A DNA stretch of 64,000 nucleotides from Verrucomicrobiota bacterium (GTDB taxonomy: Bacteria; Verrucomicrobiota; Verrucomicrobiia; Verrucomicrobiales; DEV007): assembly GCA_030625775.1 (NCBI GenBank), contig DAOUQC010000012.1:1-64000 (forward strand), written 5' to 3'. The notes under the pieces were generated by a model. The model saw nothing but the letters and a program-made list of their open reading frames with translations, made no database searches and was not told where the DNA came from. Positions 1-64,000 of the stretch are shown here, piece after piece (the first letter of the stretch is position 1; each line of letters starts with the position of its first letter). Both the position numbers and the translations under genes were made by a program.

Positions 1-44
1 CTTTTCTACGCAGGAAATGATTAAGATTTCCGTATTTTTTGGGC

Positions 45-74
45 TTGCTTATAAAGCGGTATGGAGATTATAAT
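45..74 (+). promoter_or_regulatory. Candidate sigma-70 promoter of the dcw operon
   Basis: TTGCTT at 45-50 and a perfect TATAAT at 69-74 are separated by 18 bases. This is the only strong promoter-like pair ahead of rsmH and would start transcription near 80, leaving a leader of about 90 bases to the ATG at 170 or 250 bases to the ATG at 335. No mraZ gene and no obvious MraZ-box repeats are visible in the 170 bases upstream of rsmH, although the window edge cuts the view. Confidence 0.55.
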
Positions 75-334
75 ATCCCCCGTTGCCCTTTAACTAATTA
101 TGGAAATTTGAATCTGATCTGATTTTTCTGATAAAACGCATTAACAGATTGTAACTCGTTGATACACCGATGGTTTTTTCACTTCATCCCATGCTCGAAA
201 AAAACGCCCGATTAGCGGTTCGTTCTACGAGTATCATGAGGGGATCTGAAAGGCCTGCCGTGGGGAGAGGAAGGGATCTGGCCGTGACTTGCCAGAAGGG
301 GAATACATCGGATGAGTGTGCTGCGGATGGACAA

Positions 335-1324
335 ATGGAAAGTCGGGGAGATCAAGACCGTGAAGCTTACCATCTGTCGGTTCTGGCGGATGAGGTGCTG
401 GAAGTTTTGGCCGTGAGTGAGGGTGATGTGGTTTTTGATGGTACGCTGGGAGGGGGCGGGCACAGTGAACGCTTGCTCGAATCCGGTGCACAGGTGATTG
501 CCTGTGATCGTGATCCGGCGGCTCTTGCTTACGCACGGGAGCGATTGGCGGGTTACGGAGAACAGTTCAGGGCCTATCACGGCAATTACGATCAAATGGA
601 TCAGTTGCTGGCGGCGGCGGGTGAGAAAGACGGGGTCGATGGTATTATTCTCGACTTGGGGATTTCATCAAAGCATGTGGATGATGCCGGGCGAGGGTTT
701 TCGTTTGCAAAAGACGGGCCTTTGGATATGCGCATGGATTCCACGGCGGAGTTGACGGCGGAGTTGATGGTGAATGATGAGGATGAAGCTGAGCTGCGAC
801 GTATTTTTTGGGAGTATGGCGAGGAGCGGGCTGCTCGTGCGGTGGTGAGAGCGATTGTGAAAGCACGGGAAGAGGGACGTATCGAGACGACCGGGCAATT
901 GGCGGCACTGATCGAGTCGGTGATTCCCAGGAGAGGAAGGCGTCATCCCGCCACCAAGGTGTTTCAGGCTTTGCGCATCGCGGTAAATGATGAGTTGGGG
1001 CATTTGCAGCGAGCTCTTGAGAAAACAGTGTTTTGTCTCAAGCCGGGAGGGAAGTTGGCAATTATTTCTTTTCACTCTCTGGAGGATCGGATGGTGAAGC
1101 GCTTCCTGCGTCAGCACAGTCTGGCTATGCTGGATCGTCCGGAGTGGCCTGAACCCAAGGTGAATCCTGAATGTTTTTTTTCACTGCCGATGAAAAAACC
1201 ATGGGTGCCTGGCACGTATGAATTGGAGAACAATCCACGGGCACGGAGCGCCAAGCTTCGGGCTGCCGTTCGTTTGGGCAGTGAGAGTCAATCAATGCGG
1301 AACAAAAATAGTTATGCAAAATAA
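335..1324 (+). CDS. rsmH: 16S rRNA (cytosine(1402)-N4)-methyltransferase RsmH
   Basis: SAM-dependent methyltransferase that N4-methylates C1402 of 16S rRNA; by habit the first enzyme of the dcw cluster. The chain shows the family opening YHLSVLADEVLEVL, the SAM loop DGTLGGGGHS, then ACDRD, and downstream DLGISSKHVDD, a GRGFSF stretch, IPRRGRRHPATKVFQALRIAVNDEL and the C-terminal ISFHSLEDR block. The frame is open upstream with ATGs at 170 and 236, but family members usually begin 8-12 residues before the YHxxVL block, which favours the ATG at 335 (329 residues). The upstream extension has no recognisable content, so the start remains uncertain. Its 3' end overlaps ftsL by 11 bases, indicating one transcript. 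Confidence 0.93.
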   Translation: MESRGDQDREAYHLSVLADEVLEVLAVSEGDVVFDGTLGGGGHSERLLESGAQVIACDRDPAALAYARERLAGYGEQFRAYHGNYDQMDQLLAAAGEKDGVDGIILDLGISSKHVDDAGRGFSFAKDGPLDMRMDSTAELTAELMVNDEDEAELRRIFWEYGEERAARAVVRAIVKAREEGRIETTGQLAALIESVIPRRGRRHPATKVFQALRIAVNDELGHLQRALEKTVFCLKPGGKLAIISFHSLEDRMVKRFLRQHSLAMLDRPEWPEPKVNPECFFSLPMKKPWVPGTYELENNPRARSAKLRAAVRLGSESQSMRNKNSYAK

Positions 1325-1655
1325 TCAATATCAGAACAGTCTACAGCTCGCATCAATGGTGCGCTGGGTATTCTTACTTGCTGTTTTCGGAGCGCTGGGT
1401 GCGTCCTTCGTTTATATTCGCAATCTGCATGTGGCGAAGGGTGATGAAATTCGTGCACACGAATATGTCATTCGCGATATGGACAGGGAGATCGAAATGC
1501 TGGAGCTGAGAATTGCGGCATTGATGGATCGCAATGAATTGGCCAGGCAATTGTATCGCCATGACAGCGACTTGCGTGAAATCGAATCCACCCAGGTTAT
1601 CGCATTGCGGCTGGGAGAGAAAAAACAAAATTCAGCAGTGGCGTCCAATCGCTAG
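1314..1655 (+). CDS. ftsL: FtsL-like divisome protein
   Basis: A 113-residue protein with one N-terminal membrane segment (about residues 13-33) followed by a periplasmic helix with heptad-like spacing of hydrophobics (IRDMDREIEMLELRIAALMDR). Size, topology and position between rsmH and the class B PBP gene are those of FtsL, which joins FtsB/FtsQ and activates FtsWI in septal wall synthesis. FtsL sequences are poorly conserved, so the name rests mainly on architecture and synteny. The ATG at 1314 lies inside the end of rsmH, suggesting translational coupling; the open frame extends further upstream but only as overlap with rsmH. Confidence 0.75.
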   Translation: MQNNQYQNSLQLASMVRWVFLLAVFGALGASFVYIRNLHVAKGDEIRAHEYVIRDMDREIEMLELRIAALMDRNELARQLYRHDSDLREIESTQVIALRLGEKKQNSAVASNR

Positions 1656-1678
1656 GCAATTGGAAGTTTAATATTAAA

Positions 1679-3529
1679 GTGAAAGCTGCTGCGACGAACA
1701 ATTCCAGATTGCGAACCAGGATGGCACTGGTATGCACCGGGATGACTGTGTTGTTTAGCATCCTGTCTATCAGGCTGGTGCATGTGCAACTGGTCCAGCA
1801 CAAACATTATTCGGATGCCGTAGAGCGCTATTATGTTCACAAGGCAAAGTTGCCAGCTTCGCGTGGGGTGATTACGGATCGGAACGGGGAGTTGTTGGCA
1901 CGGAGTCAGACGGTTTACACATTGTATGCTGACGCGTATCACTTGCGATCTTATATGATCGGATGTCTCGGGGTGGCTGCAGCGGAGAGCATGGGGGCGA
2001 GAGCGGTGCGGAGGAAATATTCCCATGAGGAAATCAAAGAGAAGTACCTTGAGCGTGTGGCCTCGGTGATGGCTGAACCTTTGGGTTTCTCGACTCTGGA
2101 ATTGCGTCAGATGCTGGCGTCGAAGGAGCAGGGAGAGGTTATTTTGCTGAAAGGACTGGAGGAAGATGAACATCGGCGAATTGGGGAGGTGCTGAAACGT
2201 GAAAGAGTGGGCGGCATTTATTTCAAGACGGGTTCACGTCGGTTTTATCCCAGCCCGCACGCACTGACGCATGTCATTGGTTATGTCAATGACAAGGGGC
2301 AGGGAATGGAGGGGGTGGAGAAAATTTTTGATGGCCAGATGAAAGGGTATGATGGTTATCGGAATATCGAACGGGATCGACGGGGGCAGGAAATTCTGGC
2401 ATTCCGGCGTGAAACAGTGGCACCACAAAACGGTCTGGATGTCCAGCTGACGATCGATATGGGCTTGCAGACACGCCTGGAGGCGGTGGTGGAAGAGGCG
2501 TGGAACTTATACACGCCTGAAAAAATGACGGCGTTGATCATGGATCCTTTTACGGGAGAAGTTCTGGCAATGGCCAGTCGCCCTCATTTTGATTTGAGTA
2601 CGAGGAAGGGGGCCCGGGGTAATATTGCCGTGAGTGACCGCTATGAACCCGGTTCAACATTCAAGATTGTGGCGCTGTCGGCGGCACTGGAGCGGAAAGT
2701 GATTAATCCTCATACAAATATTTTTTGTGAATGGGGGAGTTGGTACACTGGAGGGATGGAGGTGAAAGATCATCATCCCTATGGGGATCTCACTGCAGAG
2801 GGGGTGATCATGAAGTCGAGCAATATCGGGATTTATAAGATTGCACGTTTGGCAGGTAAGAAGTCGTTTTTTGAATACATGCAGAAGTTCGGTTTTGGAC
2901 AGCGGACAGGAATCGATCTGACATCGGAAAGCTCCGGGCGGATTTTTCCTCCTGAGAAATGGAGTCGTCCTTCTTTTGCAAGCATGTCCCGTGGTTACGA
3001 AGTGGCAGTGACGCCTATTCAGATGGCCTCAGCACTGGGGGTGATCGCAAACGGAGGGGAATTGATGAAGCCGCTACTGGTCAGGAAAATAACCGACCGG
3101 CGTGGGCGGACGGTGGAAGAGCACCAGCCTCAAGTTCTGAGGCGTGTGGTCAGTGAAAAAACAGCGCACCAGGTGAGGGAGGCAATGGTGAAAGTGGTTT
3201 CTGAAAAAGGTACGGCCAAGAGAGCCAAGGTGGAAGGATTTTTAGTGGCGGGCAAGACGGGTACGGCCCGGAAAGTTGCCAAGGGGGGAAGGGGCTATCT
3301 AGTGGGTCAGTATGTGGTTTCATTCATGGGTTTTTTGCCAGCTGAGAATCCTCAATTCACGGCATTGGTCATGATCGATGATCCTCATGCCCAGGGGATT
3401 AAGCTCTACGGCGGAACGATCGCGGCACCTGTTTTTGCCAAATTGGCGCAAGAGACTGTGAATTATTTGAATATTCCTCCAACGATCACCAAGCCGAACC
3501 TGGTGTCATCCGATTCCAAGGGGAAATAA
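1679..3529 (+). CDS. ftsI: Class B penicillin-binding protein, FtsI/PBP3-like transpeptidase
   Basis: A 616-residue monofunctional DD-transpeptidase that cross-links septal peptidoglycan. There is a short cytoplasmic N-terminus, one signal-anchor (about residues 15-35), the PBP dimerisation region beginning at SRGVITDRNGELLA, and a transpeptidase domain with the serine motif STFK (Ser about 326), SSN (about 380) and KTGTA (about 526). The start is GTG, 23 bases after ftsL. No C-terminal PASTA repeats follow, so it resembles the Gram-negative form. Position between ftsL and murE supports FtsI over an elongation PBP. Confidence 0.93.
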   Translation: MKAAATNNSRLRTRMALVCTGMTVLFSILSIRLVHVQLVQHKHYSDAVERYYVHKAKLPASRGVITDRNGELLARSQTVYTLYADAYHLRSYMIGCLGVAAAESMGARAVRRKYSHEEIKEKYLERVASVMAEPLGFSTLELRQMLASKEQGEVILLKGLEEDEHRRIGEVLKRERVGGIYFKTGSRRFYPSPHALTHVIGYVNDKGQGMEGVEKIFDGQMKGYDGYRNIERDRRGQEILAFRRETVAPQNGLDVQLTIDMGLQTRLEAVVEEAWNLYTPEKMTALIMDPFTGEVLAMASRPHFDLSTRKGARGNIAVSDRYEPGSTFKIVALSAALERKVINPHTNIFCEWGSWYTGGMEVKDHHPYGDLTAEGVIMKSSNIGIYKIARLAGKKSFFEYMQKFGFGQRTGIDLTSESSGRIFPPEKWSRPSFASMSRGYEVAVTPIQMASALGVIANGGELMKPLLVRKITDRRGRTVEEHQPQVLRRVVSEKTAHQVREAMVKVVSEKGTAKRAKVEGFLVAGKTGTARKVAKGGRGYLVGQYVVSFMGFLPAENPQFTALVMIDDPHAQGIKLYGGTIAAPVFAKLAQETVNYLNIPPTITKPNLVSSDSKGK

Positions 3530-3539
3530 ATTAACTTTC

Positions 3540-5087
3540 ATGAAGCTCAAGGATTTAATAGAAGATTTGCACGTCAAGAGCGTGAGTGGCTCGATGGCTA
3601 CTGACATTCTGGGGATTGCTTATGATTCCCGGCAGGTGTCTACCGGGCAGTTATTTGTGGCGCTTCGTGGAGAGGAAGTAGACGGGCATCAGTATGTCGA
3701 CAGAGCGGTGGAAGCGGGGGCTGTTGCTGTGATGGCTGAGGATCCACCACCACCCGATACGCTTGTGCCCTGGGTGCAGGTGAAGGACGGACGGGTGGCG
3801 ATGGCTCTGGCCGCCGATGTGTTTTTCGGGACGCCTTCGAGTGATCTGGCGGTCGTCGGGATCACGGGCACCAATGGCAAGACAACCACAGCGTATTTGC
3901 TGCACCATTTGATGAAGAGCGTGTGGCGTCGTTGCGGTTTGATTGGAACGACTGGAGTGGAAACCGGAGTGCAATGGTTGCCCGCTTCACACACGACACC
4001 GGAGTCGGTAGAGGTTCAGAGTTTGTTGGCGCAGATGAAGGATGAGGAGTGCCGGGGGGCTGTGATGGAGGTGTCATCCCATGGCCTGGCACAGCACCGG
4101 GTGGACGGGGTGCGTTTTGCAGTGGGGGTGTTCACTAATCTAAGCCAGGACCACATGGATTATCATGGCAGCATGGAGGCTTATTTTGCCGCCAAAAAGA
4201 GATTGTTTGAACTTATGTCGGTGCAAGGGCGCTCGTCCCTGGTAGGCAACAAGCCGCTGATGGTCATCAATAGCGATGATCGTTTTGGTAAACGTTTGGT
4301 GGAAATGGAATTTCCTGAATTGGAGTTAGTGACCTACGGGATGGGGGTGGGTTGTGACTTTCGTGCCACCAATATCCGCTCGGATTTGAATGGGACGGTT
4401 TTTCAATTGCAAATAAAGGGGCGCACGATGCTAGTGCGGATTCCCTTGATTGGCAGCTTTAATGTTTACAATACACTGGCAGCTCTGGCAGCAGCCCAAG
4501 GGTTGAATTTGAATCTGCGTGAAGCCGTTGCCAATCTGGCCACTGCTCCACAGATTCCAGGGCGCCTTGAATTAGTGGGGGGCAGACAGACTAATTTTCG
4601 TGTGTATGTGGATTATGCCCACACTCCGGACGCTATTGAAAAAACGTTGACGACTCTGAAGGAATTGAGACCGGCACGCATTATCACCGTATTTGGTTGT
4701 GGTGGGGACCGGGACCGGGAAAAACGGTCATTAATGGGGCGGGCGGTGACTCAGTTGAGCGATGTGGCTTTTGTGACCTCCGATAATCCCCGTAAGGAGA
4801 GCCCGGAAAAAATTATTGAACAGGTGCTGACAGGAATGACTCGTGGCAGGTATCAGGTGATCGAAGACAGGCGTGCAGCCATCCGGGCAGCTATTGATAT
4901 GGCGGGGGCCAGGGACATTGTCCTGATTGCAGGCAAAGGGCATGAGGATTATCAGGAAATTGATGGGGAGAGGCATCCTTTTGACGACCGGAAAGTGGCC
5001 CGTCAGTACATCGCCGCTACGGTGGAGGGGCGGGCGGCTGATATCGAGGAAGCGCAGCTGGAAGAAGAAGGGAGGGATGACGAATGA
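3540..5087 (+). CDS. murE: UDP-MurNAc-L-Ala-D-Glu:meso-diaminopimelate ligase MurE
   Basis: Cytoplasmic ATP-dependent Mur ligase adding the third residue of the stem peptide. The ATP loop GITGTNGKTTTAYLL lies near residue 105, and the substrate signature DNPRKE (in TSDNPRKESPE) is the DNPR motif of meso-DAP-specific MurE, so the peptidoglycan is predicted to be the DAP type. The length of 515 residues is normal. The ATG is 11 bases after ftsI, and the stop overlaps murF by four bases (ATGA). Confidence 0.96.
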   Translation: MKLKDLIEDLHVKSVSGSMATDILGIAYDSRQVSTGQLFVALRGEEVDGHQYVDRAVEAGAVAVMAEDPPPPDTLVPWVQVKDGRVAMALAADVFFGTPSSDLAVVGITGTNGKTTTAYLLHHLMKSVWRRCGLIGTTGVETGVQWLPASHTTPESVEVQSLLAQMKDEECRGAVMEVSSHGLAQHRVDGVRFAVGVFTNLSQDHMDYHGSMEAYFAAKKRLFELMSVQGRSSLVGNKPLMVINSDDRFGKRLVEMEFPELELVTYGMGVGCDFRATNIRSDLNGTVFQLQIKGRTMLVRIPLIGSFNVYNTLAALAAAQGLNLNLREAVANLATAPQIPGRLELVGGRQTNFRVYVDYAHTPDAIEKTLTTLKELRPARIITVFGCGGDRDREKRSLMGRAVTQLSDVAFVTSDNPRKESPEKIIEQVLTGMTRGRYQVIEDRRAAIRAAIDMAGARDIVLIAGKGHEDYQEIDGERHPFDDRKVARQYIAATVEGRAADIEEAQLEEEGRDDE

Positions 5088-6451
5088 AATCGCTGTCTTT
5101 AGGTGTGCTCGCTGAAATGAGTGGAGGCAGTCTGATCCAAGGCTGCCCTGCTGACCTGGTTGCTGGAGTTTCCAAGGACACACGTGTTTTGACTGGTGGT
5201 GAGCTGTATGTGGCTTTGACGGGGGACAATTTTAACGGGCATGATTTTGTTCTTCAGGCCGAGAAAAGTGGGGCGGCCGGGGTACTGGTGAGTCAGTTGA
5301 CAGCAGATACTGAAGCCTTGTCCGGAGCGGTGATTCATGTCAAAGACACGCTGCTGGCTTTGCAGGAACTAGCGCGTAATTATCGTCAGACTCTGAGCGG
5401 GTTCCGGGTAATCGGGGTAACGGGAAGCAATGGCAAAACGAGCACCAAAGACTTTATTGCTTCGATCCTGAAGCAGGATCACAGTATCAGTGCGACATTA
5501 GGCAATCTGAATAATCATATTGGCTTGCCTCTGACGATTTTAGCGACGCAGGCTGGTGATGCGGTGGGGGTTTGGGAAATGGGGATGAGTCATCCGGGGG
5601 AGATTGAATTGCTGGCGCAGATTGCAGCACCGGATATCGGTGTGATCACTAATGTGGGGATGGCTCATCTGGAGCACATGAAATCGCGTGAAGCGATTGC
5701 CGGGGAAAAGGGAATGTTGGCGGAAAATTTGCCGACGGGCGGTTATTTGATTATGCCCGAGGCGGATGATTTTACTGCGGCTATACGGCAGCGCACGCAG
5801 GCGGAGGTGGTGACAGTGGGAATTGGTAGTGGTGACTTGCAGGCGGAGAATCTGGTCGAAACACCTGCCGGCACTAGGTTTCAGATCATTGATGATGACA
5901 AGCTAGTTGCCGAGGCTGAAATAGTGGTGCCAGGGCGGCACATGGTGCTAAATGCGCTGCTTGCCACGGCTGCAGCCAGGGTCATGGGTGTCGAGTGGAG
6001 TAGCATCGCTTCCGGCTTGAAGAATGCCAGGCTAACGGGAGGTCGTCTCCAGCAGAGCCAGTTGAATGGAATAGAGATCCTGGATGACAGCTACAATGCC
6101 AATCCGGACTCGATGCTTGCCGCCTTGCAAACCCTTAAGCTTTTGCCCTGCGAAGGACGGCGCTGCGCCGCACTGGGAGTGATGGCAGAATTGGGTGAAC
6201 AGGCAGAGAGTGAGCACCGGGCATTGGCGGATGAAGTGGAGCACGCCGGGCTTGATGTTCTAGTGACGGTAGGGGAGCTGCCGGCTTTGATGGCAGAGGG
6301 CTTGAAGGACAGTATTGAGGTTGAAAAATGTGTAGATTGTGATCAGGCTGGTTTGTTTTTGAAGGATTACCTGCGAGCGGGTGACTTGCTGCTGGTCAAA
6401 GGGAGCCGCTCTGCGGGAATGGAAAAAGTGATCGAAAGGCTGAAAGAGTAA
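5084..6451 (+). CDS. murF: UDP-MurNAc-tripeptide:D-Ala-D-Ala ligase MurF
   Basis: Last cytoplasmic Mur ligase, joining D-Ala-D-Ala to the tripeptide precursor. It shows the P-loop GVTGSNGKTSTKD, the family stretch LGNLNNHIGLPLTIL, WEMGMSHPGEIE, the NVGMAHLEH block, and the C-terminal ILDDSYNANPDSM block. At 455 residues it is of normal length. It is coupled to murE by an ATGA overlap and shares one base with mraY (TAATG). Confidence 0.96.
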   Translation: MKSLSLGVLAEMSGGSLIQGCPADLVAGVSKDTRVLTGGELYVALTGDNFNGHDFVLQAEKSGAAGVLVSQLTADTEALSGAVIHVKDTLLALQELARNYRQTLSGFRVIGVTGSNGKTSTKDFIASILKQDHSISATLGNLNNHIGLPLTILATQAGDAVGVWEMGMSHPGEIELLAQIAAPDIGVITNVGMAHLEHMKSREAIAGEKGMLAENLPTGGYLIMPEADDFTAAIRQRTQAEVVTVGIGSGDLQAENLVETPAGTRFQIIDDDKLVAEAEIVVPGRHMVLNALLATAAARVMGVEWSSIASGLKNARLTGGRLQQSQLNGIEILDDSYNANPDSMLAALQTLKLLPCEGRRCAALGVMAELGEQAESEHRALADEVEHAGLDVLVTVGELPALMAEGLKDSIEVEKCVDCDQAGLFLKDYLRAGDLLLVKGSRSAGMEKVIERLKE

Positions 6452-7551
6452 TGTTGTATTATCTGCATCAATGGAGTGAGCATTTCTCAGTACTGAGGCT
6501 ATTTGAGTCTCAGACCTTCCGGGTGGCAGGGGCTTGCGTCACTGCATTTTTGTTATGTTTGATGTTGGGGAACCGGGTGATTTTAAAATTGATCTCGCTG
6601 AAGGCAGGTCAACCAATCAGGCAGGCCAGCGAGGTTCATAAGCTGGCTGAATTGCATGGCGGCAAAGGCGGGACTCCGACTATGGGGGGAGTGTTATTGA
6701 TTGGTTCGGTGATTCTTTCGACTTTGCTGTGGGCGCGGCTTAATAATCCGATGATATGGGCGGTGTTGTTTGTGGGGGCGGGAATGGCAGTCCTGGGTTT
6801 TGTCGATGACTATTTGAAGGTCACCAAAAAAACGTCTGCCGGGGTTTCGGGTAAGGTTAAATTATTGGTGCAATTGTTGGTTGCGGTGGCGGCCATTCAT
6901 TTTCTTTCGGTGCACCCCGAAACAGCGGAGCACATGAAACAACTGTATATTCCGTTTTTCAAGGAGCCGGTTATCAATGACATGGGCTGGCTTGCTTATG
7001 TGTTTTTAGCAGTTGTGATCATTGGTTGTGCCAATGCGGTGAACCTGACGGATGGTCTGGACGGCTTGGCCACAGGTTGTATGATTTCATCAGCCATGGC
7101 ATATGCTTTGTTCACTTATGTGACGGGGCATGTGGTGGCGGCAAATTATCTGCTGATTCCCCACCTTGCCCATGTGGGAGAACTGACCATCATCTGTGCC
7201 GCGATGGTGGGAGCAGGTCTGGGTTTCATGTGGTTCAACTGTCACCCGGCACAAGTGTTCATGGGGGATACCGGGTCATTGGCGATTGGGGGTTTGCTGG
7301 CAATGATTGCAATTTGTGCCAAGCAGGAAGTTTTATTGGTGATTGTGGGAGGAGTTTTTGTTCTCGAGGCGGTATCGGTGATTTTACAAGTTCTGAGTTT
7401 TAAACTTACAGGCAAACGTATTTTCAGGATGGCTCCGATCCATCACCACTTTGAACTGATGGGATGGAAAGAGAGCAAGGTGATTACCCGTTTTTGGATT
7501 ATCTCGATCATGTTTGCCATGTTGGGATTGATGACCTTGAAGATTCGCTGA
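6451..7551 (+). CDS. mraY: Phospho-MurNAc-pentapeptide transferase MraY
   Basis: Polytopic membrane enzyme forming lipid I from UDP-MurNAc-pentapeptide and undecaprenyl phosphate. Diagnostic stretches are GGTPTMGG, FVDDYLKVTKK (Asp pair), NAVNLTDGLDGLA, FMGDTGSLAIGG and MAPIHHHFELMGW with the histidine cluster. About ten hydrophobic segments and 366 residues fit the family. It begins on the last base of the murF stop codon, and murD follows after one base. Confidence 0.97.
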   Translation: MLYYLHQWSEHFSVLRLFESQTFRVAGACVTAFLLCLMLGNRVILKLISLKAGQPIRQASEVHKLAELHGGKGGTPTMGGVLLIGSVILSTLLWARLNNPMIWAVLFVGAGMAVLGFVDDYLKVTKKTSAGVSGKVKLLVQLLVAVAAIHFLSVHPETAEHMKQLYIPFFKEPVINDMGWLAYVFLAVVIIGCANAVNLTDGLDGLATGCMISSAMAYALFTYVTGHVVAANYLLIPHLAHVGELTIICAAMVGAGLGFMWFNCHPAQVFMGDTGSLAIGGLLAMIAICAKQEVLLVIVGGVFVLEAVSVILQVLSFKLTGKRIFRMAPIHHHFELMGWKESKVITRFWIISIMFAMLGLMTLKIR

Positions 7552-7552
7552 G

Positions 7553-8893
7553 ATGAAAGATAAAGGAAAAAGAATAGCCGTGTTGGGAGGGGGATCCAGT
7601 GGGATTGCCGCCGCACGACTGGCTTTGGCCGGAGGGGCCCTGGTGTGGATTTTCGATACTGCTGATGCGAGCAGGTTTTCTGATACTCGTGATGGTCTTA
7701 AAGCAAGTGGGATTGAAATGCGCTGCGGGCATGAAGCCTTGAGTGCACCGGAAAATATTGATTTGATTGTGCTGAGCCCCGGTATTGATCGAGCGACTCC
7801 GCTGGTAAGGAATTTTCTGGCAACGGGTGCAGCGATGATCAGTGAAATTGAGTTTGCTTTTCAAAGGGATCAACGCCCGGTGGTAGCGATTACAGGAACG
7901 AATGGCAAAACGACGACAACCGAATTAGTAACCCATCTGTTGAATGCCAATGGCAAACGTGCGGTGGCGGCTGGTAATTATGGTAAACCTTATTCGGAAG
8001 TAGCGATGGAGGTTGATGCTTGGGATGTGGTGGTTCTCGAAGTCAGTTCTTTCCAATTGGAAGAGATCGATAGCTTTCGACCAGAAGTGAGTGTGTGGAT
8101 GAATTTTGCACCGGACCACATGGACCGGTACCACACCCTGGATGATTACCGAAATGCCAAGTTGCGAATTTTTGAGAATCAGACTCCGCAGGATACGGCC
8201 ATTGTGAAAGCGGAAGATTCGCTGCCGGGGATTGCCGCACAGCAGATTAGCTTCAGTGCTTTTAGTGAAAAGGGGGATTTCACTTACGAAGCGGGTGAGA
8301 TTTTTTATCATGGCATGGCATTGCTTGATTTTAAATCGACTAAATTGCATGGCCGGCATAATGCCGAAAATGTGATGGCGGCAATGGGGGCGGTTTCAGT
8401 TTTGGGGGTTTGTTTTGATTCAATGGGGGAAGCCTTACGTCAGTATATTCCACCTCATCATCGCTGTGAGAAAGTAGGTGAGGTTAATGGGGTGACCTTC
8501 ATCAATGATTCCAAAGCAACCAACCTGCATGCGCTGGAGAGTTCCTTGCGAGGGCAGGAAGAAGCGGTGGTGCTGATCGTCGGAGGTAAAAACAAGGGCT
8601 TGGACTACAGCGAACTTACCGACACAGTTGCTGCGCAGGTGACACAGGTTATTGCCATGGGTGAAATCGCAGCCCCCATTCTGGCCGCATGGCAGAATCA
8701 GATTTTATGCAGCAAGGCTGACTCGCTCGAATCTGCTGTTGAGAGGGCATTTGAAGTAGCAAAAAGAGGGCAAGTGGTGCTGTTTTCACCGGGAACATCA
8801 TCTTTTGATATGTTCAGCGGCTATGTCGAACGCGGTGAAACCTTTAAAGCTATTGTAAACGAGATCAAAACCCAAGCAGGAGAAGAAGTATGA
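7553..8893 (+). CDS. murD: UDP-MurNAc-L-alanine:D-glutamate ligase MurD
   Basis: Cytoplasmic Mur ligase adding D-Glu. The N-terminal nucleotide fold has VLGGGSSGIAAARLAL and LSPGIDRATPLV; the ATP loop is AITGTNGKTTTTELV; a VLEVSSFQLEEI block and the C-terminal FINDSKATNLHALESSL block are characteristic. Normal length at 446 residues. It starts one base after mraY and overlaps the LysM gene by ATGA, so the gene is embedded in a single polycistronic unit. Confidence 0.96.
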   Translation: MKDKGKRIAVLGGGSSGIAAARLALAGGALVWIFDTADASRFSDTRDGLKASGIEMRCGHEALSAPENIDLIVLSPGIDRATPLVRNFLATGAAMISEIEFAFQRDQRPVVAITGTNGKTTTTELVTHLLNANGKRAVAAGNYGKPYSEVAMEVDAWDVVVLEVSSFQLEEIDSFRPEVSVWMNFAPDHMDRYHTLDDYRNAKLRIFENQTPQDTAIVKAEDSLPGIAAQQISFSAFSEKGDFTYEAGEIFYHGMALLDFKSTKLHGRHNAENVMAAMGAVSVLGVCFDSMGEALRQYIPPHHRCEKVGEVNGVTFINDSKATNLHALESSLRGQEEAVVLIVGGKNKGLDYSELTDTVAAQVTQVIAMGEIAAPILAAWQNQILCSKADSLESAVERAFEVAKRGQVVLFSPGTSSFDMFSGYVERGETFKAIVNEIKTQAGEEV

Positions 8894-9798
8894 GAAAAAC
8901 AAAGAGAAGAAAAAGAGGAGGGTCAACCAGTCGTGGATTGATGGGGACTTTGTTTAAAGGGACGCAGCGCTTGCCTGCTCATGTGAGTGATGAACCCGAA
9001 TGGTATCTTGATGGAGCAGAGGTCAAATTGACACGGGTTTTCACCATTGTTTTGATCCTGCATCTGGTTGCTGTCGGTGGAATCCTGGCATTCAAGATGA
9101 TTGAGAAAGCTTCATCCCCATCGATAGTCGTGGATACGGGCAGCACAAGTTCGAAACAGGAAGGCAAGGCTGAAGCCAGGGAACTGGTGACATCCGTCAA
9201 GGCTGCAACCGTTAAGCAGACGGTGAAAGAGCCACTGAAAATCGAGCGCAGGAATTCGGTGATTGTAGCGGACCCATCAAGAAAGGGGATGTCTGTTTAC
9301 CGGGTATCAAATGGTGAAACCCTGCTTGATATCGCACGCGACCAGGGGGTGAGTGTGGCTGAGCTCAGGCGCTTGAATGATTTGCACTCAGGGGATCAGC
9401 TCTATGCGGGCAAATGGCTTTCTGTTCCTGATAAAGAGAGTCCGAGTATTGGTAACGGAGCAAGTCTGGAGAATAAAAATGCTGTTGCCTCCCAGGCAAC
9501 AGCCTTGAAAGCAAAACCGATAGGAAGTCAGGCTTCAAGCCAAGTGGCTCATGTGGCCAAACCGGTAAAAGCTGTGGCAGCCAAACCCGTGGTGGGAAAA
9601 GAGAGAAAAACCCCGGATGTCAAAAAGAAGAACAAGGTTTCTTCTTCGGGCAAGACTTACACAGTGCAGTCAGGGGATAATTTATACTCTATCGCTCGAA
9701 AAACTGGAGTTGGATATTCGGCTCTGATTTCCTTGAACAAGTTGGATAAACCCGAGTTGCTGCAGGTCGGCCAGGAATTGAAACTTCCCGGCAAATAG
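8890..9798 (+). CDS. Membrane-anchored protein with two LysM domains, in the dcw operon
   Basis: A 302-residue protein with a basic cytoplasmic start (RKTKRRKRGG), one membrane anchor about residues 51-73, a first LysM at about 138-180 (YRVSNGETLLDIA ... LYAGKWLSVP), a low-complexity Ala/Lys/Ser linker, and a second LysM at about 257-300 (YTVQSGDNLYSIA ... VGQELKLP). LysM domains bind the glycan backbone, so it probably tethers the division machinery or a hydrolase regulator to peptidoglycan. No catalytic domain is present. It overlaps murD by four bases, so it is made with wall-synthesis enzymes; its exact role is unknown. Confidence 0.9.
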   Translation: MRKTKRRKRGGSTSRGLMGTLFKGTQRLPAHVSDEPEWYLDGAEVKLTRVFTIVLILHLVAVGGILAFKMIEKASSPSIVVDTGSTSSKQEGKAEARELVTSVKAATVKQTVKEPLKIERRNSVIVADPSRKGMSVYRVSNGETLLDIARDQGVSVAELRRLNDLHSGDQLYAGKWLSVPDKESPSIGNGASLENKNAVASQATALKAKPIGSQASSQVAHVAKPVKAVAAKPVVGKERKTPDVKKKNKVSSSGKTYTVQSGDNLYSIARKTGVGYSALISLNKLDKPELLQVGQELKLPGK

Positions 9799-9864
9799 GC
9801 TGACTAAGTTTATGAACTGGTTGGCAGAGCTTTGATTCGATCCTAACGGGGAAATATATTTATC

Positions 9865-11010
9865 ATGTCAAAGTGGAGTGCACAAATTCTGATCGCAGCA
9901 GTGGTTTTCCTGCTGGGGGTGGGTGTTGTCATGTTGGTAAGCACCTCTGTGTTTGGGATCGATGCGCCAAGCGATGATATCTATTTTGACGTGAAACGCC
10001 AGGTCGTTTGGCTGGTTCTTGGCGGCATGGTTTGTGTGTTGATGGCGAGTATTGATTACCACCTCATGCAAAAAATGGTGTGGGGGGTTTACTGCGTTTG
10101 CATTCTTTTATTGATATTATGTTACGTGCCTGAAGTCGGGCGGACTATCAATGGGGAGAGCCGTTGGATCGGGCTCGGAGGGTTCAACCTGCAGCCGTCT
10201 GAACTGGCAAAATTGACGATAGTGATTGTGATGGCTCACTGGTTCTCTCGTTATTCAAGTGATGGAAAGTATTTTTGGAAGGGATTCATCGCACCGGGAT
10301 TGATTGCGGGCTTGATCGTGATTTTGGTATTGTTTGAAGTGGATATGGGTACCGCAGCTATTCTTTCGGCAGTCGTATTTGTATTGATGTTTGTTGCCGG
10401 CACCAACTGGAAATATTTGATGCTATCGCTTGGGCTGGGCGTGTCATCTTTTGCCATGATGCTTTTTCTCAGGCCTGATAAAATGGAGCGGATGACGGCC
10501 TTTGTGAACCCGGAATTACATCGTTCGGGAGTGGGTTTGCAGCAGTGGATGGCTTTGATGGCTCTGGGCTCAGGAGGAGTGGAAGGCATGGGGCTGGGCT
10601 CGGGAAGGTTGAAGATGTTGTATATGCCATTTGCACATACAGATTTTATTTTTCCTATGATTGGGGAGGAGCTGGGGTTGCGGGTGACCTTGGCGGTGGT
10701 TTTTGCCTTTTTGTTGATTGCCGTTGCCGGTCTGATGATTGCTTTTCATGCCCGTGACCGCTTTGGAACCATGCTGGGGGTTGGAATCGTGAGTTTTATT
10801 AGCTTGCAGGCAGTTCTCAATATGGGGGTGACCACGTCGATATTGCCCAATACAGGTCTGCCGCTGCCATTCATCTCATATGGGGGATCAGCCCTGCTGG
10901 CAGTGATGGCAGGGATTGGGATTCTATTGAATATTTTTCGCCAGGGTGATATCGCGGGCAGGGATCGGTTTCAGGGTATCGCCAAGAGGCGCATCACTCC
11001 TCGTGTTTGA
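9865..11010 (+). CDS. ftsW: SEDS-family peptidoglycan polymerase FtsW
   Basis: Polytopic SEDS glycosyltransferase working with FtsI at the septum. About ten membrane segments are seen, with the family blocks GGFNLQPSELAKL, FAHTDFIFPMIGEELG, and NTGLPLPFISYGGSAL near the C-terminus. At 381 residues, and within the dcw unit, FtsW is preferred to RodA. It follows the LysM gene after 66 bases. In most bacteria murG and murC come next; here the + strand operon stops, and a convergent sulfatase operon begins at 11146. Confidence 0.93.
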   Translation: MSKWSAQILIAAVVFLLGVGVVMLVSTSVFGIDAPSDDIYFDVKRQVVWLVLGGMVCVLMASIDYHLMQKMVWGVYCVCILLLILCYVPEVGRTINGESRWIGLGGFNLQPSELAKLTIVIVMAHWFSRYSSDGKYFWKGFIAPGLIAGLIVILVLFEVDMGTAAILSAVVFVLMFVAGTNWKYLMLSLGLGVSSFAMMLFLRPDKMERMTAFVNPELHRSGVGLQQWMALMALGSGGVEGMGLGSGRLKMLYMPFAHTDFIFPMIGEELGLRVTLAVVFAFLLIAVAGLMIAFHARDRFGTMLGVGIVSFISLQAVLNMGVTTSILPNTGLPLPFISYGGSALLAVMAGIGILLNIFRQGDIAGRDRFQGIAKRRITPRV

Positions 11011-11145
11011 AGAAGTGCAAGTGGAGAATGTGAAAAGGGGGCAGGTGCTTTGTAGTTAGCCAATAATAAAAGTATATGGATGCAGGAAAAAACCTCGTTT
11101 TCCAGGATTGCCCCATTGGTAACGACCCCTCGGTAATTGTATAGA

Positions 11146-12534
11146 TCACCATCCCCCGGTTTGAGGAGTCGCCGTCTTCTGAGTAGCGGCATACCAGGTC
11201 TTCAGCCGTTTCAACAAGGACTTGGCTTTTTTTAGATTTTCTCTGGTGATGTCGGTTTTTTCTTTGGGATCCTGATCAAGTCGAAACAGCTCCACTTTTT
11301 CGTTGTCAAAGGAGCCCGGCTTTGCTTTTTTATGACTCACTACCAGCTTCCATGGGCCGTCTCGCATCGCTTCATAACGGGAGCCGTTGTTGCCGAGCGA
11401 TGCCCAGAACAATGGCCGCTGGGGCAAAGTTTTTCCTTCAAACAAAAGGGGGGACAGATCGACGCCATCGAGCGGACGACTCGCTGAGGGCTTCGTTCCG
11501 GCGAGTGACATCAAGGTAGGCATGATATCGAGGGTGATTCCAGGTATTGCGCTCTCAGTGTCCGCTTTGATTCTCCCCGGCCACCAGGCGATGAAAGGAA
11601 CTTTGTGGCCCCCTTCGTAAACCGAGCCTTTCCATCCACGAAGATAGGCACTGCCGCTGGGGAAATCCCGCGATGGACCATTGTCGGAGAAAAACAATAC
11701 CAGGGTATTTTTGTCGAGTTCCAGTTCGATCAAAGTTTTGCGGATTTGTCCAACTCCTTCATCGATTGGCAGAGTCATGCCTTTTAATTTTTCTATCCGC
11801 TCGGCTTCGTTGGCTGGTTTCCAGCGTTTCCAGGCCTGCTCGGTTCGTCGCACCGGGTCACCTGGAACCTGAACCGGGTTGTGGATAGAGAGGTGGGAGA
11901 TATAGATGCAAAACGCTTTGTCTCGATTCCGGCGAATGAAATCGTCAGCATTGCGATTGATCAAATGGGTTACGTAACCTTCTTCTCTGGTCTCCTTGCG
12001 TCCATACCACCAGTCATGTTTGTTGTGATCGCCGACGTGACTGACGAAGTCGATGTTGCCGCTGTGGTAACCGATGAATTCATCAAAGCCGTGATTCTGT
12101 GGATGATAATCATCAGAGTTGTGCGGATACCCCTGGTGCCATTTCCCAATCAGGCCAGTGGTGTATCCTTCCGTCTTGAGACTTTCGGCGAAAGTGTTTT
12201 CGACTTTTTGCAAACCCTTACGATGTTCAGGATGATCGGTGACGGGGTGGATCACCGCTTCGATTCCGGCGCGTTGCTGGTATCGTCCGGTGAGCAATCC
12301 GGCACGTGTGGGTGAACACACCGTGCCGGACGAATGGAAATCAGTCAGCCGAATGCCCTCCTTCGCCAAGCGGTCGATTTCCGGAGTCTTGAAATAGGGG
12401 TTACCAAAACAGCTCACACCCGCGTAGCCCATGTCATCAACCATGATGACGACGAAGTTGGGTTTATCTGCTGCCGGGGAAATGCCGCAGGCACAAGCGA
12501 AAATCAGGAAGCTGGATAGGAGGAATTTTTCCAT
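11146..12534 (-). CDS. Secreted sulfatase (formylglycine type, CSPTR)
   Basis: A 462-residue alkaline-phosphatase-fold sulfatase with a signal peptide (about 1-21, cut after a SPA-like site). VDDMGYAGVSCFG carries the metal aspartates, and VCSPTRAGLLTGRYQQR is the canonical C-x-P-x-R formylglycine motif (Cys about 70), followed by GKWHQG and FFSDNGPSR. It should remove sulfate esters from a glycan in the periplasm or outside. It is the last gene of a three-gene minus-strand operon, starting seven bases after the FAD oxidoreductase stop. Substrate cannot be read from sequence. Confidence 0.93.
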   Translation of the reverse strand: MEKFLLSSFLIFACACGISPAADKPNFVVIMVDDMGYAGVSCFGNPYFKTPEIDRLAKEGIRLTDFHSSGTVCSPTRAGLLTGRYQQRAGIEAVIHPVTDHPEHRKGLQKVENTFAESLKTEGYTTGLIGKWHQGYPHNSDDYHPQNHGFDEFIGYHSGNIDFVSHVGDHNKHDWWYGRKETREEGYVTHLINRNADDFIRRNRDKAFCIYISHLSIHNPVQVPGDPVRRTEQAWKRWKPANEAERIEKLKGMTLPIDEGVGQIRKTLIELELDKNTLVLFFSDNGPSRDFPSGSAYLRGWKGSVYEGGHKVPFIAWWPGRIKADTESAIPGITLDIMPTLMSLAGTKPSASRPLDGVDLSPLLFEGKTLPQRPLFWASLGNNGSRYEAMRDGPWKLVVSHKKAKPGSFDNEKVELFRLDQDPKEKTDITRENLKKAKSLLKRLKTWYAATQKTATPQTGGW

Positions 12535-12541
12535 GGGATTA

Positions 12542-14422
12542 TCAATAAACCCTGACCTGACAAATTCGTGCGTGGTCGATACCGTTGGTGGCGGTGACAG
12601 AAATGCGGAGTGCGGAAATGGGGGCGCCGTTGAAGGGGTGCATGCGATTACGTTGATAATTATCAGTGATACTCAGCTTTGGCGTCCACTGATTACCATC
12701 AAAAAAATCGACATTATAATCCTTGACGGTTTCCGGTTGGGGTGAACCCCAAATCATGGAATCGCTGTAACTGTCGAGCTGGGTGAGTGTGAGGTGGCGG
12801 TGCAGGCCGGTGTCGAAAATTAATCGTAGTTGATAGATGTTGAAGGGCTCAGGCCAGGTGATTTCGAGTGTGGCAGGGAAGCCGTCGGCAGGATCCGACA
12901 TCCAGCGATGGGTGCCGGGGAGGTTTCGTCCAGGCGGGGCTCCATCCTCTCCGTGAACGCTGCGGGTTTGAGGAGAAACGATTTCGCTCGCTTTACCGAC
13001 GCTTTGTTCACTGCTAGCGGTGATCGTGGCCTGGGAGACCAGATTGGCGATATCGGAGCTGACCTGGCCAATGAGAAATGCGTCGTCTCTCATCACTTGT
13101 CGTTGGATGTTTTTGACCAGCCCTGGGCTTGAAGAGATATCTGATGGGGAAGTGAGTGTCGCAATGGCAAGAGCAGCCGCTGTGCCGACTCCCTGACCCA
13201 TCACTGAACAAGTGGCCATGACACGGGTGGAGGAAAAGGCGACATGGGTGGCCGAGTGATTGCGTCCGGCAAACATCAAATTTTCAATATCGCGCGAAAT
13301 ACAGGAACGCAGGGGGATGTCGTAGAGGTGGGGCAGGGGGTGTTGTTCGCAAGGCTGAAGGCCCGATCCATCGATACCCTCCGGCGGGTGGAGGTCGAGT
13401 GACCAACCTCCGTAAGCAATGGCATCGTCAAAACTTCGTGATTCCATCAGATCCTGTTGAGTGAGGACATGTTGACCGATAAAGCGTCGGCTTTCGCGTT
13501 TGCCGGGTAAAAAGCCAAACCAGTCGAGAGCCCAATTGGCGGCGTCGGATGGATCGGCTTCTGCCGGGGTTCCGGGTGGTCCGTTTTTGACATGGTCCCA
13601 GATGCCGAGAACGATGGCGAGCAGTTCATCGCGGATTTTTTCATTGTCCTTGATGGTATCCAACTTGCCACCCCATTCGGCCCACCAGTAACCGTACTCA
13701 TGGGATGGAACTTCGTCGCCGGGGGTGGCATAAAGGCGTAGGCGAAGCTCTTCTTTGGTGAATTTGCGGGCAAAAGCTGGAGCAGTGAATGGCATGGGTT
13801 GATCATGCTTTTTTGCCTGCATCAGGATGGTTGATCCGAGCCGGAGTTTATCAGCTTTTTCAGGTGCCAGTGATTCGCCAAATTGCTCGCGACTTTCACG
13901 GCCCTCCATGAAGGGTGCGCCGGCTTCTGCCCCAAGACGTCCGTCGCCAGTGCAGTCGATGAAAATATCGGCGGCGATGAGGAATCGATCTTCTGTGCTT
14001 TGACGATCAGCAAGCGCATGGGTGATTTTATGGCCATCCATTTCCACGCCGGTGATCGTGGTGTTCAGCATCAGAGTGAGGTTCCTTTCCGCCTGACACT
14101 TTTCGTAAAGGATGAGATCGAACATCGAAGGTGAGCGTTGCGGATTGCGCACACAATTTTCGAGCCGGATTTCTTCAATGATGCCGGATTCACGCGCTTC
14201 GGTTTCCAGTTCGCGTCCACGATCCGTACCGCCAGTCCCGTTGGCACCGACAATGTGCATGCGTACTTCGCTGGAGGCATTGCCACCGAGAACCGGTCGG
14301 TCATGGCAGAGGATGACACTCGCTCCGCAACGAGCAGCGGCAATTGCGCATGGAACGCCTGCTGGTCCGCCGCCGGCAATGAGGATTTCTGTGTTTAAGT
14401 CTCGTTCGGTGACGATGTTAAT
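12542..14422 (-). CDS. FAD-dependent oxidoreductase with C-terminal beta-sandwich domain; apparent ATT start
   Basis: FAD_oxidored-type flavoprotein of about 626 residues. The frame carries an intact dinucleotide fold EILIAGGGPAGVPCAIAAARCGA, then RPVLGGNASSEVRMHIVG, DCTGDGRLGAEAGAPFMEG and NLMFAGRNHSATHVAF, and ends in a discoidin-like beta-sandwich (about 500-626). The first ATG of the frame (14260) would delete the FAD fold. Upstream there is no ATG, GTG or TTG before an in-frame TAA; the best start is ATT at 14420-14422, overlapping the preceding gene's stop (ATTAA), giving a natural N-terminus reading NIVTERDLNTEIL. A base error that altered an ATG would look the same. It lies between a gluconolactonase-like gene and a sulfatase in one operon, suggesting oxidation of a sugar or related substrate. 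Confidence 0.85.
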   Translation of the reverse strand: MNIVTERDLNTEILIAGGGPAGVPCAIAAARCGASVILCHDRPVLGGNASSEVRMHIVGANGTGGTDRGRELETEARESGIIEEIRLENCVRNPQRSPSMFDLILYEKCQAERNLTLMLNTTITGVEMDGHKITHALADRQSTEDRFLIAADIFIDCTGDGRLGAEAGAPFMEGRESREQFGESLAPEKADKLRLGSTILMQAKKHDQPMPFTAPAFARKFTKEELRLRLYATPGDEVPSHEYGYWWAEWGGKLDTIKDNEKIRDELLAIVLGIWDHVKNGPPGTPAEADPSDAANWALDWFGFLPGKRESRRFIGQHVLTQQDLMESRSFDDAIAYGGWSLDLHPPEGIDGSGLQPCEQHPLPHLYDIPLRSCISRDIENLMFAGRNHSATHVAFSSTRVMATCSVMGQGVGTAAALAIATLTSPSDISSSPGLVKNIQRQVMRDDAFLIGQVSSDIANLVSQATITASSEQSVGKASEIVSPQTRSVHGEDGAPPGRNLPGTHRWMSDPADGFPATLEITWPEPFNIYQLRLIFDTGLHRHLTLTQLDSYSDSMIWGSPQPETVKDYNVDFFDGNQWTPKLSITDNYQRNRMHPFNGAPISALRISVTATNGIDHARICQVRVY

Positions 14423-15503
14423 CCTTGGTTTGTGTTTTTGTTTGCCTTCTTACTTTTTTTGTCCAGCCTGCTCCGCGCGTTTTAGTTTTGATACGCAGGA
14501 GATACATGTCGGCGGTGATGTAGAGAGTGGATCCATCATTTCCCCAGGCGCAGTTGGCCGTGCGCTCGCCGGTTGAGATACGGCCGAGCAGTTTGCCTTT
14601 TGGAGTGAAAATGTAAACGCCTCCCGGGCCGGTGGCCCAGAGATTGCCCTCTTGGTCGACCTTTAAACCATCGGGCAAGCCGGGCAGTTTTTCTTCGACT
14701 GCCTGGGTGGCATCGTAGAATACTTTTCCCTCGCCCAGAGTTCCATCCTCTTTGACCGGAAAGGATTTCCAGATGGCGGCTTCCGGATCGGATTGAGCGA
14801 CATAGAGAGTTTTGTGATCTGGCGAGAATGCTATGCCGTTCGGACGGGTCAGTTCCTTGGTGAGCAGGGTGGTTTTTCCGTCTTTGCCCAGTCGGTATAC
14901 TCCACAAAAATCGAGTTCGCGGCGAGGATCATCGTAACGTTTTGGCAATCCGTAAGGAGGGTCGGTAAAATATAAATCACCATTGGGGTGATAACAGGCA
15001 TCATTCGGGCTGTTGAGACGTTTGCCTTCGTAATTATCAACCAGCGTGCGTTTGCCTCCGTTTTTGGTGAGAACGGAAAGTCGGCGATCACCGTGTTCGC
15101 AGGAAACGAGGCACCCCTTGGAATCGAGCAGCAATCCATTGCAGCCGGGTTCGCCGCCGTATTTTCCTGGTCCGGTATAACCTGAGGGTTTAAGAAAGGT
15201 TTTTGTTCCAACGCCTTCATCCCAGCGCACCACCTTGTTGCGTGGAATATCAGAAAACAGCAGGTAACCACCACGGGGATGTTTTTTCTCAGGAACCCAG
15301 ACAGGGCCTTCGGTCCAATCAAATCCTGAGGCCAGTACTTCGATTTTTGTTCCCGGTTCGATCAAGGCATCGAGGGCGGGGTCGAGTTTAATGATTTCAC
15401 CGAGTGAGGGCAGATTGGTGGTGTCCTGAGCCGATAGCAGGCAGGGAGTCAGCAGAGCTGCGGCAAGCGTTGACAGGAAAGTGAAGGGGCTTAGCTTTTT
15501 CAT
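14418..15503 (-). CDS. Secreted SMP-30/gluconolactonase-like beta-propeller protein
   Basis: A 361-residue protein with a signal peptide (MKKLSPFTFLSTLAAALL, ending near LLSAQ) and a six-bladed SGL propeller. Visible blocks are EGPVWVPEKKHPRGGYLLFSDIP, CNGLLLDSKG, LNSPNDACYHPNGDLYFTDPPYG, TRPNGIAFSPDHKTLYVA and GLPDGLKVDQEGNLWATGPGGV, matching metal-binding lactonases. It probably opens sugar lactones in the periplasm. First gene of the operon with the FAD oxidoreductase and a sulfatase; its stop overlaps the proposed ATT start of the next gene. Confidence 0.9.
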   Translation of the reverse strand: MKKLSPFTFLSTLAAALLTPCLLSAQDTTNLPSLGEIIKLDPALDALIEPGTKIEVLASGFDWTEGPVWVPEKKHPRGGYLLFSDIPRNKVVRWDEGVGTKTFLKPSGYTGPGKYGGEPGCNGLLLDSKGCLVSCEHGDRRLSVLTKNGGKRTLVDNYEGKRLNSPNDACYHPNGDLYFTDPPYGLPKRYDDPRRELDFCGVYRLGKDGKTTLLTKELTRPNGIAFSPDHKTLYVAQSDPEAAIWKSFPVKEDGTLGEGKVFYDATQAVEEKLPGLPDGLKVDQEGNLWATGPGGVYIFTPKGKLLGRISTGERTANCAWGNDGSTLYITADMYLLRIKTKTRGAGWTKKVRRQTKTQTKD

Positions 15504-15590
15504 AGGCGGATTAGTTTATAGCTTGTTGGCTGGAAGTCTCTCAGAAAAACAGGATTTCTTGGTGGTATGGGGTAAAAGTATTGGTGAGTC

Positions 15591-18068
15591 ATGAGTGATA
15601 AAGAGCCGGAAGGTGAGGAAATCCCCAAATCAAGGAAGAAACGATTGAAGAAGATCGTGATCGGGCTGGCTGTGTTCGCCGCACTGCTGGGTGGTTCTGC
15701 TTATTTCGCACAGGACAGGTTGATCAATGAGATGCATTCTTTGGTTATCACGACGTTGAAAGAGGTCGGTATTCATGTCGATTACTCTTCAGCCAGGCAG
15801 GATCCTGTGAGGGGAGCGGTGATTGAGAAAGTGTTTCTTTACGAGACCGAGAAACAAGAAAAGCCAGTATTGACGATCACTAATTTGGGTCTTTCTCCCA
15901 GCTTGCGGCAATGGTTTCTCGAAGGGGAACTTTCCATCAGGGTGACGCTGAAGGATTCGGAAATCAGTATGCTGGTGGATGGGGAAGAGGTGGAACGTTT
16001 GGGAAGTGTCACATCAGTGATGAAGGCGGGAGTGAGCGGGGTGACGATAGGGCATTTGTCGGCGGTGATGAATGGAGTGGATTATAATGTGAAGGGGCGT
16101 GTGGATTTTGGCAGTGGGAAAGACAAAGGCGAGAAGACGAAGGCGATCGAAACAGTCATTGATGATAAAAAAGAGCTCCTGTTGGATTTCTCATTTTTGA
16201 AGCCACTGGGAGAATGGCTGTCGGTTGAGGCACAGAAGGGAAAACTGCATGTGATCTCTGATTTTAATATTGATGCGGCAGATTTGGACGGGATGATCGT
16301 GAACTCCCAATTTTCCGGTGAGTCTTTTGTCTGGCATGGAGTGGACTTTGACCAAATGAAGGCGGAGGTGACCTATTCGGGAAAGGATAAGTCAGTGAAC
16401 GTAAAGTCAATTGAGGCGGCTTACCGCGGAAAGTCGGTGGGAGGTGAGCTCCGTTATTTGACACCGACAAAAACGCTGGAAATTACCAGGTTGGATAGCC
16501 AGGTGGATTTCTTGAGTTTGATTAAGGATTACTCAGGTAAGAGTGCTGAAAAAAACGGGCAGGCATTGGTTCTGATTCAAGCGCCTCATCTGTCCTTGAG
16601 TGGGAATTTGGACTTCGGAGATCTGAAGAAAAGCGATTTGGAAGTCGAATTTCTCGACGCGGCTGATGCGGTCGTAAAAAGGGGAGGGCGGGAGATGAGT
16701 TTTAAGGAGCTTCAGGGGAAACTGGCATTTGCTGATGGACGTGTGAGCATTTTTGAGCAGGGTATAAACGCAAAGGTTATAGGTGGAGATTTTAATCTGT
16801 CCGGAGAAATGGAAGTGATGGGAGGTGCGCAAAGTCGCTCTGCCAATCTCACTGTATCAGGCAAGTCCTTTCCTTATCATGGAGTTACCTTTGATCACAT
16901 GAAGGCAAATGTGATCTATTCGGGGGAGGACAGGACAGTGGATGTGAAGTCTTTCGACATGGCTTATCGGGGGAAACCGCTGACGGGTGAATTTCGTTAT
17001 TTGATACCGACAAAAACGCTGGAGATTATCGGACTGGATAGTCAGGTGGATTTCTTGAGTTTGATGAAGGATTATTCAGGCAACAGCACTGAAGAAGGTG
17101 GGCAGGAAGTGGTTTTGATCCAGGCCCCACATTTGGGAATCAATGGGCATGTGGAATTTGAAAATTTGGAAAAGAGCGATTTGACAATCGAGTTTCTCAA
17201 TGACGCTGGCGCGGTTGTGGAAACTGCAGGCCGGCAAATCAGCATGAAAGAGCTGAAGGGAAAACTCGCCTTTGCCGGAGGGAGCCTGAGCACTCTTGAT
17301 CCAGGCTTATCCACGAAGATAGCGGAGGGGGAAGTTTACTTATCCGGAAAAATGGCAGTCGTGAGTGATGAGAAAGCTTATCAAGCGTCTCTTAAGCTGG
17401 AGAATATTTCCGTAAATGAGTTGGATGCTTTGATCAATGCAGAAGGCGAAGACAAGAAATTGCCCGGGCGTCTGTTTTTTGATTTTGATGGGAGTGGTGA
17501 TAAGGCGATGCCGGTCAAGGATGCCCAGGGCAAAGTTAAAATTGAAGGTGCGAAGTTTTATTCGATGCGTCGTTTTGGTTCTCTTTTTGCGACCTTGAAT
17601 AAAGCAGTGCCAGCTTTCGGAAAACGGAATTCTGGAGAGAAAGCGGGTACGCAGGTCTTAACGGGAACTTATCAGGTACAGGACGAGGTGATTCGCTCTG
17701 ACGATTTGGCCTTGGGAGGAGACCTGAGTCAGGTTTTGGTAAAGGGAAATTATGACCTGAAGAATAAAATCGTGAACATGGATGGCAAAGCTGAATTTAA
17801 AGGTGCCGTGGGATTAGCGACAGGTCTGGCGAGTAATTTATTGGAACTTACAGGGACCGGGCCTTTGGATGAAATAAAGTGGAAATTTAAGAACCTCAAT
17901 GCGATCGGAGTCGTTAAAGCCGGAACGAAGGGGGTGACGGAAACCAGTAAAGAAGCCCTCAAATTAGGAGGCGATACAGCAAAGGGAGCTGCTAAAATTA
18001 CCGGGAAAAGTGTTGAGGGAATTAGCAAAGGCTTGAAGAAGGTGTTGCCTTTTAAGAAGAAAAAGTAA
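15591..18068 (+). CDS. Large AsmA/TamB-like inner-membrane-anchored protein with internal duplication
   Basis: An 825-residue protein with a charged N-terminus, one anchor at about 23-43 and a long beta-strand-rich region typical of AsmA/TamB/DUF3971-like proteins, ending in a Lys-rich tail (KKVLPFKKKK). The C-terminal third (ALGGDLSQVLVKGNYDLKNKIVNMDGKAEFKGAVGL) is like the AsmA_2 region. Such proteins bridge the periplasm and take part in lipid transport or outer-membrane biogenesis. Residues about 242-422 and 423-603 are two copies of one 181-residue unit. It is monocistronic: divergent from the gluconolactonase operon and followed by a hairpin at 18075. Confidence 0.75.
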   Translation: MSDKEPEGEEIPKSRKKRLKKIVIGLAVFAALLGGSAYFAQDRLINEMHSLVITTLKEVGIHVDYSSARQDPVRGAVIEKVFLYETEKQEKPVLTITNLGLSPSLRQWFLEGELSIRVTLKDSEISMLVDGEEVERLGSVTSVMKAGVSGVTIGHLSAVMNGVDYNVKGRVDFGSGKDKGEKTKAIETVIDDKKELLLDFSFLKPLGEWLSVEAQKGKLHVISDFNIDAADLDGMIVNSQFSGESFVWHGVDFDQMKAEVTYSGKDKSVNVKSIEAAYRGKSVGGELRYLTPTKTLEITRLDSQVDFLSLIKDYSGKSAEKNGQALVLIQAPHLSLSGNLDFGDLKKSDLEVEFLDAADAVVKRGGREMSFKELQGKLAFADGRVSIFEQGINAKVIGGDFNLSGEMEVMGGAQSRSANLTVSGKSFPYHGVTFDHMKANVIYSGEDRTVDVKSFDMAYRGKPLTGEFRYLIPTKTLEIIGLDSQVDFLSLMKDYSGNSTEEGGQEVVLIQAPHLGINGHVEFENLEKSDLTIEFLNDAGAVVETAGRQISMKELKGKLAFAGGSLSTLDPGLSTKIAEGEVYLSGKMAVVSDEKAYQASLKLENISVNELDALINAEGEDKKLPGRLFFDFDGSGDKAMPVKDAQGKVKIEGAKFYSMRRFGSLFATLNKAVPAFGKRNSGEKAGTQVLTGTYQVQDEVIRSDDLALGGDLSQVLVKGNYDLKNKIVNMDGKAEFKGAVGLATGLASNLLELTGTGPLDEIKWKFKNLNAIGVVKAGTKGVTETSKEALKLGGDTAKGAAKITGKSVEGISKGLKKVLPFKKKK
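16314..17399 (+). repeat. Two tandem 543-bp (181-codon) repeats inside the AsmA-like gene
   Basis: Unit 1 begins at 16314 (SGESFVWHGVDFDQMKAEV) and unit 2 at 16857 (SGKSFPYHGVTFDHMKANV), exactly 543 bases apart. Similarity runs the whole unit: for example LDSQVDFLSLIKDYSG against LDSQVDFLSLMKDYSG, and ATYRGK-like, PTKTLEI, VLIQAPHL and EFL blocks recur in order. DNA similarity is also high, including the shared 16-mer ccgacaaaaacgctgg, so the duplication looks fairly recent compared with normal AsmA strand repeats. Confidence 0.9.
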
Positions 18069-18074
18069 AGGTGG

Positions 18075-18094
18075 AAGCAAGGGGGGCCTTGCTT
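18075..18094 (+). terminator. Hairpin after the AsmA-like gene
   Basis: A perfect eight-base stem AAGCAAGG/CCTTGCTT with a GGGG loop, seven bases after the stop at 18068. The T-run is missing (AACAATG follows), so it may be a weak terminator or an mRNA end stabiliser. Confidence 0.5.
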
Positions 18095-18122
18095 AACAAT
18101 GTGGATTTTCTATGATCCAGCG

Positions 18123-18858
18123 ATGAGTGATAGGCAGGAGATTAGATATTACCAGCCGGCAAGAACCAGTGGCTATGCTATATGTAGCTTCATATTCAGC
18201 TTTGCTGGGTATTGCTCGATTCTCTTTGGTATTATTGCGGTGATTTTCGGGCACATAGCAATTGGAAAAATCCGCTGTTCCGACGGTACGCTCAGAGGGG
18301 AAGTGCTCGCCCTGTTTGGACTAGTGATTGGTTACATTGGCCTGGCATTTCAGGCCGTCATCACTGGTTTTTTTGTTTATGCGATGATTCAGGCGGATGG
18401 TGAATCGGGAATGGATATATTCGGCCGGTCACAGTTCAGCGGCAACACTGTCGTTACTGATGGCGGTGCACGAACCCAGATTGGCTGGAAGCTTGGCGTA
18501 TGCTCCGGCGGTTGATATTGAGAAGCACTTTAGCGAACTATTGGAACAACTATTGATTGGGATGGTACTGCCTGATATCGAGCACTTTGTAATCCAGAGT
18601 TCGCCGAAAACTCACGTTGCAAAACTGAGAGGCCCCTTATTCTTATTTTTTGCCGAAGATGATATGATGGCTTCCGTCGATGATGCTTGGGCCTTGGTTT
18701 CCGAATTCCCTTCCAAGGATAACCTGACTTATCGAACCGTGCCGGATGGAGGTCACTATCAATCTATGATTTCTAAAGGCATCCCGGAAGGAATTATTTG
18801 GATTCGATCACAGGAAAAGGAGATCGATGAAGAGGCTTTATCCAAGCCTGCAGAGTAA
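18123..18858 (+). pseudogene. Broken DUF4190 / alpha-beta hydrolase fusion gene
   Basis: The first frame (18123-18515) codes a two-pass DUF4190-like module (SGYAICSFIFSFAGYCSILFGIIAVIFGHIAIGKI ... then a second hydrophobic segment) ending in an unrelated tail. From about 18400 the next frame, open to 18858, codes the C-terminal half of a prolyl-oligopeptidase-type hydrolase: WIYSAGHSSAATLSLL (nucleophile GHSSA), FFAEDD (acid) and DGGHYQSM (histidine). The N-terminal half of the hydrolase fold is absent. In other bacteria a DUF4190 module precedes such hydrolases in one chain, so a deletion plus frame change near 18390-18410 is the simplest reading. Whether either fragment is still translated (ATG at 18397) is unknown. 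Confidence 0.65.
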
Positions 18859-18879
18859 GCTGGTTTTCCGGGAAAATTA

Positions 18880-20163
18880 TCATTCAGCCGTCAACTTCAC
18901 ATAGACCTTCACGATCGTGCGCAGGGTGAGCAGCAGTGAAAGCAGGAAGCCGATAGATCCCATGATGATCATCCATTTGGGAACTTTGCGTTCACCGGTG
19001 AGGTCGGGGCGGGTGGCCAGGTAAACCAGGGCAGCAGCCAGTGCGGGCAGGCCAAGCACGGTGGATGCCTGGGCGACGGTGATGACATTGACCACGGGGA
19101 AACCCATGATGATGGATCCGATGGCAATTGCCATGCCGATGAAAAGGGCGAGCACGGTGCCATTGCGAGCGCCTCGGTCATTGATGGTGGCTCCTTTACC
19201 AAAACCATCCGAAAGCATGTTGCCACCGATCATGGCGTTGACCATGAAAGCCCCAAAACCACCGGCGAAAATCCCACAGGCAAAGACGTATTTGGCCGCC
19301 GAACCAAACAAGGGTTCCAGAGCTCTGGCGATGTCGCTGACTGATTTGAGTTCGCTAGGATCGACCTTGCCATGCAAGGCAGCGGCAGCGGTGGACATCA
19401 CCACCAGCGATACCCCGAAGAGCACACAGGTGCCAACCAGTGAATCGATCATACCTTTTTTGGTGTCTCCGATTCCCCAGCCTTTGGCACGAACTCCGTA
19501 AGCTTGGTAAAAGGCGCCAGCCACCGAGAAGGTAGTAGCCACTAATGCCTGCAGAACCAGGACATTGCCTCCCTCCGTAGGATTTGAGATGAAAGACTTG
19601 TAACCGCCCTCAGGTGGGGAGGGGATCAGGCCTTTGAACATGGCGGCAATGTCGGGTTTGGCCATGATGAGGTTGATGATGAAGGAGGTGACCATCAACA
19701 GCACGATGGTCTTCATGATTTTTTCAATCGGGTTGTAGAGATCCCTGAAGCCATAGAGCACCACGATGATGAAGGTATTCAATGCAAGCAAAACACCGAC
19801 TTTGGCAGGAGTTCCCAGATCGCCGATGATCGTTTCGATGGCAGCGACGATGGCGATGTTGTTGCTGACTTGAAAACCCGCAACAATCAGAAATAGGGTG
19901 ATGCCGATGAACACACCAACCGGTCGACCGAGACGTAGGGAGAGTTCTTCGATCAGGGTGTGTTTGTGGACCACCCCAAGACGCGCAGATAGAACCACCA
20001 TGCACCACATCAAGGAGGCAGCTAGGGCAAGCACCCAGATCATGCTGTATCCGTAGATGGCACCGGTTTTGGAACTCATCAGAATACTACCCGGTCCACA
20101 GACGACAGCGGCGATGATGATGGCTGGGCCAATGGATTTGAAAAACTCGACAATTTTATTCAT
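18880..20163 (-). CDS. Nramp-like membrane transporter lacking the canonical metal-site motifs
   Basis: A 427-residue polytopic protein with the Nramp/LeuT-like layout of about eleven membrane segments. The first helix reads CGPGSILMSSKTGA where Nramp has DPGN, and the sixth reads ATTFSVAGAFYQAYGVRAKG where Nramp has the MPH motif, so the Asp, Asn, Met and His that define the Mn/Fe site are not kept. It therefore belongs to a divergent Nramp-related branch whose substrate may not be Mn2+ or Fe2+. It lies 152 bases downstream of the NagA-like gene on the same strand, hinting at joint regulation with amino-sugar use. Confidence 0.8.
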   Translation of the reverse strand: MNKIVEFFKSIGPAIIIAAVVCGPGSILMSSKTGAIYGYSMIWVLALAASLMWCMVVLSARLGVVHKHTLIEELSLRLGRPVGVFIGITLFLIVAGFQVSNNIAIVAAIETIIGDLGTPAKVGVLLALNTFIIVVLYGFRDLYNPIEKIMKTIVLLMVTSFIINLIMAKPDIAAMFKGLIPSPPEGGYKSFISNPTEGGNVLVLQALVATTFSVAGAFYQAYGVRAKGWGIGDTKKGMIDSLVGTCVLFGVSLVVMSTAAAALHGKVDPSELKSVSDIARALEPLFGSAAKYVFACGIFAGGFGAFMVNAMIGGNMLSDGFGKGATINDRGARNGTVLALFIGMAIAIGSIIMGFPVVNVITVAQASTVLGLPALAAALVYLATRPDLTGERKVPKWMIIMGSIGFLLSLLLTLRTIVKVYVKLTAE

Positions 20164-20315
20164 GATGGGGTAGATTTGAGATTTAAAATGTGAGACGTGG
20201 GATTTCTTGAATCTGCAGTTTGAAAGGCCTTGGCAAGGTAAGGCTTTAAGTGGTTTTCAGGATAAAAACAAGAGTATAGCCTGTTTTTTATAGGCGAAAT
20301 CTGCTGGGGAGGTGT

Positions 20316-21224
20316 TTATAGTCCAATCGCCTGGCGGGGATTGGTGTCGATGAGTTGTTTGGTCTGTTCGTCGTCGAGCTCGAGATACTGGCTGAGATTT
20401 TTGCGGACCCGGGGCATGGTGATGGTGGCTCCTGCAAGGTTGGGTGAGCCGGGTTTGCGGGCGACACCGTGTTTGTCCACTTCGATTTCCATGCCGGACA
20501 GCTCGTAACGACCCGGTCCGAGCTTGGCGGCGGCGATGGCGTCGGTCACCATGATGCAACGGTCGATACCGGCCACTTTGAGATAGTTTTTCAAAGCGAA
20601 AAAATCAACGTGGGCCCCATCGGGAATGAAACAGCACCAGAGATCGTCAGACAGACTGAGTACACGCTGGATGATGTTGTCGTGGCGGTTCATAGTGACC
20701 GGACAGCCGTTGCCGACGTGGGTGACCATGCTCAATCCGGCATCGATGCCGGCTTTCAATTGATCGAGAGTGGGGTCGCAGTGTCCGGCGGAAACGGTGA
20801 TTCCCTGCTCAGCAAGAAAACGGGTGGTGGCCATGCCTTGGTCGAACTCGGGGGCGAGAGTGATCAGTTTGGTGAGTCCGGCGGTGGCTTCCAATAGACG
20901 TTTGCAGTCTTCGATATTGGCGGCTTTGACACAGTCTGCGGGGTGGGCACCAACGTAGCCGACTTGCGGATTGATGAAGGGGCCTTCGATGTGAAAACCG
21001 CAGATGATTTTTTTTGCCAGCTCATCTTGTTCGCGCAGTTGAACGAGACGGGAAAGTTTGTGACACAGGGCATCGATGCTGTCGGTGATGACCGTGGCGA
21101 GAATGTTGTCGACTCCGTCTTCCTCCAGAGCCACGCAGGTGGTGTGTAGTTCTTCAGCCGTAATTTCCGGATTGGTGAAGTCGCCGCCGAAGTAGCCGTT
21201 TACCTGAATATCAAATGGTTTCAC
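20316..21224 (-). CDS. nagA: N-acetylglucosamine-6-phosphate deacetylase-like amidohydrolase
   Basis: Amidohydrolase-fold enzyme of 302 residues. GFHIEGPFINPQVGYVGAHP carries the NagA metal glutamate, VSAGHCDPT and MVTHVGNG supply histidines, PDGAHVDFFALK and VTDAIAAA (catalytic Asp) follow, and LAGATITM is near the end. It starts directly at the barrel (DIQVNGYFGGDF), so it lacks most of the small N-terminal beta-sandwich and is some 80 residues shorter than E. coli NagA. It should deacetylate GlcNAc-6-P or a related amino-sugar phosphate in the cytoplasm. The Nramp-like gene follows in the same direction. Confidence 0.85.
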   Translation of the reverse strand: MKPFDIQVNGYFGGDFTNPEITAEELHTTCVALEEDGVDNILATVITDSIDALCHKLSRLVQLREQDELAKKIICGFHIEGPFINPQVGYVGAHPADCVKAANIEDCKRLLEATAGLTKLITLAPEFDQGMATTRFLAEQGITVSAGHCDPTLDQLKAGIDAGLSMVTHVGNGCPVTMNRHDNIIQRVLSLSDDLWCCFIPDGAHVDFFALKNYLKVAGIDRCIMVTDAIAAAKLGPGRYELSGMEIEVDKHGVARKPGSPNLAGATITMPRVRKNLSQYLELDDEQTKQLIDTNPRQAIGL

Positions 21225-21338
21225 AAGAGTGGAGATGGGGTTGGATTGAGTGGATTTGGGGGCTGCTGAAAAGAAATGGAGATCGGGAAAGGGGTGATGA
21301 CAAGAGGAAGTTTTGCATTGCAGATTGAAGCTGGCTAG

Positions 21339-21515
21339 GTTTTTGAATATAAAGAGATATTTATCTTCTCTAATGGTATTGATGTTGGTATCCAGGGAGA
21401 AGATGATGAATGCGGAAGAGAAAGTGAATTTGTCTCATGGGGTGTTGATGCGATTATCACCAATGATCCGGCTCGCACTCACAAGGTAGTAGAGGCAAAA
21501 GGTGAAAAACCTTAG
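21339..21515 (+). pseudogene. Possible remnant of a glycerophosphodiester phosphodiesterase 3' end
   Basis: A 58-codon open stretch from just after a TAG to a TAG at 21513, without an ATG in frame before its middle. Its end reads EFVSWGVDAIITNDPARTHKVVEA, resembling the C-terminal strand-loop (GVDAIITDxP) of GDPD-family enzymes. Nothing of the catalytic barrel lies upstream; 21225-21338 shows no coding content. The call rests on one short motif. Confidence 0.35.
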
Positions 21516-21523
21516 AAACAGGG

Positions 21524-22513
21524 ATGAGTTATCGAATAGCAATTGTGGGGTCGGGTGCGGTGGGGTGTTATTATGGGGCGCATTTGCTTCGAGCGGGGGC
21601 GGATGTGCATTTTTTGATGCGCAGTGACTTGGCGCATGTTCGTGAGAATGGGCTGACGATTGAGAGTGAGCTGCATGATGATTTTGTTGTTCCGGAGATT
21701 CAGTGTTACGCAGCTACTGAAGAAATAGGTCCTGTCGATCTGGTGATTATTGCATTGAAGTCGACGGAGAATGCGGCGCTTGAAGAGTTGATTCCGCCTT
21801 TGTTGAAAAAGGGCACCTGCTTGCTGACTTTGCAGAATGGAATGGGGAACGGGGATTTCCTGGCGGAACGTTTCGGAGAAAAACGAGTGATGGGAGGATT
21901 GTGTTTTGTCTGTCTGAACCGCACCGCACCAGGAGTGATTCGCCATCTGGGTTTTGGTTTGATCATGATGGGGGAATTGAAGGGGGAGGCGACGGATCGA
22001 ACCCGTCAAGTGGGCGATTTGTTTTCCGGCAGCGGAGTGGGTTGCGAAGTGGTGGATGACTTGATGTGGGCTTCGTGGCGCAAACTGGTATGGAATATCC
22101 CCTTCAATGGTCTGGCAATATTGGGTGGAGGAATTGATGTAGCGGAAATCCTGGCGGATGAAGATCTGCTTGTTCTGACGCGGCAGCTTATGAGGGAGGT
22201 GATCCGGACAGCAGGAGTTTTGGGACATGAATTGCCAGAAGCTCTGGTGGATGAGCAGGTGGAAAAGACGCTGGCTATGGGGCCCTATCGGCCGTCGAGC
22301 ATGGTCGATTTTGTCGAGGGGCGAGCGGTCGAAGTAGAAGCGATCTGGGGTGAAGCCTGGCGGAGAGGGGCTGAGGCGGGCGCCGAGGTGGGGCGGTTGG
22401 AGATGATGTATCGTTTGATTCGAGAGAAAATGCGGGGGAGGATTAAACCTCAGGAGTCGAGTCCCGCAGCCGCGGGACAAGACAGCCGGAGCATCCTGAA
22501 CGAAGGCAATTAA
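21524..22513 (+). CDS. panE: 2-dehydropantoate 2-reductase (ketopantoate reductase)
   Basis: NADPH-dependent enzyme of pantothenate/CoA synthesis. It has the N-terminal Rossmann motif IAIVGSGAVGCYYGAHL, LVIIALKSTEN, LLTLQNGMGN, and the C-terminal ApbA/PanE catalytic block ASWRKLVWNIPFNGLAILGGG. At 329 residues it is slightly long: the last ~20 residues (ESSPAAAGQDSRSILNEGN) come from a dispersed DNA repeat at 22459-22491. Some Verrucomicrobia use PanE-like proteins for other keto acids, so the substrate is inferred. A sulfatase gene follows after 12 bases. Confidence 0.88.
   Translation: MSYRIAIVGSGAVGCYYGAHLLRAGADVHFLMRSDLAHVRENGLTIESELHDDFVVPEIQCYAATEEIGPVDLVIIALKSTENAALEELIPPLLKKGTCLLTLQNGMGNGDFLAERFGEKRVMGGLCFVCLNRTAPGVIRHLGFGLIMMGELKGEATDRTRQVGDLFSGSGVGCEVVDDLMWASWRKLVWNIPFNGLAILGGGIDVAEILADEDLLVLTRQLMREVIRTAGVLGHELPEALVDEQVEKTLAMGPYRPSSMVDFVEGRAVEVEAIWGEAWRRGAEAGAEVGRLEMMYRLIREKMRGRIKPQESSPAAAGQDSRSILNEGN
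22459..22491. repeat. Dispersed palindromic repeat, copy 1 (inside panE 3' end)
   Basis: The stretch runs GAGTCCCGCAG, CCGCGGGAC, AAGACAGCCGGAG; the core GTCCCGC-AGCC-GCGGGAC is a perfect seven-base-stem hairpin. A related copy lies at 33760-33793 in an intergenic position. This copy supplies the C-terminal residues of PanE. Confidence 0.75.
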
Positions 22514-22525
22514 GGATTAGAAATT

Positions 22526-23953
22526 ATGAGACGATACGTGCGCTTATTAGTGGTTTTGGGAATTGTTTTTTTCTGCGGTGGATTCAGCTCAGTGGAGGCG
22601 GCTGAGAAAAAGCAGCCGAATATTTTGTTCATCCTGCTCGACAATGTAGGCAAGGATTGGTTTCGCAGTTATGGCAGTGAGGAAAATGAGACGCCGACGA
22701 TCGACGAACTGGCGAGGACTGGGATCAAGTTCCGCAATTTTTATGTTACTCCGGTTTGCAGCACCACGCGGGTGATGTTGTTGACCGGACGTTATCCTTT
22801 TCGAACCGGTTGGCACACGCACCATGATCCGGCGATTTACGGTGGCGGTTATTTTGACTGGAAGCGCGAGGCGAGCATCGCCCGGGTGATGAAGGATGCA
22901 GGGTATGATACTTGTATTTCCGGGAAATGGCAGATCAACGATCTTTTTGATCCGGCTCAGAAGGATGCCATCAAGCGGCATGGTTTTGATGATTATTGTT
23001 TGTTTCCCGAGGGCAAAAAAGGGCACCCGGCTCACAAGAAGCGTTATTGGGATCCCTATGTGATTCAGAATGGGAAAAAGCTGGAGACAAAAGGCAAGTA
23101 TGGGCCCGATATTTTCACAGACTACTTGATTGACTACATGTCCAAGCCACGGGAGAAGCCGTTTTTTGCTTATTATTCGACCATCTTGACTCACATTCCG
23201 GTTGGGGCGACTCCGGCGAACAAGGGGAAGGAACTCTCACCGCGTGATCAGTTTGCTGGAATGCTCAATTATGCCGACCAGTCCATCAGGCGCTTGACTG
23301 ATGCTCTGGATCGATTGGGTTTGCGAGAGAATACTATCATTTTCATCACTACGGATAATGGCACGGATAACGGGGCTTTTCATGGCTATGAAAACATGGG
23401 AGGGCGTTTCCAGGGCAGGGAAGCTTCTGTTGGCTCCACAATGCGCCCGAATGCCAGTGGTTATTATCCGATGAAAGAGTGGGGCATCAATACCCCCTTT
23501 ATTGTGAACTGTCCGGCCCTGGTGCCGGGTGGGCGTGAGAGCGATGATCTACTGGATGCGAGTGATGTTTTGCCAACGCTGGCCGCATTGGGTGGAGCTG
23601 ATTTACCCGAGGGGGTGGCTTATGACGGGCGTTCTTTTGTCTCGCAATTGTATGGCATGGCCGGGAGCAAAGTCTGGAGGCCCTGGAGTTTCACCCAATA
23701 TCACAATATTCGTGTGGTCCGGGGGCAGCGATTCAAACTGTATTCCAATGGACCGTTTTATGACTTGTCTGCCGATCCTCTGGAGCAACACAATCTTAGT
23801 AATGCCACGGGAGTGTTCGAAGACAAGAGCGTTCAGGCGGGCTATTCACAATTGAAAGGCGTTCTCGATTCCCTGCCGGAAAATGCAAAGTTGCCGTGGC
23901 AGTTTCGCAGTATTTCTGCACGCGCCTTCGAGGCGAGTGAGAGGAAGAAGTGA
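22526..23953 (+). CDS. Secreted sulfatase with non-canonical CSTTR motif
   Basis: A 475-residue sulfatase with a signal peptide (RYVRLLVVLGIVFFCGGFSS, cut near VEA). NILFILLDNVGKDWFRSYGS holds the metal site, but the catalytic motif is PVCSTTRVMLLTGRYP: cysteine and arginine are kept while the usual Pro/Ala at the third position is Thr. GKWQINDLFD and FITTDNGTDNGAFHGYENMGG complete the active site. It is probably periplasmic or outer-surface. It lies 12 bases after panE and converges on the Dabb-protein gene four bases downstream. Confidence 0.9.
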   Translation: MRRYVRLLVVLGIVFFCGGFSSVEAAEKKQPNILFILLDNVGKDWFRSYGSEENETPTIDELARTGIKFRNFYVTPVCSTTRVMLLTGRYPFRTGWHTHHDPAIYGGGYFDWKREASIARVMKDAGYDTCISGKWQINDLFDPAQKDAIKRHGFDDYCLFPEGKKGHPAHKKRYWDPYVIQNGKKLETKGKYGPDIFTDYLIDYMSKPREKPFFAYYSTILTHIPVGATPANKGKELSPRDQFAGMLNYADQSIRRLTDALDRLGLRENTIIFITTDNGTDNGAFHGYENMGGRFQGREASVGSTMRPNASGYYPMKEWGINTPFIVNCPALVPGGRESDDLLDASDVLPTLAALGGADLPEGVAYDGRSFVSQLYGMAGSKVWRPWSFTQYHNIRVVRGQRFKLYSNGPFYDLSADPLEQHNLSNATGVFEDKSVQAGYSQLKGVLDSLPENAKLPWQFRSISARAFEASERKK

Positions 23954-23957
23954 GAGC

Positions 23958-24350
23958 TTATTTTTTGATGTCGTAAACCACGATGCGATCAATCAGTGGT
24001 TTGAGGCCATCAACAAAGCGGAGGTGGTCCGGGTGGACGAGGTAATTTTGCAGATCCTCGGGGGTTTCAAAAGTGATGTCCAAGCCGACATCAAAGGAGT
24101 GGTCTACGATGTCACGGTTGCTGAACAAAGAGCGTCCTGCGTTCACTGATATGACCCCTGGAATTTTTTTAAGACTTTGGGATTCAGCAATAATTTGTTG
24201 TCGGTAACTCGGGTTTCCCGAAAGTTTCAACCAAACCAGCACGATGTGATGGATTCCTGCTTCGGGAGGTTTGGGGCCGAACTGGAGCCTGACGCAGGAG
24301 GAGGAGCTGAGCAGAACGGTAGCGGCAAGAGCAAAAACAAAGGCTTTCAT
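23958..24350 (-). CDS. Exported Dabb (stress-responsive A/B barrel) domain protein
   Basis: A 130-residue protein with a hydrophobic signal (MKAFVFALAATVLLSSSSC), where the Cys at about 20 resembles a weak lipobox. The mature part, HHIVLVWLKLSGN ... IPGVISVNAGR ... HSFDVGLDITFETPEDLQNYLVHPDHLRFV ... IVVYDI, is a dimeric alpha+beta barrel (Dabb) domain. Exported Dabb proteins recur in Verrucomicrobia/Planctomycetes next to sulfatases; their function is unclear. Convergent with the sulfatase, divergent from the K+ channel. Confidence 0.8.
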   Translation of the reverse strand: MKAFVFALAATVLLSSSSCVRLQFGPKPPEAGIHHIVLVWLKLSGNPSYRQQIIAESQSLKKIPGVISVNAGRSLFSNRDIVDHSFDVGLDITFETPEDLQNYLVHPDHLRFVDGLKPLIDRIVVYDIKK

Positions 24351-24392
24351 GGGAGTTGTGGCAGGATTGAAATAGTTTACAGTGCAGGAGTT

Positions 24393-25277
24393 GTGAAAGA
24401 GGAGAATATCAGAGAAGAGGGCAAGGAATCAACCCGAGAAAAACTTTGGCGGATTATTTTTCTTTCCGATACCCCGGCGGGCAAGACTTTTGACGTGTGT
24501 TTGCTGTGGTTGATTGCAGGGAGTGTTCTTGTGGTGATGCTGGAGACGGTGAAGAGTCTCGAGAGCAAATATGAGACTTTGTTCTACGTTTTGGAATGGT
24601 TATTCACGATTCTGTTTACCATTGAGTATGGACTGCGCATCTGGTTGGTCAGGCGCAAGAGGCGATACATTTTCAGCTTTTTCGGGATCATCGATTTGCT
24701 TTCGATTTTACCTACCTATTTGGAACTTTTATTGGCAGGGACTCATTATTTCACGGTGATTCGTATTCTGCGTTTGCTGCGTATGTTCCGGGTATTAAAA
24801 ATGGCCCGTCACATGAGTGAGGCTAATATTTTGATGAATGCCTTGGCGGCTAGTCGGGCCAAAATAGCGGTGTTTCTTTTTGGCGTGTTGTCATTGGTGA
24901 CTTTGGAGGGAACCTTGATGTATTTTCTTGAGCACAATGTCCCCAATTCCCAATTTACTAGCATTCCTGAGTCAATGTACTGGGGGATCGTGACGGTGAC
25001 GACGGTGGGTTATGGCAATATTATTCCAGTCACCGTATTGGGAAAAATCGTCGCTTCGTTCATGATGATGACGGGTTTTGCGATCATTGCGGTGCCGACA
25101 GGGATTGTCAGTGCCGAGTTGCACAAAGAATTATCCAGCGTTCGCATGGATACAAGAAAGTGCGAAGAATGTGGCATAGAGGGGCACGACCCGAAGGCTC
25201 GTTTTTGTAAGATTTGTGGAACGGAATTGAATGGTCGGAAGCACCTTGAGGATTCACCGCCGATGAATCAGGGCTAG
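24393..25277 (+). CDS. Voltage-gated K+ channel (six-TM) with C-terminal zinc ribbon
   Basis: About 294 residues from a GTG at 24393. Segments S1-S4 include the arginine-rich voltage sensor VIRILRLLRMFRVLKMARH, then S5, the pore with selectivity filter TVTTVGYGN, and S6. The tail holds two CxxC pairs, KCEECGIEGHDPKARFCKICG, a zinc-ribbon unusual for Kv channels. The frame extends upstream to an ATG at 24177, but that part is antisense to the Dabb gene and looks non-coding; AGGAG sits only two bases from the GTG, so the start is uncertain. It should conduct K+ across the inner membrane on depolarisation. Confidence 0.88.
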   Translation: MKEENIREEGKESTREKLWRIIFLSDTPAGKTFDVCLLWLIAGSVLVVMLETVKSLESKYETLFYVLEWLFTILFTIEYGLRIWLVRRKRRYIFSFFGIIDLLSILPTYLELLLAGTHYFTVIRILRLLRMFRVLKMARHMSEANILMNALAASRAKIAVFLFGVLSLVTLEGTLMYFLEHNVPNSQFTSIPESMYWGIVTVTTVGYGNIIPVTVLGKIVASFMMMTGFAIIAVPTGIVSAELHKELSSVRMDTRKCEECGIEGHDPKARFCKICGTELNGRKHLEDSPPMNQG

Positions 25278-25339
25278 AGAGGTGAGCGATTCGGCTCGCT
25301 TCTATGAGGCGCGTGTAATCATCGAGCTACAATGCTGGG

Positions 25340-26239
25340 TTATTTTTTGGAGTGTCGCCAAGCCAGTGGAGAACATTTCATTTGTCGGCGGAACATGCGG
25401 TTGAAATGGGAGAGGTCGTTGAAGCCCGAATCCTGGGCGATGTCGGTAACGGATTTTTTTGAGCTGGTGAGTTCGCGGCAGGCGTTGGCGATACGGATTT
25501 CGGTTAGGAAGGTGATGAAGGATCGACCGGTGCTGCGTTTGAAATGCCGGGAGAAGGTGGGGCGGGAGACGGGAACTGCGGCGAGCACGTCGGAGAGTTT
25601 CAAAGGCTCGTGAAAGTGGGCGGAGATCAGGGCGACGGCAGCGGCGATGGCGCGTTCGTGGGGGTCGCCGGGTTCCGGCAGATGAAAGTCCTCTGAGGCG
25701 AGAGCCTGGCGGTCACAATCGGGAGCTAAAGAGAGGGTGTTGAGTATTTCCAGAAATGCAGAGAAACGCAGCAAAGGGGGCAGGTCGGTGAGGTGGGCAA
25801 GTTGTTTTTTAACATCAAGTGCGGAAGTGCCTGAAATGCGGAGGCCCAGTTGGGCGGCTTGTCTTAAAGGTTGCAGGACAGCTGCGATTTCTCCCCCGCT
25901 TTGCCAGACAGAAAGTGGAGACTCGGGGTCAAACTGGATGCAGTAACCATGACTCGGCCCATCCATGCGCCAATAGTGGGGAAGATGGCGGTCGATGACA
26001 ACAAGGTCTCCATCATTGAAATTATCCATATGATTGCCAATCAAGCGCAGGCCACGGCCTTGGCTGACACAGGTGATTTCCATTTCAGAATGCCGGTGCC
26101 AGAGTGCGCCGGAGCCTTCGACCGCAGTGGATTGACCTGCTCCGGTGTGCAGGCGAACGCGCTCGATTCCTTGATCCCAGGTTAGCAGACGGAAAGACTG
26201 GCCTGCCAGAGGTTTGATGGTTTCTACGGCTACGGCCAT
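25340..26239 (-). CDS. AraC-family transcriptional regulator
   Basis: A 299-residue regulator with an N-terminal cupin sensor (LWHRHSEMEITCVSQGRGLRLIGNHMDNFNDGDLVVIDRHLPHYW) and a C-terminal double helix-turn-helix (LSDVLAAVPVSRPTFSRHFKRSTGRSF and VTDIAQDSGFNDLSHFNRMFRRQMKCSPLAWR). The metal/ligand-binding cupin suggests sugar sensing. It is divergent from the xylose-isomerase-family gene across 222 bases, its likely target. Confidence 0.92.
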   Translation of the reverse strand: MAVAVETIKPLAGQSFRLLTWDQGIERVRLHTGAGQSTAVEGSGALWHRHSEMEITCVSQGRGLRLIGNHMDNFNDGDLVVIDRHLPHYWRMDGPSHGYCIQFDPESPLSVWQSGGEIAAVLQPLRQAAQLGLRISGTSALDVKKQLAHLTDLPPLLRFSAFLEILNTLSLAPDCDRQALASEDFHLPEPGDPHERAIAAAVALISAHFHEPLKLSDVLAAVPVSRPTFSRHFKRSTGRSFITFLTEIRIANACRELTSSKKSVTDIAQDSGFNDLSHFNRMFRRQMKCSPLAWRHSKK

Positions 26240-26387
26240 TGGGAATATCGAATAATGAATAAGGAGTGAAGAAGGGAGAAATTAGGAGTTAGAGGGATAG
26301 CAGAATACTGTAAATGGATTTTTTGCTCAAAATGAAGGGATAGTGAGGAGAATAGCGGGTAGTTTTGAGATAATCCAACAAAAAAAT

Positions 26388-26436
26388 GAGTCAGGCCCCG
26401 TAGCTGAGACTGGGAAGGTCGGGCAGAATGATCCCA
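26388..26436. other. Two adjacent hairpins between the AraC and isomerase genes
   Basis: TCAG(391-394)/CTGA(404-407) and TGGGA(411-415)/TCCCA(432-436) form two small stems 25 bases before the isomerase ATG. A run of seven A precedes them on the + strand, so on the minus strand hairpin one is followed by seven T and could act as a terminator. The rest of 26240-26461 shows no recognisable gene. I do not match it to a known riboswitch. Confidence 0.3.
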
Positions 26437-26461
26437 CGTTAATCAAAACAGAAGCAATAAA

Positions 26462-27502
26462 ATGAGTGAACAGACTGAATACCGATTTTCTTTTGGGCCG
26501 TGGAATATTAGTGAAGGAGCTGATCCTTTCGGACCGGACGTCAGAGCGCCGGGAACTTTTGAAGCAAAGCTGGATCTTTATCAACCGCTTGGTTTTGAAG
26601 GGGTGCAGTTGCACGATGATGATGTGGTGGAGGACATTGATTCCTTGTCTCCGGAACAAGTGATGAAGCGTGCGGCTGAGGTCAAGGTTTTGTTGGATGA
26701 CCGTGGACTCACTCCGGAATTTGTCGCGCCTCGGTTGTGGTTCGCTCCGCAGACGGTGGATGGGGGGCTGACGGCCAACTCGGAATCGGATCGCACTTAT
26801 GCCTTGGATCGTTGCAAACAAGCCATTGATATTGCCCGGGAAATAGGAACCAAAAATATCGTGATGTGGTTTGCTCGCGAAGGCAGCTATTGCCGCGAGA
26901 GCAAAAATGCCAAGGTCGCCTATGATCGCATCCTGGCGGGCCTGAATACGATGTTGGATTACGACAAGGAGATTGAGATCTGGATCGAGCCCAAACCGAA
27001 TGAACCAACGGACCAAGCCTACGTGCCGACGATTGGACATACGGTGGCTTTGGCTTACGCGTCGTCTGATCCTTCTCGTGTGAAGGGTTTGATTGAAAGC
27101 GCTCATGCGATCCTGGCGGGACTTGACCCCGGGGATGAAATGGCTTTTGCCCTGGCGCATGGGAAGTTGGGCAGTGTGCACTTGAATGATCAGAATGGTT
27201 TAAAATATGATCAGGATAAGAATTTCGGTGCAGCAAATCTTCGCAGCGCATTTAACCAGGTCAGGGTTCTGGAGCAGAACGGTTACGGAACAAATGGCGA
27301 GTTCATTGGTTTGGATATCAAGGTGATGCGAACCCAGCAAGGAGAACTGGTGACCCAACATTTGGAAACAAGCCGTGAAATTTTTCTCGCCCTGGTGGAC
27401 AAGGTGCGCTCTTTGGACTCGGCAAAAGAACAGGCATTTATCGATGCACGTGATTATGAGGGCTTGGAGCGCTATCTCTTGTTGCATCTGATGGGGGTGT
27501 GA
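26462..27502 (+). CDS. Xylose isomerase family (TIM-barrel sugar isomerase)
   Basis: A 346-residue barrel of the xylose isomerase family. The catalytic histidine segment is GVQLHDDDVV; the lysine/glutamate signature is WIEPKPNEP; further metal ligands sit in IESAHAILAGLDPGDEMAFALA (Glu), HLNDQNGLKYDQDKNFG (Asp) and FIGLDIKVMR (Asp). All ligands of a group I XylA-like centre seem present, but the protein is shorter than typical XylA (about 390-440) and may act on another aldose/ketose. Divergent from an AraC regulator, suggesting sugar-induced expression. Confidence 0.82.
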   Translation: MSEQTEYRFSFGPWNISEGADPFGPDVRAPGTFEAKLDLYQPLGFEGVQLHDDDVVEDIDSLSPEQVMKRAAEVKVLLDDRGLTPEFVAPRLWFAPQTVDGGLTANSESDRTYALDRCKQAIDIAREIGTKNIVMWFAREGSYCRESKNAKVAYDRILAGLNTMLDYDKEIEIWIEPKPNEPTDQAYVPTIGHTVALAYASSDPSRVKGLIESAHAILAGLDPGDEMAFALAHGKLGSVHLNDQNGLKYDQDKNFGAANLRSAFNQVRVLEQNGYGTNGEFIGLDIKVMRTQQGELVTQHLETSREIFLALVDKVRSLDSAKEQAFIDARDYEGLERYLLLHLMGV

Positions 27503-27583
27503 ATTTTCTGAAATTGATCGGGCATCGCAGAGATTTTACTTTGCGTTCACCTGGTCTTGAGCTTGGTTTGAGTCACCAAGGTG

Positions 27584-28966
27584 ATGAATGAGGAATCCAT
27601 AAAAAAAGTAAAAAAACTGCTCGGTGAGAAACATGTTCTCACTGGAAAAGAGGATCTGATTCCCTATGGATTCGATGGCACGGCAGCGCTGAAAAACGAG
27701 GCGGTTTGTGTGGCTTTTCCAGAGACCACGGAACAGGTGGCCGAGGTGATGAAACTGGCGGCTACGGAAAAAATTCCTGTAGTCACGCGAGGGTCGGGAA
27801 CGGGGCTTTCGGGTGGCAGTGTGCCGGTGGACGGAGGTATCGTGCTTTGTCTGCTGAAGATGAAGAAGATTCTCGAATTGGATACAGCCAATCTGACGAT
27901 GTTGTGTGAGTCGGGGGTGATTACGAAAGAAATCGACGAAGTAGCGGGAGAGAAAGGCTTGTTTTATCCTCCGGATCCGGGATCGATCAAGGTGTCGACG
28001 ATCGGGGGGAATGTGGCGAATAATTCGGGTGGCTTGCGAGGACTTAAATACGGCGTGACGCGGGATTACGTCATGGGAATGGAAGTGGTGACCGCCCATG
28101 GGGAAGTGATGTGGCTGGGTTCGAAGTGCGTGAAAGATGTGGCAGGCTATACCCTCAAGGATTTGTTCATTGGCTCGGAAGGCACGCTCGGCATTGTGAC
28201 CAAGGTCTTATTGAAATTGCTGCCACGTCCGAAAGCCCGCAAGACGATGCTGGCGACCTATGACAGCATGGATGCCGCGGCTGAGACCGTGGCGGCGATC
28301 ATTGAGCGTCAGGTGATTCCCTGCACGCTGGAATTTCTCGATCGCAAGACTTGTCAGTGCGTGGAGGATTTTGCCAAGGTGGGATTGCCGACCGATGCGG
28401 CGTCCGTGTTGCTGATGGAAACCGACGGGCATCCGGTGGTGGTGGAGGAAGAGGCGGCTTTGATGCAGGAGATCGCCAGGGAACATGGTGCGATGTCTGT
28501 CGAGGTGGCCAAGGATGAGGAGCAGGCGGTGAAACTGGCGTCTGCCCGGCGCAGTGCTTTCGCGGCGCTGGCAAGGATTCGTCCGACGACGATTTTGGAA
28601 GACGTGACGGTGCCCCGCAGTGAGTTGCCGAAGATGGTAAGATTTGTTAATAAGGTGGCGGAGAAGTATGAATTGGAAATCGCGACTTTTGGACACATGG
28701 GTGACGGCAATTTGCATCCGACTTTTTTGACCAATGAGAAAGACGAAGAGGAGATGGAAAAAGTCGAACAGGCGATGCGGGATATTTTTCTCGAGGCCCT
28801 GGAGTTGAACGGAACCATCACGGGAGAACACGGAGTGGGGCTGGCGAAGAAGTCTTTTCTGTCAGCGCAGTTTCAAGATGCGAGCTATGAGATGCTTAAG
28901 AAAGTGAAGCTGGCATTGGACCCTGAAAACATACTGAATCCTGGAAAGATTTTTGATGTGGGTTGA
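27584..28966 (+). CDS. glcD: FAD-linked glycolate/D-lactate oxidase subunit GlcD
   Basis: FAD-binding PCMH-type oxidase of 460 residues oxidising glycolate or a D-2-hydroxy acid. VVTRGSGTGLSGGSVP is the FAD pyrophosphate loop, PPDPGSIKVSTIGGNVANNSGGLRGLKYG the second FAD block, and FGHMGDGNLHP with GEHGVGLAKKSFL the C-terminal active site. GTG at 27581 is also in frame; ATG at 27584 is preferred. glcF follows after 117 bases; no GlcE subunit is seen, so GlcD may transfer electrons directly to GlcF. Confidence 0.92.
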   Translation: MNEESIKKVKKLLGEKHVLTGKEDLIPYGFDGTAALKNEAVCVAFPETTEQVAEVMKLAATEKIPVVTRGSGTGLSGGSVPVDGGIVLCLLKMKKILELDTANLTMLCESGVITKEIDEVAGEKGLFYPPDPGSIKVSTIGGNVANNSGGLRGLKYGVTRDYVMGMEVVTAHGEVMWLGSKCVKDVAGYTLKDLFIGSEGTLGIVTKVLLKLLPRPKARKTMLATYDSMDAAAETVAAIIERQVIPCTLEFLDRKTCQCVEDFAKVGLPTDAASVLLMETDGHPVVVEEEAALMQEIAREHGAMSVEVAKDEEQAVKLASARRSAFAALARIRPTTILEDVTVPRSELPKMVRFVNKVAEKYELEIATFGHMGDGNLHPTFLTNEKDEEEMEKVEQAMRDIFLEALELNGTITGEHGVGLAKKSFLSAQFQDASYEMLKKVKLALDPENILNPGKIFDVG

Positions 28967-28990
28967 GCTTGTCGCTTGATGAGAAAACCA

Positions 28991-29014
28991 CACGAAGACA
29001 CGAAGACACGAAGT
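28991..29014 (+). repeat. Three tandem 8-bp units CACGAAGA
   Basis: CACGAAGA, CACGAAGA and CACGAAGT lie end to end in the glcD-glcF gap. This looks like a short tandem repeat rather than an operator, and the 117-base gap holds nothing else recognisable. Confidence 0.7.
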
Positions 29015-29083
29015 AAGAGGGGGTAGAAATAGGAAATTCTGACCTACAGCCTAAACTGCTACAGCCTAATAAGCTAAATCCAT

Positions 29084-30391
29084 ATGTCCTCCTACCTTAA
29101 AGACCTAGACTATTCGGTAGTGCAGCAGTGCATGCATTGCGGCATGTGTTTGCCGACTTGCCCGACCTACATGGAAACGGGGATGGAGAAAAACAGTCCG
29201 CGTGGGCGTATTGCTCTGATGCGGGCGGTGGCGGATGACGAGTTGGAGGTGACAAAGGCTTTCGGGGAAGAGATGTATTATTGTCTGGGTTGCCTCGCCT
29301 GCACTACGGCTTGTCCGGCGGGAGTGAATTACCCGGAGCTGTTCGAAATGGCGCGGGCTGAGGTGGAGGAAGCGGGGGTGTTGGATCGTCCGGAAAGACG
29401 GTTTTGGCGGTGGTTGAGTTTGAAGCTGATCTTTACGCGTCCGCGTTTGCTTCGTTTGATCGGTCGGATGTTGAGACTTTATCAGGTGAGTGGAATGGAG
29501 TCATTGGTGAGGAAAAGTGGGGTTCTGTGTGTGCTACCAAAAAACCTGAGGGACTTGGAACCTTCGACGCCGGTTATCGGGCCGGCTTTTTCCGATGAGC
29601 TGATTGATGAGGTGGAGGAGCCGGAGAACGGGGAGATCAAATACCGGGTGGGTTTATTGACAGGTTGTGTGCAGGATTTGATTCTGGCCGATGTAAATCG
29701 CGATACGGCGGATGTGTTGTTGCAGAACAGTTGCGCAGTGGTGACTCTGAGAAATCAGAGTTGCTGTGGATCACTGCATGGGCACAACGGTGCAGTTGAA
29801 TTGGCGAAGGAGATGGCGCGAAGGCACCTTGACGGCTGGGATCTGGATTCCCTGGATGCGATTATTACCAATGCGGCGGGATGTGGTTCGCATTTGAAAC
29901 ACTACGGGCCGCTGTTGAAGGATGATGAAGAGTATGCAGCCCGAGCCCATGAGTGGGACAAAAAAGCGAAGGACATCAACGAGTGGTTGGTGGAGATAGA
30001 TTTCCGAAAGCCTGAGGGGGAAGCGGGGGAATCAACGCAGGTGACTTATCACGAAGCCTGTCACCTTTGCCATGGGCAGAAGATTACCCAACAACCGCGG
30101 GATATATTGAATAGCATTCCCGGGCTGGAATTGAATGAGTTGAAGGACTCGACTCACTGTTGTGGCAGCGCGGGTATTTATAATATCACCCAGCCCGAGC
30201 AGGCGGGGAAACTGCAGCAAGAGAAGGCGGCTAATATCGTCAAGACCTGCGCGACCGTGACTGCAGTGGCGAATCCAGGCTGTCACCTTCAGATTGAAAA
30301 CGGGTTGAAGGACTGTGGCGCTTCAGAGGTGCGGGTTGCGCATCCGATTACGCTGTTGGCTGAAGCATATCGAGCTGAAGTGGGGAGGTGA
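29084..30391 (+). CDS. glcF: Glycolate oxidase iron-sulfur subunit GlcF
   Basis: A 435-residue electron-transfer partner of GlcD. Two 4Fe-4S motifs lie near the N-terminus: CMHCGMCLPTCPTY (about 16-29) and CLGCLACTTACP (about 69-80). Two CCG domains follow, with QSCCGSLHGHNG and THCCGSAGIYN, typical of heterodisulfide-reductase-like subunits; TYHEACHLCHGQ is the matching middle block. It should pass electrons to the membrane quinone pool. Same strand as glcD. Confidence 0.93.
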   Translation: MSSYLKDLDYSVVQQCMHCGMCLPTCPTYMETGMEKNSPRGRIALMRAVADDELEVTKAFGEEMYYCLGCLACTTACPAGVNYPELFEMARAEVEEAGVLDRPERRFWRWLSLKLIFTRPRLLRLIGRMLRLYQVSGMESLVRKSGVLCVLPKNLRDLEPSTPVIGPAFSDELIDEVEEPENGEIKYRVGLLTGCVQDLILADVNRDTADVLLQNSCAVVTLRNQSCCGSLHGHNGAVELAKEMARRHLDGWDLDSLDAIITNAAGCGSHLKHYGPLLKDDEEYAARAHEWDKKAKDINEWLVEIDFRKPEGEAGESTQVTYHEACHLCHGQKITQQPRDILNSIPGLELNELKDSTHCCGSAGIYNITQPEQAGKLQQEKAANIVKTCATVTAVANPGCHLQIENGLKDCGASEVRVAHPITLLAEAYRAEVGR

Positions 30392-30407
30392 ATATGTGGA
30401 TATAAGG

Positions 30408-30433
30408 CTCACGCAGAGGCGTCTCTGCGTGAG
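30408..30433. terminator. Bidirectional terminator hairpin between glcF and the FAD gene
   Basis: A perfect eleven-base stem CTCACGCAGAG / CTCTGCGTGAG with loop GCGT sits 17 bases after the glcF stop and 14 bases from the stop of the convergent FAD oxidoreductase. A pyrimidine-rich run follows on the + strand. It can serve both genes. Confidence 0.75.
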
Positions 30434-30446
30434 ATGATTTCTTCCT

Positions 30447-32735
30447 TTATTTCTCTGAAAGGATCTGCACGGCATCGATATGCACGTTGCCGTCGACGTC
30501 ATCATTGGTAATGATCACGGTGGCGGGTTTGCCGGCTTCAAATTGGTAAACTCCCAGAGTGGCAAAACCTTTGGCCAGTGGTGGGGCGATTTTCTGGTTC
30601 ATGCGTATGGTTTTTTCCCCATCAGCACTGATTACGGTTACGGGTGTTTTGGAAGAGCGGTTTTCGTGGGGCTGCCATGAGATGCGCACCTCGTATTTCC
30701 CGGTTTTAGGCACTTTGATGTCGTAACGGGCTTCCGCTTTCCCTGTCCGGCTGGCGTAATGGTAGCCGTCCTCAATGTAGTTTTTCAGACCTGCGCCTTC
30801 GGTCCACTTGCCGGTCAGTTTTGCTTCGAGGTCATCAATGACAATGCCGGCGAGTTTTTTCTTGCTGATATAATCCGAAGCAGGGTCGCCGAGGTGGGGC
30901 AGGGCAGGATCGTCACGGAACTCACCGTCGAGTGAATCGCGACGCATGTAGCCAGGCATTTGCAGCAAGCCGATGAGTTTGTCGAGGTATTTGGAATACA
31001 CCTCACGTGGTGAGCAGTTGTACTTGGTGCCAACGGCTGCGGCTTTGCCAACCACAACGCCCATCATTCCACCGGTTTTCATCACCCGGACAGTTCCCAG
31101 GGCCTTGTGCGTCACCGAAACATTGCGGCCCGCCATGAACAGGTTGTCAATGTTGCGTGAATAAAAGCAGCGGTAGGGAACGGGGTAGCCGCGGCGGCGA
31201 TCAACCCCTTTGCCGAACTCGGCCCGGGAGATGAAGGGGTTGTCGGCATACTTTTTCATGTAGCGTTCCTGGGGGTAGTGAAGATCGATACCCCAGGTGG
31301 TGAGCACACAACCGTCGGGGAAGGGCTTTTTGCTCACTAGGTCTTCTTCGGTGAGGATGACGTCGCCAAGCAGTTGCTGGGTTTCCCGCGGGCCGCCAAT
31401 GTAAGCCATCCAGGTCAGGCGGGCATTTTTGTGTTCTTTTTTGTCCGGGTCGTTGCGTGTGTAAGCCCCTTTTCTTTTAAGTGCATTGAATGCTCCAAAA
31501 CCAGCACGAAAATTCCAGTCACGGATTTCTTCCAAATCTTTGATCGGGTCTTTGTCGAAGCCGGTTTCCCAGAACCAGGGGGCATGAAATTTACTTGGGT
31601 AGGGAAATTCCTCTTCCGTCAAATCCAGTGCCCAGGGAACTTCAGGGAAATCCTGTTGGGAATCCGCATTTTCCCAGGCCCACATGTTGCTCATACCCAT
31701 GCGCCCCTTTGGGTGCATTTCACGGTCGGCATTCGCCCGTTGGCCGATCGAACCGTGTCCGGTTGAGTCACAGAAAAAACGGGCTTTGATGCGACGCACT
31801 TCATTACTGCGGGTATCGAGGGCGAGGATAGCTTCGATGTGATTATCACCCTTTTTTTCCACCGCATAAGCATGATGATTGAAGAACAGGGTGAGGTTTT
31901 TCTCAGTACGGGCGATTTTATCTTTTTTGGCGTCTTCGTATTCTTCGTAGGTGCCGGGTGATTTTTTGGCATCATCTTCGAATTCGCGAACGATGTCACT
32001 GGTGGGGTACAGACCGGGAGGAGTTTTGCCCTGGGCCCAAACGCGAACTTCTGAAGAGCCGTTGCCACCGAGAACGGGGCGATTCTGAACGAGGGCCACA
32101 TTCAATCCCATGCGGGCTGCAGCAATCGCTCCACAGGAACCGGCATATCCGCCACCGATGAAAACAAGATCAAAAGGTTTCTCATCGATAATCTCTGCTG
32201 ATTTCCCCATCAGTTCACGGCGCCATTTTGGCAGTACTTCACTGGTATTGTCGGGAACAAAATCGGGGTCATCAGAGAAAAGGATGGCATCGCAGCGTCC
32301 ATCGAATCCAGTCAAATCATGAAGGGCAATGGAAGTATCTTTGTTGGCGATGGTGACCATGCCGCCGTCCTGCCAGTGCCAGTCAGCGCTTTTTGTTCCA
32401 AAGGTAGGGTCTGTTGTTTTTCCATCGATCAGAATCTGGAATTTACCCGGGGCTCCCTCTGCTTTCCAGCGGGCGACCCAGTCCAGAGTTCGCACCCACA
32501 TGCGATATTCGCCTGGTTTGGTAAACCGGACTTTTGTTTTTGCATCGGCAACCGGTTTCCCCAGTCCATGTGCGAGCAGGTAAGGGGAGCCCATGTTGTC
32601 GATAAACTGGGTGTCCAGTTTCCATCCGCCGCGGTCTTCGAAAGACTCGGTTTCGACCAGGATGGTTTCACTTCGCAAGCTTGGGGCAATACAAAGGGTG
32701 AAGAATAGTGCTGATAGTAATTTGACGGGTTTCAT
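30447..32735 (-). CDS. Secreted FAD-dependent oxidoreductase (large, multidomain)
   Basis: A 762-residue exported flavoprotein. A signal peptide (VKLLSALFFTLCIAPSLRS) leads to an N-terminal beta-rich domain (about 25-160), an FAD_oxidored domain starting DLVFIGGGYAGSCGAIAAARMGLNVAL (about 188) with NRPVLGGNGSSEVRVWAQ, FCDSTGHGSIGQRA and NLFMAGRNVSVTHKA, and a C-terminal carbohydrate-binding-like sandwich (about 625-760). Translation starts on the ATGA overlap with the upstream Gfo/Idh/MocA gene, so the two are coupled. Likely oxidises a sugar or polyol outside the cytoplasm. Confidence 0.88.
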   Translation of the reverse strand: MKPVKLLSALFFTLCIAPSLRSETILVETESFEDRGGWKLDTQFIDNMGSPYLLAHGLGKPVADAKTKVRFTKPGEYRMWVRTLDWVARWKAEGAPGKFQILIDGKTTDPTFGTKSADWHWQDGGMVTIANKDTSIALHDLTGFDGRCDAILFSDDPDFVPDNTSEVLPKWRRELMGKSAEIIDEKPFDLVFIGGGYAGSCGAIAAARMGLNVALVQNRPVLGGNGSSEVRVWAQGKTPPGLYPTSDIVREFEDDAKKSPGTYEEYEDAKKDKIARTEKNLTLFFNHHAYAVEKKGDNHIEAILALDTRSNEVRRIKARFFCDSTGHGSIGQRANADREMHPKGRMGMSNMWAWENADSQQDFPEVPWALDLTEEEFPYPSKFHAPWFWETGFDKDPIKDLEEIRDWNFRAGFGAFNALKRKGAYTRNDPDKKEHKNARLTWMAYIGGPRETQQLLGDVILTEEDLVSKKPFPDGCVLTTWGIDLHYPQERYMKKYADNPFISRAEFGKGVDRRRGYPVPYRCFYSRNIDNLFMAGRNVSVTHKALGTVRVMKTGGMMGVVVGKAAAVGTKYNCSPREVYSKYLDKLIGLLQMPGYMRRDSLDGEFRDDPALPHLGDPASDYISKKKLAGIVIDDLEAKLTGKWTEGAGLKNYIEDGYHYASRTGKAEARYDIKVPKTGKYEVRISWQPHENRSSKTPVTVISADGEKTIRMNQKIAPPLAKGFATLGVYQFEAGKPATVIITNDDVDGNVHIDAVQILSEK

Positions 32736-33700
32736 AAAAGGCTGACGTGTCGGTTTTCTGTGACGGAAGTCTCACAAGCTGCTATTATTTTCTGGCAGGT
32801 GATAGCGTCGTCGATAGTAGAGAGCGGCCACTCACGATTTTGGACGCAGTTTTCGACAAAAAAGCGAACTTCTTCCCTGATGTGATATTCGTAAGCGGAG
32901 AAAGTGTGGGAGTGCACGACGCCAGGCTGGTTCTCAACCCAATCGCGGTAGCTGAAGCGTGATGAACCTTTGGTGCCGATTACTTTGATCACAAAAGTCC
33001 AGGGATCTGAGCTGTTGTCGTCGGCGGCAAAGTCTGCAGAAAAATGGGCCAGTGCCCCGGATTTCATTTTCAGGTTCACCATCGCAATGTCCTCTCCGTC
33101 GAAGTCATCGTAGTGGATCACTGATTTCATTGCTGACAGCGATTCGGGCTCTCCCGCAAGATAAAGCAGGAGATAGGAGTGATGGGTCAGGATGTGCTGA
33201 ATGACTCCGGGATAACGTTTGGCGACTTCTTCAGGATGATGGATGTGGTATTGAATATAAATAGCCACCAGATCGCCTAGTTTTTGTGTGTCGATGAGTT
33301 CCTTTGTCCGGCTCAAGGCTGCTTCGTAAATGTAATTGTGGCCAGGCATCAAGGTGACCTGGTTTTTTTTTGCGCAGGCTTTCAGGCTTTCAAGCTCGTT
33401 GATAGAAGAGGCGACCGGTTTTTCAACTAATACATGTTTTCCCGCTTCCATCGCCAGAGTTGCGAAGTGAGTGTGGGTTTCCTGATTGGTAAGAATGAAA
33501 ACAGCATGCACTTCCGGATCGGCTACCAGTGATTCCGCCGTAGCGTAAATTTCGCAGCCAAACAGGGTGGATTTTTCCTGATTAAGGGATTGATCAATGC
33601 TCCAGATGCCAATGAGCTCCGCGTTGGGACAGTGGCGAATGGCTTCAGCATGGAGCAGGGAAATGTCTCCTGTGCCGATGAAGGCAATGTTTGTGGTCAT
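32732..33700 (-). CDS. Gfo/Idh/MocA family NAD(P)-dependent oxidoreductase
   Basis: A 322-residue cytoplasmic dehydrogenase. The N-terminal Rossmann fold has IAFIGTGDISLLHAEAIRHCP, then VLTNQETHTHFATLAMEAGKHVLVEKPVASS, where EKP is the family catalytic motif; the C-terminal half is the open beta-sheet dimer domain. ATG at 33700 is chosen; a longer TTG start at 33736 is possible. It overlaps the secreted FAD oxidoreductase by four bases, suggesting a two-step sugar oxidation. Confidence 0.9.
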   Translation of the reverse strand: MTTNIAFIGTGDISLLHAEAIRHCPNAELIGIWSIDQSLNQEKSTLFGCEIYATAESLVADPEVHAVFILTNQETHTHFATLAMEAGKHVLVEKPVASSINELESLKACAKKNQVTLMPGHNYIYEAALSRTKELIDTQKLGDLVAIYIQYHIHHPEEVAKRYPGVIQHILTHHSYLLLYLAGEPESLSAMKSVIHYDDFDGEDIAMVNLKMKSGALAHFSADFAADDNSSDPWTFVIKVIGTKGSSRFSYRDWVENQPGVVHSHTFSAYEYHIREEVRFFVENCVQNREWPLSTIDDAITCQKIIAACETSVTENRHVSLL

Positions 33701-33759
33701 CAGTGGGAAATGTCTGGAATGTGGGGAGGAAAGCAAGTGTGAAGAAAAAAAACCTCGCC

Positions 33760-33793
33760 GAGTCCCGCAGTTGAGGGGACGAGACAGCCGGAG
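33760..33793. repeat. Dispersed palindromic repeat, copy 2 (intergenic)
   Basis: GAGTCCCGCAG, TTGAGGGGAC, GAGACAGCCGGAG closely matches the copy at 22459-22491. The arms GTCCC/GGGAC remain complementary while the loop has changed, as expected for a REP-like hairpin. It lies between the Gfo/Idh/MocA gene and the NosR-like gene. Confidence 0.75.
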
Positions 33794-33826
33794 GCAAATT
33801 AATCGGATAAATACAAGTTGGGGGAT

Positions 33827-35092
33827 TTAGGGGGAGATCAACCAATTATGAATCGGGCTGTAAAAGAAATAAAGGACAATGGCAATTAGCAGTAATAGCA
33901 AAGCAATGACATCTTGGGTGTCGATCTTGTTTTTCTCTCCTCGGCGGCGGACGAAGTTCAGGAGCCAGCCGGTGGGGCAGCCGTATTTGCAATAGGCCAT
34001 GGGAATGAAGAGTGAGATGACCAGACTGACGATGGCAACAAGGACGGAAGCTTTCCCAGCCATTTGGATCAGGTAGGCATCGAAAGGTTCGAGGCCAGCC
34101 AGATCGATGGGAAGTTTGAGGAAACTGGTGAGCAAAGCCAGCAACAGCAGGGTGGGGGCGATCCATTTGAGCGACCATTTGAAGTTGATATCTGGGCGTA
34201 GGCTGAGATGAGCAGGCAGGAGTTTCATCAGCCATCGTTGGGCATGACCGTGAGGGCAGATGAACTGACAATAGACGGGCTGACGGGTTGCCCAGGGAAC
34301 AAGAAGGGCGCTGGCCGCCAGGAGCGTCAGTCCGGGGGTCATGCGCCAGGGGATGCCGGATTCGGTCCAGCCGACAAACAAAGCCAGGGCGAGCAGGTCG
34401 CCAAGGATGAATCCCAGAATAATGAAGACGGCTATCGACCACAACCAGCGATAAGATTGAAACTTGGCCTTTTTGATGAAAGCAAAAGCGAGTCCACCCA
34501 CAACGATCAGGAGGAGAGCGACATCCTGCCAACGGATGGATAATGACTGGGCGTGTTGTTGAGATTTATCGCTGAGAGTCAGACGTTTGCTGATCGATAG
34601 CGCAAGTGCTTCCGAAGTCCGGGTGGCACCGGAGACCCCGTAAATTTCTGATTTTTTCAGGTCGTTCATCTGTGCGACCTGCTGCCATGATTTGTCATTC
34701 CAGCTTTCCATGAACAGGTAGTCCAGAGTAACATCTTCGACATGACTGGGTGTGTCGTAGCTGTGGCGGATGGCTACACCGAGCACTTTGAGATCCGCAT
34801 CGGATACGATGAGGGCATCGGTAGGTCCCGAGTATCCGGTGATATCCCGCGACCGAGGCATGGTGCGCGTTGCGTAGCCCACACGATTTCCATTTTGATC
34901 CAAAATCCACAAGCCGGCTTTAGGCGAAGCATCTGGGGTAAGGCGATGAGATGCGGGTAGGAAGACCTTGACTTCGCTGACCGTGATCGGCCAGTCCCCC
35001 TGAATGCTGATGCGCAGATGGTGCTGGCGTATCAAGCAGACGATGGTGAGCAGAATGCCAAGGCGACAGATTTGCAGGATGAGGGAGCGCAC
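33827..35092 (-). CDS. NosR/NirI-like membrane flavoprotein with CxxxCP Fe-S motifs
   Basis: A 421-residue protein: one N-terminal anchor, a periplasmic FMN-binding domain ending in YGVSGATRTSEAL (SGATxTS is the ApbE flavinylation motif, Thr carrying FMN), then about five or six membrane helices with two CxxxCP motifs, YCQFICPHGHA and YCKYGCPTGW. This layout is that of NosR/NirI-type proteins that move electrons from quinol to the periplasm or sense redox state. No nos genes are nearby, so the electron acceptor is unknown. Stands alone on the minus strand. Confidence 0.82.
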   Translation of the reverse strand: MRSLILQICRLGILLTIVCLIRQHHLRISIQGDWPITVSEVKVFLPASHRLTPDASPKAGLWILDQNGNRVGYATRTMPRSRDITGYSGPTDALIVSDADLKVLGVAIRHSYDTPSHVEDVTLDYLFMESWNDKSWQQVAQMNDLKKSEIYGVSGATRTSEALALSISKRLTLSDKSQQHAQSLSIRWQDVALLLIVVGGLAFAFIKKAKFQSYRWLWSIAVFIILGFILGDLLALALFVGWTESGIPWRMTPGLTLLAASALLVPWATRQPVYCQFICPHGHAQRWLMKLLPAHLSLRPDINFKWSLKWIAPTLLLLALLTSFLKLPIDLAGLEPFDAYLIQMAGKASVLVAIVSLVISLFIPMAYCKYGCPTGWLLNFVRRRGEKNKIDTQDVIALLLLLIAIVLYFFYSPIHNWLISP

Positions 35093-35230
35093 GTTGAACA
35101 GTGGAGTATTATCAGAATGAGTTGAAGCGGAAGTTTGGTATCAAATGGCCTTGGTTCTCATTTTGTGTTGATCATTTCATTTGAATTTGGAAATGTCTTC
35201 GATAAGTGCAGACTCAGCAATCAACATCGT

Positions 35231-36265
35231 ATGAATAAAACGCATTCGTCAGTTTATCAAATAGTTGTAATTTTTGTCGTTTTGCTCGCGACTTGCCTGG
35301 GAGCTCTGAGTCAGGAGGGATCCGGGGAGGTTGATCTGACCTCACGGCCCGGTCCGGCAGGTAAAAAAACGGTGGTTAATCTTTCCATCAAGGTTCTTGA
35401 TGTCGATGAAATTGATGGAGCGAGCCAAACCTTCACCGCTAATGTGGTGGTCGTCGCCAGATGGAAGGACAAGCGACTGGTGGGTGGCTCGAAACGGCGT
35501 ACGCTGGCTTTGTCGGAGGTCTGGAATCCAGTAATGCAAATTACGAATCAGCAGAGATTGATGAAGACCTTTCCCGATGTGGTTCAGGTGGAAGCAGATG
35601 GAACGGTTGAGTGGGCGCAACGCTATTGGGGTAGGTTTTCCAATCCCTTGAATCTGCAGGAGTTTCCGCTCGATAAACATACTTTTGTGGTCCAGTTGGT
35701 TGTGGCCAGTGTAGATTTCAAGGAGGTCGAATTGAGAGAGTTGGAGGACGAGGGGGATCGTTCCGGGCTTGCTGATAAACTCTCATTGCCGGACTGGGAA
35801 GTCACTGGGTGGAGGGTGAATGTAGCGCCGGTCGAGTTGATCAAGGAGTCATCCCCATTGCCGGGGATGGCTTTTGAATTCGAAGCCAGTCGGTATCTGG
35901 GTTACTATCTGACCAAGGTTCTGCTGCCACTGTTGATGATCGTGATGATGTCGTGGATCGTATTCTGGATTCATCCGTCGGAATCGGCGACGCAGATCAG
36001 CGTTTCAATTACTTCAATGTTAACCTTGATCGCTTATCGTTTTGCCTTGGGAGCTATGTTGCCGGATGTTTCATACCTTACCCGTATGGATGGCTTTATA
36101 TTGGTATCGACGGTTATGGTATTCGGGGCTTTGTTGGAAGCTGTAGTGACCAGTCGCCTGGCTGATACAGGTAAAGAAGAACTGGCTATAAGAATTGACA
36201 ATGTCTGCCAAAAATTGTTTCCGGGGGCTTTTGCGTTGCTGTGCGTTTATGCGGCATGGGGTTGA
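35231..36265 (+). CDS. Pentameric ligand-gated ion channel homologue (ELIC/GLIC type), copy 1
   Basis: A 344-residue homologue of prokaryotic Cys-loop-type receptors. Signal peptide (VIFVVLLATCLGALS), beta-sandwich sensor domain with EVWNPVMQITNQQ and the Pro-loop block LNLQEFPLDKHTFVVQLV (no cysteines), then M1 RYLGYYLTKVLLPLLMIVMM, pore helix M2 QISVSITSMLTLIAYRFAL, M3 beginning YLTRMDGFIL, and M4 LFPGAFALLCVYAAWG. ATG at 35231 is preferred to the upstream start at 35135 because it matches copy 2 in length and signal position. It should form an inner-membrane channel gated by a periplasmic ligand. A small membrane gene follows 32 bases later. Confidence 0.93.
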   Translation: MNKTHSSVYQIVVIFVVLLATCLGALSQEGSGEVDLTSRPGPAGKKTVVNLSIKVLDVDEIDGASQTFTANVVVVARWKDKRLVGGSKRRTLALSEVWNPVMQITNQQRLMKTFPDVVQVEADGTVEWAQRYWGRFSNPLNLQEFPLDKHTFVVQLVVASVDFKEVELRELEDEGDRSGLADKLSLPDWEVTGWRVNVAPVELIKESSPLPGMAFEFEASRYLGYYLTKVLLPLLMIVMMSWIVFWIHPSESATQISVSITSMLTLIAYRFALGAMLPDVSYLTRMDGFILVSTVMVFGALLEAVVTSRLADTGKEELAIRIDNVCQKLFPGAFALLCVYAAWG

Positions 36266-36297
36266 AGTTTTTTTATAGGAAGAGAAGAAAGGAAATG

Positions 36298-36816
36298 ATG
36301 AGAGATAAAACAGATTCAGAAATACCAGCAGTATCAAGTTGGCGCCTTACCTTGGGTGTCATCATCCTAGTGCTCAGCATTGTTGTGCCTTTGCTGGGGA
36401 TACCGGTGGTGACGGGGTCTGGATTGTCAGTGTCAATGAAGTCTACTGTCTCAGGCGTTTTGCTGGTTGGGGCTGAAGTGTTTGGGATTCTTGCCATCGC
36501 AGTGATGGGCAAGCCCGGCTATGCTTTTATCAAAAGCAAGGTTTTTGGTTTTTTGAAGCGTCACGGACCTGCGAAGGAAGTCAGCCGGATGCGTTATCGG
36601 ATCGGCTTACTGATGTTTTGCCTGCCGCTGCTGTTTGCCTGGGTATCGGTATATGCGGCAGATTACATTCCCGGATTTTCACAAAACCCGCTCACTTATG
36701 CCATTGTTGGAGACGTGCTTTTACTGACGAGCCTATTTGTTCTCGGCGGTGATTTCTGGGATAAAATACGTGCGTTATTTGTCCATGACGCCAAGGTGCA
36801 TTTTCCACAAAAATAA
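36298..36816 (+). CDS. Small multipass membrane protein, partner of the pLGIC gene
   Basis: A 172-residue protein (from the ATG at 36298, AAAGGA four bases before) with four hydrophobic segments. Conserved-looking stretches are VVPLLGIPVV, GKPGYAFIKSKVFGFLKRHGP, EVSRMRYRIGLLMF and LGGDFWDKIRALFVHDAKV. It resembles the small family called transporter suffix domain proteins, whose function is not known. It follows the first channel by 32 bases, and a decayed copy of its end precedes the second channel, so the two families have been inherited as a unit. A regulatory or accessory subunit is possible. Confidence 0.75.
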   Translation: MRDKTDSEIPAVSSWRLTLGVIILVLSIVVPLLGIPVVTGSGLSVSMKSTVSGVLLVGAEVFGILAIAVMGKPGYAFIKSKVFGFLKRHGPAKEVSRMRYRIGLLMFCLPLLFAWVSVYAADYIPGFSQNPLTYAIVGDVLLLTSLFVLGGDFWDKIRALFVHDAKVHFPQK

Positions 36817-36830
36817 ACGGATGAAAGCAT
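36748..36830 (+). repeat. Direct repeat copy A: 3' end of the small membrane gene
   Basis: Covers the last ~22 codons and trailer of the small membrane gene. Starts GGTGATT; the 22 bases GATAAAATACGTGCGTTATTT and neighbours are identical in copy B at 37964-38046, and ATGAAA/CATC near the end also match. Confidence 0.85.
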
Positions 36831-36881
36831 CGGGCCAATGGTTTCTCTGGTGTCAGCGTTCTCAAGGAGAACAGTGGATAT

Positions 36882-37844
36882 TCAAGCTGCCGTAGAGATC
36901 GGCTTGATTTTCAGCTCGCGAACAGCTTGGTGGCAAGTCGAGGAATCCAGGAGAGTCCGAACCTGATTATATTGAAATAACTCCTCCTCAAGGAGTACCG
37001 TCAGATACTCATGGAATTCTGGTGGAATGGCTGACTGACTTGTGGCCGTTTTGTTGTCGGAGGGATTGATCCTCTCACGGAGGAGTTGATGATTGATGAA
37101 TTTCCCCCCACTGCGAATGCCGAGAAAGTGGTGGATCCCACTCAACAGTTCATCTGGAGCGGAGGAGATCATTTCGAATTCACCGATGAACAGGTGGCCG
37201 GGCTCAAGGCAATCGCTCCAGCGGCGGACTTGATCGGCGTAGGCCGCAAGTGCCCGCTGGCCGGCGGCACGAAAGAAGCGTTCAAACTCGTCACGGGAAA
37301 TTTCATCCAGACGGCGGCTGGCGTTTCGAACCAGGTCCTTCTGGGCGTGGGACCAGGCTCGCTCGATCGGATTGCGCAGCATCAGGATAGCTTTCAAGTC
37401 GGGGCGAAGGGCAGTGATTTCCTGGATCACCTCGACCGGCAGCAGGGCATTGCTCGCGGTGGCTTCACCACGCATCACAGGTTGATAAGGTTGTCTGTAT
37501 TTGCGCAGGCAATCATATTGTTTTTTCAGCCAGCGGCGGGGGAGCTCACTCATCGATTCAGCAAGAAAATCATCGAGCGTGTCGTAGTGGTGGTGAATGT
37601 GATCAGGTCGTCCGAGGGTAGTAAAATAATAGCTTTCCTTTTTCCGGGGGAGAAAAATCTGAGGATGTTTTTTTAGATTGTGAAACAGCCAGGTGGTGCC
37701 GGTCCGCTGGGGGCCAAGAATCAGGAAGTTTGGAAAATTATTTACCTTTAGCTTTCCGGGCTTGCTGATTTGAATGTGCTGGAACAAACTGGCCATCTTT
37801 TCGAGTTTCACCTCATTGGTTGTGACTGGGGAGGGGCTTGTCAT
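36882..37844 (-). CDS. PAPS-dependent sulfotransferase
   Basis: A 320-residue sulfotransferase. The 5'-phosphosulfate loop is FLILGPQRTGTTWLFHNL (about 41-58) and the 3'-phosphate block is AILMLRNPIERAWSHAQKDL. It transfers sulfate from PAPS to a carbohydrate or lipid acceptor in the cytoplasm. It is oriented opposite to its neighbours and sits between the two copies of a ~80-base direct repeat, as though inserted into the channel locus. Confidence 0.9.
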   Translation of the reverse strand: MTSPSPVTTNEVKLEKMASLFQHIQISKPGKLKVNNFPNFLILGPQRTGTTWLFHNLKKHPQIFLPRKKESYYFTTLGRPDHIHHHYDTLDDFLAESMSELPRRWLKKQYDCLRKYRQPYQPVMRGEATASNALLPVEVIQEITALRPDLKAILMLRNPIERAWSHAQKDLVRNASRRLDEISRDEFERFFRAAGQRALAAYADQVRRWSDCLEPGHLFIGEFEMISSAPDELLSGIHHFLGIRSGGKFINHQLLRERINPSDNKTATSQSAIPPEFHEYLTVLLEEELFQYNQVRTLLDSSTCHQAVRELKIKPISTAA

Positions 37845-37963
37845 GGGGGTGCAGATTTGTCGCTTGTATTGAAAATAGCGTTAAGATGACATGAGGCTCG
37901 TATCAAAGGAGATATTAACGGGGTATCTTGTAAAATCAATCCAGGGTGCTGCAGGATCAACTT

Positions 37964-38046
37964 GGTGATTATTGAGATAAAATACGTGCGTTATTTATTT
38001 GTGATGCCAAAGTTCATTTCCTGAAAAATAACTGTATGAAAACATC
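37964..38046 (+). pseudogene. Decayed copy of the small membrane gene's 3' end before pLGIC copy 2
   Basis: In frame it reads GDY-stop-DKIRALFICDAKVHFLKN, matching GDFWDKIRALFVHDAKVHFPQK of the intact gene at 36298-36816, with the Trp codon now TGA. It leads straight into the ATG of the second channel at 38036, just as the intact gene end would. It is a remnant of a duplicated [channel - membrane protein] unit. Confidence 0.85.
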
Positions 38047-39070
38047 ATTCGCTACAGACTTCACGAAGATTGTCATTTTTGTTGCTATGCTCACTACTGC
38101 TCTTGGTGTGCTGGGGCAGGAAAAAACCGAAGAAATTGATTTTACTTTGCGCCCTGATCCGAAGGGGGCTAAGACGGTGGTTGATCTGGCCATCAAGGTT
38201 CTCGATATCGCTGAGATCGACGGGGCAAGCCAAACCTTCACTGCCAATGTGGTTGTCATGGCTAGATGGCAGGACGATCGCCTGTCAGGGGAGTCAGATC
38301 AACGCATGATGGATTTGTCTGATGTCTGGAACCCTGAGTTGCAAATCACCAATCAACAGCGGCTGCTGACGACCTTTCCGGATAAAGTCAATGTAAGTCC
38401 TGACGGGAGTGTGCAATGGGTTCAGCGTTATTGGGGGAAATTTTCCAACCCGCTGGATTTGCACGATTTTCCAATAGATCATCACACCTTTGTCATTCAG
38501 CTGGTTTCGGCGAGGATTGATTCTGAAAATGTTGAGTTAAGAATGCCCGATGAAAAGGTGTTCCTCTCTGGTCTAGCCAAAAAACTATCACTACCTGACT
38601 GGGCGGTCAGCGAATGGAGGGTGGTCACCGCTCCAGTTGAGTTGATTGATGGGGCCAAGGCTTTGCCTGGTGTAGCTTTTGAATTCGATGCCAAGCGTTA
38701 TTTTGGTTATTATCTGGTCAAGGTACTGCTGCCGCTTTTGATGATCGTGATGATGTCATGGATTGTTTTTTGGATTCACCCATCGGAGTCAGGTTCGCAG
38801 ATCAGCGTTTCGATCACTTCGATGTTAACATTGATCGCGTATCGATTTGCCTTGGGAGCCATGTTGCCAAAGGTATCTTATATCACTCGCATGGATGGTT
38901 TTATCCTGTTTGCGACGATCATGGTGTTCATCGCTTTGATGGAAGCGGTCACTACCAGCAGATTAGTAAAGGTAGGTAAAGAGGATTTGGCCTTAAAAAT
39001 GGACAAGGTTTGCCGGGTGTTGTTTCCTTCTACTTTCATTGCGGTTTGTATTTTTGCTGTCTGGGGCTGA
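38036..39070 (+). CDS. Pentameric ligand-gated ion channel homologue (ELIC/GLIC type), copy 2
   Basis: Paralogue of the channel at 35231 with the same length (344 residues). Matching blocks are LRPDPKGAKTVVDLAIKVLD, VWNPELQITNQQRLLTTFPD, DLHDFPIDHHTFVIQLV, RYFGYYLVKVLLPLLMIVMM, SQISVSITSMLTLIAYRFAL, and YITRMDGFILFATIM. The sensor domain differs most (for example the region about residues 145-190), whereas M1-M3 are nearly identical, suggesting different ligands or a heteromeric channel. Its stop shares one base with the mutM start (TGATG). Confidence 0.93.
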   Translation: MKTSFATDFTKIVIFVAMLTTALGVLGQEKTEEIDFTLRPDPKGAKTVVDLAIKVLDIAEIDGASQTFTANVVVMARWQDDRLSGESDQRMMDLSDVWNPELQITNQQRLLTTFPDKVNVSPDGSVQWVQRYWGKFSNPLDLHDFPIDHHTFVIQLVSARIDSENVELRMPDEKVFLSGLAKKLSLPDWAVSEWRVVTAPVELIDGAKALPGVAFEFDAKRYFGYYLVKVLLPLLMIVMMSWIVFWIHPSESGSQISVSITSMLTLIAYRFALGAMLPKVSYITRMDGFILFATIMVFIALMEAVTTSRLVKVGKEDLALKMDKVCRVLFPSTFIAVCIFAVWG

Positions 39071-39882
39071 TGCCGGAATTACCGGAAGTTGAAACGACTT
39101 TGCGTGGATTGATTCCGCATGTGGTGGGCCGTCGCTTGACGGCACTTTCCGTTTATCAACCACGCTTACGTATTCCCGTTCCGGAGAGTCTGGATGAAAT
39201 TATCGGACAGCGGATTGAGGGAATTCACCGACGTGCCAAGTATCTGATTTTTGAAACTGCCAGGGGACGGATGGTGATTCATCTGGGCATGTCGGGAAGT
39301 TTGCGTATTTGTGACGACTCCATGCCGCTGCGCAAACACGATCATTTGGTGTTTGAGTTGGATACGGGCCAAGAGTTGCGATTTCACGACCCGCGCCGTT
39401 TTGGTCTGGTGGACTGGACGAATGGGGAGTGGCAGGAAATGCGCTGGTTCAAGAATCTTGGGCCCGAGCCACTGACAGATTCTTTTAATGCTGCTTATCT
39501 TGGGGAAAAGGCGAAGGGAAGAAAGGTGGCGATCAAGTCCTTCATTATGACTAATCGGGTCGTGGTGGGAGTGGGCAATATTTACGCATGCGAAGCGTTG
39601 TTTATGGCAGGGATTCACCCCCAGCGGGCGGCAGGGAAGGTGTCGCGCAAGCGGCTCGATGTTCTAGTGGCAGCCATCAAGGATCGATTGGCGGCAGCTA
39701 TTGAGAGGGGGGGCACGACTTTGCAGGACTTTGTCCGCGAAGACGGTCAACCGGGTTATTTCAAGCAGGAGCTGATGGTTTATGGTAGGGAGGGTGAACT
39801 CTGCAGGAAATGCAATGCGACAATCAAACGTTGTGTCATCGGACAGCGTTCAACTTTTTATTGTTCGAAGTGTCAGCGCTAA
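39070..39882 (+). CDS. mutM: Formamidopyrimidine-DNA glycosylase (Fpg/MutM)
   Basis: Base-excision-repair glycosylase/AP lyase for oxidised purines, 270 residues. The catalytic N-terminus is PELPEVETTLRGL (Pro1/Glu2 after Met removal); HRRAKYLIF holds the conserved Lys, NRVVVGVGNIYACEALF the H2TH region, GGTTLQDFVREDGQPGYF follows, and a C4 zinc finger CRKCNATIKRCVIGQRSTFYCSKC ends it. It starts on the last base of the channel stop, so its translation may depend on the channel transcript. Confidence 0.96.
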   Translation: MPELPEVETTLRGLIPHVVGRRLTALSVYQPRLRIPVPESLDEIIGQRIEGIHRRAKYLIFETARGRMVIHLGMSGSLRICDDSMPLRKHDHLVFELDTGQELRFHDPRRFGLVDWTNGEWQEMRWFKNLGPEPLTDSFNAAYLGEKAKGRKVAIKSFIMTNRVVVGVGNIYACEALFMAGIHPQRAAGKVSRKRLDVLVAAIKDRLAAAIERGGTTLQDFVREDGQPGYFKQELMVYGREGELCRKCNATIKRCVIGQRSTFYCSKCQR

Positions 39883-39885
39883 CGT

Positions 39886-40059
39886 TCAGAGCTTTTCTTT
39901 GATCTGCGGAAAGAGTTTGTGCCAGCAGGTCAGGTCGCTGGCGGATTTCTGGCCGGTACCATGTGAGACAGAGTCACCGTAGGCTACGTAGATTTTCTTT
40001 TTAGTTGGAATGAAGTCCCAATTTCGTTTTACGGCAGGGTTCAGAGATTGCTGCTGCGG
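39886..40059 (-). other. In-frame open continuation after the BNR protein stop
   Basis: Directly after the TAA of the BNR gene, the same frame stays open for 57 codons: it contains RNWDFIPTKKKIYVAYGDSVSHGTG and SDLTCWHKLFPQIKEKL before a TGA at 39886. The composition looks protein-like, so this may be a cut-off C-terminal part or the end of another degraded gene. I recognise no domain. Confidence 0.4.
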
Positions 40060-41352
40060 TTAACTCGGTTTCGGCTTGATGAACAATACTTCGCCGCGCT
40101 CGATCCATCCTTTTCTCAAGTCCACTCGGAACCAGCCATCGCTGTTCTTTTTGTTGAAGCGTAGAGGAGAGCGTTTGCCGAATTGTTTGAGGTTGTACTG
40201 TGCCCAGGTTTTGCCCATATCCGGGGAATAGATGAAACCGGTGTTGTAGGGAGATGCGGGGCCGTAATGGGCTGATAAAATCACGTCGTTTTCGATGAGC
40301 AGGTTGGCGGATTCATACTCGGGATTGAAGAGCATCGTGTGTTTTTTTGGATTGGTGATGTCAGCCGGAGCGCAGGTGAAAATGCCGCGGTCGTGGGGCA
40401 TGGTGCCATTTTTTCCATTTGCATCAGCAGCCCAGTAAACTTGGCCATCGACGAAGTTGATGCCGCCGGATTTGTAGCGTGAGTTCGAGTTGCTGGATAC
40501 GATCACTTTCCAATCCCAGTTATCTTTCTTGGCATCGTAAGTGCCTCGCAACCAGTGGCATTCGTGGCCAACGGTCCGGTCGATATCGCCGGTGCAGGCG
40601 TAAAAAGCGCGCTCAGCCGGGTTGTAGGCGACGGAGTGAATGTGACGGCAGAGCGTTGGGTTGTCGGGATTTCCCAACAAGGGGCCTTTTCTGGTTTCGC
40701 CCTTGGCGAGCTTCTCCTGGAAATGCGGGTTTTGCCCGAATGAATAGGCGGCTTTCACTGTTTGTCCGCTGTCGGTGGAATAATAAACGTTCACTGGAAC
40801 TGCGCCGCCGAGCACATTGCAGTAGTTTCCCCAGACCATCATTTCTTTGCCGTCGATGTCCCAGCTGTGTTCGCCATCGAGGGAGTGAAAATACCAACCG
40901 GGTTTTTCAGGGTCTACAGGTGTGTGGGGGATGTAATCACTTCCGTCGGTATCTTTGACGATGATTTGTTTGTAAGATTTCAGATTGTCAGTGCTGAGAT
41001 AAAGTTTGGCACGAGTGGCAAAGAGGATGTTGCCATTTTTCAGGATGCAGGAAAAAGTAATGTTTTTGGAATTCGGAAAGGCGGCTTTGTGGGGCCAGCT
41101 TCGGCCGCAATCTTCGGACAGATAAATCATATCATCGTCGGTGAATCCAAAAGCCTTGTTGTCACGTTGCGTGTCGATGTAGGGGCCGCTCGGTTGCAGG
41201 CGGTACCAGAAGTGATCGGTTGAAGGCAGCTTGGAAAGATCGGTGTCGGCATCGGCAGCGAAGATGCCGGAGGGGGGGAGCAGGGCTCCGCCAGCGGTCG
41301 CTGCGGTGGCACTTAAAAATTTACGGCGAGTGATGTGTTGTGGGTTTGTCAT
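40060..41352 (-). CDS. Exported BNR/Asp-box (sialidase-like) beta-propeller protein
   Basis: A 430-residue protein with a Tat-type signal (TRRKFLSATAATAGGALL). The chain contains Asp-box-like turns, LSEDCGRSWPH, STDSGQTVKAAY and SPDMGKTWAQYNL, of a six-bladed sialidase/BNR propeller. The catalytic Arg triad and Tyr of true sialidases cannot be assigned, so enzymatic activity is uncertain; glycan binding or hydrolysis is likely. Last gene of a minus-strand series after the PQQ propeller (37-base gap). Confidence 0.8.
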   Translation of the reverse strand: MTNPQHITRRKFLSATAATAGGALLPPSGIFAADADTDLSKLPSTDHFWYRLQPSGPYIDTQRDNKAFGFTDDDMIYLSEDCGRSWPHKAAFPNSKNITFSCILKNGNILFATRAKLYLSTDNLKSYKQIIVKDTDGSDYIPHTPVDPEKPGWYFHSLDGEHSWDIDGKEMMVWGNYCNVLGGAVPVNVYYSTDSGQTVKAAYSFGQNPHFQEKLAKGETRKGPLLGNPDNPTLCRHIHSVAYNPAERAFYACTGDIDRTVGHECHWLRGTYDAKKDNWDWKVIVSSNSNSRYKSGGINFVDGQVYWAADANGKNGTMPHDRGIFTCAPADITNPKKHTMLFNPEYESANLLIENDVILSAHYGPASPYNTGFIYSPDMGKTWAQYNLKQFGKRSPLRFNKKNSDGWFRVDLRKGWIERGEVLFIKPKPS

Positions 41353-41389
41353 GATGGGTTTGCCTTAAAATTGTTGGTGCAATAGGGTT

Positions 41390-44300
41390 TCACTGGGCGG
41401 ATCCGTAGCAGATCACCTGGCCGTTTTTCAGAGTGACAACGATACGGCCATCCCTATCCACTGCGATGCCCCATGAGAGTGGGGCGGAGGGCAAGGTTTT
41501 TTGCCACAGCGTTTCACCGCTGTCAGGATTCAGGGCAATCAGCAGGTGTTCGCGTTCGGGTTCGGCTTCGTCGTCGTCTTTGGCGTTGATCCCCTTATCC
41601 GCGATTTTTTCCGCATCATCATTTTTTACACCCATGACAATCACGGCATTTTTTACCAGCACGACTCCGGATGTGTGGGTCACCGGCGACTTTTTCCACA
41701 ACTCGTGGTGCTTGTCCGGCCCGTCGGCATTCAACCGGATGCGCATGACGGAGTTTTCGGTTCCCTGAATGAGGACATCGTCGGAGGCGGCTTCAAGCAG
41801 GTATTTAGCATGGTAGCGAGAGGGGATGTAAGAGCCTGGGGTGTACATCAGCGAGTCGACAACCTGCACCTTGCCGTCGGCGAAAAAAAGTTCGCTGCCA
41901 CGCGGTGCTTTTTGCCACTCATCCTCCAATTGGTTGAGACATTGACCGCTGTTGCGGTCGTAAATGGCGGGCGATATTACATTGCCTCCAGCCATGTAAA
42001 GTTTGTCCCCATGCAGTAGCAGGTGTCCCTGCACACTGACACCTGCACTGGTCCCGGATTGTTTGAGAAGATTGCTGGACGAGTGGTTTTCCCAGCGGGG
42101 TTCTCCCGTTGCTGCATCCAGGGCGTAGACGTAGGTGCCGTCGCTACTGGTGATGCCGGCGGCGGCATAGACAAGGTTTTTTTCCTTATCGACGAGTACC
42201 CCGCTGTTGACCGGCCAGGTGGAGAGCAGGCGATCGTATACGGGAATGCGGCGCTCGATTGGGGCGGCGCGGAAACGCCAGAGTTGTTTGCCGCTCGTGG
42301 CCTCAAAAGCATAGACCCAGCCATCGCCGGATCCTGCGTAGAGGCGGCCTTGGTGAATCGCGGGAGGGTAGTGGATTGCGCCACCGGTGAAAGCGGTCCA
42401 CCTGATGTCACCGGAACTGGAATTAAGAGCGCGGATGGCACCGTCCGATCCGGCAATGAACGTGAGCCCGCCTGCTGTAACCGGAGCGGCGGGTTTGAAA
42501 ACGGCCGGTGGCTGGGAGCGCCAGGCGACCTTGATTTTTTGTGGAATGGATGAGCCGGTTTGAGCTGAGCGCAGGTTGTTGGCGCGGTACGAGGGCCAGT
42601 CATTTTTTGAGGTAGAGAAGCTAGCGACCTTTTTCGAGTCATCGGAAGTTTCCAGGCGTCCGTTCTTTTCGGGAGCCTTGGAGGAATCAAAACTCCCGGC
42701 AGGTGACATGCTGATGATGCCGACCAGCGAATGGTTGCAGTCACACATCCACGGCCCCCAGAAAAGTTGTCCGTTGGCGGCGAGCACACCATCCTGGCAT
42801 CCGGGCCGCATCGCCGGAAGACGAGAGGATGTGTTAGATTCGGTGTTGTAGTTCAGGGTGCCTCCGTGGTCATTGCCACGGGTAAAGATGCCGTCCAAGG
42901 TTCCAGTGGCACGGGTGCAGTTGCCGCGCAGCACACCAAGGTCGGCGAGTTGTTTGCCGGTCAGGGGATCAAACTTGAGACTGCTCTCCGTACGTCCCAT
43001 GGCATAAAGTGCATCGTCCTGGATAACAAGTTGGAAATTGCCGTGCGGATGATTCCACAACATTTTCCCGTCTTTGGCCGAAACTGCGACGAGTTTGTTG
43101 CGTTGGGGGCCGGCGAAGTAGATGACGTCATTGCCGGCTTTCATATAGGTGGAGCTGGAATATCCCAGGCGTGGTGTCTGTGCAGGGCCATGGTCACCGA
43201 TAGCGTAAAGCAGTTCGGGGTCATTGGTTTTCCAGAGGGAATTGCCGGATTTTGTGCTGACGGCCTGCAAGTGTTTGGGATGACTGTAGAGAACGATGCG
43301 ATCCCCTTTGAGAGTCATAGCACGGCTGTCAACGAAGTCCTCATAATCGCGTCGCCAGAGGGTTTTGCCGCTCTTGGTGTCGATGGCGACAAGGGTCTTT
43401 CCAAACCCCCAACTGTAGGGGTTCTTTTTATTATAACCGCGGCCCATGTCTTTCCACGGCCAACCGGTGACTGTGCGGTTGCCTTGGCGGATTTCGACTG
43501 GAGCCTCCTGCTCGCCGACCAGTGCGTAAAGGATGCCGTCCTTGTGTGCCATCCATTTCCAGGACAGGGGTTTGCTGTCTTTGCCGGCACCTTTTTTGGT
43601 AAAGGTGATTTCCTTTTGAATTTTTCCGGTAGCGGGATCGATGAGCTGGCAGGATTTGTTGTCGCCGAGGTAGAGCGTGTCCGGAGTGGCGATCAGGGTG
43701 TTGCGATGGATCATGAAGCCGGGCTGGAGGTCGCGCGACCAGAGGATGATGCCGTTGTAGCTGTTGAAGGCGACAAGTTTCTGAAGCATGGCCCAGGAGC
43801 GTTTTTTGAAAGCGATGTGGCCGAAGGCTTTGAACATGCGTCCGCCGGAGACGACGGTGACTTCGGGCATTGGGCCGTAGTAGGGTTTGGCGAGGAATTG
43901 AGTGAGGTAAGGGCCACGGGCGACGGTGTCTTGTGACTGCGGATTGTTGTCAGGGGAATGATAAGGGTGGCTCCATTCGTCATAGCCCTCGGGTTCTGCT
44001 TTTATGAGGATTTTTTCTCCGCCAAGTTGTTTCCCGCCGGGGTGCAATACGCGCATGATTTCCGGGGATTTGCCGGACTTGGGATCGGTGAGGATAACGG
44101 CATCGGCGAGATTGTCAGCCAGGAGGATGTGGTCACTGGACCCTTGGTCAATGTAAACCCGGTTGCCGAGCCAGCCTTTGGCCAGTGCCTCGTTGCGGAG
44201 CTTTTCCACGACTGCTGGATTAGGGGATTGGACGAAGAGAGTCAGGTGGGTGTCTTTCGCCAGCTTGTCGATGAGCGGAGTGCAGTTGACGTCCCCAATG

Positions 44301-44416
44301 ATGACGCAGATGCCGCGATCAACGCCGATCTGCTGGTGAAGTTCGTCGGCCGAGGGAGCGGCTTCAAGTAATGTGGGAATGAGAACGAGGGAGGCGAGAA
44401 AAGACAGGGGTTTCAT
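41390..44416 (-). CDS. Large exported PQQ-like beta-propeller protein
   Basis: About 1008 residues from the ATG at 44416 (signal MKPLSFLASLVLIPTLL, cut near EAAPS). Two propellers are suggested by repeated PQQ/Trp-docking motifs: ALVAIDTKSGKTLWRRDY, AVSAKDGKMLWNHPHG, ALNSSSGDIRWTAFTG, AFEATSGKQLWRFRA, ALDAATGEPRWENHS and ALNPDSGETLWQKTL. The family includes alcohol/sugar dehydrogenases but many members in Verrucomicrobia and Planctomycetes lack quinone ligands, so function is open. Located between the ankyrin lipoprotein and the BNR gene on the minus strand. Confidence 0.85.
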   Translation of the reverse strand: MKPLSFLASLVLIPTLLEAAPSADELHQQIGVDRGICVIIGDVNCTPLIDKLAKDTHLTLFVQSPNPAVVEKLRNEALAKGWLGNRVYIDQGSSDHILLADNLADAVILTDPKSGKSPEIMRVLHPGGKQLGGEKILIKAEPEGYDEWSHPYHSPDNNPQSQDTVARGPYLTQFLAKPYYGPMPEVTVVSGGRMFKAFGHIAFKKRSWAMLQKLVAFNSYNGIILWSRDLQPGFMIHRNTLIATPDTLYLGDNKSCQLIDPATGKIQKEITFTKKGAGKDSKPLSWKWMAHKDGILYALVGEQEAPVEIRQGNRTVTGWPWKDMGRGYNKKNPYSWGFGKTLVAIDTKSGKTLWRRDYEDFVDSRAMTLKGDRIVLYSHPKHLQAVSTKSGNSLWKTNDPELLYAIGDHGPAQTPRLGYSSSTYMKAGNDVIYFAGPQRNKLVAVSAKDGKMLWNHPHGNFQLVIQDDALYAMGRTESSLKFDPLTGKQLADLGVLRGNCTRATGTLDGIFTRGNDHGGTLNYNTESNTSSRLPAMRPGCQDGVLAANGQLFWGPWMCDCNHSLVGIISMSPAGSFDSSKAPEKNGRLETSDDSKKVASFSTSKNDWPSYRANNLRSAQTGSSIPQKIKVAWRSQPPAVFKPAAPVTAGGLTFIAGSDGAIRALNSSSGDIRWTAFTGGAIHYPPAIHQGRLYAGSGDGWVYAFEATSGKQLWRFRAAPIERRIPVYDRLLSTWPVNSGVLVDKEKNLVYAAAGITSSDGTYVYALDAATGEPRWENHSSSNLLKQSGTSAGVSVQGHLLLHGDKLYMAGGNVISPAIYDRNSGQCLNQLEDEWQKAPRGSELFFADGKVQVVDSLMYTPGSYIPSRYHAKYLLEAASDDVLIQGTENSVMRIRLNADGPDKHHELWKKSPVTHTSGVVLVKNAVIVMGVKNDDAEKIADKGINAKDDDEAEPEREHLLIALNPDSGETLWQKTLPSAPLSWGIAVDRDGRIVVTLKNGQVICYGSAQ

Positions 44417-44471
44417 GGGAAAGTAAAAGTAACCTATGGGAGAGCAATGACGCAAGCGGTTCTGAGGGCTC

Positions 44472-45182
44472 TTACTTTAACAGCTGGATGATTTTCAGCG
44501 CTTTTTCATCGGCATTGATTAAGGTTTTGGTGTAACCCAATGCCTTTTCCTTGCCGGCAGTGCTACCATTATTCACCAACCACTGAACGGCCTCCAGTTG
44601 AAGGTTTTCAGATGCCTTCATCAGTGGCGTTGTTCCTTCCGGGCCTGCTCCGTTCACGTCAGCTTTATTGTCGAACAGAAATTGCATGGCTTCGACTTTT
44701 CCTTTGGAAGCGGCATAGCACATGGGAGTGCCGTCGGCGGTTCCCGTGTAGCCGGCTCCATCAGTGTTGTGAGCGGTGCCAATTTTGCTGTTTACATTGG
44801 CGCCGGCTTTGACCAGCGCTTCGAGAATCGTCACCTCTCCGCGTTCGGCAGCCATGAAGATCACTGGCAGGCCGTAGCGGTTTTTGGCATCGGGAGTCGC
44901 ACCTTTTTTGATCAGGCCTATAATTTCATTGGGCTCGGCAAAGATCAACCTGGCGGCCAGCTCCTTGTTTAATTTAGCGACATTTACTGGCTTGTCGGCT
45001 TTGGTTTTTGCGGAGGCAGATTTGGCTGCGATTTGTTTATTCGTGGTGACTTTGCTGTTGGCGGTAGTAGCGACAGATTTCTTGGGTTCGGAATCCCCGC
45101 TACAGCCGGATAAAAATATCATGCTTGTCAGCAGGAGGGCGGATCGGTTGGCTAGAGGGTTCAATTTTTGTGGGGTGTTCAC
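44472..45182 (-). CDS. Ankyrin-repeat lipoprotein
   Basis: A 236-residue protein with a lipoprotein signal (LLLTSMIFLSGCSGDSE, lipobox LSGC, Cys about 27), a low-complexity Thr/Lys/Ala linker and about four ankyrin repeats (YGLPVIFMAAERGEVTILEALVKAGANVN; GTPMCYAASKGKVEAMQFLFDNKADVN; GTTPLMKASENLQLEAVQWLVNNGS). Probably a periplasmic protein-interaction scaffold. It lies 52 bases after the sulfatase and 55 before the PQQ gene, same strand. Confidence 0.88.
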   Translation of the reverse strand: MNTPQKLNPLANRSALLLTSMIFLSGCSGDSEPKKSVATTANSKVTTNKQIAAKSASAKTKADKPVNVAKLNKELAARLIFAEPNEIIGLIKKGATPDAKNRYGLPVIFMAAERGEVTILEALVKAGANVNSKIGTAHNTDGAGYTGTADGTPMCYAASKGKVEAMQFLFDNKADVNGAGPEGTTPLMKASENLQLEAVQWLVNNGSTAGKEKALGYTKTLINADEKALKIIQLLK

Positions 45183-45234
45183 CTTCCGGTTTATTCATTT
45201 TTTGATGAATAGGCAAGCCAAGTCAGCAGGAAAA

Positions 45235-46647
45235 TCAAGGAATCCGCTTTTGCAATTGTTTCAAAAGCGCTTTAGCCGTTTCAGAATCAGATTCTGCAAG
45301 GTTACGGGTCTCACTCTCTGGTAAACGGTGGTCGTACAGTTCCAGATGGCCATTTCTGTGTGCGACCAGACGATGAGTATCCGTTCTGATAGTTCGGATA
45401 TTGCCCTTGTAGGAAAAAGCCGGATGCCCGGGTGTTTGGGGGTTTTCCAGAATCGGGCTCAGCGAGGTTCCATCGAGGAAATCCGGTTTGGGCAGAGTGG
45501 TCAGATCGCAGAGGGTGGGGAAGAGATCGATCGTTTCGACGATGGAGCGGGTGGTTTCACCGGCGTGAGGAATGCCAGGGTAGGAAATGATGAGCGGCGA
45601 CCGCAATGATTCCTCAAACAAGGTGTGTTTTCCCCACACGGCGTGTTCACCGAGCTGCCATCCGTGGTCACCCCAGAGCACGACGATGGTATTATCGCGT
45701 AATTTGAGTTCATCGAGCTGTTTTAGAATTCGCCCGACCAGCGAATCTGCGTATGTGATGCAGGCGGCGTAGTGTTTACGAACTTCGATGGCGAAATTCG
45801 CATCCTCATTCGGGTTTTTTCCCCAGCGATTGTATTTCATGAATTCACCGGAAGCATGCCAGGTGGTTTTACCTTTTGGTTTTTCGGGGTGAGGGGTGGC
45901 AGGGAGTTTGGTATCGCGATAGGCTTCCATGTATTTTGTCGGGGCTCCGAAAGGCAGGTGTGGACGGATGATGCCTACGGCCAGAAAAAAAGGCTTCTTT
46001 TTTTCGCCAGCAGACAAAAGATCCAGTTGTTTAAGCGCTTCCTCTGTGATCAGTCCGTCCGGGTAAATCGAGTCGTCCCCCCTGGCAGACTGGAATACGT
46101 CCATCACTTTTGCGTTTCCGCGGATTTCCCCGTGGGCGAGTCCGTGCATGATGCCGCGTGGGTGCAGCCATGCTCCGCTCGGCATCAGGTGGCGATTCCA
46201 TGAATCAGGCATTTCAGGTTGAGCCGGGTCATCCCAGTCGGATCCGCCACGGCCGCCCGGATGGTGGGATACTTTACCCACTGAAACCGTTGTGTAACCG
46301 TGCTGGCGGAACCACGCAGGCAGGCTCGGAGGAGTGTCATCTGGTTGGTCTTCCAATCGTTTGGCCCGGTTGAAAAGTTCCATGTTGCTGTAGGCTCCGT
46401 ATTTCCCTGTAAGCAAAGTGTAGCGTGAGGCACCGCAGGTGGGTGCCTGTACGTAATGGCGGGCGAACAAACGTCCGCGAGCTGCCAGCGCGTCGATGTT
46501 GGGTGACTGGATGTAGTCAATACCAAAACAGGCCAGCTCCGGTCGCAGGTCATCGATGCACAGGAGCAATACGTTTGGCAAATCCTTTGCCAGGCCTTGT
46601 CCCCAAAAAGCCAGGATTGAGCTTATAACAACGGTTAGTTTTTTCAT
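45235..46647 (-). CDS. Secreted sulfatase (CGASR type)
   Basis: A 470-residue sulfatase from the ATG at 46647, with signal peptide ([16 protein letters not shown]). [16 protein letters not shown] gives the metal aspartates; [17 protein letters not shown] is the C-x-A-x-R formylglycine motif; [36 protein letters not shown] complete the site. This resembles iduronate-2-sulfatase-like (S1_7-type) enzymes. The frame runs open further upstream to 46917, but that part is antisense to the GT2 gene's coding frame. 22 bases after the glycosyltransferase. Confidence 0.92.
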
Positions 46648-46669
46648 TTTGGAATTCTTTACGCCTTGC

Positions 46670-47881
46670 TCAAGCTTTAAATAGCAGGTCAGCTGAAATG
46701 AGTTCTGTCTTGCCCAGGTCGGCAGGTTCGCAGTCGGCGATATCGGCGGGTACGTGTCTGGCGAGGTGTTGCCATGAATCCTGGGTGAGTGACTCGATGA
46801 GTTGGGCAAAAGGTTCGGCGTTTTTGTTGACGGGTAGATAGCTGCGATACATGGATACGATGCTTTGCAGCATGCGCAGGTAAGGCTCGAGGTCGGTGGT
46901 GGTGGAGGCAGCCTCACTGTCGATCCAGGCGAGGGGGATCACGCGGGTGGTATCGGGGGATCGCTGTTCGGTTTTGAGCAGGAGTTCGATATCAAAAGCA
47001 AATTTTTTCTCAATGGCATCGAGGATGATATCGCGGGCAAGGTCGGCACGGAAGGCTTTGAAAGCACATTGGGTATCGATAATGTCGTCGAGGACGGGTA
47101 GCAGGCGTTTCCAGAGGTAGATGAAAAGTTTGCCGCGGGTATTGCGCGTGCCTTTTTTCACCACGACGGATGCCGGGTCACGTCGGGAGCCGATGGAAGC
47201 CTGGACTTTGGGATCGAGGAAGGGCTCGAGCAACAGACCGGTCTGGCCGAGGTGGGTTGAGAGATCGGCGTCGGTGTAAAGGATGATGTGTTCGCCTCCG
47301 TCGCCGTGTTTTTTTTGAGAGGCTTCCCACATGCCGTAGAGAATGGCTCCGCCTTTCTGGCTGTCGGCGGTGGAGCCCAGCCCGGCTGCTACAGGAAGTT
47401 TCTCATCAATGGCATCCTGCAAAAAAAGCACACGAGCTTTGTTGCTGTGTTTGTTTTGCAGGATAATCCGTTGGGAAATTTGGCCGGAATTTTCCGGGCA
47501 GCCATCATCGACGACAATCAGCTCCCAGTCGATTTGAGGGCTGTCATCAAAAAGCCAGTGGAGTTGGTGGATTTTGCGATTGAGGAAATCCTCACCGTGT
47601 GGGTGTTGGCTCGAGGGGAGAATGCGCTGGTGCTCCTTGTAGACAGCAAAAAGGATGGAAACAAAGAGTTTTTGACCTTCAGGGAATTTTTGAGAGATGA
47701 TCGCTTTGGAGCGGGCGAGTTTGAGAGCCACTCGCTGGCGGAGCGAAACACCGGGTGTTTTTATTTGCTCAAGTTCCAGAATTTGAAGGGTATCCGGACT
47801 GTTTTTACTATTTTTCAGAAGCTGGTCAGCCAGCTGATGAAGTTCATCGAGGTGGGCGGCGTTGGTCAGGTCAAGGGGCAT
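46670..47881 (-). CDS. Family 2 glycosyltransferase (DPM1-like)
   Basis: A 403-residue GT-A glycosyltransferase with an atypical N-terminal helical extension of about 70 residues. [11 protein letters not shown] begins the nucleotide fold; [15 protein letters not shown] and [14 protein letters not shown] hold the acidic residues (DxD); [10 protein letters not shown] and [14 protein letters not shown] resemble the dolichol/polyprenyl-phosphate mannosyl group. No membrane segment is seen, so it is likely cytoplasmic and acts on a lipid or protein acceptor. It heads the sulfatase/ankyrin/PQQ/BNR series. Confidence 0.85.
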
Positions 47882-47973
47882 TGGGGCTTAGCATATAGGA
47901 ATTAGCATTCAAATATAGAAGTGCTGAGGCTGGACGGGATTATGCTTTAGCGGAGGGGTGGGGGAGGGCACAC

Positions 47974-48552
47974 TTATTCGTAACCGTAGAACATGACAGA
48001 GGGGATACCAGTGCGGGCACTGGAATTTTTTGGAACTTCGATGCTCATGAGCACCAGGTAAAGGCCGGTGGATTTTGGATTGAACTGGAGGTCAATTACG
48101 TTGGCTGAGCCTTGTGAAGAGACCGAGGCCACTTCATTGGATGCTTTGTCATAGATGTGCAGATGAAGCAGGGCTTTGTCGGGAAGATGTTCTTTGCTAA
48201 CGGCAAAAAAGAAGCGGTATCGGTTGCCTTTGAAAAACTGCAGTTGCAGGGCCTTGCCAGTTTCGGTGGTGAGATTGCCTTGCCAGTAATCCTGACGGAG
48301 GAGAAATGCGTCATTGGCCAGGAATTCTGATGCAGCGCTGAGAGCGGCGTGCTCTGGAGAATTCGGGGGAAAGGGATTGTTGGTTTTATCGGCAGCACTG
48401 GCGGGTAATACGGCATGCAAGGCGAGGGTGATGAAACTGATCACACTGACAAAGTGACAAAAGTCCGGGATATGAGAAAACAGGGTTTTCCTGGAGAGTG
48501 AAATATTAGGCACGGCACTATTGTGATAGCAAATGCCGCTCAGGACAAGCAC
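47974..48552 (-). CDS. Exported protein of unknown function
   Basis: 192 residues, with a hydrophobic segment (FVSVISFITLALHAVLPASAAD) that looks like a late signal peptide, so the true start could be inside this frame. The mature part holds a beta-rich domain: FKGNRYRFFFAVSK ... ALLHLHIYDKASNEVASVSS ... VIDLQFNPKSTGLYLVLMSIEVPK, which resembles pre-peptidase/galactose-binding-like sandwiches. No known family is recognised. Confidence 0.6.
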   Translation of the reverse strand: MLVLSGICYHNSAVPNISLSRKTLFSHIPDFCHFVSVISFITLALHAVLPASAADKTNNPFPPNSPEHAALSAASEFLANDAFLLRQDYWQGNLTTETGKALQLQFFKGNRYRFFFAVSKEHLPDKALLHLHIYDKASNEVASVSSQGSANVIDLQFNPKSTGLYLVLMSIEVPKNSSARTGIPSVMFYGYE

Positions 48553-48634
48553 GGGTTGTGGGCAGCCGTGAATTTAGCGGAATTTAATGGGCACTCAAAA
48601 AAATGCCTTTCCCCCAAACTTTGGTGTAGACCCC

Positions 48635-48710
48635 CCTCGTTCCGTCCATGTTGGAGGGGTGGGCCACTTTATTTAGTTGAAAACTTAAAGAAGTGGCGGA
48701 GCGGACGGGA
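48635..48710. repeat. 76-bp direct repeat copy 1 carrying a tRNA-Asp 3'-end fragment
   Basis: Identical to copy 2 at 48797-48872 except one base (T/C at position 7). Its last 17 bases (48694-48710, TGGCGGAGCGGACGGGA) are the CCA end and T-arm side of the tRNA-Asp read on the + strand. Period between copies is 162 bases. Confidence 0.9.
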
Positions 48711-48796
48711 TTGACTACGTCTCTGCAGTTTGGCTGCGCTGCGCTGCGCGATATTGTGAGCGCTATCGCGCCAAGGCAGTCGAACCCTCTGCGGGT
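48711..48796. other. 86-bp segment between the repeats, with a hairpin
   Basis: Contains GCGCGATA ... TATCGCGC, a perfect eight-base stem, preceded by a GCTGCGCTGCGCTGCGC run. No reading frame is convincing. It is the interior of the repeat-flanked insertion beside tRNA-Asp. The whole gene-free stretch 48553-48855 contains otherwise only the repeats. Confidence 0.7.
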
Positions 48797-48855
48797 CCTC
48801 GTCCCGTCCATGTTGGAGGGGTGGGCCACTTTATTTAGTTGAAAACTTAAAGAAG

Positions 48856-48872
<17 letters not shown>
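48797..48872. repeat. 76-bp direct repeat copy 2, ending within tRNA-Asp
   Basis: The last 17 bases are the true tRNA-Asp 3' end (48856-48872); the preceding 59 bases are the tRNA's downstream flank, duplicated at 48635. Confidence 0.9.
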
Positions 48873-48932
<60 letters not shown>

Positions 48933-49035
48933 AGGATCTGCGGTTGGATATTGATCCATCCGATCACTTGGAAAGTGCGTGACTTTATGCTTGGAAAAGG
49001 AAGGTGCAACAAAATGTTTCGAATTTCTTGTGTTA

Positions 49036-49067
49036 AAAAGCTTTGTTCTTGCGTCCAAAAGCTTTGT
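49036..49067. promoter_or_regulatory. Two 11-bp direct repeats AAAAGCTTTGT, 21 bp apart, before rplS
   Basis: AAAAGCTTTGT at 49036-49046 and again at 49057-49067, spaced exactly two helical turns, lie in the 200-base gap between divergent tRNA-Asp and rplS. TTGCGT at 49050-49055 could be a -35 element overlapping them. Binding by a dimeric regulator is possible. Confidence 0.4.
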
Positions 49068-49133
49068 GGGTAGTGTAAGCGCCCTTCCCGGTAGCTGGAA
49101 GGTAGATTAGTTTTTATTAAAAGGGAGCACACC

Positions 49134-49496
49134 ATGAGTACGGTCATTGATAAGATTGAAAAAGAACAGATGAAACAGGATGTTCCTGAATTTGGAGCAG
49201 GGGATACTCTGAAGGTTCATCTGCGGGTGGTAGAAGGCGGAAAAGAGCGTATTCAGGTTTTCCAGGGCATTGTTCTGGGGCGTCGTGGTTCCGGCCTCAA
49301 CCAGGCTTTCACTATTCGCAAGATTTCCAATGGAGAAGGTGTAGAGCGTGTTTTTCAGATTCACTCACCAAAATTGGCAAAAATCGAAGTGGAGAAGCGT
49401 GGTAAAGTCCGTCGTGCTCGACTGAATTATCTGCGTGACCGCATAGGCAAGCAGGCCATGCAGGTGAAAGCCCGTCCGCAACAGCGAAAAAGCTAG
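49134..49496 (+). CDS. rplS: 50S ribosomal protein L19
   Basis: A 120-residue ribosomal protein of the 30S-50S interface. Blocks are [63 protein letters not shown] and [21 protein letters not shown] before the ATG is a good ribosome site. rnhB and yraN follow, the common bacterial order, but rpsP, rimM and trmD are not upstream. Confidence 0.97.
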
Positions 49497-49510
49497 AGGC
49501 AGGTAGGGGG

Positions 49511-49538
49511 CTCTCTTGGGAGAGGGCTTGTTGCTTTT
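49511..49538 (+). terminator. Weak terminator-like hairpin after rplS
   Basis: CTCTC-TTGG-GAGAG stem at 49511-49524 followed after six bases by TTGCTTTT. Fifteen bases after the rplS stop; may partly separate rplS from rnhB. Confidence 0.4.
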
Positions 49539-49599
49539 AATCCGGCGGGAAGCTTGAACGGGCCGTGCTGTAGCTTGCTAACTTTTTTGATTCTGAGTT

Positions 49600-50217
49600 G
49601 TGCCGGACTTCTCACTGGAAAAAGAAATGCAGGCCAGCGGTCATCGTTTGGTGGCTGGCATTGATGAAGCGGGGCGTGGGCCACTTGCAGGGCCGGTTAC
49701 TGCGGCAGCGGTGATTTTGCCCGATGGTTATCACCACGATCTGGTGAATGATTCCAAGAAACTCAGCGAGAGCCGCCGGGAGCAGGTGTATGAAGACCTG
49801 ATCGCAGACAAGGAGGTGCTTTGGGCCTGGGGACTGGCAGAGGCAGAGGAGATCGACCAGATTAATATTTTACAGGCAACTTATGTGGCGATGGCACGTG
49901 CCGTTGAGACACTATCGGTGAAACCGGACGTGGCTCTGGTGGATGGGCGTGCGGTAAAGGGTTTGCCGGTGCCGCATCGAGGGGTGATCAAGGGGGATTC
50001 TTTGAGTATGTCGATTGCTGCCGCCAGCATCATCGCAAAAGTGGAGAGGGACCGCATCATGAGAGGCTATGCGATGAAATTTCCGCGATATGGCTTTGAT
50101 AAGCATAAGGGTTATGGTACCAAAGAACACTTGGAGGGACTTTGTAAACATGGGCCTTGTGCGATTCATAGAAAGAGCTTTGCTCCCGTCGCTAAAGCGG
50201 CCGGTGGTATTCAGTGA
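49600..50217 (+). CDS. rnhB: Ribonuclease HII
   Basis: Removes ribonucleotides from RNA-DNA hybrids. 205 residues from a GTG at 49600. The active-site Asp-Glu pair is AGIDEAGRGPLAGPV; VNDSKKLSESRRE, ALVDGRAVKGLPV (Asp) and MSIAAASIIAKVERD (Asp) complete the metal site, and GYGTKEHLEGLCKHGPCAIHRKSF ends the domain. Overlaps yraN. Confidence 0.96.
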   Translation: MPDFSLEKEMQASGHRLVAGIDEAGRGPLAGPVTAAAVILPDGYHHDLVNDSKKLSESRREQVYEDLIADKEVLWAWGLAEAEEIDQINILQATYVAMARAVETLSVKPDVALVDGRAVKGLPVPHRGVIKGDSLSMSIAAASIIAKVERDRIMRGYAMKFPRYGFDKHKGYGTKEHLEGLCKHGPCAIHRKSFAPVAKAAGGIQ

Positions 50218-50641
50218 TTTGGTGGCGGATCCGGGGGCGGGGGAATCGGAGGCGGGGCAATGGAAGCAGCAGGTAGGAAAACTTGGGGAGCGCTTGTCCG
50301 GCAGTTTTCTGAAGAGGGAGCAGGGAATGAAAATCCTTTACCGGAATTTTCGAGCACCAAAAGGGGGGGAAGTTGATCTGGTGTGCCGGGACGGGGATAC
50401 CCTGGTTTTTACCGAAGTCAAAACGCGCACCTGTCTTCGTTATGGCAGGCCGGCTGAAGCGGTGAATAAGAAAAAACAGATGCTGATTGTCCGGGGAGCT
50501 TTGGAATGGTTGCGCTTGCTGGATCATCCGGATGTGCTGTTTCGTTTTGATATTGTGGAAGTCGTGTTGACTGACGGGAAGGTTCCGGAAATCAATTTGA
50601 TCAAGAATGCCTTCAATTTGCCGGAACATTTGATTTATTGA
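50150..50641 (+). CDS. yraN: UPF0102 family protein YraN
   Basis: 163 residues from the ATG at 50150, which lies inside rnhB (68-base overlap); a GTG nearer 50221 would remove an N-terminal tail that is unusual for the family. The endonuclease-like core is GERLSGSFLKREQGMKILYRNFRAPKGGEVDLVCRDGDTLVFTEVKTR, with the E-D-ExK pattern of restriction-like nucleases. Function is unproven in bacteria. Conserved neighbour of rnhB. Confidence 0.88.
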   Translation: MGLVRFIERALLPSLKRPVVFSDLVADPGAGESEAGQWKQQVGKLGERLSGSFLKREQGMKILYRNFRAPKGGEVDLVCRDGDTLVFTEVKTRTCLRYGRPAEAVNKKKQMLIVRGALEWLRLLDHPDVLFRFDIVEVVLTDGKVPEINLIKNAFNLPEHLIY

Positions 50642-50765
50642 GGAGAATGGGGTGGGAAATAGGAAGCTATCCTGCTTGTTTTCATTTTTGTGCTGGCGTT
50701 GCGCTGAATGAAATATTTTGAGCTTGTGGGGATGAGGAAGCTGGTGAAGTCTTCGAGCTCTAATT

Positions 50766-51761
50766 ATGAATCAGGAAAAAACGCTAATACAAAAAACAAA
50801 TGCGTCCGGGCAGCCCGTGTCATTGGTGACAGGCGGAGCAGGGTTTTTAGGGTCCCATTTGAGTGATCGATTGTTGGCAGAAGGGCACCGGGTGATCGCA
50901 CTGGATAATTTGATCACAGGATCGGTAGCGAATATCGAGCATTTGTCGGGTAACCCGCACTACGAGTTCATCAAGTGCGATGTGACGAAGTATTTGTTTG
51001 TGCCGGGGCCTGTAGATTACATTTTTCATTTTGCCTCTCCGGCGAGTCCGATGGATTACCTTGAGCTTCCTATTCAGACTTTGAAAGTGGGAGCACTTGG
51101 GACGCACAACGCCCTGGGGTTGGCCAAGGAAAAGGGAGCGACCTTTCTGCTGGCTTCGACCTCTGAAACCTATGGGGATCCCCTGGTGCATCCGCAGACG
51201 GAAGACTACTGGGGGAATGTTAATCCGATTGGCCCGCGTGGTGTTTACGATGAGGCCAAGCGTTTTGCAGAGGCCATCACGATGGCTTATCATCGCTATC
51301 ATGACGTTGATACTAAGATTGTGCGTATTTTCAATACCTACGGGCCCCGGATGCGCTTGAAAGATGGTCGTGTGGTGCCTGCTTTTATTGGCCAGGCCTT
51401 GGAGGGACAGCCTCTGACGGTGTTTGGAGACGGTGGACAGACCCGCAGTTTTTGTTATGTGGCTGATTTGATTGAAGGTATTTTCCGTTTGTCCCGGCAT
51501 GAAACCCATGATCCGGTGAATATTGGTAACCCGGGGGAGATGACGATTTTGCAGTTTGCAGAAAAAATTCTCAACAAGATCCAGACCAAGGCTGAAATTG
51601 AATTCAGGGAGTTGCCTGAAGACGATCCCAAGGTAAGGCAGCCGGATATTACCCGGGCAAAAACTTTGCTGGATTGGGAGCCCCAGGTGGATTTTGATGA
51701 GGGTATCACGAAAACAATAGATTATTTCCGAGGGATTCTGGGAGTTGCAGAAAAGGGATAA
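50766..51761 (+). CDS. UDP-glucuronate decarboxylase-like NAD-dependent epimerase/dehydratase
   Basis: 331-residue extended [20 protein letters not shown] binds [22 protein letters not shown] is the UXS-like substrate block, [19 protein letters not shown] and [11 protein letters not shown] give the Ser/Tyr/Lys catalytic residues, and [18 protein letters not shown] and [15 protein letters not shown] follow. These fit UDP-xylose synthase (UXS), converting UDP-GlcA to UDP-xylose for polysaccharide synthesis. Separate transcript from the pilus-like cluster downstream. Confidence 0.88.
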
Positions 51762-51811
51762 AATGGAGAGGTATCTAGAGTCCGGGTGTTTGATGGCAAA
51801 CAAAAGTGCTA

Positions 51812-51830
51812 AATGCTAAAGTTTAGTATT
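51812..51830. promoter_or_regulatory. 19-bp dyad upstream of the pilus-like operon
   Basis: AATGCTAAA-G-TTTAGTATT is symmetric in eight of nine pairs, about 120 bases before the first gene. It resembles an operator for a dimeric regulator. No gene is seen in 51762-51947. Confidence 0.35.
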
Positions 51831-51899
51831 GCCAAAAGCAGCGATATTAGATTAAAAGGAGTGCTCGCACGATAGGGGAGATGGTTGGATCCCAATCAT

Positions 51900-51929
51900 T
51901 TGACTTGTGTGATTATTTGACCGTAGTAA
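51900..51929 (+). promoter_or_regulatory. Possible promoter of the pilus-like operon
   Basis: TTGACT at 51900-51905 and TAGTAA at 51924-51929 with 18 bases between. The -35 is good and the -10 weak; transcription would begin only about 10-15 bases before the first ATG (51948). Confidence 0.35.
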
Positions 51930-51947
51930 TTGAAACGGAAAGAGAAC

Positions 51948-52550
51948 ATGAAAAGCGGAATACAATTTGCAATCACATTGGTGGGCGTCTTTCTGATGGT
52001 CACTACGGCAGCAATGGCTCAAAAAGGGCAGCCGTCAGTTAAAATCAAGAAAATCGGTGTAGAGCTTCAGCCAACTCCCAATTTTGAGGCGGGGGGCGCG
52101 AAGTCAAAAAAGATTCCACGACAGAAAACATGGCTTGAGGTGGAGGTTGAGTTCCAGGTTAAGGGGGGGAATAAAGCGGGCATCGTATCTGATTTGCAGT
52201 TTCGCTATTATGTTGCTCTCAAAGGAGAAGATGGTAAAACCCGGCTGCTGACAGGGGATGTGAATCATGTGAACTTACTGGAGGGCGAAGACTTGTTTTC
52301 TGTGATCTACCTGTCGCCGACAACTTTGGGCACAGTGACGGGAGATTTCAGGAATTTTCAGAAGAGCTCTATCAATGCGGTTGCGGTTGAGGTTTCTTAT
52401 AACGGTCGCGTAATTGATACAAAATCTGATGGCCCGCAGAGTCGCTGGTGGGAGGGCTTATCAGCCGAGCAGGGAGTATTGACCAAAGGAAAGACACCGT
52501 TTGCACTTCTCTGGATCGACCGTTATGCGGATGTGAAGGAAAGTCGCTGA
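51948..52550 (+). CDS. Exported beta-rich protein, Amuc_1102-like position in the pilus-like cluster
   Basis: 200 residues with a signal peptide (SGIQFAITLVGVFLMVTTAAMA) and a beta-rich domain: SVKIKKIGVELQPTPNF ... TWLEVEVEFQVKGG ... DLQFRYYVALKGEDGKTRLLTGDVNHVNLLEGEDLFSVIYLSP ... INAVAVEVSYNGRVIDTKS. It occupies the place of Amuc_1102, whose structure is an immunoglobulin-like fold; the link rests on synteny and character, not a residue-level match. GGAAAGAG precedes the ATG. First gene of five on one strand. Confidence 0.7.
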   Translation: MKSGIQFAITLVGVFLMVTTAAMAQKGQPSVKIKKIGVELQPTPNFEAGGAKSKKIPRQKTWLEVEVEFQVKGGNKAGIVSDLQFRYYVALKGEDGKTRLLTGDVNHVNLLEGEDLFSVIYLSPTTLGTVTGDFRNFQKSSINAVAVEVSYNGRVIDTKSDGPQSRWWEGLSAEQGVLTKGKTPFALLWIDRYADVKESR

Positions 52551-52603
52551 GGCAGAGTTAAGGTTAATTTTCACAATTTTCGCAGTTTTATTTATTACAC
52601 TCG

Positions 52604-54343
52604 ATGGCTGATAATAAGTCACTGATCGCCGTTACCGTTGGTTCGCAAAATGTATCTGCTGCTGTCTTTGCCGAGACAGGACGTGGGGGGTTGCAGTTGC
52701 AGAGGCACCAAATTGAAGAAACCCCGGGTGAAGAAATTTCCCAGGTTGCCGTTCAGGCTGCTCTGACGAGTGTCGCTTCGAAGTTGAAGATCAAAGGGCG
52801 GGCGGTTCGCTATGCGATTACCAGTCAGCCGGTTTTTATTCGTTTTGTGAAGCTGCCTCCGCTGGATGTGGATCAAGTGGATCAGATCGTCGAGTTTGAA
52901 GCCCAGCAAAATGTTCCCTTTCCTATTGATGAAGTGACATGGGGTTACCAACTCATGGGTAAGGACAGCGGCTCCGAAGTTGATGTCGTGCTGGCTGCGA
53001 TCAAGTCGACAGAGCTGGATGAAATTGACGATTCAGTTGCAGCTTCGGGGTTGAAAACCACGGGGGTCGAGGTTTCTGCGATGGCGATTTATAATGCCTA
53101 CCGTTTTAATTATTCGGACATTGAAGGCACTACCTTGCTGATTGATATCGGCAATAAGACTACCAATCTGATTTATTGCGGCGCCAAGGGGGTGTTTGTT
53201 CGTACCATCAAAATTGGTGGATCGGACATTACCAAGGCTATTGCCAAGGAGTTCAATGTTTCTTTTGACGAAGCGGAGCAGCGGAAAATCGTTGATGGCT
53301 TTGTAGCTCTGGGAGGTGCTTACGCTGATCATGAGGATCCTGTTATTGCGGGTGTTTCCAAGGTGATCCGCAATACGCTGACCCGCCTGCATTCTGAAAT
53401 CATGCGGACGACGAATTTTTATCGTAGTCAGCAGGGTGGGGATGCACCGACGGTCGGCTTGCTTTGTGGAGCGAGTGCGGCCTTGCCGTTTTTACGTGAG
53501 TTTTTTGCGGAAAAACTTCGCATCCCGATCGATTATTTTAATGCCTTTCGCAACGTAACCCTGGGAGCAGGTATAGATCGAGAGGCTTTGGTCAAGCTTG
53601 CCCATGTTTCGGGAGAGCTGGTGGGGATTGCCCTGAGGGAAGTAGGTGAGTGTCCATTGGAGCTTGAGCTGGTGCCGGAATCCGTCGTGGAGGAGAAGGA
53701 ACTTGCAAAGCGTAAGCCTTTATTGTGGGCAGCTACCGCGGCATTGGTTTTGGTGGTGGCTTCACTGGGATTTTACTTTAGTCAGGCTGCGACGATTGCT
53801 ACGGCGCAAACCGAGGGGCTGCGCTCTGACGTGGAAGAGTTGACCGGCTATGATGGCAAGATCCAAGTGTGGAAAGACAAGTTGTCTGATCTTGAAGCGA
53901 CCAAACGTCCTTACACGGACGCTGTGTATGCGAGAACTTATTGGGTGGGATTGTTCAATGACTTGAGTCGCCGGATGGACAGCGACTTGATGTGGATCAC
54001 GATGATTGAACCTATGGCGGAAGGGCAGCCTGTGATTGAAGATTTATTCGAGCTTTCCGAGCTTGCACTGGAGGCTCCTGCAGTAGGTGGAGCCCAGGAT
54101 GGGAAAAAAATGATCGACACGCTTCATATCCGTGGTTTGTATCGAGAAAATGAGGGGGGGCCCAAGGTGGTGTATGATTATTTGGATGAACTGGTTAAAT
54201 CCAATCGTTTTGCTTTGGAAGGATTGGATACCAATAGTATTTTAAAAGAGGTGGAAGCCGGAGCTGGTGGCAGTAAATATGCCTGGAAGTGGGAAATGAT
54301 ATTACCGCTGCCTGAGGGCTTACAGATCTCTTTTACGAAATGA
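52604..54343 (+). CDS. pilM: PilM-like actin-fold ATPase fused to a PilN-like segment (Amuc_1101-like)
   Basis: 579 residues. Residues 1-350 form a PilM fold: AVTVGSQNVSAAVF (phosphate 1), FVKLPPLDVDQVDQIVEFEAQQNVPFPIDEVTWGYQ, LLIDIGNKTTNLIY (phosphate 2), IKIGGSDITKAIAKEFNVSFDEAEQ, and LCGASAALPFLREFF (adenosine). After ~365 there is one membrane helix (PLLWAATAALVLVVASLGFYF) and a periplasmic helical/ferredoxin-like end as in PilN. Joining PilM and PilN in one chain is a marked difference from canonical type IV pilus operons. It likely ties cytoplasmic ATP binding to the envelope assembly. Confidence 0.88.
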   Translation: MADNKSLIAVTVGSQNVSAAVFAETGRGGLQLQRHQIEETPGEEISQVAVQAALTSVASKLKIKGRAVRYAITSQPVFIRFVKLPPLDVDQVDQIVEFEAQQNVPFPIDEVTWGYQLMGKDSGSEVDVVLAAIKSTELDEIDDSVAASGLKTTGVEVSAMAIYNAYRFNYSDIEGTTLLIDIGNKTTNLIYCGAKGVFVRTIKIGGSDITKAIAKEFNVSFDEAEQRKIVDGFVALGGAYADHEDPVIAGVSKVIRNTLTRLHSEIMRTTNFYRSQQGGDAPTVGLLCGASAALPFLREFFAEKLRIPIDYFNAFRNVTLGAGIDREALVKLAHVSGELVGIALREVGECPLELELVPESVVEEKELAKRKPLLWAATAALVLVVASLGFYFSQAATIATAQTEGLRSDVEELTGYDGKIQVWKDKLSDLEATKRPYTDAVYARTYWVGLFNDLSRRMDSDLMWITMIEPMAEGQPVIEDLFELSELALEAPAVGGAQDGKKMIDTLHIRGLYRENEGGPKVVYDYLDELVKSNRFALEGLDTNSILKEVEAGAGGSKYAWKWEMILPLPEGLQISFTK

Positions 54344-54368
54344 AATTCGTGCAAGCTTGTTTGATTTG

Positions 54369-55406
54369 ATGAAGGGAAATCAATTTTATACCGTATTTGG
54401 AATCGTAAGTGCAGTCCTGCTGGGGGCCGCTGGATTCTATTGTTACAAGGGATACAGTTCTTATCAGGAGGCAGGTGGAGAGTTTAATACTCGCCGCACG
54501 GCTCTGTTGCGACTGAAGCGCAGCGAGCCCTATCCCAACGAGGAGAATCTGGGGAGAATCGAAAAAGAGGTAGGCGAATATGAGGGAGAGATTAACAGTT
54601 TGTTCAAGATCCTGGATCGCTTCCAACAGCCTCTGAACGGGAATATCAATGATACCCAGTTCCCGCAGATCCTGAAGTCAAAGATTGAAGCTTTCAAGGC
54701 TCTGGCTAAGAAAAAAGGTATCACAATCGAAGAGGAGAAGGAGTTCTATATGGCGATGGATGCCTATCGAACCACCCTGCCGAATCCCAAGGCGGTTCCC
54801 TTGCTCGATTACCAATTGGGGGCGATCGAATATTTATTGAATATTCTGGCCGAGGCTGGTGTGACCCATTTGATTAATTTAGATCGTGAGTTGTTGCCGG
54901 TGGAGATGGCTGAAGGAGGAGCCAAGGAGGCTCCGGTTGACAGTTCATCGGTGGCTGCCAAGTATCCGGTGAGTCTGACTTTCGAAACCAAGCACCCTGC
55001 ATTTGAGCGATTGGTGAACCAGATCACTAACGATGATAAGTACTTTTTTATTCTGAGAGCCCTGAGGGTGGATAACAACGCAAAAGAAGGGGCGACGAAG
55101 GGCGAAGGGGATGATGCCAACAGTGGTCCCCGCTATGTGAATGCTTCAGGTGAAGAGGCACCGGAGGATTTGATCAACAAGATTCCCCAGGGATTGGAGG
55201 TGCCGGCCCAGGTAGCGTGGATGAGGGATAACGGGGGCTATGAATTGCAGAGCAGTGATGCACGGATTTTGCTTGGAGATGAAAGCCTGAGGGTATTTAT
55301 GGTGATTGATTTGGTTAGATTTGCCGATGCCTCGGAAAAAGTTGCCAAGGATGAAGGGGAGGAAAAAAAAGAGCCAGGCGGCAAAGGAGAAAAGGCAAAA
55401 AAGTAG
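54369..55406 (+). CDS. Amuc_1100-like pilus-associated envelope protein
   Basis: 345 residues from the ATG at 54369 (a TTG at 54357 is also in frame). An N-terminal membrane helix (about 7-27) leads to a coiled-coil (about 30-110) and two beta-alpha domains. From memory of Amuc_1100, matching positions are SLVNKLAECGL-like EYLLNILAEAGVTHLINLDRELLPVE, the YPVSLTFETKHPAFERLVNQITNDDKYFFIL block and the closing GDESLRVFMVIDLVRF. The fold is related to PilO/PilN. The acidic/Lys-rich tail (KVAKDEGEEKKE) is different. Amuc_1100 is known as a TLR2-active surface protein in Akkermansia; here the role is structural by inference. Confidence 0.8.
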   Translation: MKGNQFYTVFGIVSAVLLGAAGFYCYKGYSSYQEAGGEFNTRRTALLRLKRSEPYPNEENLGRIEKEVGEYEGEINSLFKILDRFQQPLNGNINDTQFPQILKSKIEAFKALAKKKGITIEEEKEFYMAMDAYRTTLPNPKAVPLLDYQLGAIEYLLNILAEAGVTHLINLDRELLPVEMAEGGAKEAPVDSSSVAAKYPVSLTFETKHPAFERLVNQITNDDKYFFILRALRVDNNAKEGATKGEGDDANSGPRYVNASGEEAPEDLINKIPQGLEVPAQVAWMRDNGGYELQSSDARILLGDESLRVFMVIDLVRFADASEKVAKDEGEEKKEPGGKGEKAKK

Positions 55407-55477
55407 TTGATGGATTGAAGTGAATGGATGGGCCCGGGAGAAAGGGGTCGATGAGAATTGAAGGGTAACAAAGAAAG

Positions 55478-56449
55478 ATGGATATTTCCAAAGACTGGGA
55501 AAAATTGGTTTTGATTGTGGTAGCGTTGTTAACGCTGTTCCTGGCGCAATCCTATATCAGGCAGAGCACAGCTTACGGCAGTAAGTTTGAGATTAAATCT
55601 GTGGTGCCAAGTAATGAGTTGCCTGAGATGGAAAAGGAAACGGTGGTGACTTCGAGGAATCTGGTTGAGCAGAAGTCCCTGTGGATTCCTCCGGAAAGAG
55701 GAGATCCTCCAAGGCCGATTCCGCTGTTCAAGTCGATTACAATTGTTGAGATTCAGGGTAAATTGGTCGATATGAGTAAAGAAAAGCCGGTAGTCAGGCC
55801 TCCTGCCAGTAACCGGTGGCTGCTGGAGCATGAACTCGATTTTTTAAATTCCAATGTTCTGGAGCAGGATCCGGATGGGGACGGTTTTTCTTCGCTGGAA
55901 GAATGGAATGCTAAAACTTCCCCTCGCGATCCGTCCTCGCACCCGCCCTTTGCAGGCAAACTGGTTCTCATAGCCCAGCGGCAGAAAAATTATATTTTGG
56001 AATTTGCCGCACAACCGGATGAAGAACGTTTTCAGATCATTCGCCACCCCAGCAGCGGACAGAAGCGCGGGACTTTTATCATGCGTAAAGGGGAAACCTC
56101 TCCTGACAAGGTATTCCGGATTGATGGTTTTGCCAAAAAACAGGCTGTCAGCAATTTGGGAATCAAGGTGGATGCTTCGGAATTGTCGATCACTTATCTG
56201 CCGGATGGACGGAGTGTAAAGCTGGTCAGACGGGTGAAAGAGACTATTCCAACCTTCTTCGGGCAGTTCAAATTGATGCTAAAACCTGACACCGATGAGT
56301 TTTATGTGCAGAAGGGAAAGACCTTCCGTTTGCCAATTGACCCTGAAACAGAGTATAAACTCATTGACATTGACCCCGAAAAAGCGGTAATCTCCTTCGA
56401 ATCTGAGCCTGGTAAGGAAGTGAAGATTGAAATCAAGCTCAGGAAGTAG
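55478..56449 (+). CDS. Amuc_1099-like envelope protein with DPDGDG calcium-loop
   Basis: 323 residues with one N-terminal membrane helix (about 9-27) and a periplasmic beta-rich part. The segment FLNSNVLEQDPDGDGFSSLEEWNAKTSPRD is a thrombospondin-3/EF-hand-like calcium loop. The remainder resembles PilP-like domains but is not recognised. It lies between the Amuc_1100-like gene and the secretin, as in Akkermansia. Confidence 0.75.
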   Translation: MDISKDWEKLVLIVVALLTLFLAQSYIRQSTAYGSKFEIKSVVPSNELPEMEKETVVTSRNLVEQKSLWIPPERGDPPRPIPLFKSITIVEIQGKLVDMSKEKPVVRPPASNRWLLEHELDFLNSNVLEQDPDGDGFSSLEEWNAKTSPRDPSSHPPFAGKLVLIAQRQKNYILEFAAQPDEERFQIIRHPSSGQKRGTFIMRKGETSPDKVFRIDGFAKKQAVSNLGIKVDASELSITYLPDGRSVKLVRRVKETIPTFFGQFKLMLKPDTDEFYVQKGKTFRLPIDPETEYKLIDIDPEKAVISFESEPGKEVKIEIKLRK

Positions 56450-56479
56450 CCAGTTTTAGTGACAATTTTGATATAAGCA

Positions 56480-59212
56480 ATGACTTTGCTGCCGGCAATG
56501 GTGGTGGGTTTCTTATTTTTTATAAACATGAAAAGCGCGTTGAAATACAGCAAAAGTAATATTGGAATCGGTCGCAGCGTAAAGCTGGCCGCCTTTACAG
56601 GTGTCATGGCTTCCGTATTTGTATCCGGATCAGAAGTTCGTGCGGAAGCGGGTGGCGGTGCTGCCGGCGGAGTAGGAGGTGCACCCGGAGTGGCGAGTCG
56701 CTACGTGATCAGACTGCAGGAACGAGTGAGGAAAGCAGATGAAGCGGCCCTCCGTGGATCCCAGTTGCTCGCCGATGGTGATTACGAAGGAGCTATCCGG
56801 GAGTTTCGGGCGGCTTTGGATTTGTTGCCGGATGCTCCAATGACCAAGGATCGTCATGACGCCTATACCCGCTCTTATGCCAATGCGAGTGTGAAACTGG
56901 CTCGCCAGCGTGCCGAGGAAGGCCGTTATCCCGATGCTATCCAGTTGGTTGAGAATGTATTGGCTCCGACGGTGGACCCAGACAATATCGAAGCCAAAAA
57001 ATTATTGGAGCAGTTGAATGATCCTGAATATTATTCACCAGCCATGACTCCGGAATACCTGGCGAAAGTCCGGCGTGTTGAGTTGGCTCTCAAAACGGCT
57101 CAGGGTGCAATGGATCTAGGTGATTATGATCGAGCCGAAAGCGAGTATTTTGCGGCTTTGAATGACGATAATTATAATGAAGCATCACGACGGGGCTTGG
57201 AAGAGAATGCCCGATTGAAAACGAATTACGCCAATGCGGCTCGCAATCACACCCGGGCTGATTTTTTACAACAGGTGGCAGCTAGTTGGGAATTGCCTGT
57301 GCCGACCCGGATTAGGAGTGGTTTGGAGATTGGGCCAGTGGTTGCAGAAGACGGGACTGCTGGAGTGGCTTATATCGAGGACAAACTGAAAAGCATCATC
57401 CTGCCAAGTGTGGAGTTCCAAGACACTCCTTTGAAGGATGCGGTGGCCTTTCTTCAGGAGAGAAGTGTGGAACTCGATGTTAGAGAGAATGATCCTGCAA
57501 GGAAAGGGATCAATTTTATTCTACAAATTGATAGTGGAGGTGGAGCGGCAGCACCTGCAGCACCTGCAGCTGATGCAGGAGGTTTTGATGATGCAGCTGG
57601 CGGCGGTGGTTTTGGCGGTGGAGGTGGAGGTGGCGCGGCAGATGCGCCAATTACCTTGAAACTCACCAACGTGCCATTGGTCACGGCTCTTAAATACACG
57701 GTGTCATTGGCTAACTTGAAATACAAAGTGGAGCCTCATGCCGTGCTTATTATACCAATTTCCACACCGGACACTGACCTTTTCACCAATGTGTATGTCG
57801 TGCCTCCCACTTTTCTGTCAGCTGGCGGCGGCGGTGACGGCGGCGATGGCGGGGCAGCAGCCGACCCCTTTGCAGACGATAGCGGTGGCGGCGGCTCTGG
57901 ACCCAAGGCGAGGAGTACGGCTAAAGATATTTTGATTGAAGCCGGGGTGACTTTTGCACCGGGCACAAGTGCCATTTACAATCCGGGCACATCCCAGTTG
58001 ATCGTGCGCAATACGCAGGACCAGATTGAGCTGATCGAAGCCTATATCGACTCGATTAAAGGCAAAGCCGAGAAGCAGATTTATATCACTTCCAAGTTCA
58101 TTGAAATTGCCCAGGATAATACTGACGAGTTGGGCTTTGACTGGTTGATGGGAGGATTCAACATTGGCGGCAACAAGGTTTTTGGAGCTGGTGGAACGGA
58201 TGGAAACGGAGTTCCAACTAATCAGGCGGATTATTCTTTCAACGCTCCTGGCAGCACGACTCCGGTGGGCACCAATCCGATCACCGCCGGAAACCGCAGT
58301 GGTGACCTGGCTCTGGCTAATGACAGCATTAACGGTTTGATTAATAATGCGAATGACATCGTTACTTCCAGCACGGAGCTTTCCAAAGCACCGGGCGTGT
58401 TTGGTATTGCAGGAGTCTTTACGGATCCTCAGTTCCAGGTGGTGATACGGGCTTTGGCACAGAAGAAGGGAGTTGACCTGATGTCCGCTCCGAGTGTGAT
58501 GGCGCGTAGTGGACAGCGAGCTAAAATCGAAGTGATTCGTGAGTTCATCTATCCCACGGAATACGATCCACCGGAAATTCCCAATCAGATTGGGTCGACA
58601 ACTGGCATTGGTGGCGGCAGCGGTGGAACGATTCCAGTGACTCCGGCCAACCCGACAGCTTTCGAAACGCGTAACACTGGTGTGACGCTGGAAGTTGACC
58701 CTGTTCTCGGGGCGGATGAATTCACTATTGATTTGAGCCTTTCTCCGGAGGTGGTGGAGTTCGACGGCTTCATCAACTACGGCACACCGATTTTTTCGGG
58801 TGCTACAAGTGCTTTGGGGGGGCAGTCAATACTGACTACTAACCGTATTTTGATGCCTGTTTTTGCAACTCGCAAAGTGACTACCCAGGTGACCATCTGG
58901 GATGGCCAGACGGTTGCGATTGGTGGTCTGATGCGTGAGGATGTGCAGGACGTGGAAGACAAGGTTCCTGTGGTGGGAGATTTGCCCTTGGTCGGACGTT
59001 TGTTCCGCTCCAGTTCCGAGCAGCATTTGAAACGCAATCTGACGATTTTTGTGAAAGCGGTGATCATGGATCCAGCGGGAGCAAGGTATCACGTGCCTAC
59101 GGCTGAGCAGGACTCTAACGCACCACTTGATATGACGGTTCCAGGCTTGGCCCCAAGACCGCCAGTTGAAGTGATCGGACCGGTTGGATTGGGCGGCGGT
59201 TTCACGAAATAG
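56480..59212 (+). CDS. Secretin (GspD/PilQ-like) outer-membrane channel, Amuc_1098-like
   Basis: 910 residues (a start at the ATG at 56528 would place the signal peptide more naturally: MKSALKYSK ... VSGSEVRAEA). An N-terminal TPR-like region (DGDYEGAIREFRAALDLLPDAP; LGDYDRAESEYFAALNDDNYNEA) is followed by N0/N1-like modules separated by two glycine-rich linkers (about 371-389 and 448-476), and the secretin core with FDWLMGGFNIGGN, MSAPSVMARSGQRAKIEVIREFIYP, TRKVTTQVTIWDGQTVAIGGLMRED and VPVVGDLPLVGRLFRSS. It should form the outer-membrane ring of the assembly. Last gene before the terminator. Confidence 0.92.
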   Translation: MTLLPAMVVGFLFFINMKSALKYSKSNIGIGRSVKLAAFTGVMASVFVSGSEVRAEAGGGAAGGVGGAPGVASRYVIRLQERVRKADEAALRGSQLLADGDYEGAIREFRAALDLLPDAPMTKDRHDAYTRSYANASVKLARQRAEEGRYPDAIQLVENVLAPTVDPDNIEAKKLLEQLNDPEYYSPAMTPEYLAKVRRVELALKTAQGAMDLGDYDRAESEYFAALNDDNYNEASRRGLEENARLKTNYANAARNHTRADFLQQVAASWELPVPTRIRSGLEIGPVVAEDGTAGVAYIEDKLKSIILPSVEFQDTPLKDAVAFLQERSVELDVRENDPARKGINFILQIDSGGGAAAPAAPAADAGGFDDAAGGGGFGGGGGGGAADAPITLKLTNVPLVTALKYTVSLANLKYKVEPHAVLIIPISTPDTDLFTNVYVVPPTFLSAGGGGDGGDGGAAADPFADDSGGGGSGPKARSTAKDILIEAGVTFAPGTSAIYNPGTSQLIVRNTQDQIELIEAYIDSIKGKAEKQIYITSKFIEIAQDNTDELGFDWLMGGFNIGGNKVFGAGGTDGNGVPTNQADYSFNAPGSTTPVGTNPITAGNRSGDLALANDSINGLINNANDIVTSSTELSKAPGVFGIAGVFTDPQFQVVIRALAQKKGVDLMSAPSVMARSGQRAKIEVIREFIYPTEYDPPEIPNQIGSTTGIGGGSGGTIPVTPANPTAFETRNTGVTLEVDPVLGADEFTIDLSLSPEVVEFDGFINYGTPIFSGATSALGGQSILTTNRILMPVFATRKVTTQVTIWDGQTVAIGGLMREDVQDVEDKVPVVGDLPLVGRLFRSSSEQHLKRNLTIFVKAVIMDPAGARYHVPTAEQDSNAPLDMTVPGLAPRPPVEVIGPVGLGGGFTK

Positions 59213-59258
59213 ATTTAGAAAGCTCATTTTGAGTGGACTTTTAATCTCTTAACGATTT

Positions 59259-59286
59259 AAAGGGGCTGAGTGATCAGTCCCTTTTC
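59259..59286 (+). terminator. Intrinsic terminator of the pilus-like operon
   Basis: Stem AAAGGGGCTGA / TCAGTCCCTTT (one G-T pair) with GTGA loop, then TTCC; 47 bases after the secretin stop. Confidence 0.8.
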
Positions 59287-59345
59287 CGTTGGTTCTGGTG
59301 GCGGTGCTGTCAGAAGTTGGTTGTGCATTGTAGGTCAGGTCTAAT

Positions 59346-59963
59346 ATGTTTGTTTTAGCTGTCACTGGAGGTGTCGCCAGCGGAAAATCACTTTTTGCCG
59401 AAGTGTTTGCGGAATTGACTGGAGGCGCAAGTGAGCGGTTTGATTGTGATGGTGCGGTTCATTCATTATTGGCTGAACCGGATATATTGGATGAGATAAG
59501 GAAATATTTTGGGAGTGAGGTTTTTGATGAAGGAGGAGAGTTGAATCGTGGACTTTTGCGCGATCGGGTGTTTGCTTCTGAGGAGGACAGGAAAAAATTG
59601 GAAAGCCTTCTGCATCCTGGAGTATTGCAGCAAGCTGAGCTTGTTATGAAGGTTGCAGCAGGCCGGGATGAGCCTCCTGATTATTTGTTGTTTGAAGTTC
59701 CCTTGTTATATGAAGTTGATTTTTCTCTACAACGTGACACCGATGTGGTAGTTGCAACTTCTCCAGAGGTTCAACTGAAGCGTTTGAGAGAGGACAGGGG
59801 GCTGGATGATGAAGTGATCGAGCAGATAATAAAATCCCAATTACCAATGGTAGAAAAAATATCTCGTGCGCAACAGGTGATTTGGAATGACGGTTGCAGG
59901 GAAGAGCTTGTTGAACAGGCTCATTTGTTGAAAGTATGGATTGATAAAAAGGTAGGTGAATGA
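59346..59963 (+). CDS. coaE: Dephospho-CoA kinase
   Basis: Final step of CoA synthesis. 205 residues with P-loop AVTGGVASGKSLFAEVF, FDCDGAVHSLL, FLLFEVPLLYEVDF-like (LLFEVPLLYEV), and the lid VVATSPEVQLKRLREDRGL. Overlaps rho by four bases (ATGA), so the two are coupled; coaE-rho is common in Verrucomicrobia by recollection. Confidence 0.95.
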   Translation: MFVLAVTGGVASGKSLFAEVFAELTGGASERFDCDGAVHSLLAEPDILDEIRKYFGSEVFDEGGELNRGLLRDRVFASEEDRKKLESLLHPGVLQQAELVMKVAAGRDEPPDYLLFEVPLLYEVDFSLQRDTDVVVATSPEVQLKRLREDRGLDDEVIEQIIKSQLPMVEKISRAQQVIWNDGCREELVEQAHLLKVWIDKKVGE

Positions 59964-61291
59964 CTAGTGAAGCTGATACAGCTGGTAAGGCTGAAAAACC
60001 GGAAAAGCCGGAAAAACCACAGGTGGAGGTGCCTGAACTGATCAATCTGAATGAGTTTTTGAAATGCTCGCTGGCTGATTTGCAATCACAGGCGCAAGAA
60101 CTTGGCTTGCGTGTGGCTGGAGTGAGATCGAAACACCAATTGATTTTTGAGATCCTCACTTTTTTTGGGCACAATGGCACTCGCATAGAAGCGGAGGGGG
60201 TTTTGGATTACAACGGGGAGAATTACGGTTTCCTCAGATGGCCCGAGTTGAGTTTCATGCCCAATGTGGATGATGTGTATGTTTCCCCTTCGTTCATCCG
60301 TCAATATGAGCTGAAGCCGGGCAACCTGATCAGATGTGTAGTGAGATCGCCACGGGATCGAGAAAAGTTTCTCTCCCTGGATTCTGTAATTAGCATAGAA
60401 GGGGTTGAGGAAAGTGAATGGAAAGTTCCTGTTCCTTTTGACAAGCTGACGGCATTGTTTCCATCCGAACGGCTTATTTTGGAGCACAGTGGTGCGGAAT
60501 CGCCTTCAGCCCGGGTAGTGGATCTCATCGCTCCCCTCGGCAAAGGGCAGCGTGGTCTGATTGTGGCACCTCCCCGTGCGGGAAAGACCATTTTACTGAA
60601 AGACATTGCGGTGTCGATTCAGAAAAACCACCCGGAAGTGGAGCTGATCATTCTTTTATTGGATGAGCGTCCCGAGGAGGTGACTGATTTCAAGGAAACG
60701 GTTGAGGCAGCGGTTTATGCTTCGACTTTTGATGAGCCTCCCAAACGTCATGTCCAGCTTTCGGAAATGGTGGCCCAACGAGCAAAACGTCTGGTAGAGG
60801 TGGGCAGGGATGTGGTGATCCTGCTCGATAGCCTGACTCGTTTGTCGCGTGGGCACAATTCAAATATGCCCGGCAAAGGCCGCACGGGCAGTGGGGGGCT
60901 GAATACCCAGGCCCTGGAGAAACCAAGAAAGTTTTTTGGGGCTGCCCGGAACGTGGAAGAAGGTGGCAGCCTGACCATTTTGGCAACTTGTCTGGTGGAG
61001 ACCGACAGCCGGATGGACGATGTGATTTTTGAAGAATTTAAAGGCACGGGGAATATGGAGATCTACCTGGATCGCGAACTGGCTGAGAAGCGTGTCTTCC
61101 CAGCGATCCATTCCCTGCAATCTGGAACCCGTAAGGATGAACTTCTATACCACCCGGATGAGCAGCAACGGGTAAATGGAGTGCGGCGTCAACTGGCCCA
61201 GATGCCGGCGGGGGAAGCAATGGAAATGTTGGTCAAAAATATCAAGCTCACAGGATCGAATGCCGAGCTGCTATTGAGGGGCTTGCGTTGA
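59960..61291 (+). CDS. rho: Transcription termination factor Rho
   Basis: RNA-dependent ATPase/helicase that ends transcripts. 443 residues: short acidic/Lys-Pro start, N-terminal Rho_N helical domain LADLQSQAQELGLRVAG, RNA-binding CSD ILTFFG ... VLDYNGENYGFLRW ... DVYVSPSFIRQYELKPGN, Walker A PPRAGKTILLKD, Walker B VVILLDSLTRLSRGHN, the Q-loop and R-loop NVEEGGSLTILATCLVETDSRMDDVIFEEFKGTGNMEI. All essential residues are present. Confidence 0.97.
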   Translation: MTSEADTAGKAEKPEKPEKPQVEVPELINLNEFLKCSLADLQSQAQELGLRVAGVRSKHQLIFEILTFFGHNGTRIEAEGVLDYNGENYGFLRWPELSFMPNVDDVYVSPSFIRQYELKPGNLIRCVVRSPRDREKFLSLDSVISIEGVEESEWKVPVPFDKLTALFPSERLILEHSGAESPSARVVDLIAPLGKGQRGLIVAPPRAGKTILLKDIAVSIQKNHPEVELIILLLDERPEEVTDFKETVEAAVYASTFDEPPKRHVQLSEMVAQRAKRLVEVGRDVVILLDSLTRLSRGHNSNMPGKGRTGSGGLNTQALEKPRKFFGAARNVEEGGSLTILATCLVETDSRMDDVIFEEFKGTGNMEIYLDRELAEKRVFPAIHSLQSGTRKDELLYHPDEQQRVNGVRRQLAQMPAGEAMEMLVKNIKLTGSNAELLLRGLR

Positions 61292-61316
61292 ACTTGAGTG
61301 TTTAAGTAGATGTAAG

Positions 61317-62480
61317 ATGGGTGAGGTAGAAAGTGAATTGCTGAGGTGGTTGGAAACAGCGTCGGAAGAATCGACTTCTGAACTGCCCGAAAGCTACATT
61401 GATCAACCTGGCCAGGTTCTGGAGTTGGTGGCCAGGCTGCGTGACAGGGGCGAAACCTGGTGCACAGTTGACACAGAGGCAGACAGCATGCATTCGTATG
61501 AGACCAAGTTGTGTCTGATTCAATTTGCGACCCCTCATGAAATGGCTTTGATCGATCCCCTGGCAATGAATCGTCAGGATTTGATGCCTCTGATGCATTA
61601 TCTGGATGAGGCCGAGGGGGTATGGATGCATGGGGCTGATTACGATATGGCTTTGTTCCTGCAGACTTTTGGTTTTGTACCAAAAAACATATGGGATACC
61701 CAGACAGCCGCCAGATTGACCGGGGCCGAGAAATTTGGTCTGGGCAGTTTGATTGAAGCTGAGTTTGAAGTGGTTTTGTCCAAGCAATCACAGAAAGCGG
61801 ATTGGGGGCGCCGACCTCTGAGTGAAAAAATGGTGACCTATGCTTATAATGATGTGCGCTATTTATTAACCATGGGAGCACGGTTGATTGAGCGATTGAA
61901 ACAGCATGATCGATTGCAGTGGTTTGAGGAAAGTTGCCGGGCAGCGAGGCGGGATGTATTGCAAAGGGAGGAGCGGCCAAAGGAGGATGCCTGGAGGATA
62001 AATGGTTGGGGAAAACTTTCACATCAGGAATTGGTTTATTTGAGGGCTCTGTGGGTGTGGAGGGATGAGGAGTGCCGGCGCCTTGATCGCCCTGCATTCA
62101 AGTTCCTGGGTAATGCACAACTGATGCAGATGGTGAACGATTTAGGGAGGGGGCAGCAAGTCAATCCTCCGCATTATATTCGTCCCGGGGCGGCCCGCAG
62201 GCTGGCTGAGGCGATTGTCGAGGCAAGCAAGGTGGATAAAGCGGAATGGCCTGAAAAGAGGCCTGAACGATCCGGTAAACGGCTCAAATTGGATGAGGTG
62301 GCATTCCAGTCCCTGCGATCCAAAAGGAATAAGATTGCCGCTTCATTGGGGATTGATGCCACTTTGATGGGATCCCGCTCGATTCTGGAAAGATTGACTG
62401 CAGAAGATGCGAACGAATCGGCATCGGATCTATTACTCAAGTGGCAGCAGGATTTGTTGTTTGGCGGCGAGAGCAAGTGA
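61317..62480 (+). CDS. rnd: Ribonuclease D
   Basis: 387-residue 3'-5' exoribonuclease. DEDDy active site: DTEADSMHSYETKLCLIQFA (Asp, Glu), WMHGADYDMALF (Asp) and YAYNDVRYLL (Tyr, Asp). A C-terminal HRDC domain (about 210-300) is followed by a second HRDC-like region. Trims tRNA precursors. Follows rho by 25 bases. Confidence 0.93.
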   Translation: MGEVESELLRWLETASEESTSELPESYIDQPGQVLELVARLRDRGETWCTVDTEADSMHSYETKLCLIQFATPHEMALIDPLAMNRQDLMPLMHYLDEAEGVWMHGADYDMALFLQTFGFVPKNIWDTQTAARLTGAEKFGLGSLIEAEFEVVLSKQSQKADWGRRPLSEKMVTYAYNDVRYLLTMGARLIERLKQHDRLQWFEESCRAARRDVLQREERPKEDAWRINGWGKLSHQELVYLRALWVWRDEECRRLDRPAFKFLGNAQLMQMVNDLGRGQQVNPPHYIRPGAARRLAEAIVEASKVDKAEWPEKRPERSGKRLKLDEVAFQSLRSKRNKIAASLGIDATLMGSRSILERLTAEDANESASDLLLKWQQDLLFGGESK

Positions 62481-62557
62481 GATCAAAACAGGTATCTTCC
62501 GACAAATAGGGGGATTTGTCTCACAGTCTTACTCACTGCCGCGGTTTTGGTGGCCCC

Positions 62558-63937
62558 TTAGCTCAGTGCTTTCTCACGTTCAATTTTCAAGCCCATTTTA
62601 CGGTAGAGGGTTGCGATGCTGACACCAAGCATGCCGGCTGTTTTTTCACGGGAGCCGTTGTTGAACTTGAGGGTCTCACTGATGAACAGACGCTCCTGTT
62701 TGCGAATGTAATTGGACAGTGATTCTCCGAGAGGGATGGGTTGCGTCGTTTGCTGTTCACTACCTGGAAGCTCGAGTTTTTGGATGACCTTCGGTGGTAA
62801 ATCGCTCGGGCGGATGTGGTTTTTTTCGCAAAGGCAGCAGGCGCGTTCGATGGCATTCTGAAGCTCGCCGACATTGCCTGGCCAACGGTAGAGTTCCAGT
62901 AGCTTTTTGGCATAAGAATCAATTTCGTAAGCTTTGTTTCGGGTGGTCTTCGAATAACGATCCAGAAAATATTCAATGAGCAGGGGGATGTCTTCTTTCC
63001 GATCCCTCAGTGAAGGGATGGGGACAGGGATGACTGATAATTTATAGTAAAGATCCTCCCGGAACGTCCCTTCGCTGATGCATTTTTCCAGAGGAATGGT
63101 CGAAGTGGTAATCACGCGGGCTTCCAGATGATCCGGAGAGGATGCCTGAAGTCGTCGCTCGGCACTCTCTTCCAGATAGGTTTCCAACTGGGATTGTAGA
63201 CGAAGGGGGAGGACATTGATTTCCTCCAGTACCACGGTGCCACCTGCAGCACGAGTGAAAATAGATTGTGATTCACCTGCGGGGTGGCCGAATAATTCGA
63301 TCTCAAGAAGGTTTTCCGGTAGGGCGCTGCATTGTAGGGTTTTGAAGGGAGCGGGGTTCCTATTGCTGGAGTTGTGAAGATGGCGGGCAACCATTTGTTT
63401 GCCTGTTCCGAATTCACCTTCGAGCAGTACTGGGCTGTTGTTATCGGCTATTTTGCCGACTAGAGTTAGTATTTCAGTTATTTTAGGGCTTGTGCCAATC
63501 AGTTGGGAGTGTGACAGATGCAGTTCCAGTTCACTTGAGTCAGTGATGGTAGGACAAGGGCTTGAATCACCGGGTGCTTTTTCCTTAAGGGCCAGATTGA
63601 TCGTACGCTGCAGGTCAGCTAGTTCAAAAGGTTTGGTCAGGTAGTCAAATGCGCCAAGCTTCATGGCTTGCACGGCAGAATCTACGCTCCCGTGCCCGGT
63701 GACCATAATCACTCGGGTTTGCGGATGATTTTGTTGACTGTGCTCGATGATATCCAATCCCAGCATGTCGCCAATCTTGAGATCAACAATCATGAGATCG
63801 GGAGAAACGCTATCGAGCTTTGCTATTCCTTCTTTTCCTGTCAGGCAGGTGAAGGTGGTGTGGCCCTGGCGTTTGCACACCTTGCTCATCAGTTGCAGGA
63901 TGCCTGTTTCGTCGTCGATAATTAAAATATTGGCCAT
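62558..63937 (-). CDS. NtrC-like response regulator with degenerate AAA+ domain (no GAFTGA)
   Basis: 459 residues: an intact receiver (IIDDETGI, phospho-Asp in MIVDLKIGD, MVTGHG, YLTKPF), an AAA+ domain and a Fis-type helix-turn-helix (REKTAGMLGVSIATLYRKM). In the AAA+ part Walker A is LLEGEFGTGKQMVA and Walker B is GGTVVLEEI (Glu where Asp is usual). The sigma-54 contact loop GAFTGA is missing: LFGHPAGESQSIFTRAAGGT is about seven residues shorter than normal and lacks it. The sensor II block reads WPGNVGELQNAIERA, with Gly for the usual Arg. This resembles bEBP relatives that act without sigma-54. Partner kinase not in view. Confidence 0.9.
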   Translation of the reverse strand: MANILIIDDETGILQLMSKVCKRQGHTTFTCLTGKEGIAKLDSVSPDLMIVDLKIGDMLGLDIIEHSQQNHPQTRVIMVTGHGSVDSAVQAMKLGAFDYLTKPFELADLQRTINLALKEKAPGDSSPCPTITDSSELELHLSHSQLIGTSPKITEILTLVGKIADNNSPVLLEGEFGTGKQMVARHLHNSSNRNPAPFKTLQCSALPENLLEIELFGHPAGESQSIFTRAAGGTVVLEEINVLPLRLQSQLETYLEESAERRLQASSPDHLEARVITTSTIPLEKCISEGTFREDLYYKLSVIPVPIPSLRDRKEDIPLLIEYFLDRYSKTTRNKAYEIDSYAKKLLELYRWPGNVGELQNAIERACCLCEKNHIRPSDLPPKVIQKLELPGSEQQTTQPIPLGESLSNYIRKQERLFISETLKFNNGSREKTAGMLGVSIATLYRKMGLKIEREKALS

Positions 63938-64000
63938 ATGGGTTATAGGTAACAGGTAGGATAAGGATTAGCTGTGTAGTGGGTATAGTGATAGCTAAAG

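Follow-up and report, generated by a model that had tools for sequence, protein, structure and literature searches.

The five-gene operon described here is best explained as encoding the inner-membrane alignment platform together with the outer-membrane secretin of the type IV pilus of the phylum Verrucomicrobiota, a reading to which we assign a probability of about 0.86. The motor genes stand apart from the platform operon and yet are present in the genome, and a type IV pilus is the best reading of this machine. In the mechanism that we propose, PilB ATPases and PilC would assemble the filament from prepilins encoded elsewhere (here at G000:C54, G000 being the genome of the window and the window being the whole 64,000-nucleotide stretch analysed), the filament would pass through the 1098 secretin, and PilT, where present, would retract it (the genes are paired here, at G000:C134 and C44). 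The 1100 protein (PilO/GspM place) and the 1099 protein (PilP/GspC place) would sit between platform and secretin, and the 1102 protein would be a secreted accessory protein, not a pilin. The pilus would attach to and pull in polymers such as mucin, fucoidan and other glycans. This is its likely job to judge from published work on Akkermansiaceae, in which the MUL2 locus was tied to mucin use, pilus-type attachment and glycan uptake, and fucoidan uptake was shown in marine members of the family (PMC13174399).

Operon layout and family assignment

Five open reading frames on the forward strand at 51948-59212 encode, in this order, relatives of Amuc_1102, 1101, 1100, 1099 and 1098. The features are listed below, with scores and cut-offs of the NCBIfam models.

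about 51881..51899, + strand: weak dyad, ATGGTTGG-ATC-CCAATCAT, upstream of the operon, a putative signal
51948..52550, + strand: Amuc_1102 relative (NF042424, 140.7 bits, cut-off 55)
52604..54343, + strand: Amuc_1101 relative (NF045709, 642.1 bits, cut-off 650), PilM-PilN; from profile and joint alignments, PilM part at residues 1-350, INLLP-like joint, transmembrane (TM) helix at about 373, then PilN-like periplasmic part
54357..55406, + strand: Amuc_1100 relative (NF038287, 192.4 bits, cut-off 180)
55478..56449, + strand: Amuc_1099 relative (NF042425, 183.6 bits, cut-off 50)
56480..59212, + strand: Amuc_1098 relative, TPR plus secretin (NF042912, 974.2 bits, cut-off 750)
59259..59284, + strand: intrinsic terminator hairpin followed by TTTT (stem 59259-59269/59274-59284)

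Four of the five proteins (1102, 1100, 1099 and 1098) exceed the curated cut-offs, and the 1101 relative, 8 bits under its own, aligns with positions 1-603 of the 608 in the profile. The open reading frames and family matches thus bear out the preliminary description of this DNA, which listed five genes on one strand in the Akkermansia order. The terminator that it placed after the operon is likewise well supported (dG -20.2 kcal/mol, z -4.5, with none of 200 shuffles folding equally well). The dyad that it placed before the operon is present but weak, since the 39-nt stretch gave dG -14.3 and z -2.6 when folded against shuffles and the repeat finder missed it. As the start of the 1102 gene, ATG at 51948 is preferred over TTG at 51930 because the Shine-Dalgarno sequence GGAAAGAG precedes the ATG.

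The closest known system is the Amuc_1098-Amuc_1102 cluster of A. muciniphila, or MUL2 (PMC5332112; PMC13174399), which has the same five families in the same order and on the same strand. The gene upstream of the window operon encodes an NAD-dependent sugar epimerase/dehydratase-like protein, and coaE (dephospho-CoA kinase) and rho follow downstream; the window thus has the arrangement of MUL2-type loci, in which 1102-1101-1100-1099(-1098) share a strand and are followed by coaE and rho; the legend of Fig. 2B of PMC13174399 lists these two neighbours as well. The two systems differ in that the window host, correctly taken from the outset to be a non-Akkermansia member, belongs to another family of the same order, and in that its 1100-type protein shares about 20% identity with the Akkermansia-type counterpart (alignment row L056). 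In contrast to Akkermansia, the organism of the window has, to our knowledge, no link to the gut.

The PilM-PilN fusion and the position of Amuc_1100

The 1101 relative passed the PilM model TIGR01175 (138.2 bits, cut-off 133), and T2SSL matched its N-terminal half with E 0.007 only. A profile made from 18 Amuc_1101 relatives matched two chains of 3JC8, a solved type IV pilus machine: PilM (3jc8_Ma) over the first 351 positions, with E 4e-71, and PilN (3jc8_Na) over positions 356-482, with E 2.4e-9. The INLLP motif is the PilM-binding motif of PilN. The profile also aligned with 5EOU, deposited as a single chain in which PilN is linked to PilM, through the end of that chain, and the INLLP peptide of 5EOU falls on the fusion joint of Amuc_1101. 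Among the relatives the joint residues are INLLP, VNLLP, MNLLP or related ones (LELVP in the window), the TM helix at about residue 373 comes after the joint, and the fusion is present in 18 of 18. When the C-terminal part was compared by hhalign with 19 targets, unrelated ones included, E. coli HofN (PilN) ranked first (p 1.5e-4), followed by the two GspL tails of the genome itself (p about 0.002); the Pfam PilN model gave no match to 1101. By these alignments PilM and PilN are truly fused in the 1101-type protein, with the joint falling exactly on the INLLP motif, and the fusion noted in the preliminary description is borne out by the two 3JC8 matches, the joint and the hhalign ranking. Its predicted layout, with a cytoplasmic actin-like part, a TM helix and a periplasmic part in a single chain, is that of GspL. 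As PilM and PilN are in one chain, the cytoplasmic PilM ring has a covalent connection across the membrane, which is also the case in GspL.

Compared with the PilM-PilN-PilO-PilP-PilQ set of type IVa pili, PilM, PilN and the secretin are matched by sequence, the gene order corresponds to (MN)-O-P-Q, and PilB, PilC, PilT and prepilins are encoded in the genome of the window. The differences are that PilM and PilN form one protein, that the PilO and PilP models miss the window 1100 and 1099 proteins, that the 1099 protein carries a calcium-binding TSP3-like motif and repeated beta modules, and that an extra gene, 1102, heads the operon.

The 1100 relative has an N-terminal TM anchor, with ATG at 54369 as the likely start. 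The window protein matched the solved Amuc_1100 with E 1.4e-12 as a single sequence, and the Amuc_1100 family profile did so with E 1.3e-77. Pfam PilO gave no match to 1100 and none over the cut-off in whole genomes, and the best of the 19 hhalign targets for 1100 was the genome's own GspM-like protein, at a weak p of 0.0025. AlphaFold models of 1099 and 1100, made from only two-sequence alignments, reached a pLDDT of 36, too low for use. Gene order, topology and the fold similarity of Amuc_1100 to type IV pilus and type II secretion proteins stated in a review (PMC13119276), rather than Pfam, point to the PilO/GspM place for 1100, and Amuc_1100 is best read as an inner-membrane-anchored part in this position.

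Descriptions of Amuc_1100 commonly present it as a protein of the outer membrane or the pilus with host activity. Its place in a PilM/N-O-P-Q operon, together with the uncleaved-looking N-terminal anchor, predicts instead an inner-membrane, periplasmic part of the platform, in most of the phylum, and in that case the host activity would be incidental or would come about via cell breakage or vesicles. Because relatives are found in 188 of 241 genomes of the phylum, we infer that the ancestral job of Amuc_1100 was structural, in the pilus platform, in agreement with the structural origin proposed in the preliminary description.

Motor genes, distribution and competing readings

PilB, PilT and pilin genes are absent within or directly beside the operon in this window. 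Their absence, noted in the preliminary description, holds for this immediate neighbourhood but not for the genome, where the search detected ten T2SSE matches, a pilB-pilB-pilC-prepilin cluster (C54), the paired PilT genes at C134 and C44 and 23 prepilin-motif matches. The TIGR02538 (PilB) scores of 615 and 588 bits lie below the cut-off of 676, as in nearly all genomes of the phylum. No better-matching canonical pilM-N-O-P-Q operon was found elsewhere in the genome, the window PilM being its only clear PilM, and each checked genome has one clear PilM. Akkermansia-type genomes share the C54 cluster, with PilC about 60% identical, and conservation with Akkermansia rather than physical linkage is the basis on which the motors of this genome are putatively assigned. 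The assignment (pilB-pilB-pilC-prepilin and the pilT pair) points to genes for testing mucin capture by a retractable pilus in Akkermansia. Other secretin/pseudopilin clusters of this genome lie at C121, C26 and C125, the last two being separate T2SS-like clusters. The C121 cluster (L021:3737-16881) is of mixed T2SS/T4P character: it encodes a GspD/PilQ-like secretin, ATPases resembling PilB and PilT, a PilC and small prepilins; no secretin of this type was found in A. muciniphila.

In a survey of 241 Verrucomicrobiota genomes, members of the 1102, 1100 and 1098 families were found in 98, 188 and 191, respectively, and PilT in 231, including A. muciniphila, the thresholds differing between family searches so that these counts are only roughly comparable; 1102 is less widespread than 1100 and 1098. 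Seven genomes lack PilB, and both 1100 and 1098 are absent from all seven (Fisher p about 1e-5), an association that rests on about two independent losses since the seven come from only two families. One surveyed genome, G113, is identified as A. muciniphila because its Amuc_1100 is identical to the solved protein at 287 of 287 residues; its only two secretins are both of Amuc_1098 type, and just two pairs of T2SSE ATPases exceed the cut-off, one of PilB and one of PilT. The genomes G116 and G208 (about 2.1-2.4 Mb) have a single secretin each, that of the operon, together with PilB-type ATPases, and PilT above the threshold was detected in neither.

The gene-neighbour comparison suggested by the preliminary description, here of 25 loci including the window and other classes, gave the complete order 1102-1101-1100-1099-1098 in 18, with the core in order in the other seven; the order 1101-1100-(1099)-1098 is kept throughout the phylum. 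Five of the seven lack only a detected 1102, the G205 locus is 1101-1100-1099 with no adjacent secretin, and the G208 locus is 1101-1100-1098. In the latter (2.1 Mb genome; L079:8897-10555), where 1102 was undetected, a 552-residue 1100 reading frame directly precedes the only secretin and is perhaps an 1100-1099 fusion. Synteny within Verrucomicrobiales was already known, having been published in 2026: among 352 Akkermansiaceae genomes other than A. muciniphila, 266 carried MUL2A and MUL2B, and the locus is frequent in other Verrucomicrobiales, less so in Chthoniobacterales and absent in Methylacidiphilales (PMC13174399). The family profile extends the core operon across the phylum. What the present analysis adds is the survey of the whole phylum, the joint of the fusion, the assignment of the motors and, as its most useful and testable result, the reading of Amuc_1100 as an inner-membrane-anchored part in the PilO/GspM position.

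The preliminary description raised the possibility of a distinct envelope-spanning machine. In such a reading there would be no pilus, and the PilM-like and secretin parts would be reused as a channel for export or import that lacks a PilB/PilT motor. The lack of motor and pilin genes in or beside the operon of the window agrees with such a channel, as do the few genomes with 1100, 1098 and PilB in which PilT gave no match above the threshold. However, in each of the genomes examined closely the genes for motors and prepilins lie elsewhere, the operon is missing from all of the PilB-lacking genomes, and in A. muciniphila the motors and prepilins have no other secretin to serve and are the sole partners available; we regard the channel as improbable and the claim as unsupported.

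Equally improbable in our estimation is a T2SS-like system, in which the fused, GspL-like platform and the secretin would push a short pseudopilus for the secretion of enzymes. Its attraction lies in the likeness of 1101 to GspL of the GspL-GspM-GspC-GspD set (actin-like cytoplasmic part, TM helix and periplasmic part in one chain), in the weak first rank of the GspM-like protein for 1100, in the anchor of 1099, which is a bitopic TM helix as in GspC and not a lipoprotein signal, and in G116 and G208, which retain the system without detected PilT. The sequence of 1101 is nevertheless PilM-like and not GspL-like, with TIGR01175 over its cut-off in the N-terminal half, and the genome has T2SS-like clusters of its own. 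PilT is a retraction motor that is not used in type II secretion; its presence in this genome and in nearly all of those surveyed, among them that of A. muciniphila with no other secretin for it to serve, argues against a T2SS-like system.

The 1099, 1102 and 1098 proteins and the wider platform

We tentatively extend the type IV pilus reading, at odds clearly below even, to a lineage-specific platform that would stand between type IV pili and type II secretion in architecture and would serve as a phylum-wide retractable device for glycan capture, with Amuc_1100 as an inner-membrane-anchored PilO that is not surface-exposed. Such a platform would comprise the covalent PilM-PilN, a calcium-binding PilP-like subunit and, in Verrucomicrobiales, usually a second paralogous secretin.

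In the 1099 relative the TM anchor is followed by a TSP3-like calcium-binding motif, DPDGDGFSSLEE, and then by two beta modules that are alike (internal repeat p 1.5e-5). Pfam TSP3_bac was found in 11 of 18 Amuc_1099 relatives, and the Amuc_1099 profile gave only weak EF-hand-like matches in the PDB. PilP and GspC were not matched by 1099 either in Pfam or by hhalign against GspC and HofP, and it is its position that suggests a location between platform and secretin corresponding to PilP/GspC. Distant Amuc_1099 relatives (L070-L075) carry a CxxC...CPxC zinc-ribbon-like motif ahead of the calcium motif.

The 1102 relative is a secreted Ig-like protein with a Sec-type signal, and the Amuc_1102 profile matched the solved Amuc_1102 (7DSZ) with E 6.6e-58. 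Since none of 13 Amuc_1102 N-termini, inspected by eye in the alignment, shows the type IV prepilin motif, the sequence of this protein does not justify the name pilin.

The 1098 relative is by its domain matches (Pfam Secretin, 110 bits, and TPR_14) a secretin with TPRs and stands in the PilQ position; the PilQ model itself gave 100.5 bits, below its cut-off of 284. All sampled genomes from the order of the window host carry two or three Amuc_1098-family secretins, and most others have one. In the genome of the window a second one (G000:C126:67949-70498, or L017:7949-10498; 846 bits, cut-off 750) follows the operon at a distance of about 9 kb, just past the window end. Large multipass proteins are encoded beside Amuc_1098-type secretins (L017:5805-7802, L070:12511-14577, L073:13380-15545, L074:12943-15033 and L075:13842-15887). 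The first of these, in the genome of the window, is a PMT_2-domain glycosyltransferase, and those of distant classes, of about 690 residues, look by eye oligosaccharyl- or mannosyltransferase-like; these neighbours are possibly pilin-glycosylation enzymes.
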